From positions 1,981,615 to 2,045,614 of the forward strand of contig NZ_AZUQ01000001.1 of assembly GCF_000527155.1 (NCBI RefSeq): DNA of 64,000 nucleotides, given 5' to 3'. Shown one piece after another: positions 1 through 64,000 of the stretch; position 1 is the first letter of the stretch, and each line of letters opens with the position of its first letter. The DNA comes from Haloglycomyces albus DSM 45210. Lineage in GTDB: Bacteria; Actinomycetota; Actinomycetes; Mycobacteriales; Micromonosporaceae. The notes below the pieces were generated by a model. That model saw nothing but the letters and a program-made list of their open reading frames with translations, ran no database searches and was not told the origin of the DNA. The position numbers and the translations under genes were made by a program.

Positions 1-1745
1 ATGGTGGCGAACTCGTCGTCCAGAAGAACGATCTGAGCCACCGAGCGGGCGGCCGGTGAACCCGACCCCATGGCGATCCCCAGGTCGGCGTCCTTGAGGG
101 CGAGCACGTCGTTGACGCCGTCGCCGGTCATCGCGACGGTGTGGCCCCGGCTTTGCAGGGCCCGCACGAACGAGCGTTTCTGGTGGGGATTGACGCGACC
201 GAAAATCGTATTCTCTTCCAGTGCGTCGGCCAAGGCACGTTCGTCATCGTCCGGCAAGGTGCGCGCGTCCACCGTTTGCCCCGCACTGTCGACGCCGAGC
301 TGCGAGGCGACCGCTCCCACGGCCGCCGGAGAGTCGCCCGAAATGATCTTGACGTCGACGTCCTGGTCGGCGAAGTACGCCAAGGTCTCCTCCGCCGTCG
401 AACGCAGACGTTGCTTCAAGATCACGAGGGCCCGGGCCCGGACTCCTTCGACTCCACCGGTGGTGCTGGCACTGTCGGCAGTGGCCAGGACCAACACCCG
501 CAGCCCTTGAGCCGAGAGCATGTCGGCGTCCAAGGCGGCGTCGTCGTCACGGGACAGCAGTACGTCGGGGGCACCGAGCAACCAGTTCCCATGGTCGGTG
601 AAGCGAACCCCGCTCCACTTTCGGGCCGACGAAAACGGCATGGTGTCGATGACCCGCCAAGCGGGGTCGGGGACGTCATTGGACTCCAGATACTCGGCCA
701 CCGCCGTCATGGTGGGATTGGGGCTGTCGTCGCTGTGCGACAAGGCCGCCAAGGCGGTCTCGACGTCCACGTCCGAACCCTCGCCGACCGGGCGGATCTT
801 CTCGACGTCCATTCCGCCTTCGGTCAGGGTCCCCGTCTTATCCAGACAGAGCACACTGGTACGTGCCAGGCCCTCGATGGCCGGTAGTTCCTGTACCAGG
901 CATTTGCGTTGGCCGAGACGTATGACGCCCACCGCGAACGCGATGGAGGTGAGCAGCACGAGGCCCTCGGGAATCATGGGAACGATACCGGCGACCGTGG
1001 AGAGAATCGACTCCGATATCCGGGAACCGCTGACCAGCAACTGGCCGACGATCAGCAAAAGTCCGATAGGGATGATCAGCCATGTGACGACCTTGATGAA
1101 ACGATTGATGCCGTCCCGTAGGTCGGAGTGAGCCAGCGTGAACTGACTGGCCTCCTCGATCAGGCGAGCCGCGTAGGAATCCTCGCCGACCCGCTCGGCA
1201 CGGAAGACACCCGAGCCCGCCACCACAAAGGAGCCGCTCTTGACCTCATCGTCCGGTTCCTTGGCCACGGGATCGGCCTCCCCGGTGAGCAGGGATTCGT
1301 CGACTTCCAAATTAGAGGACTCCACGACGGGACCGTCGACGGGAATCCGATCCCCGGGCGACAGCTGGATCAGGTCGTCCTGCACCAGTTCGGCGGGATC
1401 GATGTCGACCTTCTCGCCGCCCCGGATCACCGTGGTCTTCGCCAGATTGACCAGTGACAGCTTATCGAGTGTGCGCTTGGCCCGCAGCTCCTGAAAGGTC
1501 CCGATTCCAGCGTTGAATACGATCACGAGGCCGAAAAGGCCCTGCTTGAATCCACCGAAGGTGATGGCGATGACGGCGAGGACGCCGATGACGGTGTTGA
1601 AAAGAGTGAAGAAGTTTCCGCGCAGAATGGCGGACAGGGGGCGTGAGGTACGGCGTTTAACGTGATTGACCAGGCCGGACGACTGTCTTTCGCTGACTTC
1701 GTCAGGAGTCAAACCGGTGTGGGAATCAAGAACGGGTGTGGTCAC
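1..1745 (-). CDS. cation-transporting P-type ATPase, CtpE-like (3' part missing)
   Basis: Membrane ATPase that moves a cation through a phospho-aspartate intermediate. Read on the minus strand from a GTG at 1745 and still open at base 1, so about 581 residues are seen. Visible are two early membrane segments, an actuator region with LTGEADPV, the phosphorylation motif DKTGTLT near residue 302 and the hinge motif GDGVND near 541. The last membrane helices must lie outside the window, since relatives are near 800 residues. No Shine-Dalgarno precedes the GTG; a TAAACT hexamer 7 nt upstream suggests a leaderless mRNA. Divergent from proS. The cation cannot be told from sequence; CtpE-type calcium uptake is the nearest family I recognise. 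Confidence 0.88.
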   Translation of the reverse strand, partial: MTTPVLDSHTGLTPDEVSERQSSGLVNHVKRRTSRPLSAILRGNFFTLFNTVIGVLAVIAITFGGFKQGLFGLVIVFNAGIGTFQELRAKRTLDKLSLVNLAKTTVIRGGEKVDIDPAELVQDDLIQLSPGDRIPVDGPVVESSNLEVDESLLTGEADPVAKEPDDEVKSGSFVVAGSGVFRAERVGEDSYAARLIEEASQFTLAHSDLRDGINRFIKVVTWLIIPIGLLLIVGQLLVSGSRISESILSTVAGIVPMIPEGLVLLTSIAFAVGVIRLGQRKCLVQELPAIEGLARTSVLCLDKTGTLTEGGMDVEKIRPVGEGSDVDVETALAALSHSDDSPNPTMTAVAEYLESNDVPDPAWRVIDTMPFSSARKWSGVRFTDHGNWLLGAPDVLLSRDDDAALDADMLSAQGLRVLVLATADSASTTGGVEGVRARALVILKQRLRSTAEETLAYFADQDVDVKIISGDSPAAVGAVASQLGVDSAGQTVDARTLPDDDERALADALEENTIFGRVNPHQKRSFVRALQSRGHTVAMTGDGVNDVLALKDADLGIAMGSGSPAARSVAQIVLLDDEFAT

Positions 1746-1752
1746 AATTGAG

Positions 1753-1758
1753 AGTTTA
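1753..1758 (-). promoter_or_regulatory. -10 box TAAACT, leaderless start of the P-type ATPase gene
   Basis: The hexamer TAAACT ends 7 nt before the GTG at 1745, so transcription would begin at or next to the start codon. No ribosome binding site is present. The -35 region is not recognisable. Confidence 0.4.
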
Positions 1759-1896
1759 AAGTATGTCCTCAAACAAGTGGACGTGGTCGTCAACCTAGCG
1801 TCACGAGCGCGACGATGCTCGGAATCGATCGCGACGCACGCTCGTACCCGGCACACGAGCCGCTCAACCGGTTCGACGGCCGCTGGAACATACCCG

Positions 1897-1902
1897 TAAG
1901 AT
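1897..1902 (+). promoter_or_regulatory. -10 box TAAGAT before proS
   Basis: TAAGAT lies 8 nt before the proS ATG at 1911, with no Shine-Dalgarno between them. This fits a leaderless or near-leaderless transcript. Confidence 0.4.
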
Positions 1903-1910
1903 GTATAACC

Positions 1911-3317
1911 ATGGCCAAAGTACTCACAAGTCAAGCCGAGGATTTTCCTCGCTGGTATCAAGATGTCGTCGCAAAAGCTCAACTGGCCGAGAACGGCCCG
2001 GCGAAGGGCCAGCAGGTAATCCGACCGACGGGCTTCGCACTGTGGGAACGGATGGTCGACGAACTGGACGACCGCATCAAGGACACCGGGACGGAAAACG
2101 CCTCCTTCCCCCTACTGATCCCACAGTCCTACCTGTCGAAGGAAGAACAGCACGTCGAGGGCTTCGCCCCCGAAGTCTGGATGGTCACCCACGGCGGCGG
2201 AAAAGAGCTGGAAGAACCCTTGGCGATTCGCCCCACCTCAGAGACCGTCATCGGCGAATACATGGCCAAATGGACCAAGTCGTATCGCGACCTGCCCCTG
2301 CTGCTGAACCAATGGGCGAACGTCATGCGCTACGAAATGCGCACCCGCCTGTTCCTGCGTACCTCGGAGTTCCTCTGGCAAGAGGGACACACCGCCCACG
2401 CCACCTTCGACGACGCACACGAATTCACCCTGCGCATCCTGCACGAAGTCTACGCCGACTTCATGGAAAACGTTCTGGCCGTTCCGGTTCTTCGCGGAAT
2501 CAAGACAGTGGAAGAACGATTCGCCGGAGCGCTCAACACCTTCTGCGTCGAAGCGCTCATGCGCGACAACAAAGCCCTGCAAATGGGAACCTCGCACGAA
2601 CTCGGACAGAACTTCGCCAAGGCGTTCAACATCGTCTACCAAGGCAAAGACGGCCAGGAACACCACGCCTGGACGACCTCGTGGGGCACCTCCACGCGGA
2701 TGCTGGGCGGCCTGATCATGAGCCACGGCGACGACAACGGCCTGCGCGTTCCGCCCAAACTGGCGCCGGTCCAGGCCTACGTCATGGCCGTCAAGGACTC
2801 CGACGAGGTCCACGACGAAGCCACACGCGTGCACGAACGCCTCAAGGCCGCCGGAGTGCGCAGCAAACTGGACCTGCGCGGTGACATCGCCTTCGGACGA
2901 CGCGCGGTGGACGCCGAGCTGAAGGGCTTCCCCGTGCGTATCGAAATCGGTCCTCGCGACCTGAAAACCGGTGAGGTCACCGTGGCGCGTCGCGTCCCGG
3001 GCACCAAAGAGGCCGTCGCGCTGGACGGGGTGGTCGACGCGGTCCAAGACGCGCTCGCCGTCGATCAGAAGAGCCTGTTCGACGAGGCTCTGCGGCGCCG
3101 TGAAGAGGTCACCTCGCAGGCGGCGAATCTGGAAGAGGCCATTGAAATCGGTCAGTCCGGAATGGCCGTGGTGCCGTGGGCGGAGGTCGGCGACGCCGGT
3201 GAGGCCAAGGCCGCCGAGTCGAAGGTGACCGTTCGCTGCCTGCAGCGGGCCGACGGCACGGTCCCGGACTCCTTGGACGAGGACGGCCTCGTCGCGTTCC
3301 TGGCGCGGGCCTATTAG
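1911..3317 (+). CDS. proS: prolyl-tRNA synthetase, short archaeal/eukaryote type
   Basis: Charges tRNA-Pro with proline in the cytoplasm. The 468-residue protein shows class II synthetase motifs: PLLIPQSYL and the RPTSE segment, the motif 2 region EFLWQEGHTAHA, and the motif 3 region GTSTRMLGGLIMSHGDD. It lacks the roughly 180-residue editing insertion of bacterial-type ProS and ends in Tyr, as the eukaryote/archaeal type does with its C-terminal domain. The ATG at 1911 (MAKVLTSQAEDF) was chosen because it matches the family start; an in-frame start at 1815 would add unconserved residues. A long hairpin follows the stop. Confidence 0.95.
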   Translation: MAKVLTSQAEDFPRWYQDVVAKAQLAENGPAKGQQVIRPTGFALWERMVDELDDRIKDTGTENASFPLLIPQSYLSKEEQHVEGFAPEVWMVTHGGGKELEEPLAIRPTSETVIGEYMAKWTKSYRDLPLLLNQWANVMRYEMRTRLFLRTSEFLWQEGHTAHATFDDAHEFTLRILHEVYADFMENVLAVPVLRGIKTVEERFAGALNTFCVEALMRDNKALQMGTSHELGQNFAKAFNIVYQGKDGQEHHAWTTSWGTSTRMLGGLIMSHGDDNGLRVPPKLAPVQAYVMAVKDSDEVHDEATRVHERLKAAGVRSKLDLRGDIAFGRRAVDAELKGFPVRIEIGPRDLKTGEVTVARRVPGTKEAVALDGVVDAVQDALAVDQKSLFDEALRRREEVTSQAANLEEAIEIGQSGMAVVPWAEVGDAGEAKAAESKVTVRCLQRADGTVPDSLDEDGLVAFLARAY

Positions 3318-3322
3318 ATAGC

Positions 3323-3367
3323 GCACTCTCACCTCCGACGCTCTGCGGATTTACGAGGTGAGAGTGC
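3323..3367 (+). terminator. hairpin terminator after proS
   Basis: A perfect 13-bp inverted repeat (arms 3323-3335 and 3355-3367, GCACTCTCACCTC and its complement) with a 19-nt loop begins 5 nt after the proS stop. A moderately T-rich stretch follows. The right arm resembles half of a CIRCE element, but the spacing is wrong. Confidence 0.6.
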
Positions 3368-3527
3368 TAAACTTCGGGTTTGTATTTGGCTTTCAATCGG
3401 CCGCCCTCTTGTTACCGAGTGAAAAGCCCAGTCGAACGTGACAGTAGTAGCACAGTGTCTCCATTTTCTCCACGTGGATGAGCGTTGTGCTGTGAGACCG
3501 CGTGTGAACTAATGAGGTAAAACAAAA

Positions 3528-4004
3528 GTGGCAGTTAAGATCCGCCTGACCCGCATGGGAAAGATCCGCAACCCGCAGTACCGCGTGGTGGTCAAGGACT
3601 CCCGTGACAAGCGTGACGGTAAGTTCATTGAAAACCTGGGCATCTACCAGCCGAAGGCTAACCCGTCGATCATTCAGGTCGACTCTGAGCGAGTGCAGTA
3701 CTGGCTCAGCGTGGGCGCACAGCCTTCCGAGCCCGTTCACAGGATCCTGTGCCGCACCGGTGACTGGCAGAAATTCAAGGGACTTCCCGCTCCTGCGGAA
3801 ATAAAGGTCGCCGAGCCCAAAACCGAGCGTGACACGCTGTACGAAGCGGCTCTGAAAGAGGCGGGAATCGATCCGGCCGCTACAGTGGTTGTGGAAGACA
3901 CCAAGACCAAAAAGAGCGAGAATAAGGCCGACGAGTCCGCCTCGACCGAAGAGGTCAAAGAGGAAAAGGCCGAATCCGCTAAGACTGAGGAAAAAGGGGA
4001 ATAG
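3528..4004 (+). CDS. rpsP: 30S ribosomal protein S16
   Basis: Small-subunit ribosomal protein, 158 residues. The N-terminal 80 residues carry the S16 signature ([20 protein letters not shown]). A long C-terminal tail rich in Lys and Glu follows, common in actinobacterial S16. It starts at GTG 3528, supported by GAGG about 9 nt upstream. It is the first gene of the rpsP-khpA-rimM-trmD cluster and ends 3 nt before khpA, so the two are surely cotranscribed. Confidence 0.96.
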
Positions 4005-4007
4005 CCC

Positions 4008-4235
4008 ATGTTGCGACCAGCGCTTGAGCATCTTGTAAAAGGTATCGTCGCCAATCCAGACGATGTTCGGGTCCGACTGGTCGATTCGCGACGTGGCAAA
4101 CGCCTCGAAGTGCGCGTCCACCCCGATGACCTGGGTACGGTCATCGGGCGTGGGGGCCGCACCATCAATGCCGTCCGTCAGGTCATCACCTCCATCGGTG
4201 GGCGTGGCGTTCGGGTAGAGGTCGTCGAAGGCTAG
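4008..4235 (+). CDS. khpA: KH-domain RNA-binding protein KhpA
   Basis: A 75-residue single KH-domain protein. The GxxG RNA-binding loop is seen as VIGRGGRTINAVR. In other bacteria KhpA binds many RNAs, often as a partner of KhpB (Jag). It begins 3 nt after rpsP with GGGG as ribosome binding site. Its place between rpsP and rimM is conserved in Gram-positive bacteria. A strong hairpin terminator follows before rimM. Confidence 0.93.
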   Translation: MLRPALEHLVKGIVANPDDVRVRLVDSRRGKRLEVRVHPDDLGTVIGRGGRTINAVRQVITSIGGRGVRVEVVEG

Positions 4236-4254
4236 TAGGGCCCGAAACGATCGT

Positions 4255-4313
4255 GAACCGTTTGCGACGGTTCCTTATTCATTGAAAAGCACTGCCCCAC
4301 GGCAGTGCTTTTT
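4255..4313 (+). terminator. two consecutive hairpins, the second an intrinsic terminator inside the operon
   Basis: First hairpin: 7-bp arms 4255-4261 and 4267-4273. Second: 12-bp arms 4285-4296 and 4301-4312 (AAAAGCACTGCC and complement), a 4-nt loop and a T-run to 4313. It lies between khpA and rimM, genes normally cotranscribed. Confidence 0.8.
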
Positions 4314-4352
4314 CTTATTGGACGACAAGTGCGAGCGGGAAGACAGGCGACA

Positions 4353-4853
4353 ATGACCGATGTTGTGGTGGGACGGGTGGCCAAACCCCATGGTTTGAAG
4401 GGGGAGGTGGCCATTGAGGTCCATACCGACCGTCCCGAGGAGCGATTCACCGTCGGAGCGCGGGCCGAGACCGATCAGGAGAGCTTGACGGTGGAGTCCG
4501 TCCGCTTCCACAAGGGGCGGCCCGTCGTCCGTTTCGCCGAGGCGCGCGGACGTGACGCGGCGGAGAAACTGCGCGGGCGCTTCCTCTACATGGATGTGGC
4601 GACGGACGAGGACGTCGATGACGACGAGATTCACGACATCGACCTTATCGGCATGGAAGTCGTGGAACACGACGGCGACGCCGTCGGAACGGTGCGGCGC
4701 GTCGATCACGGGCCCGCTCACGAGACGTTGGTGGTGTCGCGTTCTGACCGTGGCACGGCCTTGATCCCCTTCGTGGCCGACATGATCATCGATATCGACG
4801 TGGAGGAAGGCGTCATTTCGGTGGACCTTCCCGACGGACTTCTGGACTTGTAA
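4353..4853 (+). CDS. rimM: ribosome maturation factor RimM
   Basis: Needed for late processing of the 30S subunit; it binds S19. The 166-residue protein has the N-terminal RimM domain ([19 protein letters not shown]) and a C-terminal PRC-barrel (LIGMEVV...[12 protein letters not shown]). The ATG at 4353 was chosen by family alignment; the longer frame from 4305 would begin inside the terminator. The stop overlaps the trmD start by one base (TAATG), indicating translational coupling. Confidence 0.95.
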
Positions 4854-5620
4854 TGCGCCTGGACGTAGTCACCGTATTTCCCGAATACTTCTCTCCTCTT
4901 GACCTCTCGCTCATCGGTAAGGCCCGGGAACGCGGTCTGATCGATCTGCGCGTCCACGACCTGCGACGTTGGACGCACGATGTGCATCATTCCGTAGACG
5001 GCACCCCTGCCGGCGGAGGGGCCGGAATGGTGATGAAACCACAGCCGTGGGGGGAGTGTTTCGACGAGGTCATCGACGGTCAGCGACGGCCGCATTTGCT
5101 GGTGACCAGCCCGGCGGGGGAACCGTTCAGCCAGAAGAAGGCGACGGAATTGGCGCGGGAGGACTGGCTGATGTTCGCCTGCGGGCGCTATGAGGGCCTC
5201 GATCAGCGGGTGGTGGACTACGCCGCCGAACGGATGCCGGTGACCGAGGTGTCGCTGGGCGACTACGTTCTCTTCGGTGGGGAGGTGGCCGCGTTGACCA
5301 TGATTGAGGCCGTCACCCGTCTGGTTCCGGGCGTGGTGGGGAACTCCGCGTCTCTCGATGAGGAGTCGCATGTCAACGGGTTGCTGGAAGCGCCCGCGTA
5401 CACCAAACCGGCGGAATGGCGGGGACACGTGATTCCCGACGTCCTGCGTTCGGGGGACCACGGTGCGGTCGACCGCTGGCGGCGCGATCAATCTCTCATT
5501 CGCACTCTGCGGCGGCGCCCCGATTTGGTGGCGCAACTCGACGAGAGTACGCTGGACAAGCGTGACCGGCACCTTATCGAACGGGCCGGGATCGACGAGC
5601 CTGACGCCGATCAGGCATAA
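4853..5620 (+). CDS. trmD: tRNA (guanine-N1)-methyltransferase TrmD
   Basis: Methylates G37 of tRNAs with S-adenosylmethionine, protecting the reading frame. 255 residues, full length for the family. The trefoil-knot SAM-binding segment is seen as [21 protein letters not shown], and the N-terminus [12 protein letters not shown] is typical. The start overlaps the rimM stop. The downstream 187 bp to rplS carry no gene I can support. Confidence 0.97.
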
Positions 5621-5807
5621 TATTTCAGTCGACTGGGACGACCCTCTCCAATTTCCTCCGGAGTTCCGCGCCGGTGCGCGGTGGACAGGGGTTCTCCCGA
5701 GCCGACGGCCGTGTTCGCGAGCGTCGACTCGCGCCGACTCTGACGTCCGACGTTACGACTTTGGACCTCTCAGAGTTATAAGACAACTACGACTTGAAGA
5801 GGTTCCC

Positions 5808-6155
5808 ATGAACGTTCTGGATGAATTGAACGCGCAGTCGATGCGCGCCGACGTACCGGATTTTCGCCCCGGTGACACCGTTAATGTGCATGTGCGTGTG
5901 CAAGAAGGCTCCCGTTCCCGTATCCAGGTGTTCCAGGGACCGGTTATTCGTCGTCACGGTGAGGGACTCGGCGAGACCTTCACCGTTCGTAAGCTGACCT
6001 TCGGGACCGGTGTGGAGCGTACCTTCCCGGTACACGGCCCCATGATCGATAAGATCGAGGTCGTCACCCGCGGTAAGGTTCGTCGCGCCAAGCTGTACTA
6101 CCTGCGTGACCGCATTGGTAAGGCAGCCAAGGTGAAAGAGAAGCGCGACCAGTAA
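5808..6155 (+). CDS. rplS: 50S ribosomal protein L19
   Basis: Large-subunit protein at the subunit interface, 115 residues. The L19 signature is clear: [42 protein letters not shown], and a basic C-terminus. The ATG at 5808 is preceded by GAAGAGG at a good distance. A longer in-frame reading from 5463 lies mostly inside trmD and is discarded. Two signal peptidase genes follow. Confidence 0.97.
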
Positions 6156-6226
6156 CGCGCCCCACCCTGGTGTGGAGGAACGGACCCGTTAGCGTGCGGC
6201 CCTTTTCCGGCCGTACCGGCGTCCCC

Positions 6227-6232
6227 TAGACT
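6227..6232 (+). promoter_or_regulatory. -10 box TAGACT, leaderless start of first lepB
   Basis: TAGACT ends 6 nt before the GTG at 6239. No Shine-Dalgarno is present. The same hexamer and spacing recur before the second lepB. Confidence 0.5.
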
Positions 6233-6238
6233 TTGGAT

Positions 6239-7084
6239 GTGAGTAGATCACGTCGACCCGGTAGACCACCGTCTCGAGTCCGAGGCGGTGGTCTCCTGCG
6301 TTCCAAGGGGCCTCCCGACTCCGAACCGCGTGATTCGACGGTCATGATTCCGAAGCTCCGCATGCGGAAACCTCGGCGACCGGTTGCCGATTCACGTCTG
6401 GCTCAGGCCAATCGACGACACTACTTGTCATTGTGGATAGAACTGCCCCTGTTGTTGGCCGTCGCGTTCTGTGCGGCGGTCTTGCTGCGCACCTTCGTCG
6501 TCCAGCCCTTTTACATACCTTCCGGGTCGATGGAGCAGACCTTGCAGGAAGGCGATCGCGTCCTGGTGCTCAAATTGACCACCGCGCTGCGTGAACCGCA
6601 ACGCGGTGAAGTGGTGGTGTTTCGCGGCACCGATCAGTGGGATCCCGAGGGCAATGAACAGGCACCGGAGGGGGCGGCCGCCTCGGTTCTGTCCACCTTG
6701 TCCGACCTGGTGGGCCTGGGGCAACCCGACGAAAAGGACTTCATCAAGCGCGTCATCGGGATTTCGGGGGACACCGTTTCATGTTGCGACGCGGACGGGA
6801 AGGTGACGGTCAACGGAGTCGGTCTGGACGAATCGGAGTACGTCTATGACAACGCGCCTCTGGACATCCCCGCCGGGACGTGTCACTCGCGGGTCTTCGA
6901 TGAGGTTACCGTGCCGAAGGGCCACGTGTTCGTCATGGGCGACCATCGAGGGGACTCCCGTGACTCACGGTGTCAGGGACCCGTTCCGGTGGAAAACATC
7001 CTGGGGCGGGCGGTCCATTTGGTCTGGCCGACCTCGCGGGCGGAGGCCTTGGACATCCCTCAGGTCTTCGATGACATTCCCTGA
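6239..7084 (+). CDS. lepB: type I signal peptidase (first of two)
   Basis: Membrane serine protease that removes Sec signal peptides outside the membrane. 281 residues. A basic N-terminal tail of about 60 residues is followed by one membrane helix (LLLAVAFCAAVLL), the catalytic Ser in YIPSGSMEQTL, the catalytic Lys in DFIKRVIG, and GDHRGDSRDSR. The loop between Ser and Lys is longer than in the second copy (about 30 extra residues around GNEQAPEG). GTG 6239 was chosen because of the TAGACT box 6 nt upstream; TTG 6233 and an internal ATG at 6344 are alternatives. Confidence 0.93.
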   Translation: MSRSRRPGRPPSRVRGGGLLRSKGPPDSEPRDSTVMIPKLRMRKPRRPVADSRLAQANRRHYLSLWIELPLLLAVAFCAAVLLRTFVVQPFYIPSGSMEQTLQEGDRVLVLKLTTALREPQRGEVVVFRGTDQWDPEGNEQAPEGAAASVLSTLSDLVGLGQPDEKDFIKRVIGISGDTVSCCDADGKVTVNGVGLDESEYVYDNAPLDIPAGTCHSRVFDEVTVPKGHVFVMGDHRGDSRDSRCQGPVPVENILGRAVHLVWPTSRAEALDIPQVFDDIP

Positions 7085-7177
7085 CAGCCGTTCACGGGCG
7101 GTATCGCGCTCTGAGTCGACTGTCGAACGCGGCGCCTGAATTTCGTGGGTGTCTTGGGTATTACGTGCGGTTGGTCG

Positions 7178-7183
7178 TAGACT
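7178..7183 (+). promoter_or_regulatory. -10 box TAGACT, leaderless start of second lepB
   Basis: TAGACT ends 6 nt before the GTG at 7190, with a weak -35 TTGGGT at 7154-7159 (18-nt spacer). No Shine-Dalgarno is present. Confidence 0.5.
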
Positions 7184-7189
7184 CATAGT

Positions 7190-7915
7190 GTGATTGATGA
7201 AGGCAGCAATGCGAAGAACGACCCCTCGGAACCCGATGACTCCCAGGACGGGGAACCCAAGTCGGACGGGAAGAAGTCCACGAGGAAGAAGACCTCGGTA
7301 TGGAAGGAACTTCCGATTCTGCTGGGAATCGCCATCGTGGTGGCGATCGTGGTGCGCACCTTCGTGATGCAGACGTACTACATTCCGTCCGGTTCGATGC
7401 AGAACACTTTGGACCTTGACGATCGCATTCTGGTCAATAAGCTCGTTTACACCTTTGGTGAACCGGAACGTGGCGAGGTCGTCGTCTTCCATGCTCCCGA
7501 TTCCTGGAAGACCTTTCCCAACAGTGGTGATGAGGAATTCGTCAAGCGTGTCATCGCCGTTGGGGGCGATACGGTGGAGTGCTGCAACGCAGAGGGGCGG
7601 ATCCTGGTGAACGGAACCCCTCTGGACGAGAGCTCGTATCTGTACGTGGATCCGACGACCAAGGAACAGGACGCTCCGTCGCGGGACGAATTCGAAGTGA
7701 CCATTCCCGATGACCGAGTCTGGGTCATGGGTGACCACCGCTCGGACTCCGGCGACAGTCGGGAAAGCTTCATTCGCACCGGAGGCAATGTGGCCGCCTC
7801 CACCATTCCCGTCGACGACGTGGTGGGGAAAGCCTTCGTTCTATTCTGGCCTTTTGATCGTATGACCTGGTTGGATATTCCTTCCACCTACGACGACGTT
7901 CCGGCCGGGTCGTGA
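7190..7915 (+). CDS. lepB: type I signal peptidase (second of two)
   Basis: 241-residue paralogue of the preceding gene. It has a charged cytoplasmic tail (about 40 residues), one membrane helix (LLGIAIVVAIVVRTFV), catalytic Ser in YIPSGSMQNTL, catalytic Lys in EEFVKRVIA, and GDHRSDSGDSRE. Tandem lepB genes between rplS and rnhB are usual in Actinobacteria. The stop overlaps the rnhB GTG by four bases, so rnhB is coupled to it. Its own promoter box suggests transcription independent of the first copy. Confidence 0.95.
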   Translation: MIDEGSNAKNDPSEPDDSQDGEPKSDGKKSTRKKTSVWKELPILLGIAIVVAIVVRTFVMQTYYIPSGSMQNTLDLDDRILVNKLVYTFGEPERGEVVVFHAPDSWKTFPNSGDEEFVKRVIAVGGDTVECCNAEGRILVNGTPLDESSYLYVDPTTKEQDAPSRDEFEVTIPDDRVWVMGDHRSDSGDSRESFIRTGGNVAASTIPVDDVVGKAFVLFWPFDRMTWLDIPSTYDDVPAGS

Positions 7916-8592
7916 CGGCAAGGGTATTGGCCTCCTTGCGCCCCAGAGCCGCTCGCTTGAGTCGGTCCTCCGGGATGTATGCGGCGGAGTCGGCCTTGCG
8001 TCGCAACGGTTTCGGCCCCGTGGTCGGTGTCGACGAGGCCGGTCGTGGTCCGTGCGCCGGCCCCTTGGTCGTCGCTGCCGTGGCGTTGCCGGCCACCGCC
8101 CGGATCCAGGGCTTGGCGGATTCGAAATTGCTGTCGGAATCGGCTCGCGAACAGGTCTTCGCCGCTCTGCGTCGATCGCGAGCCATCGACGCGACTGTAG
8201 TGTACGAGGCTGCCGAGATCGATCGACGTGGCGTGGGGGTATGCAATCAAGAGGGAATGCGACGCGCTGCGGCGCGTGTGTTGGCGCAGGTCGCAGGGAA
8301 TCCGTCTCTTGCCTATGCCCTGACCGACGGGTTCACGATCCGGGGTATGCCCTGTCCGTCGGCCGCCGTGATCAAGGGCGACCGGCACGTCGCGGCCATT
8401 GCGGCGGCAGGGGTTGTGGCCAAGGTAACCAGGGATCGGATGATGTATCGCCTGCACGAGATTTATCCTGAATACGGCTTCGCCGACCACAAAGGCTATG
8501 GGACCGCGGCACACTCGGCGGCATTGGAACGGTACGGGTCGTGTCGGGAACACCGTATGAGCTATTCCAACGTACCCAGCGGCTCGCGCTGA
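7912..8592 (+). CDS. rnhB: ribonuclease HII
   Basis: Cuts RNA in RNA-DNA hybrids and at single ribonucleotides in DNA. 226 residues. The metal site is visible: GVDEAGRGPCAGPL carries the first Asp-Glu pair, the third acidic residue is in YALTDGF, and HKGYGTAAH is the usual C-terminal motif. The start GTG overlaps the lepB stop (GTGA). About 25 residues precede the conserved core, so a shorter start such as the ATG of SSGMYAAE is possible. Confidence 0.94.
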   Translation: MTARVLASLRPRAARLSRSSGMYAAESALRRNGFGPVVGVDEAGRGPCAGPLVVAAVALPATARIQGLADSKLLSESAREQVFAALRRSRAIDATVVYEAAEIDRRGVGVCNQEGMRRAAARVLAQVAGNPSLAYALTDGFTIRGMPCPSAAVIKGDRHVAAIAAAGVVAKVTRDRMMYRLHEIYPEYGFADHKGYGTAAHSAALERYGSCREHRMSYSNVPSGSR

Positions 8593-8731
8593 AAGTTGTC
8601 CGTGGCGCGTACAGTGGGGAGCTGCGGCACATAGTGGCGACGCCTGTGAGCCGCAGTTCGGTGAGGAGCAATGCCGATCCGGGACGGCGAGCGACGCATG
8701 ACATGGTCAACCAATATGTTCAGGGGGAGCA

Positions 8732-9034
8732 TTGAGCGCTGAAGATCTCGAAAAGTACGAGACCGACATGGAGTTGAAGCTCTACCACGAATACCGTGAC
8801 ATCGTTCGTCAGTTCACCTATGTCGTGGAGACCGAGCGACGTTTCTACCTTGCCAACGCCGTGGAGGTGAATGTACGCGGCAGCGAGACCGAAACGTATT
8901 TCGAGGTGGACATTCGCGACGCCTGGGTGTGGGACATGTACCGTCCGGCACGCTTTGTGAAACATGTTCGTGTACTGACGTTCAAGGACGTCAACGTCGA
9001 AGAGCTGGACAAACCGGAGTTGAGTCTGCCATAG
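8732..9034 (+). CDS. DUF2469 family protein
   Basis: A 100-residue soluble protein of a family almost confined to Actinobacteria. It matches the family along its whole length (DLEKYETDMELKLYHEYRDIV; YVVETERRFYLAN; DAWVWDMYRPARFV). No function is known to me. It starts at TTG 8732 with a strong AGGGGGAG ribosome binding site. It sits after rnhB, its usual neighbour, suggesting a link to RNA or DNA processing, but that is only context. Confidence 0.9.
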   Translation: MSAEDLEKYETDMELKLYHEYRDIVRQFTYVVETERRFYLANAVEVNVRGSETETYFEVDIRDAWVWDMYRPARFVKHVRVLTFKDVNVEELDKPELSLP

Positions 9035-9106
9035 GCGGGAGCGACGGCCGCCGTAGGGGACGGACTCCTCACTCTCGCCACCGCCGCCGAAACCGCGCGG
9101 GCCCGT

Positions 9107-9112
9107 TATCAT
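9107..9112 (+). promoter_or_regulatory. -10 box TATCAT before pdtaS
   Basis: TATCAT ends 6 nt before the GTG at 9119, the spacing seen at other leaderless starts here. The intervening GGGGAC could also act as a weak ribosome binding site. Confidence 0.4.
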
Positions 9113-9118
9113 GGGGAC

Positions 9119-10597
9119 GTGTCCACTCTTCGCGATATCGTCGGTGCCTATACCAACCTGTCTTCGAACTCCGTAGCCCATTTGCAGCGGCTGGTGGCGG
9201 AATGGCAACTCCTCGCCGACCTGTCCTTCGCCGACTTCCTTCTCTGGGGAGAGGTCTCCAGTCGCCCGGGTGCCTACGTCTGCCTCGCCCAGGTCCGGCC
9301 GACCACCAGCCCCACCGCCTACGAGGAAGATCAGGTCGGACGCATTATCGACGGGATCGAGGCGCAGGGTATCCATGCCGCCTTCGCCTCAGGCGGCATC
9401 CATCGGGAAGGCGACCCCGTCTGGCACGGTGACGTGGCGGCACGGCACGAGTGCATTCCGGTCCGCCGCCGTGATCGCAACAAGGTCATCGCCGTGGCCG
9501 CGCGCGATACCAACCTGTCCGACACCCGCTCCCCCTCGCATCTGGAACTCAATTACCTCAAAACGGCCGACTATCTGGTGCAGATGCTCGCCGACGGCGG
9601 CTTTCCACCGCCGTTGCTGCCGGGCGAACCGACCACCGCACCGCGCATTGGGGACGGTCTGGTCCGTATCGGGGCCGACGGTCTGGTGCGCTACGCGTCC
9701 CCCAACGCTCTTTCCGCTTTCCGCCGTATGGGAGTGACCGGTCATCTGCGCGATCGCAATCTCACCGAGTTGACACGGCGACTGCCCAGCGATCCCGATG
9801 CGGGAGCCGACGCGGCCAAACGGGTCGGGGAGGCCCTTGACGGCGACACCCCACGTCGTCGTGAAATCGAGGCCAAGGGGGCGATCGTCCTCATGCGTGC
9901 GCTGCCCCTGCGTCCGGGCGGAAAGGCCGCCGGCGCACTGATTCTGGTGCGCGATGTGACCGAGGTGCGTCGCCTGGATCGGGAGTTGGTCACCAAGGAC
10001 GCCACGATCCGCGAAATCCACCACCGCGTCAAGAACAATCTGCAGACGGTGGCGGCCCTGCTGCGCTTGCAGGCGCGCCGGGTCGGTGTTCCACAAGCCC
10101 GCCTGGCACTGGAGGAATCCGTTCGCCGGGTGGCGTCCATTGCCATGGTGCATGAAACTCTCTCGCAATCCTCCGACGAGGCGGTCGGCTTCGATCAGAT
10201 CGTCGATCGCGTCGCGTCGATGGCGGCGGAGGTGTCGGCCGCCGAATCGAAGGTCAGTCTGCGCCGCGAGGGCTCATTCGGAGTATTGCCCAGTGAGATC
10301 GCGACTCCCCTGGTCATGGTGATCAACGAGCTGATTCAAAACGCGGTGGAACACGCCTATTCACCGGGTGTCGCAGGTGAGGTCGTCATCGAGGTGGAAC
10401 GGCAGGATGACCAGTTCACCGTCGTGGTACGCGACTTCGGTCAAGGACTGCCGGAAGGATTCTCGATCGCCGGATCCAATCGTCTTGGACTCCAGATCGT
10501 CCATACCCTGGTTACCGGGGAATTGCGGGGGAGTATTGAAATGTACCCGGCGGAAGAGACCGGTACCCGGGCGGTGTTGGAGTTTTCGCTGCACTGA
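9119..10597 (+). CDS. pdtaS: PdtaS-type sensor histidine kinase
   Basis: Cytoplasmic kinase of the HisKA_2 class, 492 residues, with no membrane segment. An N-terminal GAF-like region (about 1-165), a PAS-like region (about 175-285), the dimerisation/phosphorylation segment EIHHRVKNNLQTVAALLRLQ (His301/302) and a C-terminal ATPase domain with NELIQNAVEHAY and RDFGQGLP. In mycobacteria PdtaS phosphorylates the RNA-binding antiterminator PdtaR and lies beside whiB1; here whiB1 is 14 kb away and no pdtaR is in the window. Convergent with the htrA gene. Confidence 0.9.
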   Translation: MSTLRDIVGAYTNLSSNSVAHLQRLVAEWQLLADLSFADFLLWGEVSSRPGAYVCLAQVRPTTSPTAYEEDQVGRIIDGIEAQGIHAAFASGGIHREGDPVWHGDVAARHECIPVRRRDRNKVIAVAARDTNLSDTRSPSHLELNYLKTADYLVQMLADGGFPPPLLPGEPTTAPRIGDGLVRIGADGLVRYASPNALSAFRRMGVTGHLRDRNLTELTRRLPSDPDAGADAAKRVGEALDGDTPRRREIEAKGAIVLMRALPLRPGGKAAGALILVRDVTEVRRLDRELVTKDATIREIHHRVKNNLQTVAALLRLQARRVGVPQARLALEESVRRVASIAMVHETLSQSSDEAVGFDQIVDRVASMAAEVSAAESKVSLRREGSFGVLPSEIATPLVMVINELIQNAVEHAYSPGVAGEVVIEVERQDDQFTVVVRDFGQGLPEGFSIAGSNRLGLQIVHTLVTGELRGSIEMYPAEETGTRAVLEFSLH

Positions 10598-10619
10598 GCG
10601 ATGGAAGCGGAACACGAAC

Positions 10620-10660
10620 GGCATCGGTCGGTATCGCGCCCGAACGAACCGACCGATGCC
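10620..10660. terminator. bidirectional hairpin between convergent pdtaS and htrA
   Basis: Perfect 13-bp arms (10620-10632 and 10648-10660) with a 15-nt loop, placed between two convergent stop codons. There is no T-run on either side. Confidence 0.55.
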
Positions 10661-10667
10661 GACGAGG

Positions 10668-11975
10668 TCACTCCGTACCGAGCTCGACGTCGACCGTCTG
10701 TGAATCTTCCTCGCGTATAAAGGAAACGGCGATGGAGTCGCCGGGATTCTTCGCCTGGACTGCGGACACCACGTCGTTGGCCGAGGAGATGTTCTTTCCG
10801 TCGATGGCGGTGATGACGTCTCCCGGTTCCAGTCCGGCGTCGGAGGCCGGTGATTCCGCCTCGACTTCGATGACCATCGCGCCGTTCTGGACTTCGGCGA
10901 CTCGGACCCCCAGGTATCCGCGCTCCACCGAGCCGCTTTCAATCAACTGGTCGACGATGTCTTTGACCTTGTTGGAGGGAATGGCAAAGCCGAGTCCGAT
11001 GTTGCCCGATTCGGTCGAGGCGATGGCGGTATTGATTCCAATCAGCTCCCCATTGCCGTTCACCAGAGCCCCACCGGAATTGCCCATGTTAATGGCCGCG
11101 TCGGTCTGGATGAGTCCGTCAAGCGTCTCATTCGAATTCTGATTCAAACCGGGCTGCTGCTTATCCGAAATCGACAGCGAACGGTTGAGTGCCGAGACGA
11201 TGCCCTGCGTGACCGTCCCCTCCAAACCCAGCGGCGAGCCGACGGCGATGGCCACGTCACCGACCTTGAGCCCGGCCGAATCACCAAAGTCGATCGGGTG
11301 CAATTCCATGTCGTCGCTGACCTGAACGACGGCCAAGTCTTGGGACTGATCGGTGGCGAGCACCCGCCCCGCCGCAGTGGTCCCGTCGGTGAAGCGCACC
11401 TCTACCTCATTCGCATTGGCCACCACGTGATTGTTGGTCACAATATAACCGTCCTCGGAGTACACCACCCCGGAACCTTCGCTGTTTCCGGCCAGAACGG
11501 CCACCACCGAAGGCATGACGCTTTCCGAAACCTCCGAATAGGTCTTTCCGTCTCCGGCGTCCATGGAAGGAGACGAATAGATCGTGGTGCTCGTTCCCTT
11601 GCCGGCAAAGTACCCGGCCAGGCCACCGATGCCTCCGGCGAGTAGAAGCAGGATCACCGCCATGGCAATCCAACGGCCCGAGCCTCGCCCGGAAGAGGGC
11701 GGCTGAGCGGCCGTCGGTGGAGGTCCATACGCCCCAGGGGGAGGGCCGGCCGAGTACGGCGGGGGAGGTGCCGCCGAATGCGACATGGGGGGTGGATTGG
11801 AGGATTCTGATGACGCGTTCGGGCGCGTCGCGCCTGGCCCGGGCGTTTCGGACGCCGAGGGCCCTTGGGGCGTGGAGTCGTTCGACGACGACTCTGCCTG
11901 GGGCTGTGGTGCCTCTTCCTCGGGCTGTGAAGATTCACCGGGCTTGTCAAACCGGTTGTCGTCATGTGTGCTCAT
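10668..11975 (-). CDS. membrane-anchored HtrA/PepD-like serine protease with PDZ domain
   Basis: Envelope quality-control protease, 435 residues. An unstructured Pro/Ser-rich cytoplasmic part (1-100), one membrane helix (about 101-123), a trypsin-like domain with catalytic His183 (TNNHVV), Asp213 (SQDLAVV) and Ser300 (MGNSGGALV), then one PDZ domain (about 345-430, GYLGVRVAEV). It follows the kinase and regulator on the same strand with a 106-bp gap. This is the mprA-mprB-pepD order of mycobacteria, so stress control by that pair is likely. The start ATG 11975 lacks a clear ribosome binding site. Confidence 0.93.
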   Translation of the reverse strand: MSTHDDNRFDKPGESSQPEEEAPQPQAESSSNDSTPQGPSASETPGPGATRPNASSESSNPPPMSHSAAPPPPYSAGPPPGAYGPPPTAAQPPSSGRGSGRWIAMAVILLLLAGGIGGLAGYFAGKGTSTTIYSSPSMDAGDGKTYSEVSESVMPSVVAVLAGNSEGSGVVYSEDGYIVTNNHVVANANEVEVRFTDGTTAAGRVLATDQSQDLAVVQVSDDMELHPIDFGDSAGLKVGDVAIAVGSPLGLEGTVTQGIVSALNRSLSISDKQQPGLNQNSNETLDGLIQTDAAINMGNSGGALVNGNGELIGINTAIASTESGNIGLGFAIPSNKVKDIVDQLIESGSVERGYLGVRVAEVQNGAMVIEVEAESPASDAGLEPGDVITAIDGKNISSANDVVSAVQAKNPGDSIAVSFIREEDSQTVDVELGTE

Positions 11976-12081
11976 GACATAGAGGATGCCTGCCGCGTGT
12001 GTACTCTCGCTGAGAAAATCAATTTAATCGTCTTAGAGATGGCCTATTCGTGAGGAAGTATTTCCTTATCCGCATGTCGGA

Positions 12082-13563
12082 CTACGAATCCGAGGAGTCC
12101 TCGCGGCGAGTGCGGCGTAGGATTACCGTAAACGTCGTTCCCTCTCCCGGGCGCGAATCCACGTCCACCTCACCCCGATGGGCCTGCACGATAGCGGCCA
12201 CGATCGCCAGCCCCAAACCATGACCACCCGACTGCCCGGGAAGCGTAATCGGACCGGACGAACGATAAAAGCGTTCGAAAACGCGATCCCGGTCCTCCCG
12301 TTCCATACCGGGGCCGTTGTCGGCCACCTCAATGGCCACCGTGTCGTCCCTCAGCTCCAAACTCACCACCACGCGAGTACCGGGCGGGGTGTGCTGGACG
12401 GCATTGTTCAACAGATTGTCGAAGATCTGCCGAAGTCGCGAACGGTCCCCCGCCACCGTAATCTCCGAATCGGGACCCTCATAAACGAACTCACGGTCCG
12501 ACCCCGACACCTGAGCGGCCGACACCGCGTCGCTCAACACTCCGGTGATCTCCACGGGCATGAGCTCAATGGGACGTTCCTGGTCAAGACGCGCCAACAG
12601 GAGCAGGTCGCTGACCAACAGCCCCATGCGCTTAGCGGCCTCTTCGATCTGTCCGACATAGTAGAGCCGATCGGACTCGGGCATCATCGGATTGGTGCGT
12701 ACCAACTCCGCATAGCCTCGCACACTGGTCAGCGGCGTACGCAGTTCATGCGAGGCATCGGCGATGAATTCCCGCATGCGTTGCTCCGACCGCAGCGCGC
12801 GGTCTTCCGAGCGCTCGCGTCCCCGGATGGAGACTTCGATCTTTTTCAGCATGGAGTTGATGGCGACCCCGACACGTCCCATCTCGGTTTGCGGGTCTCG
12901 GTCGGGAATACGGCGGGAGTAGTCACCGGCCGCGATGATGGCGGCCGTGGTCTCAATGTGGCGCAGCGGAGACAGAGAGGCGCGCACCAGCCCGGCCCCG
13001 AGGGTGGCCAGCCCGGCCAGAACCCCGGTTCCCACCAAGATGATCACCCAGACCAGTCCGGCCACGGATTGGTCGAAATGTTCCAACTTATAGGCCATGA
13101 CGTAGTGCGTGGGACCGTCACCACCCGTATCGGTCTCCGCGGTATCGACCGGCATTCCCATGACCCGCCACCGTACCGAGCCGTCTTCGGCGAGTGCGTT
13201 GAACGCCTCTCCGTCAGCGTCCACCAGATCGTCATAGGTGAACGACGGGGCGTTTTCGCGATTGTCGGGGCGAATGAACTGACTGCCCTCGGCATACTGC
13301 ACGATGAAATAATATTGATTAGGGCGGATATTGCTTTCCGCCTGAGTGGACTGATCGATCTCTTCGAGTTTGAGCTGATCGAGGCGGTCTTCCAATTCGG
13401 CGTCGACGGTGGAGAGAAAGTAGGTGTGCAGCGCCACCAGGGCGGCGATCGAAATCAGAATCAACGCTCCGGCCACCAAGACCAGCACCGAGGCGGTCAG
13501 CCGGACGCGCAGCGGCGTCCGGTCCCACTTGGTGCCCACCGCCTCCTTCAACCGCCGCCACAT
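12082..13563 (-). CDS. sensor histidine kinase, MprB-like
   Basis: 493-residue membrane kinase. Two membrane helices (about 20-45 and 168-195) flank an extracytoplasmic sensor of about 120 residues. A HAMP region, the HisKA box with phospho-acceptor His272 (DASHELRTPLTS), and an ATPase domain with NLLNNAVQHTPPGT, DNGPGM and GHGLGLAIV follow. Its ATG overlaps the regulator stop by one base. With the HtrA protease downstream the set mirrors MprAB-PepD, an envelope stress system; that identity is inferred from order and domain plan. Confidence 0.92.
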   Translation of the reverse strand: MWRRLKEAVGTKWDRTPLRVRLTASVLVLVAGALILISIAALVALHTYFLSTVDAELEDRLDQLKLEEIDQSTQAESNIRPNQYYFIVQYAEGSQFIRPDNRENAPSFTYDDLVDADGEAFNALAEDGSVRWRVMGMPVDTAETDTGGDGPTHYVMAYKLEHFDQSVAGLVWVIILVGTGVLAGLATLGAGLVRASLSPLRHIETTAAIIAAGDYSRRIPDRDPQTEMGRVGVAINSMLKKIEVSIRGRERSEDRALRSEQRMREFIADASHELRTPLTSVRGYAELVRTNPMMPESDRLYYVGQIEEAAKRMGLLVSDLLLLARLDQERPIELMPVEITGVLSDAVSAAQVSGSDREFVYEGPDSEITVAGDRSRLRQIFDNLLNNAVQHTPPGTRVVVSLELRDDTVAIEVADNGPGMEREDRDRVFERFYRSSGPITLPGQSGGHGLGLAIVAAIVQAHRGEVDVDSRPGEGTTFTVILRRTRREDSSDS

Positions 13564-14270
13564 CAGTTATTGGACTCCCGCAGCACGTAGCCGATCCCGC
13601 GCAGGGTTTGAATCAACTTCGGTTCCCGAGTGTCGACCTTGCGGCGAAGATAGGAAACGTACGACTCCACGATTCCATCGTCACCACGAAAGTCGTAGCG
13701 CCACACATGATCCAGGATCTGCGATTTCGAGAGAACCCGACCGGCATTGATCATGAAATACTGCAGGAGCTTGAACTCGGTGGGCGACAACTGGATCGCC
13801 TCGCCACCTCGCCAGACCTCGTGCGTCTCCTCATCCAGCTCCAGGTCGGCGTACTTCAACCGGGACGGACGCGGCAACGTCCCCTCGGCGCGCCGCAATA
13901 CCGCGTGAATGCGCGCCACCACCTCTTCCAAGGCGAAGGGTTTGGTGACGTAGTCATCGCCACCTGCCGCCAGGCCACGAACCGTATCGGAGGTATCGTC
14001 ACGCGCCGTCAGATACAACACGGGCGTGGCGTCGGAGCCCGAGCGCATCCGCTTAACGATCTCAAACCCGTCCACATCCGGCAGATTGATGTCCAACACC
14101 ACCAGGTCCGGACGGATGCGCGCCAAGGTACGCAGAGCATCGGTACCGGTAGCGGCGGTCTCCACTCCGAAACCGGCATAGCGCAACGACGTCGCCAGGA
14201 GCTCGCGAATGTTCTCCTCGTCCTCCACGACAAGCAAAGTGGTCTCAGGTTTAGGTTGTTGTTCGGGCAT
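13563..14270 (-). CDS. OmpR-family response regulator, MprA-like
   Basis: 235 residues: receiver domain with phospho-acceptor Asp60 (DLVVLDINLPDVDGF) and Lys in VTKPF, then a winged-helix DNA-binding domain (QLSPTEFKLLQYFMINAGRVLS; SYVSYLRRKVDT). The start ATG 14270 has a strong GGAGG 4 nt upstream; a longer reading from 14351 adds unconserved residues. It is cotranscribed with the kinase, whose start it overlaps. Likely target: the downstream htrA gene. Confidence 0.94.
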   Translation of the reverse strand: MPEQQPKPETTLLVVEDEENIRELLATSLRYAGFGVETAATGTDALRTLARIRPDLVVLDINLPDVDGFEIVKRMRSGSDATPVLYLTARDDTSDTVRGLAAGGDDYVTKPFALEEVVARIHAVLRRAEGTLPRPSRLKYADLELDEETHEVWRGGEAIQLSPTEFKLLQYFMINAGRVLSKSQILDHVWRYDFRGDDGIVESYVSYLRRKVDTREPKLIQTLRGIGYVLRESNN

Positions 14271-14607
14271 GACACCTCCATGCGATGGGGATTTCGAGGA
14301 TACGTCGCGGGTCGCCCCACGGCACATACCGGGTGTTATTTCGTCGGTCACGAGTACGTCCCGCTTCGAGTATGACGATGGCCTTGTGGGCGTCTGCGGT
14401 CGCCTGAGCCGATGTCACCACCATGCACTAGAATTCTTTGACGCCTTCCACACGGGGAGGGGCGGTGATTGTGCATGTTGTGCCGATGGCCCGATGTCGG
14501 ATAGACTTTGATGGGCAAGTCAGCACTTAATGTGCATAGCCACTGACGACCCTGGGCCGAGGGAAGGCATTGGCCAGTGACAACTCTGTGATTGCAGGTG
14601 AGCCATA
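14271..14607. other. divergent intergenic region, no gene seen
   Basis: 337 bp between the response regulator and the STAS gene. Apart from the promoter at 14478-14507 I find nothing I can support. Confidence 0.6.
14478..14507 (+). promoter_or_regulatory. promoter of the STAS gene
   Basis: -35 TTGTGC (14478-14483), 18-nt spacer, -10 TAGACT (14502-14507). Transcription would start about 95 nt before the GTG at 14608. TAGACT is also the -10 hexamer of both lepB genes and the ileS leader. Confidence 0.5.
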
Positions 14608-14964
14608 GTGACGCTCTCTATTGAGACCAACACTTCCAACGGTGGAGTGGTAACGGTAAAACTCGCGGGCGAGGTCGATTACGCCACGGCGCCGCAGATC
14701 CGTACCGCCATCACCGAATCCCTGGAAGCCGGGGAGGTAAGTGCTCTACAGGTCGATGTAGCCGAAGTAACAGTACTGGACTCGACCGGTATCGGCACGA
14801 TAGTTGTGGCCTATCGCATCGCACGCGATATGGGCGTGACCTTGAGCGTGGTGAACCCAAACCGATTCATAACCAGACTCTTCACCGTCGTCGGCGCGGA
14901 AGAGCTCCTCGCCGAACCCACTGATACTTTTGGTGACCGCTCAGCCGATCCACAGCACGCTTGA
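14608..14964 (+). CDS. STAS-domain anti-sigma factor antagonist (BldG/RsbV-like)
   Basis: 118 residues. The STAS fold is clear: VVTVKLAGEVDYATAPQIRTAI, then the phospho-Ser loop VLDSTGIGTIVVAYR. Such proteins, when unphosphorylated, bind an anti-sigma kinase and free a sigma factor. It starts at GTG 14608 after AGGTGAG. No anti-sigma or sigma gene is next to it; an RsbW-like gene lies 8.2 kb away. Odd: the last dozen codons (EPTDTFGDRSADPQHA) are encoded by the first unit of a dispersed repeat, so the native C-terminus may have been replaced. Confidence 0.88.
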   Translation: MTLSIETNTSNGGVVTVKLAGEVDYATAPQIRTAITESLEAGEVSALQVDVAEVTVLDSTGIGTIVVAYRIARDMGVTLSVVNPNRFITRLFTVVGAEELLAEPTDTFGDRSADPQHA

Positions 14965-15144
14965 TTGGTGGGTGACCGCTCAGCCGCTCCACAGTACGTC
15001 GCCTAGCGGTATTCTCAGAACCCGACGTGCTGAAGCACGCCTGGAACCTGAGAACTCCACTATTCAACGCACTGTGAACCGACTGAGCTCCTTTCCAGCT
15101 CTACCGCCGCTGCACTCCGCGCTTGGCGCGTTGTTGGCGGCTCG
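14932..15144. repeat. dispersed intergenic repeat, copy A
   Basis: Three blocks are collinear with copy B near 30.2-30.5 kb: 14971-15009 (36 of 39 bases identical to 30227-30265), 15057-15090 (31 of 34 identical to 30279-30312) and 15096-15144 (similar to 30414-30462). The first block is also repeated in tandem at 14932-14959, inside the STAS gene end. Between blocks one and two lies an inverted repeat (TTCTCAG...CTGAGAA) absent from copy B. Confidence 0.75.
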
Positions 15145-15678
15145 CTTGTTGCGTGGCCTTGGGGTTGGTGGGGTGGGTGTGTTCATTTCAGGGGGCATAG
15201 CCGGATTTGTTGCCACGTAGAACTACTGTGCTTGTGTCGTGGAACACCGTAGGCCTTTCGTCAATCGGTCCTCCTGGAATGCTGTCGCAACCCTGGAGAT
15301 TGTGATTGCCGGTTGTGCTGTTCATAGCCGTTGGTCATCCGGTATTAATATTGAAATTCAATTAGTAATGTATTTGAGGCGAGCTTGTGGAATTGCCGTC
15401 ACGGTTTTGGTGGTGGGCAATTCCTAGAACGTCGATGCCGGGGGTGGTGGCGGTTTTACCGAATGCAGTAAGGGCGAAATGAAGCGGCAAGGTCGTCAAG
15501 CGTTGCAGTGATTTAGTCCGCATGGCTGCGGCCCATACTTCATAATTATCAAATTCCGCACTATCCTGGCAGTAAGAGGACTACTGTCTTCTCTCCATCA
15601 ACCACCGCGAAAACGTCATTCGCAGCCGGTTTTGGAGCAACCGAAAATAGCGCACGCTACAGAGAAGGCGATGAAGCC
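15145..15678. other. long leader/intergenic region before kgd with AT-rich inverted repeats
   Basis: No gene is supported. It holds a 9-bp inverted repeat, GGAATTGCC, at 15389-15397 and 15416-15424, and an AT-rich stretch around 15345-15372 with the palindrome TTGAAATTCAA. These could be operator sites, but nothing identifies a regulator. Confidence 0.45.
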
Positions 15679-18600
15679 GTGTCGAGTTCGACTCCGGGCA
15701 AACCGTTGACCGATTTTGGAGCCAACGAATGGCTCGTCAACGAAATGTACGAACGTTATCTAGAAGATCCACAGAATGTCAGCCCGCTATGGCGTGACTT
15801 CTTTGGGGAAGAGGGACCTGGCCCCTCAGAGGAGGACTCAGCCGACGCCGACAGTGATACGGATTCCGGCGCTCCCGTTAAATCTCAACCGACCCCCGAA
15901 ACGAAACCCTCTCCCGTTTCCTCCTCGGGCGATTCCGCAGCCTCCGCACAGCCTCAGGCCGCCGCGTCCGAATCCTCCCCGAAAAAGACGACATCGCCTT
16001 CATCGACCCCGGTGAAAGCCAGCCCGACTGCGGAGACGAAAGAGAAAGACACCGCCGTGAGCGAAGCAGGAACCAAGACCCTCAAAGGTGTTGCCGCCAA
16101 GGTGGCCAAGAACATGGATGCCTCCTTGAGCATCCCCACCGCGACCAGCGTTCGCGCGGTTCCGGCCAAACTCCTGTTCGACAACCGGGTGGTCATTAAC
16201 AACCACCTCAAGCGCTCGCGTGGGGGTAAGGTCTCCTTCACCCACCTCATCGGGTATGCGCTGGTGCGCGCCATCCAGACCCACCCCAGCATGAACAACT
16301 CCTATGCCGAATCGGACGACGGTAAGCCTCAGCTGGTGACTCCCGAGCACGTCAACCTGGGCTTGGCCATCGACCTGAACAAGCCCGACGGCAGCCGCAC
16401 CCTGGTCGTTCCCTCGATCAAGGCGGCCGAGGAGATGGACTTCCGGCAGTTCTGGCAGGGTTATGAGGATTTGGTCCGCAAGGCCCGCAACAATAAACTG
16501 ACCATGGAAGATCACGTGGGGGCGACGGCCACGCTGACCAACCCCGGCGGTATCGGCACCGTGCACTCGGTGCCTCGTCTCATGCAAGGTCAGGGCCTCA
16601 TCGTGGGCGTCGGCGCGATGGAGACTCCCGCCGAGTTCGCCGGTGCGTCGGACGAAACGCTCGCCAAGGCCGCTATCTCGAAGATCATGACCGTCACCTC
16701 GACGTATGATCACCGCATCATTCAAGGTGCCGAGTCGGGAGAATTCCTGAAGACGGTCCACGAACTGCTCTTGGGCGACGAGTTCTGGGATTCGGTGTTC
16801 GAGTCCCTGCAGATTCCCTATGAGCCGGTGCGCTGGACACGCGACGTGTCCAAGACCCGCGAAGGCCAAATCGACAAGGCCAGCCGGGTTATCGAACTCA
16901 TTCACGCCTATCGCGTTCGCGGTCACCTGATGGCCGACACGAACCCGCTCAGCTATGAGCGCCGTCAGCACCCTGACCTGGATATTCGCTCGCACGGTCT
17001 GACATTGTGGGACCTGGACCGGACCTTCGCGGTCGACGGTTTCGCGGGAGAGCAGCGTATGACCCTGCGCGACATTCTGGGGGTACTGCGCGACTCCTAT
17101 TGTCGCCGCATCGGGGTCGAGTACATGCACATCCAGGACCCCGAAGAACGGGCCTGGCTGCAGGAACGCATTGAGATTCCCTTCGAGAAGCCCCGGGTCG
17201 AAGAGCAGAAACACATTCTCGGTCGTCTGAACGCCGCCGAAGCCTTCGAGACCTTCTTGCACACCAAGTTCGTCGGGCAGAAGCGTTTCAGCCTGGAAGG
17301 CGGGGAATCACTGATTCCGCTGCTGGACCAGGTACTGACCTCCGCGGCTTACGAGAAGCTCGATGAGGTCGTCATCGGCATGCCGCACCGTGGCCGCCTC
17401 AACGTACTGGCCAACATCGTCGGTAAGCGGCTTTCGAAGATCTTCACCGAGTTCGAGGGCCACATCGATCCGAAATCGATCGGCGGTTCGGGAGACGTCA
17501 AGTATCACCTGGGTATGACCGGGTCGTTCGAGACGCCGAAGGGCAATGCCGAGACCACCGTGTCGGTCACGGCCAACCCGAGCCACTTGGAAGCGGTCAA
17601 CCCGGTGGCCGAGGGGATCGTACGGGCCAAGCAGGACCGTATCAACCTGGGTGAAGACGGGTTCACCGTCATGCCGCTATTGATTCACGGTGACGCCGCC
17701 TTCGCCGGTCAAGGTGTGGTGGCCGAGACGTTGAACCTCAGTCAGCTGCGGGGTTACCGCACGGGTGGAACGGTCCACGTGATCGTCAACAACCAGGTTG
17801 GTTTCACGACCGCCCCGGCGTATTCGCGTTCGACGCTGTACTGCACCGATGTGGCGCGTATGGTGCAGGCTCCGATCTTCCACGTGAACGGGGACGACCC
17901 GGAAGCGGTGTGCGAAGTCGCGAAGCTGGCCTTCGCCTACCGGCAGCAGTTCCACAAGGACGTCGTCATCGACATGATCTGCTACCGGCGTCGTGGTCAC
18001 AACGAGGGTGACGACCCGAAGATGACCAACCCCGAGATGTACAACGTCATCGACTCCAAGCGTTCGGTCCGAAAGCTGTACACGCAGGACCTCATCGGTC
18101 GTGGCGACATCAGCATGGAGGACGCCGAGGAGGCCTTGGCCGACTATCAGAAGCAGCTGGAGCGGGTCTTCCGCGAAACGAAGGAAGCCCTGGGAGACAA
18201 GGCCGGTCCGACACCGTGGCACAACGAGCCGGAACCGCTCAGCTCCATTGACACGACGGTGGACGCCGGCACCATCGGCCTCATCGGTAAATCCCACGTC
18301 GCCCTGCCGGAAGGCTTCGTGCCGCACAAGGCGGTACGGAGGGTCCTGGAAAAGCGGGCCGAATCGGCCGTTTCCGGCGGAATCGACTGGGCGTTTTCCG
18401 AAATTCTCGCGTACGGATCCTTGTTGTTGGACGGCCGGGACGTGCGTCTCGCGGGGCAGGATTCGCGTCGCGGTACCTTCGTGCAACGTCATTCGGTCAT
18501 CATCGACCAGGACGAGCAGGTCGAATACACGCCGCTGAGCAACCTGGCCGAGAACCAGGGGCGGTTCTTCGTTTACGATTCGCTGCTCAGCGAATTCGCC

Positions 18601-19422
18601 GCGATGGGCTTCGAATACGGATATTCGGTGGAGAACCCGGACGTTCTGGTCAGCTGGGAAGCACAGTTCGGTGACTTCGTCAACGGCTCGCAGACCGTCA
18701 TCGACGAGTTCATCTCCAGTGGGGAAGCCAAGTGGGGACAGCCCACCGGCGTCGTTCTCCTGCTGCCGCACGGTCATGAAGGCGCCGGTCCCGACCACAC
18801 GTCGGGGCGTATGGAGCGCTTCCTTCAGATGGCCGCCGACGATAACATGCGCATTGCCAATCTGACCACGCCGGCCAACTACTTCCACCTGTTGCGGCGT
18901 CAGGCCATGGACGAGGTCAAGAAGCCGCTGGTAGTGTTCACGCCCAAGTCGCTTCTGCGTCACAAGGGTGCCACTTCTGAGGTGGAGGAGTTCACCGACG
19001 GCGGCTACCAGCCGGTTCTGCGGGATCCGGGATTGGCCGACGGCACGGTAGACCCGACTCGAGTTAAGCGCGTCCTGTTGTGCTCGGGCAAGATCTATTA
19101 CGATCTGCTGAAGGCCCGTGAGGAGCGTAACCGCTACGACATCGCCTTGGTGCGTTCGGAACAGCTGTACCCCTTGCCGGTGGAGGCGATTCGTTCGGCT
19201 CTCGGCGAGTTCACGAACGCCGAGGAGACCGCCTGGGTCCAGGAGGAACCGGCCAACCAGGGAGCCTGGTCCTATATCGCGCTCAATCTGCTGGAGAACA
19301 TGGACGGAGTGCACCTGCGGCGCATCTCGCGGCCCGCGTCGGCGGCCCCGTCCACCGGTTCGCCCAAGGTGCACGAAGTAGAGCAGAAAGCACTGATCGA
19401 CGTGGCGATTCCCAACTCCTAG
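15679..19422 (+). CDS. kgd: multifunctional 2-oxoglutarate decarboxylase/dehydrogenase Kgd
   Basis: 1247-residue actinobacterial fusion of a succinyltransferase-like domain and the ThDP-dependent E1 of 2-oxoglutarate metabolism. N-terminal E1 peptide ([16 protein letters not shown]), a Ser/Pro/Lys-rich linker (about 50-130), an acyltransferase domain (about 135-375, with [12 protein letters not shown]), then E1 (about 390-1247) with [26 protein letters not shown] and [11 protein letters not shown]. It feeds the TCA cycle and glutamate supply. It starts at GTG 15679 with GAAGG upstream. A strong terminator follows, so it appears monocistronic. Confidence 0.97.
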
Positions 19423-19440
19423 GAGTCGCATCGACCACTG

Positions 19441-19481
19441 AACAACGGTGTCGGGGCCTGGTAGGCCTCGGCACCGTTGTT
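19441..19481 (+). terminator. terminator after kgd
   Basis: 18-bp stem with two wobble pairs (arms 19441-19458 and 19464-19481), 5-nt loop, ending in TTGTTGT. Confidence 0.75.
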
Positions 19482-19603
19482 GTATCGTCGGCGGCTCTCG
19501 ATCGGATTATGTGGCTGCGGCTCGCGATTGCGGTGCCGATATGCTAGTGGTGAATTCACGCTTGCCTGTTTAGAATCCAGATTTAAAGTTGAATCGAGGA
19601 AGA

Positions 19604-20401
19604 ATGACCTACCCACCGAACGGCGGGGGATATCCACCACCCGGTTCCCAGGACCCCAATGCCCAATCTCCTCAATCTCCCGGCGGCGGCTTCCAGTACA
19701 ATCCCAACGCTCAACCCGCGGGGGGACAGGGGCTGCCCCCGCAGCAACCACCCCCACAACAGCCGCCCCCGCAACAAGGCGGCTACGGACCTCCGCAGCA
19801 ACCGCCCTACGGCGCGCCTCCTCCCGGTTACGGTGGTTATCCGCCACAACAGCCGCAGAAATCGAATACCGGTCTCATCATCGGTATGATCGCGCTGGTC
19901 GTAGTTCTGGCACTGGGTGGCGGTGTCGGCTATCTTTTGGTCAGCGACGACGGATCAGACTCCGACGATTCCGCTTCGGACTCCACCGACGGGGACAATA
20001 CGAACGACGACGGTGACGACACCGACGATATCGACGACGGTGACGGATCGCCTGCGAAGACCGCGGAGGAGTTCGTCGAGGATTTCGTGTCCGGCCCGGT
20101 AGTAGGGATCATGTCGGGGGACCAAGGACAAATGTCGGCTTATACGGACGCCATTTGCTCCAGTGCGATGAGCGACCCGGACATGCAGATCGACGAGGAC
20201 CCCACCGAGGACCTGGAGACGGAATCCTTTGACGTGACGTATAAGGTGCTGTCGGTTGAAGACGACGGCACGACCGGAACGGCAACGGTTGAGCTCACCC
20301 TCTCGATGGAGATGAATGGAACCGAATACGACCATCCGGTTGAGCTGACGATCGACCTCGCGCAGGACGACAATTCCTGGTGCGTGGAATACATTGAGTG
20401 A
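19604..20401 (+). CDS. Pro/Gln-rich single-pass membrane protein with acidic linker and NTF2-like domain
   Basis: 265 residues, function unknown. A cytoplasmic Pro/Gly/Gln-rich tail (about 1-85, repeats of QQPPP), one membrane helix (about 89-112, GLIIGMIALVVVLALGGG), a highly acidic Asp/Ser linker (about 116-150), then an extracytoplasmic domain of about 110 residues ending in SWCVEYIE. The C-terminal part resembles the DUF4878/NTF2-like domains common in actinobacterial envelope proteins and the two lipoproteins at 43.4-44.6 kb. ATG 19604 chosen for the GAGGA site. Confidence 0.75.
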   Translation: MTYPPNGGGYPPPGSQDPNAQSPQSPGGGFQYNPNAQPAGGQGLPPQQPPPQQPPPQQGGYGPPQQPPYGAPPPGYGGYPPQQPQKSNTGLIIGMIALVVVLALGGGVGYLLVSDDGSDSDDSASDSTDGDNTNDDGDDTDDIDDGDGSPAKTAEEFVEDFVSGPVVGIMSGDQGQMSAYTDAICSSAMSDPDMQIDEDPTEDLETESFDVTYKVLSVEDDGTTGTATVELTLSMEMNGTEYDHPVELTIDLAQDDNSWCVEYIE

Positions 20402-20427
20402 TAAACGGGGAATCGGCGACTAATACG

Positions 20428-20461
20428 TGTTGTGGGGCGATCGAATGACCGCCCCACAACA
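20428..20461. terminator. bidirectional hairpin between convergent genes
   Basis: Perfect 12-bp arms (20428-20439 and 20450-20461, TGTTGTGGGGCG and complement) with a 10-nt loop, between the stops at 20401 and 20533. Confidence 0.6.
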
Positions 20462-20532
20462 GTCCGGGTGATTGAGGTCTTGATCGGCCAATACGGTGCT
20501 CACTTTCCTTGGCTGGTGCGTCACACGCGTTT

Positions 20533-21069
20533 TCAGGTCTGTTTATCCAGGCAGGATGACGGTGCCCAGCCGATGATCGTTCCGGAACGGACTCTGATCC
20601 ATTCGTTGTCCAAAGTGAGACCCTTGCAGCTGAGTGCTTTGCCGCCTTCGGTGATATGGCAGGAGCCCTCCACCTCGGTTCCGGAATTGAGCCGCACGAT
20701 CCGTTTGGAGCTGAAATCAGTATCGGTAAACACCGAAACACCGAACGCCGCGTTGACACGATAGGTACACCCGAGTTGGAGTTCCGCTGAAAGATCCTCG
20801 TTATAGATCGCGTGTTGCGCGCGGATCGTTCGTCGTTGACTCTGGGCGGTATCGTTATCGGCGCTGTAGGCCTCCGTTGCGACGGTCGTTTGGTCTCCGT
20901 GCCTTTCGTGGCTCTCTGTCGGTGGACTGGTCGAACCGCCTTCCTGTGCGAGTACTACGATCGTCAACACCGCAGCGGTAGCGACAGCCAAGCGCTTCAC
21001 GAATTTTTGGTTTCCCACTGTCTTGGCACCCTTGGTCACTGAGTTTCCCAAGGTCTGCAACAGCTTCAT
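20533..21069 (-). CDS. secreted or membrane-anchored SH3-like domain protein
   Basis: 178 residues, not recognised as a named family. A basic N-terminus (about 1-30) leads into one hydrophobic segment (LAVATAAVLTIVVLA), then a low-complexity polar stretch, then about 80 residues resembling a bacterial SH3 fold (YRVNAAFGVSVFTDTDFSSKRIVRL ... WIRVRSGTIIGWAPSSCL). Two Cys pairs may form disulfides. Such domains often bind cell-wall peptides. ATG 21069 has GGAGG 5 nt upstream. Confidence 0.7.
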   Translation of the reverse strand: MKLLQTLGNSVTKGAKTVGNQKFVKRLAVATAAVLTIVVLAQEGGSTSPPTESHERHGDQTTVATEAYSADNDTAQSQRRTIRAQHAIYNEDLSAELQLGCTYRVNAAFGVSVFTDTDFSSKRIVRLNSGTEVEGSCHITEGGKALSCKGLTLDNEWIRVRSGTIIGWAPSSCLDKQT

Positions 21070-21278
21070 CGTCGCCTCCTGAAGAGTGGAAACCGAGGAG
21101 GCCGGTCGCCGTATGGAGAGGTCGACGATACGACCGCGTCCTCGGTCTCGGTGTACTCTTTCAGGGTGAAGGCGATTCACGTGTGGCGCGGGGGAACGCG
21201 CCAAAAGTCGATGAAACGTCGTAATTACGACAGTGCGAATCGTGCATAGGACTTAAACGAGTCGAACACGTGTCTGCA

Positions 21279-22244
21279 TCAGTCGTTCAGAATGGCGATC
21301 TTTCCAAACGCTTGTGTCGACGAGAGACGTTCAAAACCCTTGGCGGCCTCAGGAAGCGGGTAGGAGGCATCGATCACGGGACGGACTTCACGAGTGGAGC
21401 AGAAGGACATCACCTCGCGCAATTCCTCCATGGTCCCCATAGTGGAGCCCAGAATCTGCAGTTGCCGGAAGAAAACCTGCCGCATGTCGAGCTCTACATT
21501 CCATCCGGCGGTGGCACCGCAGGTAACCAGACGGCCGCCCGGACGTAGGGACTTCAACGAGTAGCCCACGGTTGACCCGCCGACCGAATCGATCACCGTG
21601 TCAACACGTTCCGGGAGACGCTCGCCCACTTTCGCGGGAACGACACCGAAAGCCTCGGCCGCCCGTTCCGCTCGCTCCGAACTGCGACTGGTGACATAGA
21701 CACGCGCTCCCAGTGCGCGAGCCAGCTGCAGGGTCGCCGTCGACACTCCGCCTCCGGCTCCGTGGACGAGAACGGCGCTGTCGGCGGTCACATTGCCGCG
21801 GGTGGTCAGCATCCGCCAAGCGGTCAAATAAGTCGTCGGGAGGCAAGCGGCCTCCGCGAAGGACCATCCGTCCGGGACGGCGAGCAGATTGTCGGCGGGT
21901 GCCGCCACCGATTCGGCGATCGTGCCGGGATGCTGCTCGGACAGGAGCGTGCGTTTCGGGTCCAGGGTTTCATCGCCGTCGACCGGTGTGCCGATCACCG
22001 AATGGATCAAGACCCGGTTTCCGCTGTCGTCGAGACCGGCGGCGTCGGTGCCCAGCACCATGGGAGTCTGTTCGGACTTCAGCGCGACGCCCTGCAACGC
22101 CCACAGATCATGGCGATTCAGTGTGGCGGCCCGGACCTGGACACGTTTCCACTGCGGTGGTGCTTGCGGCGTGTCGAGCTCTCCGACGGTCAGAGCCTCA
22201 AGCGGCTGCTCGGGATTGACGGCATGTGCGTAGGCGGCGAGCAT
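21279..22244 (-). CDS. MDR-family zinc-independent alcohol dehydrogenase / NADPH:quinone oxidoreductase
   Basis: 321 residues of the medium-chain dehydrogenase/reductase superfamily. N-terminal GroES-like domain (RAATLNRHDLWALQG; PMVLGTDAAG) and a Rossmann domain with VLVHGAGGGVSTATLQLARALGA. The structural-zinc Cys cluster is missing, as in quinone oxidoreductases. Substrate unknown. ATG 22244 has GGGAGG upstream. Divergent from sodN over 266 bp holding candidate operators, so a shared redox response is possible. Confidence 0.88.
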   Translation of the reverse strand: MLAAYAHAVNPEQPLEALTVGELDTPQAPPQWKRVQVRAATLNRHDLWALQGVALKSEQTPMVLGTDAAGLDDSGNRVLIHSVIGTPVDGDETLDPKRTLLSEQHPGTIAESVAAPADNLLAVPDGWSFAEAACLPTTYLTAWRMLTTRGNVTADSAVLVHGAGGGVSTATLQLARALGARVYVTSRSSERAERAAEAFGVVPAKVGERLPERVDTVIDSVGGSTVGYSLKSLRPGGRLVTCGATAGWNVELDMRQVFFRQLQILGSTMGTMEELREVMSFCSTREVRPVIDASYPLPEAAKGFERLSSTQAFGKIAILND

Positions 22245-22351
22245 TAACGACCTCCCTTGGTGCGTTCCACTGTTCCAACTCCGAACTGTACGCCGGAAGC
22301 GGTATCGGTTACTTCCGGGTTCAGCGCGACGCGGGTGGCACGATTGCCACA

Positions 22352-22406
22352 ATGTGGACCGATCGCGAATAGACATTCACTATGTGGACGTTTATCACGT
22401 TGTGAT
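22352..22406. promoter_or_regulatory. candidate operators between the oxidoreductase gene and sodN
   Basis: A direct repeat ATGTGGAC occurs at 22352-22359 and 22382-22389, 30 bp apart (about three helical turns). A perfect inverted repeat ATCAC-GTT-GTGAT lies at 22394-22406. No regulator can be named. Confidence 0.4.
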
Positions 22407-22510
22407 TGACGTCTGTCTCTCTCGCAGGGGCTTGGGATGACGCGGCGGCGTCTGCGCGGTATGGTCAATGTCGGAAACACAATTCGCTATTTTGAGAAGC
22501 GGGAGGGGCC

Positions 22511-22918
22511 ATGTTCAAGCCTCTGATGAAGCGGCTAATTCCGAACGTTCACGTATCGGCGCACTGTGACCTGCCGTGTGGGGTCTACGACCCGGCACAG
22601 GCCCGTATTGAAGCCGAAAGCGTCAAAGCGATCTGCGACAAGTACCAGGCCAATGAGGACCCCGAGTTCCGGGCTCGCGCTCTCATGATCAAGGAGCAGC
22701 GCTCGAACCTGGTGAAAGAGCACCTGTGGGTACTGTGGACCGACTACTTCAAGCCACCTCACTTCGAGGCGTACCCGCAGCTGCACACCCTGGTCAACGA
22801 GGCCACCAAGCTGGCGGGAGCCGCGGGTACCAAGGGCCAGGCCGACCCGGATGTCGCCAACGAGCTTCTGGCCAAAATCGACGAGATCGCCAAAATCTTC
22901 TGGGAAACCAAGAAATAG
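22511..22918 (+). CDS. sodN: nickel superoxide dismutase
   Basis: Detoxifies superoxide. 135 residues. After a 17-residue N-terminal pro-sequence (MFKPLMKRLIPNVHVSA) comes the nickel hook HCDLPCGVYDP, whose His1, Cys2 and Cys6 bind Ni after proteolysis. The rest is the four-helix bundle (KEHLWVLWTDYFKPPHFE). ATG 22511 has GGGAGGGG upstream. In many genomes the maturation peptidase gene sodX follows; here none does, and a terminator closes the unit. Confidence 0.97.
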   Translation: MFKPLMKRLIPNVHVSAHCDLPCGVYDPAQARIEAESVKAICDKYQANEDPEFRARALMIKEQRSNLVKEHLWVLWTDYFKPPHFEAYPQLHTLVNEATKLAGAAGTKGQADPDVANELLAKIDEIAKIFWETKK

Positions 22919-22983
22919 TCGGTGAAACCACCGTTCCTGCCCGAACATCCGGGTTATGAACGGTAGTTCGCAGATACGAGCGG

Positions 22984-23022
22984 CAAAAGGTGGGTACGCG
23001 TTGCATGCGTGCCCACCTTTTG
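22984..23022 (+). terminator. terminator after sodN
   Basis: 16-bp stem with one T-G pair (arms 22984-22999 and 23007-23022), 7-nt loop. The stem itself ends in CCTTTTG, giving a T-run. Confidence 0.8.
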
Positions 23023-23135
23023 CGTGTCGACCACAGGATCGGACGTGCGTCGATTCTCGTCAGCGTGTGGAACGCACGGCCGCGGACCCGTGTCGCCGCC
23101 TGTGCGAGGAGTCAGCAACGTATGCGCTAGATTCC

Positions 23136-23164
23136 TTGTATGGCTTTCTTAGCCGAAATAAAAT
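23136..23164 (+). promoter_or_regulatory. promoter of the RsbW-like gene
   Basis: -35 TTGTAT (23136-23141), 17-nt spacer, -10 TAAAAT (23159-23164), leaving a leader of about 33 nt with GGAAAGGGG before the ATG at 23204. Confidence 0.5.
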
Positions 23165-23203
23165 GTTGACATCAATGACGAGTATCGATCAGGAAAGGGG
23201 CCG

Positions 23204-23602
23204 ATGTCTTACCACGAAGGACGAGACGATGTGGTCCTCCTCAGTATCCCGGCCCTCAGCGGATACTTCAGTGTCCTGCCGACCGCCGCGGCAGCCGTGG
23301 CCACCCGTTTGGGGTATTCGCTGCAAGAGATAGAGGATCTGCGAGCGGCGGTCAACACCGGCGCGCATCTCCTTTTCTCCGATGCTCGCGGTGAATCGGA
23401 CTTGGAATGCCGGATGGACGTGACCGACGACCAACTGTGCATCACCATCAATGGAGCGCTGACACCTGTGGAATCAGGGTACGAGTGGAACATGTTGACC
23501 GCGCTCGCCGATGTCGTGGAGATCGGCCCGCAGCGCCTGACGATCAGGCACGGTCTGCCGGGCGGCGATATCGAGGCCGATACTCAGCGCCACGAGATTT
23601 GA
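23204..23602 (+). CDS. RsbW/UsfX-like anti-sigma factor (degenerate ATPase fold)
   Basis: 132 residues. It resembles mycobacterial RsbW along its length: the N-box region LQEIEDLRAAVNTGAHLLF and the C-terminal GYEWNMLTALADVVEI. The glycine-rich ATP-lid motifs of active kinases are not seen, so it may bind a sigma factor without phosphorylating an antagonist. In mycobacteria the partner sigF is the next gene; here the next gene is whiB1, convergent. ATG 23204 has GGAAAGGGG upstream. Confidence 0.7.
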   Translation: MSYHEGRDDVVLLSIPALSGYFSVLPTAAAAVATRLGYSLQEIEDLRAAVNTGAHLLFSDARGESDLECRMDVTDDQLCITINGALTPVESGYEWNMLTALADVVEIGPQRLTIRHGLPGGDIEADTQRHEI

Positions 23603-23668
23603 CCCGGGTTTCGGAGGTCGCCGATCAAAGCCGATTTAAGTGACATCGTGGGGGTCAAGGCATAAAAA

Positions 23669-23705
23669 TGGTCGGCACATCCCACGACTGTGGATGTACC
23701 GACCA
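23669..23705. terminator. bidirectional hairpin between rsbW-like gene and whiB1
   Basis: 14-nt arms with one mismatch (23669-23682 and 23692-23705), 9-nt loop, between the convergent stops at 23602 and 23730. Confidence 0.6.
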
Positions 23706-23729
23706 GATGCTCCCTGGATTGGGATCCGT

Positions 23730-23984
23730 TTAAACCTGCGCGGCGAGCGTCTGCAGGCTGCTGCGACGTTTCAATTCACGGCGCTCAACTTCGCTGAGGC
23801 CGCCCCATACGCCGGCGTCCTGACCGCTGGCGAGCGCCCACTGCAGGCACTGCTCCCGAACGGGGCACCGGTTGCACACGGCTTTGGCCTTCTCCACCTG
23901 TACCAGGGCCGGGCCGGTGTCTCCGATGGGGAAGAACAGTTCCGGGTCTTCATCGCGGCAAACGGCTTCGTGACGCCAATCCAT
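23730..23984 (-). CDS. whiB1: WhiB1-type iron-sulfur transcription factor
   Basis: 84 residues, the same length as mycobacterial WhiB1, with which it aligns from end to end (MDWRHEAVCRDEDPELFFP). The four cluster ligands are Cys9, Cys37, Cys40 and Cys46, then GVWGG and a basic tail (ERRELKRR). WhiB1 carries a nitric-oxide-sensitive [4Fe-4S] cluster and binds the primary sigma factor. ATG 23984 has AGGAG upstream. A perfect CRP-type palindrome lies about 180 nt upstream, matching the known CRP control of mycobacterial whiB1. Confidence 0.96.
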   Translation of the reverse strand: MDWRHEAVCRDEDPELFFPIGDTGPALVQVEKAKAVCNRCPVREQCLQWALASGQDAGVWGGLSEVERRELKRRSSLQTLAAQV

Positions 23985-24165
23985 TGGTTTCTCCTTGCTT
24001 GACTGTGGTGGTCGGGTTCCGTGTGTGTGGTGCCAATACCCGAAGCGACACGTGCTACGACCGTGGCATTGTCTCGTTGCCGGGCGTCGACCTGCGTCTG
24101 GACCGTGCGCGATTGCGACGGCATGCCGTGGCCGGTGGTGTCCCGCAACGGAACAAATGCGAGGA

Positions 24166-24191
24166 TTCCTTGTGAAATACTTCACAAGGAA
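24166..24191. promoter_or_regulatory. perfect CRP-type palindrome upstream of whiB1
   Basis: 11-bp inverted repeat TTCCTTGTGAA (24166-24176) and its complement (24181-24191) around ATAC. The core TGTGA-N6-TCACA (24171-24186) is the textbook CRP consensus. A second, outward-facing repeat TCACA-TAT-TGTGA is at 24240-24252. Confidence 0.7.
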
Positions 24192-25049
24192 GGTGACAAG
24201 GGAGTGCGGACAAACCGGTCACTGCGAAAATCCAATCATTCACATATTGTGAGTGACATGCCGACGGATCTCACGCCGATCACGTTGGCGCTCAGGCTAT
24301 TAGCCAATGAGCGTCGGTGACCGACAATGAGGCCGGCGATACAGTCTGTGTCATCCTTGTCGGACGCCTGATTCGAACTCGGTAGGGGGCCGCTGACATT
24401 CGCCTGAAGCGATATGACAAACTCCAATAGTAGTAATGACACACCGAAAACTGAATAGATGATTTGCATCACATACAGTATGACGGCGATGGGATCGTTG
24501 TCATATCGGTATCCGGGTAGCGAAAACCTCTCCTGTTCGTTCCCTCGTGTGGAGTCTCGGGCAGATTCGACATAAACGTCACCAGCGGTTAAAGCTAAGG
24601 TCCGTTGGCGAATGTGATGTCATAACCATGCTGATGACACGGCACGGGGGAGGCGACAGTCCATTAGTCGGCAGTCCTCCAACCGGTGAGATTCGACCGT
24701 ACGTGACGCGAACATCATTGTGCGGTCAAAACGGGAACGTGTTCGTTCATCTCACGATCTCACCACTTGTCACTGAATGCTTTGTAATTGCTTCAGAACA
24801 AAATTGGCGGTACCCGAACTATAGGGCTTCCTTGTGCATCCATCACACACCATAATTCAATATTCTGTTTTTAAGTCTTAACGCCCCCGCAATTGGCGGC
24901 GTGTTCTACACTGCCTGTTCTGGCCGCAATTGTCAATAGGCCCTCTCAGGTTTTTCCGCCGCTCGGGCGGTAATCCCCGCCTTACACGAAGGCCACCATC
25001 TGAGCGGCAAACTAATGCATTACTTCCGTTCTACAGTTTTACCTGCAAT
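24192..25049. other. long intergenic region between whiB1 and the lipid kinase gene
   Basis: About 0.86 kb, more AT-rich than its surroundings. No gene is well supported. A 77-residue frame at 24236-24469 (minus) begins with a hydrophobic stretch (MQIIYSVFGVSLLLLEFVISL) but lacks a ribosome binding site and uses codons unlike the neighbours. No tRNA or known RNA was found. Confidence 0.5.
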
Positions 25050-25985
25050 TTAAGCGGCCACTCTGAGTGCCCGCGGCACGGAAGACAAGATCAGTTCCCG
25101 CCGTTCCCCAAGATAATCCCCATCGAGATGAAACGGTTGAGGTTGATCAGCTTGCAATTTGATCGATGACAAATCGTGATAAGTAACCGAATGTTTACCA
25201 TCGGGAACCTCACGACCCGACAACAATCGGGCGGCCGTCTGGGCGGCTGTAGACATACCGAGTCTACGCAACAAGAGGGCATCAAGTCCAGTGTTAAACG
25301 AAGCGCGCGCGTTGAGATTTATCGGGATGCTTCCCACGTAGGTCCACGGCGCGCAATTCTGCACCACGACCATGCCAATCGACAGATCTTCCTCTCCATC
25401 GGCAAATGACACTCGAAGTGAATCGCCGTGCGTCCCATGCGTGTTGATTTCGGCCATAATCGCGCGCAGATAAAGTGCGGGGGAGGAGCTCTTTCCGCGT
25501 TTCCGATAGGATTCCACCCGCCGTATGACGGCGGCGTCCCAACCGAGACCGGCGGTGAAGGTGAACAGCCGACTTCGAGGCCCGTCGGTGACGCGGCCCA
25601 GGGAGACGTGCCGATGGTGTTTTTCGTCGAGACGATGGCCGATCGCCCATACCGCACGACGTGGATCGGTCGGGAGACCGAGCGAGCGCGCGAAGACGTT
25701 CGTAGAACCGCCGGGAAGCGGTCCCAACAACGGGGCCTCCTCAGCGGTGCGCGCCTCGGCGAGCATTCCGTTGATGACCTCATTGAGCGTGCCGTCTCCC
25801 GAAAGTGTCAGAATCACATCGACGGCCTCCTGCGTGGCCTTTGCCGCCAATTCCTCACCGTGTCCACGTGCTCGGGTGAAGAGGACTCGGAGCTCGACGA
25901 ATTCCTCCAAAGCCCGCACCACCCGTTTGAGCCGACGGTGAGAGGTGGCGGTGGCTTTCGGATTCACAATCAGGAGGGCGCGCAT
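25050..25985 (-). CDS. diacylglycerol/lipid kinase family protein
   Basis: 311 residues with the DAGK catalytic domain. The nucleotide-binding part begins ALLIVNPKAT and carries the glycine-rich loop TLSGDGTLNEVING, then PLPGGSTNVFARSLG. The C-terminal beta domain ends in PFHLDGDYLG. Family members phosphorylate diacylglycerol, sphingosine or phosphatidylinositol-related lipids at the membrane; the substrate is not predictable here. ATG 25985 is preceded by TAGAGT 7 nt upstream, a leaderless-type start; the longer frame from 26036 is not conserved. Confidence 0.9.
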   Translation of the reverse strand: MRALLIVNPKATATSHRRLKRVVRALEEFVELRVLFTRARGHGEELAAKATQEAVDVILTLSGDGTLNEVINGMLAEARTAEEAPLLGPLPGGSTNVFARSLGLPTDPRRAVWAIGHRLDEKHHRHVSLGRVTDGPRSRLFTFTAGLGWDAAVIRRVESYRKRGKSSSPALYLRAIMAEINTHGTHGDSLRVSFADGEEDLSIGMVVVQNCAPWTYVGSIPINLNARASFNTGLDALLLRRLGMSTAAQTAARLLSGREVPDGKHSVTYHDLSSIKLQADQPQPFHLDGDYLGERRELILSSVPRALRVAA

Positions 25986-25992
25986 ACCGTAG

Positions 25993-25998
25993 ACTCTA
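25993..25998 (-). promoter_or_regulatory. -10 box TAGAGT, leaderless start of the lipid kinase gene
   Basis: TAGAGT ends 7 nt before the ATG at 25985 and no Shine-Dalgarno is present. Confidence 0.4.
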
Positions 25999-26154
25999 AC
26001 GCTTTCCGGATGGTCACGGCGTCGAGAACGTCTCACTTTCGTGGTGTCGTTCTCTTTCCGCGTTTATATGCGTGTGCCGGTCATTCGAATACGTGTTTCG
26101 TTGAGGCGTGGTGTGGACGACACCGCGCCATGGGGAAAGACCCGCTCGGTCGGT

Positions 26155-26160
26155 TATTGT
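26155..26160 (+). promoter_or_regulatory. -10 box TATTGT, leaderless start of the membrane protein gene
   Basis: TATTGT ends exactly 6 nt before the GTG at 26167 with no ribosome binding site. Confidence 0.4.
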
Positions 26161-26166
26161 TGTCGG

Positions 26167-26601
26167 GTGAATGAGCCACCGACAGAATCGGACGGAACAT
26201 CCGAGGTAAACCCGAGCCGTCCCGCCACGATTATCGCGGCGAGCGCCATGCTTGTCGCCATGGCACTTGGATTCGCCGGTCTGGCGATCTATGCCGTCTA
26301 CGATGCCGTTCGAGGAACCTCGGACGGCCTGATGCCGATGCTCGGTCTCACGCTGGCGTACCTGGGCATGGCGGCCTTTTACGGCACCACCGGGCGGGCT
26401 CTGTGGCAACGAAGGAACGTCGTCTCCCGAGGTGTGTTCGGTGCCCTCGTTCTGGCTCCGGTCGGATATTTCATCCGGCAAGTCGGGCAGAACGATCTAG
26501 CGATCATGGTGTGGCTGGTGATGGTCTTGTTGCTGGTATCCCTCCTGGCGGCCCCCACTCGTGACGCGGTGGACTTCGAGAGGACCGCCGACGGACGGTG
26601 A
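26167..26601 (+). CDS. small four-helix membrane protein, function unknown
   Basis: 144 residues with four hydrophobic segments (about 20-45, 55-75, 85-103, 108-128) after a short polar N-terminus (VNEPPTESDG). I recognise no family beyond general actinobacterial membrane proteins. GTG 26167 was chosen because a TATTGT box lies 6 nt upstream; an ATG at 26041 would add about 40 basic residues without hydrophobic character. Convergent with the chelatase gene. Confidence 0.7.
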   Translation: MNEPPTESDGTSEVNPSRPATIIAASAMLVAMALGFAGLAIYAVYDAVRGTSDGLMPMLGLTLAYLGMAAFYGTTGRALWQRRNVVSRGVFGALVLAPVGYFIRQVGQNDLAIMVWLVMVLLLVSLLAAPTRDAVDFERTADGR

Positions 26602-26625
26602 GCGGAGGCCGAAGAGGGCCCCGAC

Positions 26626-27309
26626 TTAGGGCACCGGCTCCAGGTGCGGCACTGTCGACCGCTCCAACAGCCGCAGTAGCTCGCGAGACGGGCCCAGCGG
26701 GTGCCCGAGGAAACACGCCCCGGCATCCCGGGCCTGTTCGGCGGCCAGATCGCACAGCAGACCGGGAGCGATGAAGTAGTGCAGCGCGCCGACACGTTCG
26801 GCACCGTCGCTACGCAGTTGCCGCACCGCTTCGTCGGGGCGGCGTCCCGGGCCCGTGGCGAACGCCTCCGACACGGGAACCTCCAGAAGGTTCCCCACCG
26901 TACGCGCCACTTCGGCGACATGAGCGCGGCCGTGTTCCATCGATGTACCGGCGGCCGACACGACGACCGCGTCCAGTGGTGGGAGCGCCCGGGTGAGCGA
27001 ATGTGCCAGGCTCGTATCCCCGATGGCCGGGGCCAGTTCAACGGTTGTGTCAGGGTGTCGGTTTCGAACATCGGCGGCGACGGCGGGAAGGTCCACCGTC
27101 GAATGGTAGGCGTCGGTCAACAGCAACGGTACGAGCCGAAGCGTTCGGTGACCGCCTTCAAGCAGTTCATCGGCGATATCGCAGGGATGTGGAGCGTTGA
27201 ACTCCAGGAAGCTGGGATGCATGCCCGCCGCCAAGGCGATATTGTGAACCACCGCCGCTGAGCGCGGGTCGCGACTGCCGTGTGCGACCAGGATCGTTGC
27301 CGTGCTCAT
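26626..27309 (-). CDS. sirohydrochlorin ferrochelatase-like (CbiX/SirB family)
   Basis: 227 residues, two CbiX half-domains in tandem. The first starts with ILVAHGSRDPRS (metal-binding His), the second has ALHYFIAPGLLCDLAA. These enzymes insert Fe2+ into sirohydrochlorin to make siroheme, the cofactor of the sulfite reductase encoded upstream, which explains its place in the cys operon. Cobalt insertion cannot be excluded. Its ATG overlaps the cysH stop by one base (TGATG). Confidence 0.88.
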   Translation of the reverse strand: MSTATILVAHGSRDPRSAAVVHNIALAAGMHPSFLEFNAPHPCDIADELLEGGHRTLRLVPLLLTDAYHSTVDLPAVAADVRNRHPDTTVELAPAIGDTSLAHSLTRALPPLDAVVVSAAGTSMEHGRAHVAEVARTVGNLLEVPVSEAFATGPGRRPDEAVRQLRSDGAERVGALHYFIAPGLLCDLAAEQARDAGACFLGHPLGPSRELLRLLERSTVPHLEPVP

Positions 27310-28010
27310 CAGTGAATCCCGCATTCGGTCTTGTCGAAACCGGCCCATCGTCCTTCACGGCCGCCCGCGCGGGCGGTGCACGGCCAGCATCCCACCGATT
27401 CGAATCCCTCGGAGATCAGCGGATTGACCGGTATGTCGTGCCGGGCGATATAGGCGTCCACATCCTCCTGGGTCCACCGTGCGATCGGCGCGATCTTGGC
27501 CTTCTGACGCTTGAGATCGAATCCCACCACCGGTGTGTTCGCCCGGGTAGGGGATTCGTCGCGACGTAGTCCGGTCGCCCAGGCGTCGTAATCGCGCAGT
27601 GTGCGGTTGAGTGGGAGAACCTTACGCATCGCACAGCATTCATCGGGGGAACGGTCGAACAGTCGGGGACCGAACTCGCCGTCCTGGCCTCCGACGCTCT
27701 GTTCGGGTTCGATCGAGCGAACATTGACGTTCATGGTCTCGGCCACCAAATCACGTATGGCGAGAGTCTCGGGGAAGTGCAGGCCCGTGTCGAGAAAGAC
27801 GACATCGATGCCGGGCGCCACCGAAGCGGCGAGGTGAACCATGACCGCGTCGGCGAATGACGAGGTCACACACAGGCGCTCACCGAATTCGGCGAGGCCC
27901 CATTCGAGTATGTCGGTGGCGGAGCGACCTTCGAGCCGCGTATTGGCCGTGGAGGTGAGATCGCGAAGTTCAAAGGGGTCACGTGCGGACTGTATTCCTG
28001 TCGAACTCAT
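27309..28010 (-). CDS. cysH: adenylyl-sulfate (APS) reductase
   Basis: Reduces APS to sulfite in assimilation. 233 residues. The PP-loop-type core begins with CVTSSFADAV and VVFLDTGLHFPET. The [4Fe-4S] cysteines Cys125-Cys126 (DECCAMRK) and Cys208/Cys211 (GCWPC) mark an APS rather than PAPS reductase. The C-terminal ECGIH carries the catalytic Cys. ATG 28010 has GGGAG upstream; a second ATG at 28022 is possible. 108 bp separate it from the small gene upstream. Confidence 0.95.
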   Translation of the reverse strand: MSSTGIQSARDPFELRDLTSTANTRLEGRSATDILEWGLAEFGERLCVTSSFADAVMVHLAASVAPGIDVVFLDTGLHFPETLAIRDLVAETMNVNVRSIEPEQSVGGQDGEFGPRLFDRSPDECCAMRKVLPLNRTLRDYDAWATGLRRDESPTRANTPVVGFDLKRQKAKIAPIARWTQEDVDAYIARHDIPVNPLISEGFESVGCWPCTARAGGREGRWAGFDKTECGIH

Positions 28011-28118
28011 GTTTACTCCCAATGGGTATGTCTCGACCCGGACTGTCGGGCCGTGGAGTCGAATGGCCGGTAGGGCGGGGGAGCTGTTCGCGGCGATCGA
28101 GTGACCGCCGCGAACAGG

Positions 28119-28298
28119 CTAGTCGAACGGGGACGGGGTCTTCTGCGGAGCAGAGAGACCGTGGAATTTCACGGCGAAGACGCGGCTACAGCCGTGACAA
28201 TGCCATCCGGCGGTGATTTCGTCGTTTGGATCGTCGTACGGGACCAGGTCGTCGTCGCCGCAGTAGGGGCAGAGATAGGGAACCACTCGACCGCTCAT
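28119..28298 (-). CDS. small zinc-ribbon protein between cysI and cysH
   Basis: 59 residues: MSGRVVPYLCPYCGDDDLV, then GWHCHGCSRVFAVKF. Two CxxC knuckles 24 residues apart (CPYC, CHGC) should bind one zinc or an iron centre. Its ATG overlaps the cysI stop (ATGA), so it is translationally coupled to sulfite reductase. Small proteins of this kind occur at this spot in other actinobacterial cys operons; the function is unknown to me, possibly an electron-transfer or assembly partner of CysI. Confidence 0.85.
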   Translation of the reverse strand: MSGRVVPYLCPYCGDDDLVPYDDPNDEITAGWHCHGCSRVFAVKFHGLSAPQKTPSPFD

Positions 28299-29974
28299 GT
28301 CAGATCGGCCTCCTCGGCACGGTGCACCCAGGCGGCAAAGGACTCGTTGCGTTCCCGCTGCGAGAGATAGCGTCGGGTGATCTTCTCTACGTAGTCGTCC
28401 AGATCGGCGGAGGCGACTTTAAGCCCGCGCGCTTTACGCCCCAAGGAGGCTTCCGAGGCGAGACCGCCGCCGAGATGTACCTGGAACCCTTCCACCTGTT
28501 CTCCGTCCACGTTAATCAATTGCCCCTTCAGACCGATGTCGGCCGTTTGGGTGCGGGCGCAGGCGTTGGGGCACCCGTTGACGTGAACCGAAATCGGCAC
28601 GTCGAGTTCGGGGATGCGCTTTTCCAATTCGGATACCAGATCACGACCCCGGTCTTTCGTGTCCACGATGGCGAGCTTGCAGAACTCGATACCCGTGCAC
28701 GCCATGGTGGAACGTCGCCACAGAGACGGGTTCGGCGACAGTCCGGCCGCCTCCAGATCCTGGACGGCCGAGTCGACGTCCTCTGGTTTAACGTCGAGAA
28801 GCAGAAGTTTCTGCATGGGAGTCGTGCGGATGCGATCGGAGCCGTACTTCTCGGCAACGTCGGCCAAACGATGCAGTAGGCTGCCCGAGACCCGGCCTAC
28901 GACCGGTGCCATGCCGATGTAGAAGTTTCCATCGGCCTGTTTGTGTACTCCGATGTGGTCGAGTACCTGTTCGGGCGTATCGGGCTTATCCAGGTCGGGA
29001 AGTTTCCGGCCCAGATACTGTTCACTTTCCAGGACCGCTCGGAACTTCTCGGCCCCCCAGTCTTTCACCAGGAACTTCAGACGGGCGCGAGTACGCAGGC
29101 GTCGATATCCCCAGTCACGGAAAATCCGCACCACATTGACCCACACCTCCGCGATGTCGTCGGGAGCCACCCAAACGCCGAGGCGTTGCGCGAACATGGG
29201 GTTGGTGGACAGGCCGCCACCGACCCACAGGTCGAACCCGGGGCCGTGTTCCGGATGATGCGCGCCGAGAAGCGAGATGTCATTGGTTTCGTACGGGGTG
29301 TCGGGAAGCCAGGAGATGGCCGATTTGAACTTGCGGGGGAGATTCGACAGCGACGTGTCACCGACGAAGCGGCGGTAGATCTCATCGATCTGCCCGCTGG
29401 GGTCGACGACCTCGTCCTCGGCGACACCGGCGACCGGTGAGCCGAGGACCACGCGCGGGCAGTCTCCGCAGGCCTCCTGGCTGTCCAGTCCGACTTCTTC
29501 CATCCGACGCCAGATTTCGGGGACGTCCTCCACTCGAATCCAGTGGTACTGGACGTTTTGGCGGTCGGTGACGTCGGCGGTGTCCCGGGCGAACTCGGTG
29601 GAGATGTCGGCCAGCACCCGCAATTGCGCCAGGCTCAGGCGGCCGCCGTCCATGCGCACCCGCATCATGAAGTAGCGATCGTCGAGGTCCTCGTCGTCGA
29701 GGATGGCGGTCTTTCCTCCGGCGATCCCGGGGCGACGTTGAGTATACAGCCCCCACCAGCGGAAACGGCCTCGCAGATCGGCGGGGTCGATCGAATCGAA
29801 TCCACCGTGAGCGTAAATGTTCTCGATACGGTCGCGAACGTTGAGCGGGTTGTCGTCCTTCTTCGACTGCTCGTTCTTATTCAGCGGCTCGCGGTGGCCG
29901 AGCGCCCATTGTCCTTCGCCGCGTTTACGACGGCGGGCGCGCGGAGCGCGGGCAGCGGTTTGATCGGAAGACAC
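28295..29974 (-). CDS. cysI: ferredoxin-dependent sulfite/nitrite reductase family protein
   Basis: 559 residues. Two ferredoxin-like halves and two siroheme/[4Fe-4S] domains. The cluster ligands are in CTGIEFC and CPNAC. By context (cysH, chelatase, cysteine leader peptide) it is the assimilatory sulfite reductase. GTG 29974 was chosen because AAGGAG lies 9 nt upstream; the frame extends to 30010. A basic N-terminal tail (RRRKRGEGQW) precedes the core. Expression is probably set by the leader peptide at 30068-30169. Confidence 0.95.
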   Translation of the reverse strand: MSSDQTAARAPRARRRKRGEGQWALGHREPLNKNEQSKKDDNPLNVRDRIENIYAHGGFDSIDPADLRGRFRWWGLYTQRRPGIAGGKTAILDDEDLDDRYFMMRVRMDGGRLSLAQLRVLADISTEFARDTADVTDRQNVQYHWIRVEDVPEIWRRMEEVGLDSQEACGDCPRVVLGSPVAGVAEDEVVDPSGQIDEIYRRFVGDTSLSNLPRKFKSAISWLPDTPYETNDISLLGAHHPEHGPGFDLWVGGGLSTNPMFAQRLGVWVAPDDIAEVWVNVVRIFRDWGYRRLRTRARLKFLVKDWGAEKFRAVLESEQYLGRKLPDLDKPDTPEQVLDHIGVHKQADGNFYIGMAPVVGRVSGSLLHRLADVAEKYGSDRIRTTPMQKLLLLDVKPEDVDSAVQDLEAAGLSPNPSLWRRSTMACTGIEFCKLAIVDTKDRGRDLVSELEKRIPELDVPISVHVNGCPNACARTQTADIGLKGQLINVDGEQVEGFQVHLGGGLASEASLGRKARGLKVASADLDDYVEKITRRYLSQRERNESFAAWVHRAEEADLT

Positions 29975-30018
29975 AGTGCGACACTCCTTGACAAAAATAT
30001 TGAAAACCATAGAAGCAA

Positions 30019-30103
30019 CCGGGGCGGATCGACGACCCCGGGCTCACAGAACTAGAGAAGCGAAGAATCAGCGCATTCGCCGCATGTCAGAGAAACATGC
30101 GGC
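30019..30103 (-). promoter_or_regulatory. putative attenuation hairpins in the cysI leader
   Basis: Hairpin 1: 9-bp arms 30095-30103 and 30079-30087, 7-nt loop; its 5' arm contains the second Cys codon of the leader peptide. Hairpin 2: 6-bp arms 30036-30041 and 30019-30024. They lie between the leader peptide and the cysI ribosome binding site, so stalling at Cys codons would disturb hairpin 1. Confidence 0.5.
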
Positions 30104-30169
30104 GCTGAAGACACGACACAGGTCAACGTGGCGACGGGCCACCAGCCAAAGGTCGTGCGCGGAAGACAT
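30068..30169 (-). CDS. cysteine leader peptide (uORF) of the cysI operon
   Basis: 33 codons. The peptide carries the motif LVARRHVDLCRV and a second Cys at codon 25. The RRHVDL-R core is characteristic of short leader peptides annotated before sulfur and cysteine genes in Streptomyces and relatives. Cys18 and Cys25 are both TGT. It ends about 90 nt before the cysI start. The likely role is sensing charged tRNA-Cys by ribosome stalling. CACACT lies 7 nt before the ATG, so it may be leaderless. Confidence 0.8.
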   Translation of the reverse strand: MSSAHDLWLVARRHVDLCRVFSAACFSDMRRMR

Positions 30170-30226
30170 GCCGCCAAGTGTGCCACAACCCGAGCGAAGA
30201 GACGACCCCTATCCCGCTTGGTGGAC

Positions 30227-30680
30227 GGTGACCGTTCAGCCGCTCCGCAGCACGTCGCCTAGCGGGGTTCTGAGAATCCCACTATTCGACGCACTGTGAA
30301 CCGCCTGAACTCTTTAGGAGACACAGCCGGCTCTACCGCTTCTGCGCTTCGCTGGAAGCTCGCCAGTGTCGTAAAGGACCTGTGTGGTAGTCGAGTGCCC
30401 CTGAAGGTACAGTCGGCTCTACCGCCGCATACACACGCGCTACGTGCGTTGTTAGCGGCTCGACAGTTGGTATATCCGTGGGAACTGTGCGGTGGTTGAG
30501 CTCTTTAGGAGACACAGGCTGCTCTATCGCCGCGTCGTGCTTCGCACTTGCGGCTGACAATAAGAAGTACCTGGGCGGTTGGGCATTTTCATAGAGCACT
30601 GGCTGCCCCACCACTGCGTGCTGCTTGCAGTTTGCCAGGTGGGCGGTGTATTTCCCGATCCGTTTTGACAGCACAGATTG
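30227..30680. repeat. dispersed intergenic repeat, copy B, with degenerate tandem units
   Basis: Blocks shared with copy A lie at 30227-30265, 30279-30312 and 30414-30462. Within this copy the segment 30306-30339 recurs at 30497-30530 (about 29 of 34 bases), and the GCTCTAYCGC core is seen near 30329, 30415 and 30521, so units of roughly 86-105 bp are repeated. A 157-residue minus-strand frame (30333-30806) starts right after the nuclease stop, but its unit spacing is not consistently a multiple of three. Confidence 0.7.
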
Positions 30681-30807
30681 CGACACCGCTTCTGCAGTAC
30701 GTTTGACGATTTTGAGTCGAGCGGTGGTAACCGGTTCCCGATGGACGGCCTGTAGTGGCTGTTGTGATGCGGTAAGGGGTGGGACGGCGGCGTTGTGCTT
30801 AAGCACT

Positions 30808-31479
30808 TCACCGCCGCTTGGGGCGTGACGGGTCTAATGCCGCCTGAGCACTGATTTCACGGGGAAGGCGTGGACGTAGGGCTGCCGGGGGACTGCCCGA
30901 GTCGAGCCATTCGGCCAATCGTTTCCGGTCGATGAGGGTGATTCCCAAATGACGGGCCAGCTTGTCGTTGCGAGGCCCGTGATTCATCCAGTGAAGATCG
31001 GCCGAGGTCAGCAGAACCGCGTGATCGCAGTTCCAGCGTGGTTTGGTTTCCCATCCGAGCGCTTTGAGGTGACGTTCGCCCATGCGTCGCATGGTGCCGT
31101 CGTTCTGCTTCGCTCGGACGATGATGCGTTTTCCGTCGGTCAGGGTGACGACGAAGTTGCATCCCAGGTCAGAGCCTTTGTGGCCAAATTTCTTGACCTG
31201 TTTGGCGTTGAGCCCGGTCAATAGCTGACCGATCGTCGCGTCGAACTTCTTGCTAGGCAGCTGATCAAGTTCCCGCATGATCTGCTCGTGGTGCCTGGCT
31301 TCGGGATCCATGGGTTGAGGAGGTTCGGTATGGAATAGAACCCAAGCACACAGGCTGGTTGCGGAGACGATGATCAGACCGGACAGGAACCAAACCCAGT
31401 TGTTGGCGATGAAATTGAGCGCAAAGTACCCCGCAATCAGGACGGCGGCCGGAATACCCAGCCGGACCAACCAAGACAT
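30808..31479 (-). CDS. membrane-anchored Mrr-like restriction endonuclease-fold protein
   Basis: 223 residues. Two membrane helices (about 5-26 and 30-50), a linker, then a Mrr_cat/PD-(D/E)xK-like domain: GSDLGCNFVV carries the Asp, VRAKQND the Lys, and HAVLLTSADLHW...LARHLGITLIDRKRLAEWL the usual C-terminal half. The acidic or Gln residue expected two before the Lys is Arg (RAK), so cleavage may be altered or lost. ATG 31479 has GGGAG upstream. It stands alone between the repeat and rsmI. Confidence 0.7.
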   Translation of the reverse strand: MSWLVRLGIPAAVLIAGYFALNFIANNWVWFLSGLIIVSATSLCAWVLFHTEPPQPMDPEARHHEQIMRELDQLPSKKFDATIGQLLTGLNAKQVKKFGHKGSDLGCNFVVTLTDGKRIIVRAKQNDGTMRRMGERHLKALGWETKPRWNCDHAVLLTSADLHWMNHGPRNDKLARHLGITLIDRKRLAEWLDSGSPPAALRPRLPREISAQAALDPSRPKRR

Positions 31480-31821
31480 ATGCCACTCCCAGAACTTTCC
31501 ATGTTGTTATCGGGTGTACACGGTTCGGTGAACCGGTCGGGCGGTCAAGAGCTCCTGGTCGACGATCGTGGAACCGGCCTGAGCCGCCCGGCCAATTTCC
31601 TGAGGTTTTGGTCAGCGTTCAATCCGTTGCCGGGTGAACGCAATCCCTACTTACCAGCTTCGCCTATAATCGTGATTTTGAACACCTATATGTCCCTAAA
31701 ACGACAAGGCGGAGAGACAGAATGCATATGCAGGACACGCATACTGGCCCGCACGGCGAATTCTGTAACTCCATTGGGAACCTGACCGACACCGCCCCAT
31801 ATCTTAGGCAATACTGGCAAG
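31480..31821. other. divergent intergenic region before rsmI
   Basis: 342 bp without a supported gene. A perfect TATAAT stands at 31665-31670, and AATACT lies 6 nt before the rsmI GTG (31810-31815). Confidence 0.5.
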
Positions 31822-32670
31822 GTGTCAACACATGAAACCGGCCGACTTGTGCTTGTCGGCGCGCCTTTGGGGAACGTCGCCGATGCCTCCGTTCGGCTGA
31901 AAACGGTACTGCACAGCGTGAATGTCATTGCGGCAGAAGATACTCGACGGCTCAAACGCCTTTTGTCGGATTTGGAAATCGATACCGACGCCGATATCGT
32001 CTCCTATTTCGAGGGAAACGAGCAGACCAAAACCGGTCAGCTTGTCGCTCGACTTGAAGGTGGCGACGACATCGCCGTCATCACCGACGGTGGCATGCCC
32101 TCTGTCTCCGATCCCGGTTATCGGCTTGTCACCGCCGCCATCGACGTCGGTGTGCCTCTGACCGCCGTTCCGGGTCCCAGCGCGCCCACGACGGCTCTGG
32201 CGGTGTCCGGCCTGCCAAGCGATCGGTTCATATTCGAGGGGTTCCTGCCGCGCAAATCCGGGGAAGCGAGTCGCCGATTGGCGGAGGTGGCACACCAGTC
32301 GCGCACGACGGTCTTCTTCGAATCGCCACGGCGCATCGAGGCGACCTTGGCGCAATTGTGCGAGTCGTTCGGTTCTCAACGGCAGGCGGCATTGTGTCGG
32401 GAAATGACCAAGACCTACGAGGAAGTGCGGCGCGGGACACTGGCATCGCTACTGGACGGCGCGCGGGACGATCCGCCGAGAGGGGAGATCACCCTGGTGG
32501 TGGCCGGTTGGGACGGACCCGATGGGAGTGAAGCCACCCCGGAGCGGCTCGCTGCCGAGGTGGAGGCGTTGGAAGAGACGGGGCTACCTCGCAAGGAAGC
32601 CATGCGTCAGGTAGCCCGTCAATACGGCCTCAAACGTCGGGACGTCTATGAGGCTCTTCTGTCACGTTAA
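31822..32670 (+). CDS. rsmI: 16S rRNA (cytidine-1402 2'-O)-methyltransferase
   Basis: Modifies C1402 in the ribosomal P site using S-adenosylmethionine. 282 residues. Tetrapyrrole-methylase fold with LVGAPLGNVADAS, AAEDTRRLKRLL, ITDGGMPSVSDPGYRLV and PGPSAPTTALAVSGLP, all diagnostic. It starts at GTG 31822 without a ribosome binding site, and AATACT 6 nt upstream suggests a leaderless mRNA. Its stop overlaps the convergent ABC permease stop by four bases. Confidence 0.95.
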   Translation: MSTHETGRLVLVGAPLGNVADASVRLKTVLHSVNVIAAEDTRRLKRLLSDLEIDTDADIVSYFEGNEQTKTGQLVARLEGGDDIAVITDGGMPSVSDPGYRLVTAAIDVGVPLTAVPGPSAPTTALAVSGLPSDRFIFEGFLPRKSGEASRRLAEVAHQSRTTVFFESPRRIEATLAQLCESFGSQRQAALCREMTKTYEEVRRGTLASLLDGARDDPPRGEITLVVAGWDGPDGSEATPERLAAEVEALEETGLPRKEAMRQVARQYGLKRRDVYEALLSR

Positions 32671-33728
32671 AGTTCGTCGAACTTAAAGGTGCGCCAAGCG
32701 ATCAGCGCGAACAGAGCGGTGAAACCGAGCATCGCGGCGATCTGAGGAATCACGTCGATCGGGTTGAGCCCCTCGACTCCGACGCCCATGATGGCGTCAT
32801 TGAGGTACCGCATGGGGTTGACCGTAGCCACGGTTTGCAGCCACTGCGGTGATTCGTCGATGGGGTAGAACGCACCGGAGGTGAAGGCGATCGGCATGGT
32901 GACCAGGTTGGACAACCCGGCCGCGCCCGGAGCGGTCTTCGCGATACCGCCCACGATGACGCCCATGGCGATGAACATGGTGGTGCCCAACAGAGCCAAG
33001 GGAACGGAGAACCAGGCCCATCCGGTGGGGCGAAGCCCGAACACCGCGATGGCGACCGCTGCGAAAACGGCGACCTGTACGCACGCTACCAGGAGGTTGA
33101 CGGTGATGCGCGAGCCTACGACGGTGCCGGCTCCCGCAGGGGTCAACCGTAGTCGCCGCAGAACCTTCGTCTTCTTCCAATCCACCAGCGACCCGGCCGA
33201 ATTGAAAACCCCGGAAATCGCGATGGCCCAACCCAACATGCCGGGTGCCAGGTATTGAATGGGATCGGTGGTCGCGCCGTTGTCGGACTCGAAATTCAGT
33301 GAATAGGTGGAGTCGAGCCCGGACGATTCCTCCAGAATGTCGGCGTTGGTGGAATGAACGGCATTGGAGATCCCGTTTTTCGCCGCATCGGAAATTATAG
33401 ACATCGATTCGTTATAGCGGACGGTGACATCGTCGCCGGACTGGCTGACCACGGCCGCTGCTTCGCCGTCCTCCAACTGGGCGACGGCGGAATCGAGGTC
33501 GTCGACACGGCTGACGTCCAGCTCCGAATCGTCGAAACCCTCCAGTGCCGCAACCTCGCCCACGATCAGTACCCGAGGCGAGGAATTGATGCCCGAGCCG
33601 AACACCAACGACAACAGCGCCATCATAATGAGGGGAAACCCCAGGGCGAAGAACACCGACGCTCGGTCGCGTGTCCAACCTTTCCACTGGGCCCTCACCA
33701 AAGTCTTAAAAGGGGTCAATCTCTCCAC
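32667..33728 (-). CDS. ABC-2 type exporter, permease subunit
   Basis: 353 residues. One N-terminal membrane helix (about 22-45), a large extracytoplasmic domain (about 48-165), then five helices, the plan of YhgE/DrrB-like ABC-2 permeases. With the ATPase encoded just upstream it forms an exporter; the substrate is unknown (drug, lipid or peptide). The frame begins at GTG 33728 inside the ATPase gene; TTG 33719, overlapping the ATPase stop as TTGA, is an equally good coupled start. Confidence 0.88.
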   Translation of the reverse strand: MERLTPFKTLVRAQWKGWTRDRASVFFALGFPLIMMALLSLVFGSGINSSPRVLIVGEVAALEGFDDSELDVSRVDDLDSAVAQLEDGEAAAVVSQSGDDVTVRYNESMSIISDAAKNGISNAVHSTNADILEESSGLDSTYSLNFESDNGATTDPIQYLAPGMLGWAIAISGVFNSAGSLVDWKKTKVLRRLRLTPAGAGTVVGSRITVNLLVACVQVAVFAAVAIAVFGLRPTGWAWFSVPLALLGTTMFIAMGVIVGGIAKTAPGAAGLSNLVTMPIAFTSGAFYPIDESPQWLQTVATVNPMRYLNDAIMGVGVEGLNPIDVIPQIAAMLGFTALFALIAWRTFKFDEL

Positions 33729-34630
33729 TCCCGTCCGGTCACGTTCAAGAACACGTCCTCCAGATTCGAGGTACGAACCGTCAAGCCTTCCAAGGCGTCG
33801 GCCTCGGCGAGCTGAACCAACAACTCCTTCGGACGGCGGGTGCGGAATACCGTCGCACCGTTTTCGGAAACGGAGTCAATGGCCGTGAGATCGTCCAGGT
33901 TCACCGCTTCCAACTGGCCGGTGGAGATCTTCACCGCCGTCGGAGCGTCGAGCTCCTGAATGAGCGTTTCCGGGGAATCGAGGGCGAGAATACGGCCCCC
34001 GTCCATGATCGCCACCCGATCGCACAGGTACTCCGCTTCCTCCATGTAATGCGTGGTGAGGACCACGGTGCGACCTTCGGAATTGATCGTGCGCAACAGT
34101 TCCCACATGTTACGGCGCGCCTGAGGGTCGAGAGAGGCGGTCGGTTCGTCGAGAAACAGCACCTCCGGATCCGCTACCAGGGCACAGGCAATGGAAAGTC
34201 GCTGTTGCTGACCACCGGACAGCTTCTCACATCGCTGTGAACGGTGCTCGGACAGACCGACCGTCTCCAAGACTCCCTCAACACGATCCGCCGACTGTCC
34301 GTACAGTTCGGCGAATGTGGTGAGCTGTTCGGTGACGTTCAAGAATTCAAAAAACGTATTGGTCTGCAGCTGCACCCCCATCCGGCGCGTCAAATCCGGA
34401 TTATGCGGCCACGGTGACGTACCCAGGACCCGAACCGAGCCGTCGTCCGGACGCTGGACCCCCTCGACCATTTCCAAGGTCGTCGTCTTGCCCGCTCCGT
34501 TCGGACCGAGAATGCCGAAGAACTCACCCTCTCCGACAGAGAAATTCACCTGTTTGACCGCTTCGACCGGGGGTCTATTCCGAGGGCGGAATGTTTTAGT
34601 GAGGTCATTGACCTCAATTGCGGATTCCAT
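33716..34630 (-). CDS. ABC-2 type exporter, ATP-binding subunit
   Basis: 304 residues. Walker A GPNGAGKTTT (about 40-50), Q-loop, signature LSGGQQQR, Walker B VLFLDEPTASLDPQ, switch His in TTHYMEEAE, and a C-terminal domain typical of DrrA-like exporters. It overlaps the permease gene, so the two are coupled. ATG 34630 is preceded at exactly 6 nt by TAGTCT, a leaderless start. Confidence 0.94.
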   Translation of the reverse strand: MESAIEVNDLTKTFRPRNRPPVEAVKQVNFSVGEGEFFGILGPNGAGKTTTLEMVEGVQRPDDGSVRVLGTSPWPHNPDLTRRMGVQLQTNTFFEFLNVTEQLTTFAELYGQSADRVEGVLETVGLSEHRSQRCEKLSGGQQQRLSIACALVADPEVLFLDEPTASLDPQARRNMWELLRTINSEGRTVVLTTHYMEEAEYLCDRVAIMDGGRILALDSPETLIQELDAPTAVKISTGQLEAVNLDDLTAIDSVSENGATVFRTRRPKELLVQLAEADALEGLTVRTSNLEDVFLNVTGREWRD

Positions 34631-34636
34631 TCCATC

Positions 34637-34642
34637 AGACTA
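34637..34642 (-). promoter_or_regulatory. -10 box TAGTCT, leaderless start of the ABC ATPase gene
   Basis: TAGTCT ends exactly 6 nt before the ATG at 34630, with no Shine-Dalgarno sequence between. Confidence 0.45.
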
Positions 34643-34944
34643 CCCCGCAGCCGGTCCGGCAAAAGATCACGATACGTAGATGTTCGCTGTATAACGCTGC
34701 GACCGGGCCGCGAAAATCAGACGATTTTAATGACCGACACACACGAAACCGTCGAAAATCCGGATATCCCCACCATGGGTATTCGAATAATTGCGACACA
34801 AGAGAATTCAGAGCACCCCTCACCCTTTCGTTCCGCAATGTCATGGCATAGTTCAAATGTTGACTTCTGTACGGAACCGTGCCTATCGGATGCGGGTTCC
34901 GTTTTTGACGCCCCAGGTTCGCCCCATGAAACGGAGAATCAAAT
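34643..34944. other. divergent intergenic region; weak promoter for the YdjM-like gene
   Basis: No gene is seen in about 300 bp. TTGACT (34860-34865), an 18-nt spacer and TATCGG (34884-34889) form a possible promoter for the gene at 34945. Confidence 0.4.
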
Positions 34945-35760
34945 ATGGTAATGGGACCCACTCACGCCATGAGCGGTGCTGCCTTGTGGTTGGCCGGTTC
35001 AGCCGTCGCCGCGGCGGGTTTCGGATTGGAACAGTCCGCCGCTGAACTCGTCGTCGGTACCGTCGCGTGTTCCGGTGCCGCGCTGTTTCCCGACATCGAC
35101 TGTGCGGGAAAGGTGACCACCAACAAGGGAGGCTCCACCGTCGCCCGCGCCTTCGGGCCGCCCTCGATGATCGTCGCCGAAGGGACAGAACGAATATGCT
35201 ATTGGTTCTACCTCCTGACCAAAACAAAGAAGGACCGAAAACGAAGTAACGGGCACCGAACCCTCACCCACACTCTCATGTTCGCCGTCCTCATCGGTTT
35301 CGGTACCGGGCTACTGGCCGCCAAATTCGGCAAGCCCGCCGTCATCACCATCCTGTTCATCCTCACCGGACTGGCGGTACGCGGACTCATGTCCACCACC
35401 GTCAAGAAGAAGGGCTGGGTGGTGACGACAGGAGCGTCACTCGCGGCGGCGTTCGGAATGTTCCATCTGCTGCCCGACGACCGCTCCTACTGGCTCCTCG
35501 GCCTGGCGATGGGCTTCGGTTGCGTCATACACGTCCTCGGCGACATGGTTACCAAGATGGGTTCGCCGCTCCTGTTCCCCGTCCCCTTCAAAGGAAAAGT
35601 CTGGCAAAACCTGGGTCTACCCCGCAAAGTCGCCCTGCGCGCCGGCGGAAAACACGAAACCCGCTACCTCATGCCCGCTTTGACCATCATCGTGGTGCTC
35701 GGGTGGTTGTGGAACCTTCCCGAAACTCAGAACATGATTTTTGGAACCGCTATGGATTAG
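34945..35760 (+). CDS. YdjM-family membrane-bound metal-dependent hydrolase-like protein
   Basis: 271 residues. The family marks are GPTHAMSGAALWL at the N-terminus, FPDIDC, the HRTLTHTL motif near residue 108, and GCVIHVLGDMVT, giving several His/Asp ligands, with six or so membrane helices. E. coli YdjM is SOS-induced; the reaction is unknown. ATG 34945 has GGAG about 9 nt upstream. A bidirectional terminator separates it from phzF. Confidence 0.87.
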   Translation: MVMGPTHAMSGAALWLAGSAVAAAGFGLEQSAAELVVGTVACSGAALFPDIDCAGKVTTNKGGSTVARAFGPPSMIVAEGTERICYWFYLLTKTKKDRKRSNGHRTLTHTLMFAVLIGFGTGLLAAKFGKPAVITILFILTGLAVRGLMSTTVKKKGWVVTTGASLAAAFGMFHLLPDDRSYWLLGLAMGFGCVIHVLGDMVTKMGSPLLFPVPFKGKVWQNLGLPRKVALRAGGKHETRYLMPALTIIVVLGWLWNLPETQNMIFGTAMD

Positions 35761-35772
35761 CGGCGCTCGCGA

Positions 35773-35815
35773 AAAAGCCGTCTCCTAGACCTTGTCGGTC
35801 TACGAGACGGCTTTT
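35773..35815. terminator. bidirectional terminator between convergent genes
   Basis: 19-nt arms with a single C-C mismatch (35773-35791 and 35797-35815), loop TTGTC, A-run on one side and T-run on the other. Confidence 0.88.
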
Positions 35816-35835
35816 GTCGTATCAGGTTCCGGTGT

Positions 35836-36699
35836 TTAGTCGGCGGACGGGTCGATCATCGTCCCGGACGCTACGGCCGCCACCCGTCCACCGACGGCGA
35901 CCGAGCTCAGGTCCCCGTCGGTGACTTCAACGGCGACGTCCAGGGTCGAAGGGCGCCCCATTTCGGTGCCCTGTGAAATCGACAGTCGGTGCGTTCCATT
36001 GCCTTTGACCATGCCGACCGTGTGCAGATAGACGCCCAGCGCGAGGGCCGCAGATCCGGTGGCGGGATCCTCGGTCACTCCGATGCCGGGGCCGAAGAGG
36101 CGGGCGTGGACGTGCTTCTTCGCGGCATCGAAGTGGAAAAGGTAGACCTTCGATGCGAAACCTGCGGTGGAGGTCGCCTTGGCGACCGATTCGCGAGCCA
36201 CGGGTAGGAAATAATGGGTCAGCCCGGCTCCGGCGGTTCGCGCCGCCCCGGCCTGATCCGCTTCACCGAGTCCGGCCGCCGACAGCAAGGGGGCCGCCTC
36301 CATGTCCTCCCCGGAATCGAGGTTGGTCGACGTCAGCCAGGCGTGGTCGCCGTCTACCGCGATGGTCATGACGCCTGCCTGGGATTCCTGCATGACGGTG
36401 TATACGCCGTCGGGATCGGCCGTCAGCCGGTCACTGTTGCGGCGGACGAATTCGACCGCGGCTCCCAAGGTCGGATGTCCGGCAAAGGGAAGTTCCACGG
36501 TGGGGGTGAAGATTCGTACGCGATAGTTGGCCATCGCCTGAGTGGGGGCGAGGAAGAAAATCGTCTCCGAATAGCCGAACTCTCGGGCGATGGATTGCAT
36601 GTGGTCTGCGGTGAGGTCGTCGGCGTCAAGGACGATGGCGAGTTGGTTCCCGGCAAAGGGCGCATCGGTGAAGACGTCGACGATAGTGAAATCGAGCAT
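35836..36699 (-). CDS. PhzF-family isomerase-like protein
   Basis: 287 residues. The start LDFTIVDVFTDAPFAGNQLAIV and SETIFFL (catalytic Glu) are typical, and the second half repeats the fold (GIGVTEDPATGSAALALGVYL). PhzF enzymes isomerise dihydro-hydroxyanthranilate in phenazine synthesis, but most chromosomal members, like this one, lie outside any phenazine cluster and have unknown substrates. ATG 36699 was chosen by alignment; an in-frame ATG at 36717 adds six residues. Neither has a ribosome binding site. Confidence 0.87.
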   Translation of the reverse strand: MLDFTIVDVFTDAPFAGNQLAIVLDADDLTADHMQSIAREFGYSETIFFLAPTQAMANYRVRIFTPTVELPFAGHPTLGAAVEFVRRNSDRLTADPDGVYTVMQESQAGVMTIAVDGDHAWLTSTNLDSGEDMEAAPLLSAAGLGEADQAGAARTAGAGLTHYFLPVARESVAKATSTAGFASKVYLFHFDAAKKHVHARLFGPGIGVTEDPATGSAALALGVYLHTVGMVKGNGTHRLSISQGTEMGRPSTLDVAVEVTDGDLSSVAVGGRVAAVASGTMIDPSAD

Positions 36700-36799
36700 G
36701 TATGCATTGTCGGCCATCTAGGCAGACGACGCCAGGTTTTTAGTCGTGGGGTGTATGAGCCGTCGGGATCGCATGGTCTGACAAACACCGGTTAACGAC

Positions 36800-37273
36800 T
36801 CATTCGTATCCGCTCGTGCAAATGTACGTGGAAGTGCCGATTACAGGCGATATAACTATGAGGTTTCCGGAGGAATGGTTTGACTTGCACTGAGTCCGGT
36901 AGTAGTTCTCCTCTTGCGCGGTATCATAGGTGATCCGATCATACGATCCTTTAGGGAGACTGGAGGCTGCGCTTTCGGCGGTCCAGACGACGCGCTGTTT
37001 GGTTGCCGCCGACCAACAGGGAACCTGCACATACGGATACAGGGAATCATCCTGTGCCATGCGCTGGATGCAGATGTCGTCTTCCGGTAGGCCATCGACA
37101 TCCTCGTGCAGGGCCTGGCTGACGAAGTCCGCGAAATTCTGGTTCGACAGGTACAGGACGAAAAAGAACACGGCGAAACCCAGTCCGGTCTTTCCCCAGG
37201 GGATCGGCGGTGTAGGGCTTTCGTTGCCGGAGGATTCGTCGTTGGGCTCGACATCGCCTTCATCTATGTCCAT
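36800..37273 (-). CDS. single-pass membrane protein, function unknown
   Basis: 157 residues, not recognised. An acidic N-terminus (MDIDEGDVEPNDE), one membrane helix (about 29-46, GLGFAVFFFVLYLS), then an extracytoplasmic part with four Cys (CIQRM, VPCWS, RTQCK, TYICTS) that may form two disulfides. It lies 3' of trpEG on the same strand, 223 bp away; no link to tryptophan is evident. Confidence 0.6.
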   Translation of the reverse strand: MDIDEGDVEPNDESSGNESPTPPIPWGKTGLGFAVFFFVLYLSNQNFADFVSQALHEDVDGLPEDDICIQRMAQDDSLYPYVQVPCWSAATKQRVVWTAESAASSLPKGSYDRITYDTAQEENYYRTQCKSNHSSGNLIVISPVIGTSTYICTSGYE

Positions 37274-37496
37274 GAGGGTACCGTTCTGTCGTCACAATAG
37301 AACATGCCGATTTCAGAATATGTAAGGCTTGCAACTCAGACGGTGATGTGGTTTCTGTGCGCAGAGGTGCCGGCCCGTACCTGGAATCGCCGGACGATAG
37401 GACGCCGGACAACAACTGAGGTGGTTGGCCGGCGGATGTGGGCGACCGTCACCGCGTCGACGGTTCTCGGGCCGTGCGCCCACACCCGCTCGATTG

Positions 37497-39623
37497 TCAG
37501 CGTTCGTCGGTGAGGCGCAATACGTTACCGATCAGACGCAGTCCCGAGGCGCGCTCGGACGTCAGGATGGATTCGGGGTGGAATTGCACGCCGTACCATC
37601 CGCGCATGGGGTCCTCAATCGACATGGCGATGTCGTCGAGGGCCGAAGTGGTGACGAATCCGCCTTGTACCTGGTCGATGGTGGCGTGGAGCGAATGGTA
37701 GCGGGCCGTGGTGAGCCGATCGCCCACGTCGGAGAAGAGTCCGCCTCCGAACACTTTGACGTTGCCGGGTTTTCCGTGGGCGGGTTCGTCTAGAAGCGAT
37801 AGCTTTCCGCCGGTGTACTCCACCATCGCCTGCAAGCCGAGGCAGACGCCGAAGACCGGCAGCTCGCGACGTTCCAAATCCCGCAGTAGAGCCTGACAGG
37901 CAAAGTCCGTCGGGCGTCCCGGTCCCGGAGACAGCACGACCAGGTCCGGATTGATGTCGTCCAGCGCCTGTCCCAGATCGAAACCGTATCGCAGCGTCGT
38001 GACCTCGGCATCGTGCTGGCGGAAATAATCGGCCAGGGTATTGACGAAGGAATCCTCGTGGTCGATGAGCAGCACACGTCGGCCGGTACCCGCCGCTCCG
38101 CCGGCCACATCAATGGCCGCCGGGGGTTCGGGCCGCATCCGGTGTTTTCCTTCGGCCGCCTCGAGCAGGGCACTGGCCTTCAGGAACGTTTCCGCCTCCT
38201 CCATGTCCGGATCGGAGTAATAGAGCAGGGTGGCACCGGCCCGGACACTTGTCAGTCCGTCCCGGATATGAGCGGTGCGCAAGGTAAGACCGGTGTTCAT
38301 GGAGCCGTCGAAACCGACGTAGCCGACGGCCCCTCCATACCAGCGGCGTGGCGTCGTCTCGTTCCGCTCGATGAATCGCATGGCCCAGGTCTTGGGAGCA
38401 CCGGTGACCGTTACCGCCCACATGTGGGTCAGGAACGCGTCGAAGGCGTCCATGTCCTCGCGTAGCCGCCCCTCGATGTGGTCGACGGTGTGAATCAGGT
38501 GAGAGTACAGCTCGATCTGACGTCGCCCGATCACGCGAACGGACCCGGGGACACAGACCCGTGCCTTGTCGTTGCGGTCGACGTCGGTGCACATGGTCAG
38601 CTCGGCCTCTTCCTTCTCGGAGTTCAGCAGAGACAGGATCTGTCCGGCGTCCTGGAGGGGATCGTTGCCACGTGCGATGGTTCCCGAAATCGGGCAGGTC
38701 TCCACACGGTTGCCGTTGACCCGCACGAACATTTCCGGCGAGGTGCCCACCAAGTACTCGTCGTGTCCGAGGTTGAAGAAGAACTCGTACGGTGAGGGGT
38801 TGGACTTCTTCAGACGTTCGTAGAACGATGCGGGGGAATCGCAGGTGGTGTACATTTCGTGGCCGGGGACGACTTCGAAGAGGTTCCCCTCGCGGAACTC
38901 CTCCTTGGCCTGCCGTACGACCTCTGAATACGCGCCCGGTGTCGGCCCCGCCGGAACCTCCTCGGCAGGTCGGTAATCGAAGTGTTCGCCCGTGCGTTCC
39001 AGTCCGACGGTGGACGCGCCGTCCACCTCGAAGTCATAGCGGTACAGGCTCGCCGTTTCCCGTTTCCTGTCCACGACGTACACCTCATCGGCCAGATGCA
39101 ATACCGCGTCGCGTACGTCCGACGGTCGCTCCTTGGCGAACTCGATCGGTTCGAACTGGTAGGCGAGATCGTAACCGAACGCGCCCCACAACCCCAGGTA
39201 AGGGTCCTCGCATCCAAAGGCCGACACAATGGCCCGCAACGCGGTGAACACCGTCAACTGTCGGGAACGTTGTTCTTCGGTCACCACACCGGGATCGGTG
39301 GGAACCTCGATCGACACTGCATCGCCCTCGACCTTAACCGGGGCTACCTGGGACAAAGCGTGTTCAAAGACCGGCAGGACGACCTGGCCGCGTTCGTTCA
39401 AAGCCTGGGCGGTAACCGTGCGCCCGCTGACGACGACTTCGGCGGCCGGATTGACATAGGCCAGGTGGAAACGTGAATAACGTCCCGGGTACTCCATTCC
39501 CGAGGAGAGCACGCCGCCGCGGCGAGACTCGACCAGTTCGGAAATATAGTCCAGGTCGTCGGTGTTGAGAGTGGCGGCGGTGCGGGTGATGCGCGCTCCG
39601 CCCGCAGTGGTGTAGACGGTCAT
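37497..39623 (-). CDS. trpE: fused anthranilate synthase TrpEG
   Basis: 708 residues. Chorismate-binding TrpE domain (about 1-510, with VGTSPEMFVRV, CPISGTIARG, TVTGAPKTWAMRFI) joined to a glutamine amidotransferase TrpG domain (about 525-708, nucleophile Cys in FGVCLGLQAMVEY, His in FHPESILT). It makes anthranilate, the first step of tryptophan synthesis. ATG 39623 follows AAGGAG. Its leader holds a Trp-Trp-Trp peptide and an attenuator. No other trp genes are in the window. A phenazine-type PhzE is structurally similar, but the Trp leader argues for TrpEG. Confidence 0.94.
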   Translation of the reverse strand: MTVYTTAGGARITRTAATLNTDDLDYISELVESRRGGVLSSGMEYPGRYSRFHLAYVNPAAEVVVSGRTVTAQALNERGQVVLPVFEHALSQVAPVKVEGDAVSIEVPTDPGVVTEEQRSRQLTVFTALRAIVSAFGCEDPYLGLWGAFGYDLAYQFEPIEFAKERPSDVRDAVLHLADEVYVVDRKRETASLYRYDFEVDGASTVGLERTGEHFDYRPAEEVPAGPTPGAYSEVVRQAKEEFREGNLFEVVPGHEMYTTCDSPASFYERLKKSNPSPYEFFFNLGHDEYLVGTSPEMFVRVNGNRVETCPISGTIARGNDPLQDAGQILSLLNSEKEEAELTMCTDVDRNDKARVCVPGSVRVIGRRQIELYSHLIHTVDHIEGRLREDMDAFDAFLTHMWAVTVTGAPKTWAMRFIERNETTPRRWYGGAVGYVGFDGSMNTGLTLRTAHIRDGLTSVRAGATLLYYSDPDMEEAETFLKASALLEAAEGKHRMRPEPPAAIDVAGGAAGTGRRVLLIDHEDSFVNTLADYFRQHDAEVTTLRYGFDLGQALDDINPDLVVLSPGPGRPTDFACQALLRDLERRELPVFGVCLGLQAMVEYTGGKLSLLDEPAHGKPGNVKVFGGGLFSDVGDRLTTARYHSLHATIDQVQGGFVTTSALDDIAMSIEDPMRGWYGVQFHPESILTSERASGLRLIGNVLRLTDER

Positions 39624-39679
39624 GGCCTGAGGCTCCTTATTATTTGAGAACCGCCTGGGAGCCGTGGCCGAGATACACG

Positions 39680-39711
39680 CACAGCGACCGCCCCCCCAGG
39701 CGGTCGCTGTG
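39680..39711 (-). terminator. trp attenuator terminator hairpin
   Basis: Perfect 13-bp stem (arms 39699-39711 and 39680-39692) with a 6-nt loop, between the Trp leader peptide and trpEG. Its 5' arm can pair instead with GGCGGCGCTG at 39742-39733 (one bulged A), giving a mutually exclusive antiterminator. There is no T-run, so it might act with Rho or at translation. Confidence 0.65.
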
Positions 39712-39742
39712 CTGTGTGTTCGCAGAACCAAGCAGCGCCGCC

Positions 39743-39781
39743 TCAGCGACGCCACCACCAGTTGAATGCGAACGTTGTCAT
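39743..39781 (-). CDS. trpL: tryptophan leader peptide (uORF)
   Basis: 12 codons reading MTTFAFNWWWRR. Three consecutive Trp codons are the mark of a trp leader peptide. It ends 32 nt before the attenuator hairpin and about 120 nt before trpEG. TAGCAT lies 7 nt before its ATG, so the mRNA is probably leaderless here. Stalling at the Trp codons when charged tRNA-Trp is scarce would favour the antiterminator. Confidence 0.88.
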   Translation of the reverse strand: MTTFAFNWWWRR

Positions 39782-39788
39782 GACAGCG

Positions 39789-39794
39789 ATGCTA
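39789..39794 (-). promoter_or_regulatory. -10 box TAGCAT of the trpL-trpEG transcript
   Basis: TAGCAT ends 7 nt before the trpL ATG at 39781, which suits a leaderless leader-peptide mRNA. Confidence 0.45.
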
Positions 39795-39912
39795 CCCGGT
39801 CCGAGTGCTGAGATCACCTCGGGTGGAGGCATTGTTTTTGTGGCGCTGCCGACAGTTCGTTGTTCGGGGCAAGACGCGGCAATGGGAGTTTCGTCTTTTC
39901 CCGTCGACGCGC

Positions 39913-39918
39913 TAGACT
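39913..39918 (+). promoter_or_regulatory. -10 box TAGACT of the ileS transcript
   Basis: TAGACT lies just before the T-box leader; transcription would start near 39925. The -35 region is weak. Confidence 0.45.
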
Positions 39919-39920
39919 CA

Positions 39921-40133
39921 ATAGCGAACGACGTTGACCCGGCCATCACCGGCGAGTCTCCGGAAGAACGGGCCACGGCCTCAGTAGAACCGGACGGGAC
40001 GGCCCGTTACAGCCCCGAACGAGAGGACGCACGACTTGGAAGGTCGTGACGTCAAGCGAGGTGGTACCGCGGGTACAGCCACTCGTCCTCGCACACCCAG
40101 GTGTCAACCAGAACTATCCGGTGTGTACGAGGA
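39921..40133 (+). ncRNA. T-box riboswitch (Ile), translational type, before ileS
   Basis: Ultrashort stem I with the Ile specifier ATC at 39945-39947 in GGCCATCACCGG, then CCGGAAGAACGG, then the stem II region CAGTAGAACCGGACGGG (39982-39998), and the T-box bulge GAGGTGGTACCGCGGG (40058-40073), all as in actinobacterial ileS T-boxes. The 3' strand TCCTCGCACAC (40086-40096) can pair either upstream in the T-box stem or with GTGTGTACGAGGA (40121-40133), which contains the ileS ribosome binding site. Uncharged tRNA-Ile should therefore free translation. Confidence 0.92.
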
Positions 40134-40141
40134 GCCAAACG

Positions 40142-43100
40142 ATGACCTATCCGCTTGACCAACCCGATCGCGGTGTTCCCGCCAGCCCCGACCTCCCCGG
40201 CGTGGAACGACGAATCCTGGATTTCTGGAAAAAGGACGACACCTTCCAAGCGTCCATCGACAACCGTGACCCGGGCGAACGTGGCGAGAACGAATTCGTC
40301 TTCTACGACGGCCCTCCTTTTGCCAATGGGCTTCCACACTACGGTCACCTGCTGACCGGCTACGTCAAGGACGTCGTCCCCCGGTACAAGACAATGCGCG
40401 GCAAGCGGGTGGATCGCCGATTTGGTTGGGACACCCACGGTCTCCCCGCCGAAGTGGAAGCGGAAAAGGAACTCGGCCTGAAATCGAAGGCCGACATCGA
40501 AAGCTACGGCATCGAGAAATTCAACCAGGCCACTCGCGCCTCGGTGATGAAGTACGCGGGCGAATGGGAAGACTACGTGACGCGACAGGCCCGGTGGGTG
40601 GACTTCGAGAACGACTATAAGACCCTCGACCTGTCGTACATGGAAAGCGTCATGTGGGCCTTCAAGTCCCTCTACGACAAGGGACTGATCTATGAAGGCT
40701 ACAAGGTGCTGTGGTACTGCTGGCGCTGTGAGACGCCGCTGTCGGCCACGGAAACGAAGATGGACGACGTCTACCTTCCCCGTCAAGACCCCGCCGTCAC
40801 CGTCGGACTTGAAGTGACCGGTGACAGCTCCTTGCAAGGCGCTAAACTGCTGGTCTGGACCACCACTCCGTGGACGCTGCCGTCGAACCTGGCCGCCGCG
40901 GTCGGCGACGACATCGACTACGTGGAAGTGGAAGCCGAAGGCAGCCGCTACGTCCTGGCGGAAGCCCGACTGGGCGCCTACGCCAAGGAACTCGGCGAGG
41001 AGCCGGTCGTTCTCAACCGGTACAAGGGAACCGACCTGGTCGGGCTGACCTACCGGCCTCCCTTCAACTTCTTCGAAGGCCGGGCCAACGCCTTCCAGGT
41101 GCTGTCGGCCGACTACGTTTCGACCGACGACGGTACCGGTCTCGTCCACATCGCTCCGGCCTTCGGTGAAGAGGACAAGGTCGTCACCGACGCGGCGGGA
41201 ATCGAACCGGTCGTGCCGGTCAACAGTCAGGGCCGCTTCACCGGCGAGGTCCCCGACTTCGAAGGCAGCCACGTGTTCGACGCCAACAAGGAGATCATAA
41301 AATGGCTGAAGGTCACCGAGAAGCTCCTGAAACACGATACCTACCAGCACAATTATCCGCACTGCTGGCGGTGTGACTCGCCGTTGATCCAGCGTGCCCT
41401 CTCGTCGTGGTTTGTCAACGTCACCTCCTTCCGCGACCGCATGGTGGAACTGAACCAGCAGATCGACTGGACGCCGGAGCACGTCAAGAACGGCCAGTTC
41501 GGCAAATGGCTGGAAGGCGCTCGTGACTGGAACATCAGCCGAAACCGGTTCTGGGGTTCACCCATCCCGGTGTGGGTGTCGGACAATCCCGAATACCCAC
41601 GGACCGACGTGTACGGTTCACTCGCCGACCTGGAGGCCGACTTCGGTGTCACAGTCGGCGACCTCCACCGTCCCGAGATCGACACCCTCACGCGCCCGAA
41701 TCCGGACGACCCGACCGGCCAGTCGACCATGCGACGGGTCTCCGAAGTGCTCGACTGCTGGTTCGAATCCGGGTCCATGCCGTTCGCGCAGGTGCACTAT
41801 CCCTTCGAGAACCAGGAATGGTTCGAACAGCACTACCCGGGCGATTTCATCGTCGAATACACCGCACAGACGCGAGGTTGGTTCTACACCATGCACGTGC
41901 TGGCCACCGCGCTGTTCGACCGTCCCGCCTTCCGCACCGCCATCGTGCACGGCACTCTGTTGGGAGACGACGGACAGAAGATGTCCAAATCCCTGCGCAA
42001 CTATCCCGATGTGCGCGAATCGTTCAACACCTACGGTTCCGACGCGGTGCGCTGGTTCCTGGTGTCGTCCTCAGTGCTGCGCGGCGGCGACATGCCGGTC
42101 AACGAACAGGGATTCCGCGACGCCACCCGGCACATCATCCTGCCGCTGTGGAACGTGTGGTACTTCTACACCCTGTACGCCGATGCCGCCGGTTACGACA
42201 AGAGCGTGGAGGAGTCGCGTGCCATCGCGCTCGCAAGCGACCACCAATTGGACCGTTACCTGCTGGCCAAGACGCGTGAACTGGTGGAGGGAATGACCGC
42301 GGCGTTCGACGCGTACGACCTGTCGGGCGCGGCCGAGACCTTCCGACTCTTCCTGGAAAGCTTGACCAACTGGTACGTACGTCGTTCGCGGGATCGCTTC
42401 TGGGAAGGCGAGGAAGCGGGATTCGCTACGCTCGCCACTGTCGTGAAGACCGCCACCGAGGTGGTCGCCCCGTTGCTTCCCATGGTGTCGGAGGACATCT
42501 GGAAGGGCCTCACCGGAGGACGTTCGGTACACCTGATGGATTGGCCCGACTCCGAGGATCTCCCCGCGGAGCGCGACATGGTGGCGGCGATGGACCTGGT
42601 CCGCGACGTCGCTTCGGCGGGCCTGTCGCTGCGTAAGGCTCGCAAGCTTCGGGTTCGCCTGCCTTTGGCGTCGTTGACGGTGGCGACGGCCGACGCTGAG
42701 AAACTGGAGCCGTTCGTCGGTTTGATCAAGGACGAGGTCAACGTCAAAGACGTCATCCTGGATCCCAAACTGGAGGACTATTCCACCAAGGACCTGAAAC
42801 TGGTGCCGCGAGTACTGGGACCGCGACTCGGTAAGGACGTGCAGCGTGTCATCAAAGCCAGTAAGAGCGGAAACTGGGAGGTCAAAGGCGATACGGTCGT
42901 CGTCGACGGGGTCGAGTTGGAAGACGGGGAATACGAGCTGACTCTCGCGCCGGTGGCCGCCGACCGTACGCAGGCGTTGCCGGACGGGTCCGGGGTGGTC
43001 GTACTCGACACCGAACTGACTTCCGAACTGGAGGCCGAAGGCGTCGCTCGGGATGTGGTGCGCGTCGTACAGCAGGCCCGCAAGGACGCCGACCTGGACG

Positions 43101-43294
43101 TGACCGATCGCATCCACGCCACGGTGAAAGCCGAACAGAGCGTGCGGGACGCCGTGGAGCGGCACCGCGACTTCGTGCAAGGCGAGACGTTGGCTCTGGA
43201 TCTGGCCTTCGGCGACGTATCCACCGAAGCCACCTCGGGCGAAGCCGGTGACGGTTCGGTGGTCCAGGCGAGCGTCGTCAAAGTCGACCGCTAG
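40142..43294 (+). CDS. ileS: isoleucyl-tRNA synthetase
   Basis: Charges tRNA-Ile. 1050 residues, class I. The HIGH motif is HYGH ([12 protein letters not shown]), KMSKS is seen as [15 protein letters not shown], with an editing domain between them and a C-terminal anticodon-binding part. The length and the late KMSKS match the eukaryote-like IleS type found in many Actinobacteria. ATG 40142 follows GAGGAG, the element sequestered by the T-box. A reading from 40046 would translate the T-box and is rejected. Confidence 0.97.
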
Positions 43295-43349
43295 GTGATC
43301 CGCGGTGTGGTCGGAATCCGGCCGCACCGCCGATATCAGCTGTTCGAAA

Positions 43350-43382
43350 CGGGGAATCGACGTAAGATTCGTCGATTCCCCG
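43350..43382. terminator. terminator between convergent ileS and lipoprotein gene
   Basis: Perfect 13-bp arms (43350-43362 and 43370-43382, CGGGGAATCGACG and complement), 7-nt loop, placed between the stops at 43294 and 43389. Confidence 0.7.
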
Positions 43383-43388
43383 AGCGGC

Positions 43389-43871
43389 TTAGGATTCGGT
43401 ACCGATGTCGGGACAGAGCTTCCAGCTTCCGTCCTCTTGCGTCAGTTTGACCGTCTGCTCCTCATTGTCGACGACCTCTCCGGTGACGGGATCGAAGCCG
43501 CTGGCTTCAACGGTCACGGTGGCCTCGTCGCCGTCGACCTCCACGTCGGTGACTTCGAAGTCGTATTCTTCGAACTGGCGGCCCTTTTCCGACTTGACTT
43601 CCTCGAGCTCCTCGTCGGACAGGTCCTCGTAGGCCTCGAAGCTCTTTTTGAACGGGTCGACGATCTTCTCGCACAGGCGGTCGTCCGCCACCTGATAGAT
43701 GGTGTCCACATCGGCCTCGCCGATCGCCTTGCTCAGACTCTTGAGGTCCTCTACCGAGTCTTCAAGTGCCTCTTGTGCTTCCTCCTCGGGGGAGGAACAG
43801 GAACCGACAGCCAGGGTCGTGACGGCGGCCAGGGACAGGGCGGTCGCAGAGCGCTGCAGAAGTTTGTGCAT
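43389..43871 (-). CDS. lipoprotein with acidic NTF2-like domain
   Basis: 160 residues. A lipoprotein signal peptide (KLLQRSATALSLAAVTTLAVGSC, lipidated Cys near 25) and a very acidic secreted domain ending EDGSWKLCPDIGTES. One Cys pair is conserved with the neighbouring lipoprotein. No family name can be given with confidence beyond DUF4878/NTF2-like. ATG 43871 follows GGGAAG. It forms a tandem with the gene at 44015-44569. Confidence 0.75.
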   Translation of the reverse strand: MHKLLQRSATALSLAAVTTLAVGSCSSPEEEAQEALEDSVEDLKSLSKAIGEADVDTIYQVADDRLCEKIVDPFKKSFEAYEDLSDEELEEVKSEKGRQFEEYDFEVTDVEVDGDEATVTVEASGFDPVTGEVVDNEEQTVKLTQEDGSWKLCPDIGTES

Positions 43872-44014
43872 CGTAGCTTCCCGAAATCGACGTACAGTCG
43901 GACGGTTGTCCGACTCTGCTGCGAGAATATATCAACTCGGAATGACGGTTGTAAAGGCCTTCCACAGCCTTCCCCAGACGGAAATGAGCACCGATGCGGG
44001 TGTCGGCCTTGCCG

Positions 44015-44569
44015 TTAGGCTTGTTCGAACATTCCGCAGATCTCCCACGTTCCCGAATCGTTTTCCAGCACGCTGACATTATGGGTGACATCCACCCGTT
44101 CACCGTCCGCCGACGGGTCGTTGTAGAGAATGTGGGCTTCGACGTTGCCGGCACCGGCGTAGGCGTAAGCGTCCATGATGTGTACTTCCAGTTCGAAGTC
44201 CCCCGGATCGGCAAGAGAATCGAGCTGCTCCTGTTTTGCCTGCTCGGGCATTTCGGCGAACATATCCGACATCACGGCGAGATCGGACTCGCACAGATAC
44301 GGTTCGGCGGCGTCGGCCGCCGCGTCTCCGTCGATCAGGTAGAGCGATGTCTGTACTTCCTCGAAGGCGGCGGTGTAATAGTCTTCGACGAGATCGGATA
44401 CCTCTTCGGAATAGTCCTCGGAAGCGGATTCCTCCGGGGGCGTCGACGCGTCGGAATCCGGCGTGGGGTCGTCATCCCCGCAGGAAGTGAGTCCCAGCGT
44501 TCCGAATGCGACCACCGTGGTCGCGGCCAGGAGGCGGTTGGGGCGGTTGAGGGTCAAACGTGCCGTCAT
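44015..44569 (-). CDS. lipoprotein, likely paralogue of the next gene
   Basis: 184 residues. Signal peptide with lipobox GLTSC (lipidated Cys near 30), an acidic Ser/Thr/Pro linker, then a domain with YLCESDLA and a C-terminal GTWEICGMFEQA. The closing Trp-x-x-Cys pattern matches the lipoprotein at 43389 (SWKLC) and the membrane protein at 19604 (SWCVEY), suggesting a shared NTF2-like fold. ATG 44569 follows GGGAGCG. Function unknown. Confidence 0.75.
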   Translation of the reverse strand: MTARLTLNRPNRLLAATTVVAFGTLGLTSCGDDDPTPDSDASTPPEESASEDYSEEVSDLVEDYYTAAFEEVQTSLYLIDGDAAADAAEPYLCESDLAVMSDMFAEMPEQAKQEQLDSLADPGDFELEVHIMDAYAYAGAGNVEAHILYNDPSADGERVDVTHNVSVLENDSGTWEICGMFEQA

Positions 44570-44666
44570 AGGTATGGCGCTCCCATTTGTGAAACTTTCC
44601 TATTAAAACAGGATCATAACTCAATTACTACACCGGTTCGCCACGACCCCGGCACCGACACTGTCG

Positions 44667-47600
44667 TCACCCGAAACGCAACTCGGGCAATGACTCCGGA
44701 CGGACCGTCTGATTCGCCCCGACATAATAGAACGCCACGTGAACCCGCGAGGGATCGACCGAATTCAACCGCGCCCAGGCATGGCGATACACCGCCAACT
44801 GCACGGCCGCCCGTTCGGCGCGCTCGCCGTGGGGAGGCTTGCCCGTCTTCCAGTCCACCACGTCCCAATCCCCGTCGTCGCGAGCGAACACCGCGTCGAT
44901 CCGCCCACGCACCGGAGTGCCGTCGACCGACACGACGAACGGAACCTCCTGGGCCACCAGGCTCCTTTGCGCCCACTCCGACCGTTCGAACCGTTCCTTC
45001 AACTCGCGCAACTCCACGTCGGAGACAACCAGGTCGGCATCCGAGGCCCCCGGCATGTCCACGGGGTCGAACAGGGGGCGCTGCCCGAAGAACTCCTCCA
45101 CCCAAGCGTGGAAATCCGTTCCACGCGCCGTCGCCTCCTGCTGGACCGACGGCATCGGCCGCCGTCGAGCGCGGGCGAAGGAATCGGCGTCACCCCACAA
45201 TGCCACCAGCTGTGAAGTGGACAGTCGCGACGGGTACTCCACGGGAATACGCGCCGAATCCCGTTCGGCGCGCTCGCGAAGCAGTAGTTCGGTATCGCGG
45301 ATCCACTGTGCCTCTTGCCCGTCCGGATCATCGTCGACCGCGTCCGTGGCGGTGGCGACGCGCAAGGCGGCCTCGGCGACGACTTTCTGGCGTTCACCCA
45401 ATGGATCGGGCGTGGGCCAGGTGGCCGACCAACTCTGATTTTCATACGGATTCGTGTCGGGCTTGGCGTCCCACCGCGTTTTGACGGCTCCCGCCTCAAT
45501 CGCGTCGTTGAGGTAATCCGACGGCGGACGTGCCCCTTTGGTCCCGCGCTCGAAATAATACCCGCTCACCAGGAGCGTCTCACGGGCTCGCGTGAAGGCA
45601 ACGTAGGCCAGACGTCGCTCTTCATCGAGCTTGTCGTCGGAGTCGTCGCGGCTGAATTCGCTGAGTCCGGTCTTCAATTCGGAGGATGTGGTGGTGTCGG
45701 CGAAATGAAAGGTCGGCAGGTAATCGCGATCGCCTCGGAGTGGGTAGGGGACATGCTCGGGTTTGACCGGCCATTTCGTCGTCTTCGGCGCGGAGGGAAA
45801 CACTTTATTGGACAGACCGGGTACGGCCACGATGTCCCATTCCAGCCCCTTGGCGGCATGGACGGTCAACAGCTGTATCGCCCCGAGCTCGGTTTCGGCG
45901 CTTTCGATCACCGCTCCGCGCTCTTTTTGATTCAAAGCCTCCAAATAGGATAGGAACCCGGGAAGTGAGGCGGCGTCGTTGTGGAACTCGTATTCCGCCG
46001 CCAACGAGACGAACTCATCGAGGTTGTCGACACCGCCTTGATGCAGCAGCGTTTCCACTTCCAATCCCGTCACCGACACGACCTCGGACACCAGATCGGG
46101 AAGTGATTGTTGCAGGCGGCCACGCAACCAATCCGTCTCCGCCTGAAAGGCCGCCAGCCGTTCGAGCAGAACAGGGGAGTAGCGGTCGCCCTCCCCCGGA
46201 TCGGCCACCGCGTCCGACAGGAGAGCCTCCAATTCGGACTCCTCGTTGAAGTGCGTGACCTCCGGTTCAAACCCGTGTGCTTGGGGAACCAGCTCGCGAG
46301 CCCGCTCCCACAACGCTTTGATGTCCCGTGGCCCGATCCGCCAACGCGGACCGGTCAGTTGCCGCATCAATGCGGGACCGTCGGCCGGGTCGGCGAGCAC
46401 ACGCAACATGCTGACGACCTCCAGAACCTCCGGGTAATGCAGCAAACCCACCGAACCCACCACCCGAACCGGGAGTCCGGCGGCTTCCAGCGCCGAGCGC
46501 AGTGCCGGAATGAGTTTGCGCGACCGCACCAGGACCGCGGCCGACTTGTCCCGATTGGGTCCCCAACTATGCGTCAAGTGCCGGGCGACCCAGGCGGCCT
46601 CCTCGTCGGCGGTGGTGTGCATGGCGGCGTCCACCTGAGCGGGGCCTTCGACCCCCGCTTGAAGTGGAGGGATCACCATTCCCGGTTCACTGCCACGGCT
46701 GTGCCCTTCACGTAGGGGACGAGATATCGCATTGGCGACGGTGAGAACGTTCCGGCGGTTGCGCCACGACCGGGTGAGATGCATGATCTCGGCATCGTCT
46801 CCGGCCGGATCGGAAAAGAGCGAGGGAAAGCGCGCCAAGGCTCCGGTGGACGCCCCGCGCCAGGAATAGATCGCCTGAATCGGGTCGCCGACCGCTGTGA
46901 CCGGGTGGCCCCCACCGAACAGACCGTGCAGCAGTTCGGTCTGCGACACCGAGGTGTCCTGGTACTCGTCCAGCAAGACCACGCCCCAGCGGTTCCGTTC
47001 CTCGGACACGATCGCGGGATGTTCGGCGACGACGGTATTGGCGAATTTCAGTTGGTCGGAAAAGTCGATGACGCCGTGCTCGCGTTTCACCTCGTCCCAC
47101 GCTTCCACCAAGGCCAGGAGCTGCCGTCGTCGATCGCCCAGAGACACCATGTCGCGCGATTCCTGATTGGACGGCTTCGCGTCACAACGGGCGAGAACCT
47201 CCTCGGCGAAGTCATTGTCGAAGTCTCGCACGCGATCGGGAGTGACCAGATGCTCCGACATCTCCGCCGACAGCTGCAATACCAGGTCGGTCACGCGCGC
47301 CACCGACACATCAAAGGCGCTCAGGTCGCCGCCCCAGTTCGCCACCAGGTCATAGGCCAGCTGCCAGCGGGCCGCATCCGTCACCACCCGTGTTCCCGAC
47401 TCCAGACCCACCCGCATGCCGTGTTCCGCCACCAGATTTCCCGCATAGGCGTTGTACGTCGACACCGTGGGTTCCCCATGGGACAGTTTAAGCTCGGGCA
47501 CCGAATGATTGAGGCGCGCCAAACGAGAACGAATCTTACGTCCCAGCTCTCCGGCGGCCTTTCGGGTAAACGTCAAACCCAGAATCCGTTCCGGGGCGAC

Positions 47601-47789
47601 CACACCGTTGGCCACCAGCCACACCACGCGATCCGACATGGTGGTCGTCTTGCCGGAGCCGGCCCCCGCCACCACCAACATCGGACGCACATCGGCCTCG
47701 ATAACCCGACGCTGCTCCTCGGTCGGGTTAATCGCCTCCGAACGATCCAAATGCCAAGCGATGTCATAAGCACTGAAACGCGGTCGCAT
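44667..47789 (-). CDS. adnB: AdnB-like helicase-nuclease subunit
   Basis: 1040 residues of the UvrD/AddA class. Walker A GAGSGKT (42-48), motif II LLDEYQDTS, motif III GDPIQAIYSWRGAS, motif VI VAFTRARETL, and a C-terminal RecB-type nuclease with DWDVVDWKTGKPP. With AdnA it forms the end-resecting motor-nuclease AdnAB, the actinobacterial counterpart of RecBCD/AddAB. The start ATG 47789 agrees with mycobacterial AdnB. Its first 217 bases overlap the 3' end of adnA in another frame. Confidence 0.93.
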   Translation of the reverse strand: MRPRFSAYDIAWHLDRSEAINPTEEQRRVIEADVRPMLVVAGAGSGKTTTMSDRVVWLVANGVVAPERILGLTFTRKAAGELGRKIRSRLARLNHSVPELKLSHGEPTVSTYNAYAGNLVAEHGMRVGLESGTRVVTDAARWQLAYDLVANWGGDLSAFDVSVARVTDLVLQLSAEMSEHLVTPDRVRDFDNDFAEEVLARCDAKPSNQESRDMVSLGDRRRQLLALVEAWDEVKREHGVIDFSDQLKFANTVVAEHPAIVSEERNRWGVVLLDEYQDTSVSQTELLHGLFGGGHPVTAVGDPIQAIYSWRGASTGALARFPSLFSDPAGDDAEIMHLTRSWRNRRNVLTVANAISRPLREGHSRGSEPGMVIPPLQAGVEGPAQVDAAMHTTADEEAAWVARHLTHSWGPNRDKSAAVLVRSRKLIPALRSALEAAGLPVRVVGSVGLLHYPEVLEVVSMLRVLADPADGPALMRQLTGPRWRIGPRDIKALWERARELVPQAHGFEPEVTHFNEESELEALLSDAVADPGEGDRYSPVLLERLAAFQAETDWLRGRLQQSLPDLVSEVVSVTGLEVETLLHQGGVDNLDEFVSLAAEYEFHNDAASLPGFLSYLEALNQKERGAVIESAETELGAIQLLTVHAAKGLEWDIVAVPGLSNKVFPSAPKTTKWPVKPEHVPYPLRGDRDYLPTFHFADTTTSSELKTGLSEFSRDDSDDKLDEERRLAYVAFTRARETLLVSGYYFERGTKGARPPSDYLNDAIEAGAVKTRWDAKPDTNPYENQSWSATWPTPDPLGERQKVVAEAALRVATATDAVDDDPDGQEAQWIRDTELLLRERAERDSARIPVEYPSRLSTSQLVALWGDADSFARARRRPMPSVQQEATARGTDFHAWVEEFFGQRPLFDPVDMPGASDADLVVSDVELRELKERFERSEWAQRSLVAQEVPFVVSVDGTPVRGRIDAVFARDDGDWDVVDWKTGKPPHGERAERAAVQLAVYRHAWARLNSVDPSRVHVAFYYVGANQTVRPESLPELRFG

Positions 47790-50700
47790 AAATCGGTTAC
47801 CCGCTTTCCCTCATCCCACAATGGACAACATGTCTTCACCGAACACGTTTGACACTGATTCTGATCATCCCGGTGAACCTCGAACGAACTCCCCGACATC
47901 TGCTCCGCACTGTCAACCACCAAATCACGCGCCCAATCCGGGTTCGCCGCCTCCGACAGCGGCCCTTGAACCCGCTCCGTCGCCTGTTTGGCCTTATGAC
48001 GCGGATACACCAGCACCGCACCGCCCGGAACCTCGCCCTCCTTTGGGAAGGCTCCCTCCGAAATCGCAAACTGATAGGCCGCCAGCTGCGCATTGCCGTC
48101 CGTCTGCACCTTCGACGCCGCCGTCGTACCGGTCTTGATGTCCACCACCACCAAATGACCGGACCCATCGCGCTCCAGCCGATCCACACGACCCGACAAA
48201 CGAACCTCCACCTCGGCCGCGTCGAACGGAACCTCGACACGAAAATCGCGTTCCACCCCAACCAACTCGCGGGGATCCTTCGCCCACCATTCCGCGAACT
48301 TCTCCAGAGCCCGGTCCACCGATTCCCGATCCTGTCGCCGCTTCCACTCCGCCTCATGCGGAAGCTCATCAAAATGCCGATCGATAACCGACCGCATCGC
48401 CTCCAAACGGTCGCCGGCCGGAACCGCGACCGCCTCCTCAGCCGCCAAATGGAACAACGACCCCATGAAACGATGAATCGCCGCACCCGAATCAGCGCCG
48501 TGCGACTCCAACACCCACCGCAGGCCACACTGCTGCACCTTCTCCACCTTCGAAGGGGAGATATTCAAACGGTCGCCGGCCCGATACAACGCCTCCGATG
48601 ACGACAGATCAGCCGTCCCCCACCACGAACCCGGATCGGCACCGGTCACGCCCTCGGAAGCCAAACGCCGCAAGAGACTCGCCGCCGTCGCCAACCGCGC
48701 GGGCGGCCCCTCACTCATCACAACCGAACGCAAGGACGCCACCAGCCCCGTCAAACTCAACTCCCGCCGCGTACCACGCACCCGCTGTGGAGTCACCCCC
48801 ACCTCGTCAATAAACCGACTGGACTGTTCGTCCTCACTGTCCACCGCCGACAACACCAAAGTAGAACGCGCTCGCGACATGGCCGTCAGGAACAGGCGAC
48901 GTTCCTCCGCCAACAATTCCGCCACCACATCCACGTCAGCGCGCCCTTCCAGCAGCTCCACCAAGGCCTCCGCTCCCAGAACGGAACCACGCGGACGCAG
49001 GTTGGGCCACTCGTCCTCCTGTACCCGGGCTACAACCACCAGGTCCCACGACCGTCCATGCGCCCCGTGCACCGTCGTCAGCGTCACCGCCTCCGACAAC
49101 TCCGCTCGCGCCGAAAGCGAATCGCCGGGCAACTGCTGCGCCAACACGTGCTCGGCGAAAACCTCCACCCCGACACCGGGCTGTTTCTGTTCGAAATCCG
49201 CCGCCAAATCCAGCAGCGCGATAACGGCGTCCAGCTCCGCGTCCGCCCGTCGCGCGCGCCTGTCGGGAGACACGGCACGCCTTTCCAAGCGCTCGGCCAC
49301 ACCCGAGTCTTCCCAGACCCGCCACAACGTCGACGCCACACCGCGAGACTCCGCAGCGGCAAGCAACAGACGCGCTACCCGCAACGCGGGTTCGTACCAT
49401 CGTTCCTCCACCGCCTCACTCACCACACTGAGCGGATCCGACATGAAGGTGGCCAAAACATCCCGATTATTACGGAATTCTTCCGACGTCCCATGCACAC
49501 GACGAATGTGCTGTTTCAAACGTCGAATATCGTACGGATCGGCGCCGCCATACAGAGACAACAAAAGAGCCGGCGCCTGATCCTCCGACAACCACACCGA
49601 ATCGTCCGCCGCTCGCCAACGCACACCCGCCGACGACAGCTGCAACAGGTCACGCACCACGCCGTACGAGCCCAACGGCATGTCGTCCGAAGCCTGCGCC
49701 GTCGGAACCCCACTGTGCTGCAATGTGCGCCGCAAGGCGGCCAACTCGGACGCCGACTTCACCACCACCGCCATCTCACTCCAGGCGACACCGTCCAATA
49801 GATGCGCGCGCCGCAGACGGCCGGCGATGTGGCGCGCCTCGACGTTCGGACTGCTTGCGACGAACGCCTCCACCGAGCCCTTGACATCGTGCCCCGCCGA
49901 CCGGTTCCGCAGACGATGCGAGCCCGACATATGGCTGCGGGCGAATCGGTCCACCACCTCGGTGACCTGAAGCGCGGAGCCGTGAGCGCACTCCAGGCGA
50001 ACCTCTTCGGCCGCACCCGCATGGCGAAAGTACTGTTCGGCACGGGCCAGGTTGTCGGAGACACCGCCCTGAAAACCGAAGATCGCCTCGTCGGGATTAC
50101 CCGCCACAATCACCCGCGACGCCTCGCGTGACGCCCACTGCGCCAACTCGACTCCGGCCGGAGTGAAATCCTGAAAATCGTCCACCAACACCACGTCGAA
50201 CGACCCCACCGAAACCTCACCGGTCCGCAGCAGATGTAGAGCCACCCGAGTCAACTCCGCCGAGTCGTATACCTCCAACACCGACGCCGATTGGATCGCC
50301 AAGGTGTCGCGATAGCGCTCCAATACTCGCGCCGCCGACGTCCACAGCGGTCGGTCGTGTTCGCGGCCCAATGCGGCCAGACGTCGCCCTGAAATCCCAC
50401 GTTCTTCGCACCGCAGAATCAAATCCCGCAACTGTGCGGAGAACGCGTACGTACCGATCGCATCGCCAAACTCCTCCGGCCAGGCGAAGTCCTCATTGCG
50501 CAACAGTTCTCGCAGCAACGCGTCGGATTCCGGTCCCGTCAAGAGGCGTGGAACCGCTCGGCCGTGATGCTGTGCACGCGATTTCACAACCGCGTGGGAC
50601 AGTGCCGGGGGAGTGAACACCGCGACCTCCGCAGCGGAGAAAGGAGCGGTGGCGGCATTGACACGTCGACGAAGATATCCGGTGTCCTGCCGATTGAGTC

Positions 50701-50923
50701 CGAGCAGGAGGACGCGTTCCGGGGCGACGCCCGCTTCGACCGCTGCGACCGCGCTGTGAATCAGCGATTCGGTTTTGCCTGTGCCCGGGCCGCCGGAGAC
50801 GACCAAGGGGCCCCGGCGGTGGCGCAGAACGTGCGCTTGGGCTTCGTCGGGAACGAAGTCGTGGTGCCGTCGTTCCGGATGGACCCAATGGAACTGCTGT
50901 TGGTGACGCTGCTGTGACACCAC
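47573..50923 (-). CDS. adnA: AdnA-like helicase-nuclease subunit
   Basis: 1116 residues. Walker A GGPGTGKT (44-51), a weaker motif II (VLVDDFQDFTP), UvrD-like motor and a C-terminal nuclease with HLVVVDIKTGTTA and the iron-sulfur cysteines CQTCSVKTCC near residue 1030. The usual family end lies soon after GKRVT; here no stop occurs and about 80 extra residues are read through the first 217 bases of adnB. GTG 50923 or GTG 50920 is the start. Upstream on the same strand lies only a broken gene. Confidence 0.92.
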   Translation of the reverse strand: MVSQQRHQQQFHWVHPERRHHDFVPDEAQAHVLRHRRGPLVVSGGPGTGKTESLIHSAVAAVEAGVAPERVLLLGLNRQDTGYLRRRVNAATAPFSAAEVAVFTPPALSHAVVKSRAQHHGRAVPRLLTGPESDALLRELLRNEDFAWPEEFGDAIGTYAFSAQLRDLILRCEERGISGRRLAALGREHDRPLWTSAARVLERYRDTLAIQSASVLEVYDSAELTRVALHLLRTGEVSVGSFDVVLVDDFQDFTPAGVELAQWASREASRVIVAGNPDEAIFGFQGGVSDNLARAEQYFRHAGAAEEVRLECAHGSALQVTEVVDRFARSHMSGSHRLRNRSAGHDVKGSVEAFVASSPNVEARHIAGRLRRAHLLDGVAWSEMAVVVKSASELAALRRTLQHSGVPTAQASDDMPLGSYGVVRDLLQLSSAGVRWRAADDSVWLSEDQAPALLLSLYGGADPYDIRRLKQHIRRVHGTSEEFRNNRDVLATFMSDPLSVVSEAVEERWYEPALRVARLLLAAAESRGVASTLWRVWEDSGVAERLERRAVSPDRRARRADAELDAVIALLDLAADFEQKQPGVGVEVFAEHVLAQQLPGDSLSARAELSEAVTLTTVHGAHGRSWDLVVVARVQEDEWPNLRPRGSVLGAEALVELLEGRADVDVVAELLAEERRLFLTAMSRARSTLVLSAVDSEDEQSSRFIDEVGVTPQRVRGTRRELSLTGLVASLRSVVMSEGPPARLATAASLLRRLASEGVTGADPGSWWGTADLSSSEALYRAGDRLNISPSKVEKVQQCGLRWVLESHGADSGAAIHRFMGSLFHLAAEEAVAVPAGDRLEAMRSVIDRHFDELPHEAEWKRRQDRESVDRALEKFAEWWAKDPRELVGVERDFRVEVPFDAAEVEVRLSGRVDRLERDGSGHLVVVDIKTGTTAASKVQTDGNAQLAAYQFAISEGAFPKEGEVPGGAVLVYPRHKAKQATERVQGPLSEAANPDWARDLVVDSAEQMSGSSFEVHRDDQNQCQTCSVKTCCPLWDEGKRVTDLCDRVSVLMTSLGIWIVRRRLTRPRSSVGLSRPMCVRCWWWRGPAPARRPPCRIAWCGWWPTVWSPRNGFWV

Positions 50924-51189
50924 TCCATGAAATCACAGTGCTCAGACGTGTTTCCAAAGGTTGGTGTCGGGTGGGACGGATTCATAGCGTCCCGCCCGAT
51001 GTCGGTCAACGGCTGAGGGTCGAGCCAGGAGGCGATGACCGTAGTTGACTTCCTATTACAGCGGATGGCCCGTCGGCTTACACGGGCCACAATATGAGGG
51101 GGGTGCGCTCCTAAAGCAGAGTGAAGCTCTCTGGAATGTAGATTGCGATGGTCCCACTCGGGGTCGGTGAATTGCGGCACTCCTCATTT

Positions 51190-51510
51190 TCATCTCTGAT
51201 GGGAGGCTACCCTTCGAATGCGCACCTTGACCTCCTCCCACGGATAAATCCGGGGGAAGAGGTCAAGGCGGCGGACGATAAGGAAGACCTTTACCCGCAG
51301 TGTCTCGGCAGCGGTTGGGACCTGTAGGGTGCGTCCGTCCCCAAGATCCAATCGGGCGGTTTCCAGCGGTAGCTTACGGATCCTAACGGCCTGCGTACAG
51401 TGCTGCAGCCGAACCACCGACAAGTTCGGCGTCGGGGACCAGTTCTTGCAAATGCGCGGCGGAGTCCAAAACACCCCGAAGAGTCGAGCTTGCTTGGAAG
51501 TAATTCGCGT
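51190..51510 (-). pseudogene. remnant of an AbiEii/AbiGii-type nucleotidyltransferase gene
   Basis: Two pieces of one family are found in different frames. Piece one (to a stop at 51383-51385) reads GVLDSAAHLQELVPD and ELVGGSAAALYAGR, the nucleotide-binding GGSAAALYA start of the family. Piece two (about 51375-51190) reads ARLDLGDGRTLQVPTAAETLRVKVFLIVRR, the later conserved segment. The catalytic Asp region between them and the whole C-terminal half are missing. It was probably the toxin of a type IV toxin-antitoxin module; no antitoxin is seen. Confidence 0.55.
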
Positions 51511-51630
51511 GGATAAGCCCCGAATTTCATCGGTTGCTCTCCATTTTATTGAGAAGTTGTATTTGAAGCGGCAATCGAGCCGTCCGCCTGCCGATCAGAT
51601 ATCGCTCTTCGGCGGACAGACGGCCGTCGT

Positions 51631-53259
51631 TTAGGAGAATTGCAGGTTCCGATGCCGTATCCCGAGGTATCCGGCCACACCAAGCACGATCGCGATTCCG
51701 GTCATGGCAACCATCGGAGTCCAGGCGACGTCACCGACCGGGTAGTTCGGTGTGTGCTCAAAGGGCGATACGTTCATGACGGCGTCGTTCAAACTCAGCA
51801 TGGGCCCGAACAGCATGATGAACAATACGAACATCCACGGTAGCCAGCGTGCGATACCCCAGCGGGGCAGATAGGCGTAGCAGACGAAGGCCAGTGAGAT
51901 CAGAATCCACACGGCCGGAAGATAAACGGCGGCGGCAAGGAAGAGCGTGCCGAACCAGTCGGAGTCCCCCGTCGACTGAGCGGACAACGCCCCCAACACC
52001 ACGCCGTACACCAGCAATCCCACCGACGTAACGAGCTGCGCGGCAATGAAGTACGCCCCGGGCCAAGCACGGCGGGAAACGGGTAGCGCCGCGAGGACTT
52101 CACCGGCCCCCTCGGTTTCCTCCTTTCGTGCTCGTCCGATCATCATGATCCCGAATACGACCGCGACCAAGGCACCGAACGACGCGATAAGGACCGCGAA
52201 ACCCTCCTGGAAGGTGTTGTCCCCCATCTCCAGCATCTGATCACGGAACTCCGGACCGGCTTCGAATTGGCTCTCCGCCTCAGCGAAGATCGACCCGTAG
52301 GACAAGCCCAACAGAGCCAATGTCACGACCGCGGTGATCGTCAAACCACGAGTCAGTCGCAAGGTCAACGAGCGAATCCCACGCAATGAAGAGGGCGCGT
52401 GGACTCGTCCTTTTCGAGCGGGAAGCAGTCCGGCCCCGAAGTCTCTCCGAGTGACGACGGCAAAGGCGGCCGCGAACACCACCACCGCCACTCCGACGAG
52501 CAAGACCATCGGCCACCACCGCTGTTGCTCGGTGCCGACAAACGTTTGCTGTGCCCAGGCCAAGGGGGAGGCCCAGACCGCGGCGGTCCCGTTGCTGTTC
52601 CCCAATGCGGCGAACACGAATGCCGTCCCCAACACGGTGAAGCTCAGTCCGTTGGCAGTCGAACCGAAGGAGGCCAGCTGAGCGGTCAATGTCGCGATGG
52701 CGCTGAAGAAGATCCCGACCGCACCGGTAGCGGCGCCGAAGAGGAGGGCCTCTCCCCAGCCCACTTCGCTGAGCGGCCCGGTCACCAGAGTCAAACCGAG
52801 AGCCATGGCGACGCTCGCGAGGCAGGTGAGCAGGACTGCCGCAGCCAGATCACTGTGCCTGCCAACCGGTTCGGAACGAACCACCTCGAGACGGGATGTC
52901 TCCTCGTCGCTGCGAGTGAGGCGTGTGACCAGTAGGACCACCATGACCGCCAACAAGGCACAGTTCCACAACAGGAAGTTGTGCGCGATCATCGACATGA
53001 CCGAGTAGTCCGAAATGTACGTCTCCGGCCCCGTCATCGCCAGAGACGGAGGATTGTTCAATGATTGCGCGAAGGCGGCCCGGTCCGTCGCATCGGGATA
53101 CATCTCCATGACCGCCGGGACGGTCACGGCATTGAACCCCAGCAGCCCGAGGAACCAGAAAATCAAGTAGCTGCGGGTGCGCCGCAGTTGGAATCGCAGC
53201 AGCGCGCCGGTTCCACTGAGCGTTCCTGCGCGTCGGTCAATCACGGTTGTAGTGGGCAT
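51631..53259 (-). CDS. ABC exporter, large two-part permease
   Basis: 542 residues with about twelve membrane helices in two similar halves, as in actinobacterial TetB-like or polyketide-exporter ABC permeases. The first half starts RFQLRRTRSYLIFWFLGLLGF; the second has GRARKEETEGAGEVLAALPVSRRAWPGAYF. It forms an exporter with the ATPase encoded upstream, whose stop overlaps its ATG by one base (TGATG). The substrate is unknown; a divergent MarR-type regulator suggests a toxic compound. Confidence 0.9.
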   Translation of the reverse strand: MPTTTVIDRRAGTLSGTGALLRFQLRRTRSYLIFWFLGLLGFNAVTVPAVMEMYPDATDRAAFAQSLNNPPSLAMTGPETYISDYSVMSMIAHNFLLWNCALLAVMVVLLVTRLTRSDEETSRLEVVRSEPVGRHSDLAAAVLLTCLASVAMALGLTLVTGPLSEVGWGEALLFGAATGAVGIFFSAIATLTAQLASFGSTANGLSFTVLGTAFVFAALGNSNGTAAVWASPLAWAQQTFVGTEQQRWWPMVLLVGVAVVVFAAAFAVVTRRDFGAGLLPARKGRVHAPSSLRGIRSLTLRLTRGLTITAVVTLALLGLSYGSIFAEAESQFEAGPEFRDQMLEMGDNTFQEGFAVLIASFGALVAVVFGIMMIGRARKEETEGAGEVLAALPVSRRAWPGAYFIAAQLVTSVGLLVYGVVLGALSAQSTGDSDWFGTLFLAAAVYLPAVWILISLAFVCYAYLPRWGIARWLPWMFVLFIMLFGPMLSLNDAVMNVSPFEHTPNYPVGDVAWTPMVAMTGIAIVLGVAGYLGIRHRNLQFS

Positions 53260-54182
53260 CAGCGTTCTCCATTACCGTTGTTCACTCCGCGCGCGGCCAA
53301 TTCGTCACCGTAGTAACGCAGGAACAGCTCTTCCAGCGACGGCGGTTCGACCGTGAGAGAGGTGATTCCGGCGGAGGTGAGTCGTTCCATGACCTCGTTG
53401 AGAGCGGGGGAGTCCACGTGGGCTCGGACGGTGTCGGCATTGACCGTCAGGTCGTGCACCCCGTCGAGTTCGGCCAACCCGGCGGGCGTTTGTGTCACGG
53501 TGGCACGCAATTGGGTGCGGGTCAGGTGGCGCAGATCGTCGAGTGTTCCGGACTCTACGATGGAGCCCTGGCGAATGATGCTGACGTTGTCACAGAGTTG
53601 CTCTACTTCGCTCATGACGTGGCTGGACAACAGTACCGTGGTGCCCTCTTGAGCGGCTTCGCGAACCGTTTCGGCGAATACCGCGGCCATCAGGGGGTCG
53701 AGGCCACTGGTGGGTTCGTCCAGGAGGAGTAGATCGACGTTCGAACTGAAGGCGGCGATCAGGGCCACCTTCTGTCGGTTTCCTTTGGAATAGGACTTGG
53801 CCTTCTTGCGGGGATCGAGGTCGAAGCGGTCGATCAGTTCGTCGCGTCGGCGCGGTTGCAGTCCGCCGCGCAGACGTCCGAGTAGGTCGATGATCTCCCC
53901 GCCGCTCAGGCTGGGCCACAGGTTGACGTCTCCGGGGACGTACGCCAGGCGGCGGTGCAGCCGAGGGGCCTGTGACCAGGGGTCGGACCCGAACAGGGTG
54001 GCCTTGCCTCCGTCGGCTCGCAGCATTCCCAGGAGTACACGGATCGTGGTGGATTTTCCCGCTCCGTTAGGACCGAGAAAGCCGTGGGTCTGGCCCTCGG
54101 CGACGTGGAGGTTCAGATTGTCAAGGGCGGTGACGTGACCGAAGCGCTTGACAAGGTTTTCGGTTTCGATGACGCGTGTCAT
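53259..54182 (-). CDS. ABC exporter, ATP-binding subunit
   Basis: 307 residues. Walker [11 protein letters not shown] (about 37-46), a variant signature YSKGNRQK in place of LSGGQ, Walker [14 protein letters not shown], switch His in [10 protein letters not shown]. The variant signature is usual in this exporter family. The start ATG 54182 lies in the divergent promoter region shared with the MarR gene. Coupled to the permease. Confidence 0.93.
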
Positions 54183-54193
54183 GAAATCAACGT

Positions 54194-54227
54194 ATCATAG
54201 TTTTCATGAAATTGTGAAAAGTATGAT
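54194..54227. promoter_or_regulatory. MarR-type operator with both divergent -10 boxes
   Basis: 13-bp imperfect inverted repeat (arms 54194-54206 and 54215-54227, one mismatch) with an 8-nt centre. Each arm holds a TATGAT hexamer, one pointing to each gene (54199-54194 for the exporter, 54222-54227 for the regulator). A bound dimer would cover both promoters. Confidence 0.65.
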
Positions 54228-54243
54228 GATTGTAGGAGGTTGA

Positions 54244-54726
54244 ATGAAGGACGACAATGAGACCCTGCTGGACTTCGTGGAGCGCTTCGCGCAGCTACTC
54301 GCCGACGCCGGCCTACAGAAGATGACCGCTCGAGTCTTCGCCTATATCCTGGCCGACGACGCCACCAGCTACACCGCCGCTGAACTCGCTCACGGATTGA
54401 GCGTCAGCCGAGCCGCCATTTCAGGGGCGGTGCGTGAGCTCAACACCATGGGGCTGATCGCCAAGACCCGACGTAGTGACACCCGCTCCGACGTGTACAA
54501 CATCGACAGCGGTGACGTCTGGGGCAGAATCATGTTCGCCCGCGTGCCCTTGGTGCGGCGCTACCGTGAAGTGGCGGAAGCCGGAGCGGCGGAATTGCCG
54601 GCGGGACCCGGTAGCGAACGCTTGCGCCAAACCGCTGAGTTCATGGCCTTCATGGAAACCGAGATGTCGGCCATGCAGCGAAAATGGGAACGTCACTTGG
54701 AGGAACAAGAACGACAAGGACGATGA
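54244..54726 (+). CDS. MarR/GbsR-like transcriptional regulator
   Basis: 160 residues. A winged helix-turn-helix (about 35-95: YTAAELAHGLSVSRAAISGAVRELNTMGLIAKTR) and a C-terminal helix pair (EFMAFMETEMSAMQRKWERHL) for dimerisation. Divergent from the ABC exporter across 61 bp holding a matching palindrome, so it most likely represses the exporter and itself. ATG 54244 has a strong AGGAGG. Confidence 0.9.
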   Translation: MKDDNETLLDFVERFAQLLADAGLQKMTARVFAYILADDATSYTAAELAHGLSVSRAAISGAVRELNTMGLIAKTRRSDTRSDVYNIDSGDVWGRIMFARVPLVRRYREVAEAGAAELPAGPGSERLRQTAEFMAFMETEMSAMQRKWERHLEEQERQGR

Positions 54727-54865
54727 TCGCTCCCCCGGTCGGAAAGTCCTCCTCGCCCGCCGGTATCGTGGCCGCCAGGCAGTCAGGTATGCTAATGGCA
54801 TACCCCCTGGCATTGTTCCGACCCCGCCAGGTTTGACCTAAAGAGCCCGCAACGGAGGACGCACA

Positions 54866-55141
54866 GTGGCTGACAACACCGCGAAAGCTGGAAAGAACGC
54901 CCCTCGGCCCAAAAAGGGCCCGGCTGCGGGTAACAGTGGTCCCTTGGCTCGGCTCGCGCTGTTCTTTCGTCAGGTCATCGAGCAGCTTCGCAAGGTCGTC
55001 TACCCCACTCGGAAGCAGCTGATCACCTACTCCATTGTGGTGCTGGTTTTCGTTCTGGTCATGATGGCCTACATCGGCGGTATCGACTGGGTGTTCAAGG
55101 ACGCGATGCAGCGCGCTTTCGGAGCCAAGACCGACTCCTAA
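54866..55141 (+). CDS. secE: preprotein translocase subunit SecE
   Basis: Essential subunit of SecYEG. 91 residues: a basic, low-complexity N-terminus, the conserved amphipathic helix FFRQVIEQLRKVVYPTRKQL, and one membrane helix (about 55-75). GTG 54866 follows GGAGG. First gene of the secE-nusG-rplKA-rplJL-rpoB run. The tRNA-Trp gene often found just upstream is absent here. Confidence 0.95.
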   Translation: MADNTAKAGKNAPRPKKGPAAGNSGPLARLALFFRQVIEQLRKVVYPTRKQLITYSIVVLVFVLVMMAYIGGIDWVFKDAMQRAFGAKTDS

Positions 55142-55558
55142 AACCCGCTACCGACGACCGTCTCACTCCACGTCAACGATCGGTTATTCTTACCACTGGG
55201 CATTGCGGTCGACTCCAGTACGGTTCTCGGTATGAGCGCTGGAGTTCGGAGTGTCTCAGGTTCGTCCGGCATCATTGCCTCGCCGGACGGTTGAATCGCG
55301 TTGATACGCCACATCGGTTATTCTGGAAACGCGCCCAAGACCGGGCCGATCGTCGCATTCGACGCCGGTTGAGGGGCAGTGGGTGGACATCACGACAAGC
55401 GACCGTGCCCGGCCGAGAGGCCGTGCGCACGATTGGTTGACCGACCCGCCTCCTCAGGCGTACGCGATGAAATCACGCTGTAAGAAACAAGGACCTGTAT
55501 CCCAGGACATGGGGTTTATCGGTCCCTACTACACAACGAGTTGGAATGTGAGCGAGAC
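55142..55558. other. secE-nusG intergenic region with one hairpin
   Basis: 417 bp, no gene supported. A perfect 8-bp hairpin with an 11-nt loop (arms 55263-55270 and 55282-55289, CGTCCGGC and complement) may be a terminator or attenuator, but no T-run follows. nusG probably has its own promoter here, which I cannot place. Confidence 0.5.
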
Positions 55559-56287
55559 GTGTCGGAGTTCGACGAAGCCTTGAAAAAAGACGCCGAAGAG
55601 GCAGCCGAAACCGCCGAGGCTGAAAAAGAGGCCCAGGAGGTCGAGGAGACCGAGGCCGAGACCGAAGAGCCCGAGGTGGACCCAGCCGATGCCCTCCGCG
55701 CCAAGTACCGCTTCGCGCCCGGTGAGTGGTATGTGTTGCATTCCTACGCGGGATTTGAGAACCGTGTCCGTTCCAACCTTGAAAGCCGGACTCAGACGTT
55801 CGACATGGAGGACTACATCTACGAGGTGAAGGTCCCCACTCACACCGAAGTCGAGATCAAAAACGGTAAACGCAACAAGGTCGAGGCCAAGGTCTTCCCG
55901 TCGTACGTCCTCGTACGGATGGAGATGACCCCGGAGTCGTACTCGGTGGTTCGGCAGACCCCCGGGGTAACCGGTTTCGTCGGCGTCGTGGACCGCACCG
56001 ACCGTCCGAGCCCTCTGTCGTTGGAAGAAGTCATCAAATGGCTTCTGCCGCGCGAGGAAAAGGTCGAAGTGGAAGGCGAGGAAGCCGCCGAGGAAGAGGA
56101 GAAGAAGAAAGTCAAGATCGACTTCTCCGAAGGCGAATCCGTCACCGTCGTCGACGGCGCGTTCGCCTCCATGCCGGCCACGATCAGCGAAATCAACGCC
56201 GAAGCTCAAAAACTCAAGGTACTGGTTTCCATCTTCGGCCGTGAAACCCCGGTCGAGCTCAACTTCAACCAGGTCGCCAAGCTTTAA
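55559..56287 (+). CDS. nusG: transcription termination/antitermination factor NusG
   Basis: Binds RNA polymerase and links it to Rho or the ribosome. 242 residues: an acidic N-terminal extension of about 50 residues, the NGN domain ([36 protein letters not shown]), an acidic Glu/Lys-rich linker (about 165-190) and the KOW domain ([20 protein letters not shown]). GTG 55559 (VSEFDEAL) was chosen for GAGCGAG upstream; TTG 55541 in frame is possible. Confidence 0.95.
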
Positions 56288-56559
56288 CCCCGTCACGCAC
56301 GGGCGGAGCACCGTAACGGCCTCGTGGCCACTCGCGAGTGTTACCGGTGGCATAACGCACTGGGAGGAGTCTCCCGGCCGCCTGACGACACGAGTAGGCT
56401 AGAGAGGTTGCGTATCGTCAATCGCTGACGACCTCCATCGTCAATCGATGGGGCGCGGCCACCGCATGGTCACACCGCAGTGGTGGCTGAGCAACGAATC
56501 CAATGAAAATCGAGATTCACAAGGAATCTCGCTACTACGCCCAGGAGAGTAGATACACG

Positions 56560-56988
56560 ATGGCTCCCAGCAAAAAAGCCGTTGTGACGTTCAAGCTTGA
56601 ACTTCAGGGTGGTCAAGCGACCCCGGCTCCGCCGGTCGGTCCTGCCCTGGGTCAGCACGGCGTCAACATCATGGAGTTCACCAAGGCCTACAACGCGGCC
56701 ACGGAAGGTCAACGCGGTGAAATCATTCCCGCCGAGATCACCGTGTACGAGGACCGGTCCTTCACGTTCAACCTGAAGACCCCTCCGGCCGCCAAGCTTC
56801 TTATGAAGGCCGCGGGAACGAACAAGGGTTCCGGCGAGCCGCACCGTAACAAGGTGGGCAAGGTCAACATGGACCAGGTCAAGGAGATCGCCGAGAAGAA
56901 GATGCCCGACCTCAACGCCAACGACATGGACTCCGCCGCCAAGATCGTGGCCGGCACCGCACGTTCCATGGGGATCACGGTCGAGTAG
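56560..56988 (+). CDS. rplK: 50S ribosomal protein L11
   Basis: Part of the GTPase-associated centre; thiostrepton binds here. 142 residues. The N-terminal domain shows [19 protein letters not shown] and the C-terminal domain [21 protein letters not shown] 56560 fits the family start ([11 protein letters not shown]); the AGGAGAG site is about 12 nt upstream, rather far. An ATG at 56503 would add 19 unconserved residues. Confidence 0.96.
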
Positions 56989-57115
56989 TCAGCCTCGCGA
57001 TCGGCGCCGGCGGACAGCGAAACCGCCGCCGGTAAACGCCATGATCGGCTTAAGACAATTTTCACACGTGGAAGGGGAGCGCTCGCCCCCACCACAACAT
57101 CCAAAGGATGATTTC

Positions 57116-57796
57116 ATGAAGCGCGGAAAGAAATACTCCGACCTCGCTAAGAAGGTCGAAAAAAATCAGCAGTACACGCCGGATGAGGCGATTCAGCTGG
57201 CCAAAGACACCAACCCGGCGAAATTCGACGCGACCGTCGAGGTCGCCCTGCGTCTCGGGGTGGATCCCCGTCAGGCCGATCAGCTGGTTCGCGGTACGGT
57301 CTCCCTTCCCAATGGAACGGGTAAGAACGTACGCGTCATCGCCTTCACCGAAGGGCAGTCCGCCGAGGCCGCCACTGAGGCCGGTGCCGACGAGGTCGGT
57401 TCGGACGAATTGGTCAAGCGGATTCAGGAGGGCTGGCTGGACTTCGACGCCGCCGTCGCCACTCCCGATCAGATGGCCAAAATCGGTCGTATCGCGCGCA
57501 TCCTGGGGCCGCGCGGTCTGATGCCGAACCCGAAGACCGGCACCGTCACGCCCGACGTGGCCAAAGCGGTCAAAGAGATCAAGGCGGGAAAGATCACCTT
57601 CCGGGTGGACAAGCACGCCAACCTGCACTTCATCATCGGGAAGACCTCGTTCCCCAATGAACAGCTGCTGGAGAACTACCAGGCCGCGCTCGACGAAGTG
57701 CTGCGTTTGAAGCCTTCCAGCTCGAAGGGTGTCTACCTGAAGCGGGCAGCCGTCACCACGACGATGGGACCCGGAATTCAGATGACGACCAAGTAG
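57116..57796 (+). CDS. rplA: 50S ribosomal protein L1
   Basis: Forms the mobile L1 stalk that guides tRNA out of the E site. 226 residues. Diagnostic segments: [20 protein letters not shown], the [14 protein letters not shown] loop, and [23 protein letters not shown] 57116 follows AAAGGATG. It is the last gene before a strong terminator, so rplKA and rplJL are separate transcripts at least in part. Confidence 0.97.
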
Positions 57797-57867
57797 CCAC
57801 CGCTGTGGCGCCGGCGTCGTCGCCTCCCGGTCTTTAACGCCGGGGTGGTCGGACCTAAGTGTGATAT

Positions 57868-57896
57868 GGCCCAGGACAGCTTGCCTGTCCTGGGCC
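57868..57896 (+). terminator. terminator after rplA
   Basis: Perfect 12-bp stem (arms 57868-57879 and 57885-57896, GGCCCAGGACAG and complement), 5-nt loop, followed by GTTTTCGTTT. Confidence 0.85.
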
Positions 57897-57913
57897 GTTT
57901 TCGTTTCGGCTGG

Positions 57914-58113
57914 TATCATTAAACTGTTTTCCACAACCCAAAGACCGTCGGTCGCTCGGGTGCACACCCGTAAAGCTGTAAAGAGTCGATTGACTCGGCC
58001 AACGTAGGGCGACAGAAATTTAGCTTCCATTGTCACCATGATGATCTTTGAGGGACGGATTCCGTCCATTTCATCGCAGCTAGATTCATGACGCCCGCGA
58101 GGCGTCATTTTTT
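57914..58113 (+). promoter_or_regulatory. rplJL leader with -10 box and intrinsic attenuator
   Basis: A TATCAT box at 57914-57919 begins a leader of about 270 nt. The CCCAAAGACCGTCGGTC stretch near 57947 resembles L10-leader RNAs of Actinobacteria, which bind the L10(L12) complex. A terminator hairpin with 8-bp arms (58088-58095 and 58101-58108) and a T-run to 58113 stands 84 nt before rplJ. Confidence 0.5.
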
Positions 58114-58197
58114 GTGTCGCCTCCTGAAATCCCTGAGGATTTTTGCCGGTTGAGGATTGCATTTGCCATCTCCAATAGGCCGAAGAAAGGAGGGAAA

Positions 58198-58734
58198 ATG
58201 GCTGAGAGGGAATACCCCGCAGACAAGCAGGCCGCTATCGCCGAGCTGACCGAGGGCTTCAACAACGCCAATGCCGCAGTGCTCACCGAGTACCGCGGAC
58301 TGTCCGTTGCCCAGCTCCAAGAGCTTCGGCGTTCCCTGGGCGAGGGTGCCAGCTACCGTGTAGCTAAAAACACCCTGGCCAAGCGCGCTGCCAATGCCGC
58401 TGGTGTGACCGATTTGGACGACCTGTTCGTCGGTCCGACCGCCATCACCTTCATCGAGGGTGACCCGGTAGAGGCTGCCAAGGGACTGCGCGAATTCGCC
58501 AAGTCCAATGAAGCCCTTGTCATCAAAGGCGGAGTCATGGACGGAGACGTCCTGACCGTCGATCAAATCACGAAGCTGGCCGATCTGGAAAGCCGCGAGG
58601 TTTTGCTGTCCAAGATGGCTGGCGCGCTCAAGGGTGGAATGCAGAAGGCCGCTGGTCTCTTTGCCGCTCCCGCTTCGCAAGTGGCCCGCCTCGGTGGCGC
58701 TCTTCGCGACAAAAAAGAAGCTGCCGGCGAGTAA
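58198..58734 (+). CDS. rplJ: 50S ribosomal protein L10
   Basis: Base of the L7/L12 stalk; 178 residues. The rRNA-binding domain shows [20 protein letters not shown] and [13 protein letters not shown], the C-terminal helix binds L7/L12 dimers. ATG 58198 follows AGGAGGG. Translationally linked with rplL, which starts 24 nt later. Known for autoregulation through its leader RNA in many bacteria. Confidence 0.97.
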
Positions 58735-58758
58735 TCGCCGAACTGGAAAGGAAACATC

Positions 58759-59145
58759 ATGGCTAAACTATCGACTGAAGAACTGCTTGAGCAATTCGAG
58801 GGCATGACCCTGCTGGAACTGTCCGAATTCGTCAAGGCCTTCGAAGACAAATTCGACGTCTCGGCCGCCGCTCCCGTGGCTGCCGTCGCTGCCGGTGCTC
58901 CCGCCGGCGGTGGCGAAGAAGCCGCTGCTGAGAAGACCGAGTTCGATGTTGTTCTCGAGTCCGCCGGCGACTCCAAGATCAAGGTCATCAAGGAAGTCCG
59001 TGGACTCACCGGCCTGGGCCTCAAAGAGGCCAAGGAACTGGTTGAGGGTGCGCCCAAGGCCGTTCTGGAAGCCGCCAACAAGGAAGACGCTGACAAGGCC
59101 AAGGAGGCCCTCGAGGGCGCCGGTGCCGAGGTTGCTCTGAAGTAA
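58759..59145 (+). CDS. rplL: 50S ribosomal protein L7/L12
   Basis: 128 residues. N-terminal dimerisation helix ([21 protein letters not shown]), an Ala/Gly/Pro hinge, and the factor-binding C-terminal domain ([22 protein letters not shown]). GGAAAGGA precedes ATG 58759. It recruits translation GTPases. A long attenuator-like hairpin follows. Confidence 0.97.
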
Positions 59146-59244
59146 TCTCTTACGAGCGTCATTTCGACACGAGCATGCTTCGGTTAATCTGAGGATGTTC
59201 GCATCGGAATGCGACTCCGGGGACTCTCCCGGTCCCAGTGTCTG

Positions 59245-59291
59245 AAGAGTGGAGGGGTGAGCGCCTAACGGCGTCTCATCCCTCCACTCTT
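59245..59291 (+). terminator. long hairpin terminator/attenuator between rplL and rpoB
   Basis: About 20-bp imperfect stem (arms 59245-59265 and 59270-59291), 4-nt loop, followed by TATTTG. A site of this kind lets L7/L12 outnumber RNA polymerase subunits in other bacteria. Confidence 0.75.
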
Positions 59292-60382
59292 ATTTGTAGG
59301 AAGTTGTGGAGGCAACTGGGAAACCGAAGGCGACGGTCGGCTAAGTCGGGACGGTAACGGTGGCGGGAGAGCCCCACAAGCGCCGGTGTGGCCTTACATC
59401 GGGTGCGGGATCAAGCCTCCGCGCAAATGCGACGGTCTGCGGGCAAGGCACGTCGATTTCGTCCCGCGTGGGGTAGTGTCCAAAAGGGATAAATGCTGTG
59501 TGTATGGTGGTTTGTAGTGAGGCGCAAGTGGTCTCATGATTGTCGACCTGCGCCGCCCGAACACCGATGTGAGGGTGTCGATGAGCATTCGGGAATGCCT
59601 CTGACGAGCGCCGTGTCCCGAGTAAGGCGATACGGTGGTTGTCGCCGTCGGTCGGAATCCACGATTGACTTGACGTGCGCCGACCTCATGCGTCACACTA
59701 GGGCGCGAACCTGCTTGGTCACAATGCGGAAGCCAAAGTGGGGAGGTCGTGACGAACGATCATACCTTTGGGTTAAACTTCTGCTAAACGGATCGCGACC
59801 GTGGTTTTGCTGGCATGGTTGATGGTCTAAAGCGCAAATACATTCGCCCGCGGGCGAATGACACAACCGCCCCCTGCGGTTGACGAACGGCGGTCGGGAT
59901 TCGACACGAATCGTGACGCATGGAAACCAACGAGCCGTACGAGAGGCTCTTGAAGGAGGAATATCGGCGTCAACGGCGATGCACGACACGTTACACGCCT
60001 CACTCGCGTCCGGATTTGACGCACTTGATATTCTCCTATACACTATTAATTTGCGCTGCCCTGTTCACGTCCGTAATGTGCTCAGGGACATAGACCAGAG
60101 CTTCCAGGTGGAGATCTCATCGACGAGACGACAACTGCGTCGGCGCGCTTTCGACGACCGTGGTGGTCGATGGTAATCAAAGACGTGGTTGTTCTCGGAT
60201 CATGAGGTGTCTGACTGGAGGATTGAGAGATCAGCACCCAGTAGTCAGCAACCTAAAGTCGATGTTCGACATGACTTGTCTGTGACTTTTCGGATGCCGT
60301 TTTCGCTGGTTAGTCTCTGTGTCCAAGACGTAACTTGCAGTGCATCGGCCGTCATTCGCATCTGTCCTCGGAAGGACGTATC
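59292..60382 (+). other. 1.1-kb region before rpoB with promoters and hairpins, no gene
   Basis: No coding frame is supported. It holds a weaker promoter (TTGACG 59670-59675, 18 nt, CACACT 59694-59699), a perfect 20-bp palindrome (59841-59860, half CATTCGCCCG), a 7-bp hairpin (59864-59870 with 59876-59882), and the strong promoter at 60016-60044. Confidence 0.6.
60016..60044 (+). promoter_or_regulatory. strong rpoB promoter
   Basis: -35 TTGACG (60016-60021), 17-nt spacer, -10 TACACT (60039-60044), close to the housekeeping consensus. The leader to the rpoB start would be about 330 nt. Confidence 0.65.
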
Positions 60383-63300
60383 TTGGCAGCTTCCCGCACT
60401 GGCAAGACCAGCTCTAGGAGTAAGCACGCACCTCGCCGTACCTCGTTCGGCAGGATCGATGAAATCCTGGAAGTACCAGACCTTCTGGCGCTTCAGACAC
60501 ATTCGTTCGACTGGCTCGTCGGCAACGACTCCTATCGTTCGCGCTACGGGCAGGACGCCGCATGTGGCTTGGATGAGATCCTGAAGGAGATCAGCCCGAT
60601 TGAAGACTTCTCGGGCGCGATGTCGCTTTCCTTCTCAAACCCCCGGTTTGACGAAGTGAAGGCTTCGATCGAGGAATGTCGCGAGAAGGACCTAACATAC
60701 TGCGCGCCTCTATTCGTTACCGCAGAATTCATCAACAACACCACCGGCGAAATCAAGAGCCAAACGGTCTTTATGGGCGACTTCCCGATGATGACCCCGA
60801 AGGGGACGTTCATCATCAACGGGACCGAACGTGTCGTCGTCAGCCAGCTGGTGCGTTCACCCGGTGTCTACTTCGACAAGCACCCGGACAAGACCTCCGA
60901 CCGTGAACTGACCAATGCCAAGGTCATTCCCGGGCGTGGCGCATGGCTCGAATTCGACATCGATAAACGCGAGACCGTTGGCGTTCGTGTTGACCGCAAA
61001 CGCCGTCAGGCCGTCACGGTCCTGCTGAAGGCCCTCGGTTGGGATGCCGACCGGATTAGGGAGCGTTTCAGCTGGTCCGATCTGATGATGGCCACCTTGG
61101 AAAAGGACACGGTCAATTCGCAGGACGAGGCGCTGCTGGACATATACCGCAAACTACGCCCCGGCGAGCCTCCGACGAAGGACAACGCTCAGGCTCTGCT
61201 GGAGAACCTGTTCTTCAACGAAAAGCGCTACGACCTCGCCAAGGTCGGTCGTTACAAGGTCAACAAGAAATTCAATCTGGATACGCCGATTGAGAACGGC
61301 GTTCTCACCGAAGACGACCTGGCCTCCACGCTGGAGTACATGCTGCGCCTCCACGCCGGAGAAGAGAGCTACGACGCCGATGACATCGACCACTTCGGTA
61401 ACCGTCGTCTGCGTACGGTCGGGGAATTGATCCAGAATCAGATCCGGGTCGGGTTCTCACGTATGGAACGAGTCGTGCGTGAACGCATGACCACCCAGGA
61501 CGTCGAGGCCATCACCCCGCAGACGTTGATCAATATTCGCCCGGTCGTGGCCGCGATCAAGGAGTTCTTCGGAACCTCGCAGTTGTCGCAGTTCATGGAC
61601 CAGGTCAACCCGATCGCCGGTATGACCCACCGGCGCCGTCTCTCGGCGCTGGGACCCGGTGGTCTGTCACGTGACCGCGCCGCGATGGACGTTCGCGACG
61701 TCCACCCGTCTCACTACGGACGTATGTGCCCGATTGAGACTCCGGAAGGCCCGAACATCGGTCTGATCGGCGCCATGTCGACCTTCGCGCGGGTGAATCC
61801 CTTCGGCTTCATCGAGACTCCCTATCGGAAGGTTGAGGAAGGTCGCGTCACCGACACGATCGACTACCTCACCGCCGATGAGGAAGACCGTTTCACCATT
61901 GCGCAGGCCAACGCGCAGACCAACGCCGACGGCACCTTCAAAGACGACCAGATTCTGGCTCGGGGTCGTGGTGGCGAAGCCGAACTGATGTCGCCCATGC
62001 AGTTGGACTACCAGGACGTATCGCCGCGCCAGATGACGTCGGTGGCCACGGCCCTGGTTCCCTTCCTGGAGCACGACGACGCCAACCGCGCCCTGATGGG
62101 TGCCAACATGCAGCGTCAGGCCGTGCCGCTGATCCAGCCCGAAGCGCCCATCGTCGGTACCGGTATGGAATACCGCGCCGCCGTGGACGCCGGTGACGTC
62201 GTGGTGGCGGAAGCCGACGGAGTCGTCGAAGAAGCCAGCGCGGACTACATCACGGTGGTTCAAGACGACGGAATGCGGCGTACGTACCTGCTGCACAAGT
62301 TCCGCCGCTCGAACGCCGGTTCCTGCATCAACCAGATCCCCGTCGTCACCGAGGGACAGCAGGTTGAGGCGGGGCAGCCGATCGCGGACGGACCGTCCAC
62401 CGATAAAGGTGAGATGGCGCTGGGTAAGAACCTCTTGGTCGCCTTCACCTCGTGGGAAGGTCAAAACTTCGAAGACGCCATCGTGTTGTCGTCGCGGCTG
62501 GTGGAAGAGGACGTACTCACCTCGGTTCACATCGATGAACACGAGGTCGACGCCCGTGACACCAAGTTGGGACCGGAGGAGATCACCCGCGATATCCCCA
62601 ACGTGAGCGAAGAAATGCTCTCCGACCTGGACGAACGCGGTATCATTCGCATCGGTGCCGAAGTCAACGACGGCGACATTCTCGTCGGTAAGGTCACGCC
62701 CAAGGGTGAGACCGAATTGACTCCGGAAGAGCGCCTGCTGCGCGCCATCTTCGGAGAGAAGGCCCGTGAGGTTCGGGACACGTCTCTGAAGGTTCCGCAC
62801 GGTGAAACCGGTACCGTCATCGGGGTTCGGACCTTCAGCCGTGAAGACGGCGATGAACTCTCCCCAGGAGTCAACGACCTGGTGCGCGTCTACATCGCCC
62901 AGAAGCGCAAGATCGGCGTCGGTGACAAGCTGGCCGGTCGTCACGGTAACAAGGGTGTTATTTCCAAGGTGGTTCCCGCCGAGGACATGCCGTTCCTCGC
63001 CGACGGAACGCCGGTGGACATTCTGCTGAACCCCATGGGTGTGCCCGGTCGTATGAACATCGGGCAGGTTTTGGAAGTGCACCTGGGTTGGGCCGCGAAG
63101 GTCGGGTGGAAGCTCGACGGCTTCGACGAAGCCTGGCAGCAGGCGTTGCGCGACATCGGAGCGGACGAACATCCGGCCGGTACTCCGGTCGGCACTCCGG
63201 TGTTCGACGGGACCAACCCCGACGAAGTGCAGGGAATCCTCGCCAACACGCATCCGGACCGCAACGGGGACCGACTGGTCGCTCCCAGCGGTAAGGCGGA

Positions 63301-64000
63301 GCTGTTCGACGGTCGCACCGGCGAACCGTTCCCGGATCCGATCAGCGTGGGCTACATGTACATCTTGAAGCTCAACCACATGGTTGACGACAAGATCCAC
63401 GCCCGTTCGACCGGACCGTACTCGATGATTACGCAGCAGCCCTTGGGTGGTAAGGCGCAGTTCGGTGGACAGCGCTTCGGTGAAATGGAGTGCTGGGCCA
63501 TGCAGGCGTACGGCGCGGCCTATGCTCTGCAGGAACTGTTGACCATCAAGTCGGACGACGTGGTCGGTCGAGTCAAGGTCTACGAGGCCGTGGTCAAGGG
63601 CGAGAACGTACCGGAGCCGGGTATTCCCGAATCGTTCAAGGTGCTGCTGAAGGAACTGCAGTCACTGTGCTTGAACGTTGAGGTACTGTCGGCGGACGGT
63701 ACCCCGATTCAGATGGCCGACAACGATGATGAGGTCTTCCGCGCGGCTGAGGAGCTGGGTATCGACCTGTCACACGACGAGCCGGCCACGGCTGAATACG
63801 ATTCCGGTTCATCGGAATCCTCACAGGGCAGCTCTGCGCAGCCGGCCGGCGGTTCACCCGGTCTGGGCGGCTCCGCGCTGGGCGAGGTTCTGGGGGATGC
63901 CGGATTGGGCAATTTGGCTTCCGGTGGCCTCGGCGATGTTTTCAGTAGCGGCTCCTCGGAGGGCGGTTCACTGGGTAACGATCAACTCGGGGACAACAAG
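60383..64000 (+). CDS. rpoB: RNA polymerase beta subunit (3' end missing)
   Basis: At least 1206 residues, still open at the window end. It starts at TTG 60383 after GGAAGG ([15 protein letters not shown]). Core motifs include [17 protein letters not shown], the rifampicin region (about 396-425, [17 protein letters not shown]), [17 protein letters not shown], and [13 protein letters not shown] in the catalytic centre. Two oddities: the rifampicin region differs at several positions from mycobacterial RpoB, and after the usual end ([18 protein letters not shown]) the frame goes on for over 70 residues rich in Gly, Ser and Leu. Confidence 0.97.

Follow-up and report, generated by a model that had tools for sequence, protein, structure and literature searches.

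A predicted leaderless, ribosome-mediated attenuator of trpEG in Haloglycomyces albus and its actinobacterial relatives

Described trp attenuators and the trpEG locus

In the trp attenuator of Escherichia coli the position of the ribosome at the Trp codons chooses between the 2:3 and 3:4 pairings of the leader RNA. The same choice is proposed here for a leader preceding trpEG in Haloglycomyces albus DSM 45210, within a 64-kb stretch of DNA that was analysed as a whole and is referred to as the window. E. coli trpL has a ribosome-binding site within its 5' untranslated region, together with a long U tract, and in these features the window is unlike it.

Attenuators of the trp operons of Streptomyces and Corynebacterium were predicted in 2005 (PMC1262725), and that of Streptomyces venezuelae has been studied experimentally, according to the citations in PMC1262725 and PMC4833913. 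Both leaders of Streptomyces lividans, trpL1 and trpL2, are reported to be leaderless (PMC8079986). The first of these (MFAHSTRNWWWTAHPAAH), located before trpE, is the same kind of leaderless Trp-Trp-Trp leader with alternative hairpins as that of the window (PMC8079986), and in S. lividans (trpL1) and S. venezuelae, as here, an anthranilate synthase gene lies downstream. The peptides end differently, trpL1 in WWWTAHPAAH and the window's in WWWRR, and the gene behind the sampled trpL1-type leader (L160) falls far below the TrpE-clade3 cut-off. The leaders of Corynebacterium glutamicum and C. diphtheriae (MTNMNAHNWWWRA; PMC1262725, PMC5784534) share a WWWR-type peptide and alternative structures with the window, but the genes under their control form an entire trp operon, not a single trpEG; for that of C. 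diphtheriae no start site has been identified (PMC1262725, PMC5784534). In Sinorhizobium meliloti trpL is leaderless, with its 5' end at the ATG, and attenuation is established (PMC7298713). The rnTrpL/trpL of this organism resembles the window in its WWW, in a stop codon immediately followed by GGCGGC, in a GCCGCC/GGCGGC terminator and in a fused trpEG; it differs in having a strong T run (PMC7298713).

The H. albus locus lies on the minus strand, and its features are, in the direction of transcription:

39812..39817 (-), tentative -35-like hexamer GTGATC, separated from the -10 box by 17 nt; a partial match to the preference of the relatives
39789..39794 (-), -10 box TAGCAT; TAnnnT precedes the leader start by 6 or 7 nt in 79 of 79 scored relatives
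39743..39781 (-), trpL leader ORF of 12 codons (MTTFAFNWWWRR-stop), predicted to be leaderless; peptides of relatives nearly all end in WW(W)RR(x)
39767..39773 (-), helix 0, 5' strand (GUUCGCA; mRNA nt 9-15); complementary to the linker also in relatives of wholly different sequence
39746..39756 (-), segment 1, containing two Trp codons and the Arg-Arg codons; core CGYCGC:GCGGCG paired in 98.9% of alignment cells
39731..39742 (-), segment 2, GGCGGCGCTGCT; its partner is segment 1 or segment 3
39718..39724 (-), helix 0, 3' strand (UGCGAAC), within the linker; complementary to the 5' end of the mRNA
39699..39712 (-), segment 3, 5' arm of the terminator; the antiterminator with segment 2 uses 39709-39699
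39679..39692 (-), segment 4, 3' arm of the terminator; in relatives it covaries with segment 3, with G-C replacing A-U
39669..39678 (-), weak tail containing U, GUGUAUCUCG; U at four of its 10 positions
39633..39638 (-), Shine-Dalgarno sequence AAGGAG of trpEG, assigned from the sequence
37497..39623 (-), trpEG, fused anthranilate synthase, assigned by NCBIfam and Pfam matches

The leader begins with ATG 39781-39779, 7 nt 3' of TAGCAT (39794-39789), continues through its Trp codons (39760-39752) and ends with TGA (39745-39743); direct reading of the sequence confirmed the 12-codon Trp frame and its distance from the TAGCAT box, both of which had been proposed in an earlier sequence-only reading of this DNA. 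The ATG of trpEG follows 119 nt 3' of the trpL stop. Its product scored 939 bits against NCBIfam TIGR01815 (cut-off 739) and 1032 bits against NF010081, and contains the Pfam domains Anth_synt_I_N, Chorismate_bind and GATase. The trpEG frame is open upstream, across the terminator, as far as a GTG at 39758 within the Trp codons (39758-39624, -); this extension was interpreted as one of the frames that stay open by chance in GC-rich DNA, and because of it automatic annotation may place the start of trpEG too early.

Pairing, conservation and ribosome position

The terminator hairpin (39712-39699 / 39692-39679) consists of 14 perfect Watson-Crick pairs, with four more past a bulged A; no other perfect short-loop hairpin of the 64-kb window is as long. 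The sequence-only reading had thus been right about a perfect hairpin, the length of which is 14 rather than 13 bp. It had also proposed that the 5' arm pairs alternatively with 39742-39733 (GGCGGCGCTG), and this too holds: GGCGG+CGCTG pairs with CAGCG-A-CCGCC (39709-39699) in an antiterminator of 10 bp with one bulge. Two further helices were missing from its list, an 11-bp 1:2 hairpin (39756-39746 / 39741-39731) and helix 0 (39773-39767 / 39724-39718). The whole leader folds with a z of -5.4 relative to shuffled sequence. With a ribosome stalled at codon 8 or 9 the window's RNA folds into the 2:3 form (-21.1 kcal/mol), and with a ribosome at the stop codon into the 3:4 form. No Rfam family reached its gathering score on the trpEG strand, no trp leader model matched the window, and no T-box or other riboswitch was found on that strand, the sole T-box-like match being on the opposite strand, before ileS.

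In a GC-rich genome hairpins are common, and one might come to lie beside a short ORF by chance. The window contains one leaderless-type short ORF with WW, for which dinucleotide shuffles of the window (n=60) gave 0.12 per 64 kb, and in none of the 60 was such an ORF followed by a hairpin of at least 10 bp. The combination is moreover conserved in about 80 species, by which a chance origin, to which we assign a negligible probability, is refuted.

The genome containing the window is 3.54 Mb in size, and the TrpEG tree groups its copy with those of Glycomyces and Stackebrandtia. Among 41 related genomes, the window's included, the leader is present at all five trpEG copies of at least 64% identity and at none of the four more distant full-length copies (50-54% identity). 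A wider sample comprised 80 named GTDB trpEG loci from Glycomyces, Actinomadura, Nonomuraea, Nocardiopsis and others. In nearly all of the 80, TAnnnT stands 6 or 7 nt before an ATG or GTG that opens a peptide ending in WW(W)RR, often with one residue more, and GGCGG lies at or just past the stop codon. The arrangement before approximately 80 actinobacterial trpEG genes is the same: no Shine-Dalgarno sequence, ...WW(W)RR-stop, and then GGCGGC. Conservation of the Trp codons and of the pairings, which the earlier reading had named as a check, extends to about 80 loci.

The distance between the -10 box and the leader start is 6 nt in 39 and 7 nt in 40 of the 79 leaders, in a search whose pattern itself required TAnnnT 5-7 nt upstream of the leader start, and SD-like 4-mers precede three of 79 leader starts vs 46 of 79 trpEG starts. 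Relatives also show a weak preference for TTGnC 24-20 nt before the -10 box. Because of the TAnnnT spacing and the near-absence of Shine-Dalgarno sequences, a leaderless start of trpL is a probable and conserved prediction. This supports the earlier suggestion of a leaderless leader peptide, for which the spacing of 6 or 7 nt in 79/79 and the SD-like 4-mers in 3/79 speak. The further view that the leaderless start and the missing T run are what deserve study is weaker, given the precedents in PMC8079986, PMC7298713 and PMC12207403.

Structural conservation was scored on 45 aligned leaders (A3), many of the rows being close relatives. For terminator 3:4, 95% of cells are paired, and one column pair of this stem (109-129) reads A-U in 26 of the 45 rows and G-C in another 18. 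The 1:2 pairing is found in 98.9% and the antiterminator 2:3 in 98.7% of cells, and among these 45 leaders neither displays double changes; both pairings depend on segment 2. Alignment and folding were anchored on the core of segments 2 and 3, which hardly varies, leaving 2:3 without covariation of its own. The search for covariation suggested by the sequence-only reading thus has a divided outcome, 3:4 covarying and 2:3 being conserved without it.

The geometry of translation was modelled at 74 loci with an assumed downstream ribosome footprint of 15 nt. In all 74 the core of segment 2 stays exposed whichever Trp codon occupies the ribosomal A site, and all five of its bases are covered once the ribosome stands at the stop codon. 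The remaining free RNA folds as 2:3 at 74/74 loci when the ribosome is stalled on a Trp codon and at 0/74 when it is at the stop. The coverage result is independent of the anchoring, the folding result partly dependent on it. The sequence and its comparison with relatives establish the parts of the leader, their conservation, the mutually exclusive pairings and this geometry. The "complete attenuation logic" claimed from the sequence is borne out by conservation, pairing and ribosome geometry in about 80 relatives.

We consider it highly probable (approximately 90%), on sequence comparison and modelling, that the locus is a ribosome-mediated transcription attenuator of trpEG acting on a leaderless mRNA. 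From sequence comparison and RNA folding, on which the analysis is based throughout, we infer the start site, the act of termination, the response to Trp and the part played by helix 0. RNA polymerase would start at or beside the A of the ATG at 39781, with a 70S ribosome then loading on the 5'-terminal AUG of trpL. With charged tRNA-Trp scarce, the ribosome would stall on codons 8-10 and mask segment 1, leaving segment 2 free to pair with segment 3 while segment 4 has yet to be transcribed, with readthrough into trpEG. With Trp plentiful, it would reach the stop codon and cover segment 2, the 3:4 terminator would form, and transcription would end near 39680-39670. Were no ribosome loaded, helix 0 and 1:2 would make one long 5' hairpin holding segment 2, and 3:4 would form.

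Of 395 genomes of the class, 138 contain the element according to a covariance model trained on actinobacterial leaders (R1), which matched the genome of the window once. The matches of R1 precede trpEG, trpS and other anthranilate-synthase-like genes. A leaderless Trp leader with helix 0 was observed before trpS of other actinobacteria at loci L157, L158, L167, L174, L177 and L185, where trpS was identified by NCBIfam for L167 and L177 and by the look of the protein start for L157, L158, L174 and L185. The leaders MTRLQQQWWRRL and MTRTQQQWWCRL (L170:572-1420 (+), and L190) also precede a gene, which in L170 has no NCBIfam match at the threshold used.

The same model matched the trpEG leaders of S. 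meliloti, Shinella and two Rhizobium (L117, L118, L120, L124) over its full length, with E values of 2e-6 to 3e-8 (about 3e-8 for S. meliloti), and gave no match at the other six trpEG records fetched from plasmids. In the reverse direction, Rfam RF02552 RcsR1, which we take to be the rhizobial rnTrpL, gave the window 17.2 bits, below its gathering score of 60. In the TrpEG tree the actinobacterial and rhizobial leader-bearing groups are not sisters, and between them are weakly placed, long branches that lack a leader; a common origin of the trpEG-attenuator unit was considered, and the tree does not discriminate among shared descent, transfer and convergence. Since the actinobacterial model recognises the same anatomy in rhizobia, and the rhizobial products act in trans (PMC7298713), it might be supposed that the leader RNA and peptide likewise act in trans, as do Sinorhizobium rnTrpL and peTrpL, and that this instead of attenuation explains the conservation. 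The variable N-terminal codons, however, track RNA pairing and not peptide sequence, and the WW(W)RR end fits both the ribosome geometry and the 1:2 stem, which makes the explanation very improbable.

Termination and the tail of the hairpin

The longest T run after the stem in the window is 1, as the sequence-only reading had noted in reporting no T-run, though four of the first 10 nt are T. Counted over 12 nt after the canonical stem core (GGCGGYC), T occurs four times in the window, the seventh lowest of 74, where the median of relatives is six. Because relatives are T-rich at positions 2-4 after this core (70-77%), the U tract of the leader family is, as judged from the sequences, short and interrupted. 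A weak tail has precedents, in that S. lividans trpL2 lacks a U-rich stretch (PMC8079986).

The weak U tail of the window would also suit Rho-dependent termination, with access altered by stalled or absent ribosomes and 3:4 serving as a pause site or as a 3'-end stop for exonucleases; Rho-dependent ends are thought to be commoner in GC-rich actinomycetes (PMC12207403). Against this, T is kept at about 70-77% at positions 2-4 after GGCGGYC in relatives, 3:4 is highly conserved and covaries, and 3-4 U in 10 nt were found by Term-seq to be normal for intrinsic terminators of Streptomyces (PMC12207403). Dependence on Rho is unlikely by this evidence.

Translational control might operate in addition, through a stem (GGCC..GGCUCC 39669-39658 / GGAGCC..GGCC 39636-39624) hiding the Shine-Dalgarno sequence of trpEG. 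This stem folds in the window, and several close relatives have some stem before the start, but sequence, position and pairing partner vary among relatives, no link to segments 1-4 was found, and the Shine-Dalgarno sequence lies about 40 nt past the terminator. Such control is improbable, and the stem (39669-39624), present in the window and inconsistent among relatives, was rejected as a candidate.

Helix 0 and the reach of the leader family

Over approximately its first 20 nt, the leaderless mRNA is complementary to the linker that immediately follows segment 2. In the Streptosporangiales this helix often begins at nt 1 (AUGCGAA/UUCGCAU), and in Actinomadura it takes the form UGCGAACCG/CGGUUCGUG. 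Across 73 loci its duplex energy averages -13.2 kcal/mol vs -10.95 (sd 0.26) with linkers exchanged among species. An independent set was provided by 36 leaders, mostly from families outside the training set, found by R1, which contained 1:2 and 3:4 and no helix 0; here the means are -14.3 vs -10.9 (sd 0.38), and no permutation among 200 did as well. In 21 dereplicated leaders drawn from both sets, 0/1000 permutations reached the observed complementarity. Within the window's clade, where peptide length is constant, seven positions (nt 10-13 and 15-17) show compensatory change, each with two different Watson-Crick pairs and with both sides changed. That helix 0 is kept by compensatory changes in this clade and in distant orders is well supported by these sequence comparisons. 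In rhizobia it amounts to 6 bp in S. meliloti and Shinella and is weak in the two Rhizobium. We found no published description of it in the literature searched, which was mostly non-subscription, and make no claim of priority; the alignments in PMC1262725 span the Trp codons to the terminator, with the 5' strand of helix 0 outside them.

Helix 0 encloses 1:2, and so makes a longer protector hairpin of it. At the 73 trpEG loci the mean pairing probability of the start codon is 0.66 vs 0.35 in shuffles, and the start codon is mostly paired in 70% vs 24%. The window is an exception (0.06), helix 0 being placed just downstream of the AUG; the AUG is predicted to be unpaired, and helix 0 (nt 9-15) falls within the expected footprint of an initiating ribosome. 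Tentatively, and with the odds rather against it, helix 0 may be a loading gate, closing the 5' end, often with the AUG, once about 60-65 nt have been made. If pairing with the linker closes the 5' end, the ribosome would have to load earlier, and we propose that each transcript could then be read at most once.

Divergent from trpEG in the window is ileS (ATG 40142), with a candidate T-box leader at 39925-40093 (+) that matches RF00230 with 47.2 bits (gathering score 93; E 5e-9). A divergent ileS beside trpEG is kept in Glycomyces and Candidatus Stackebrandtia, at 10 of the 18 loci tested. With its T-box divergent from the trpEG attenuator, the region would hold two RNA-based amino-acid sensors back to back.

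As compared with the described systems, the trpEG leader is by its sequence an ordinary member of a known switch type, to which helix 0 adds a conserved feature. If the gate is true, the attenuator would respond both to the charging of tRNA-Trp and to the availability of ribosomes that can initiate on leaderless mRNA. It would then offer a concrete test of how a ribosome requiring a free 5' end stays abreast of RNA polymerase during attenuation; where the attenuator has a ribosome-binding site, this problem does not arise in the same form. The anatomy is one that no Rfam model reports for the window at gathering score. The known Trp switch is extended to the Glycomycetaceae, and a single anatomy, consisting of a leaderless start, WW(W)RR-stop, GGCGGC and a terminator, is common to many actinobacterial families.
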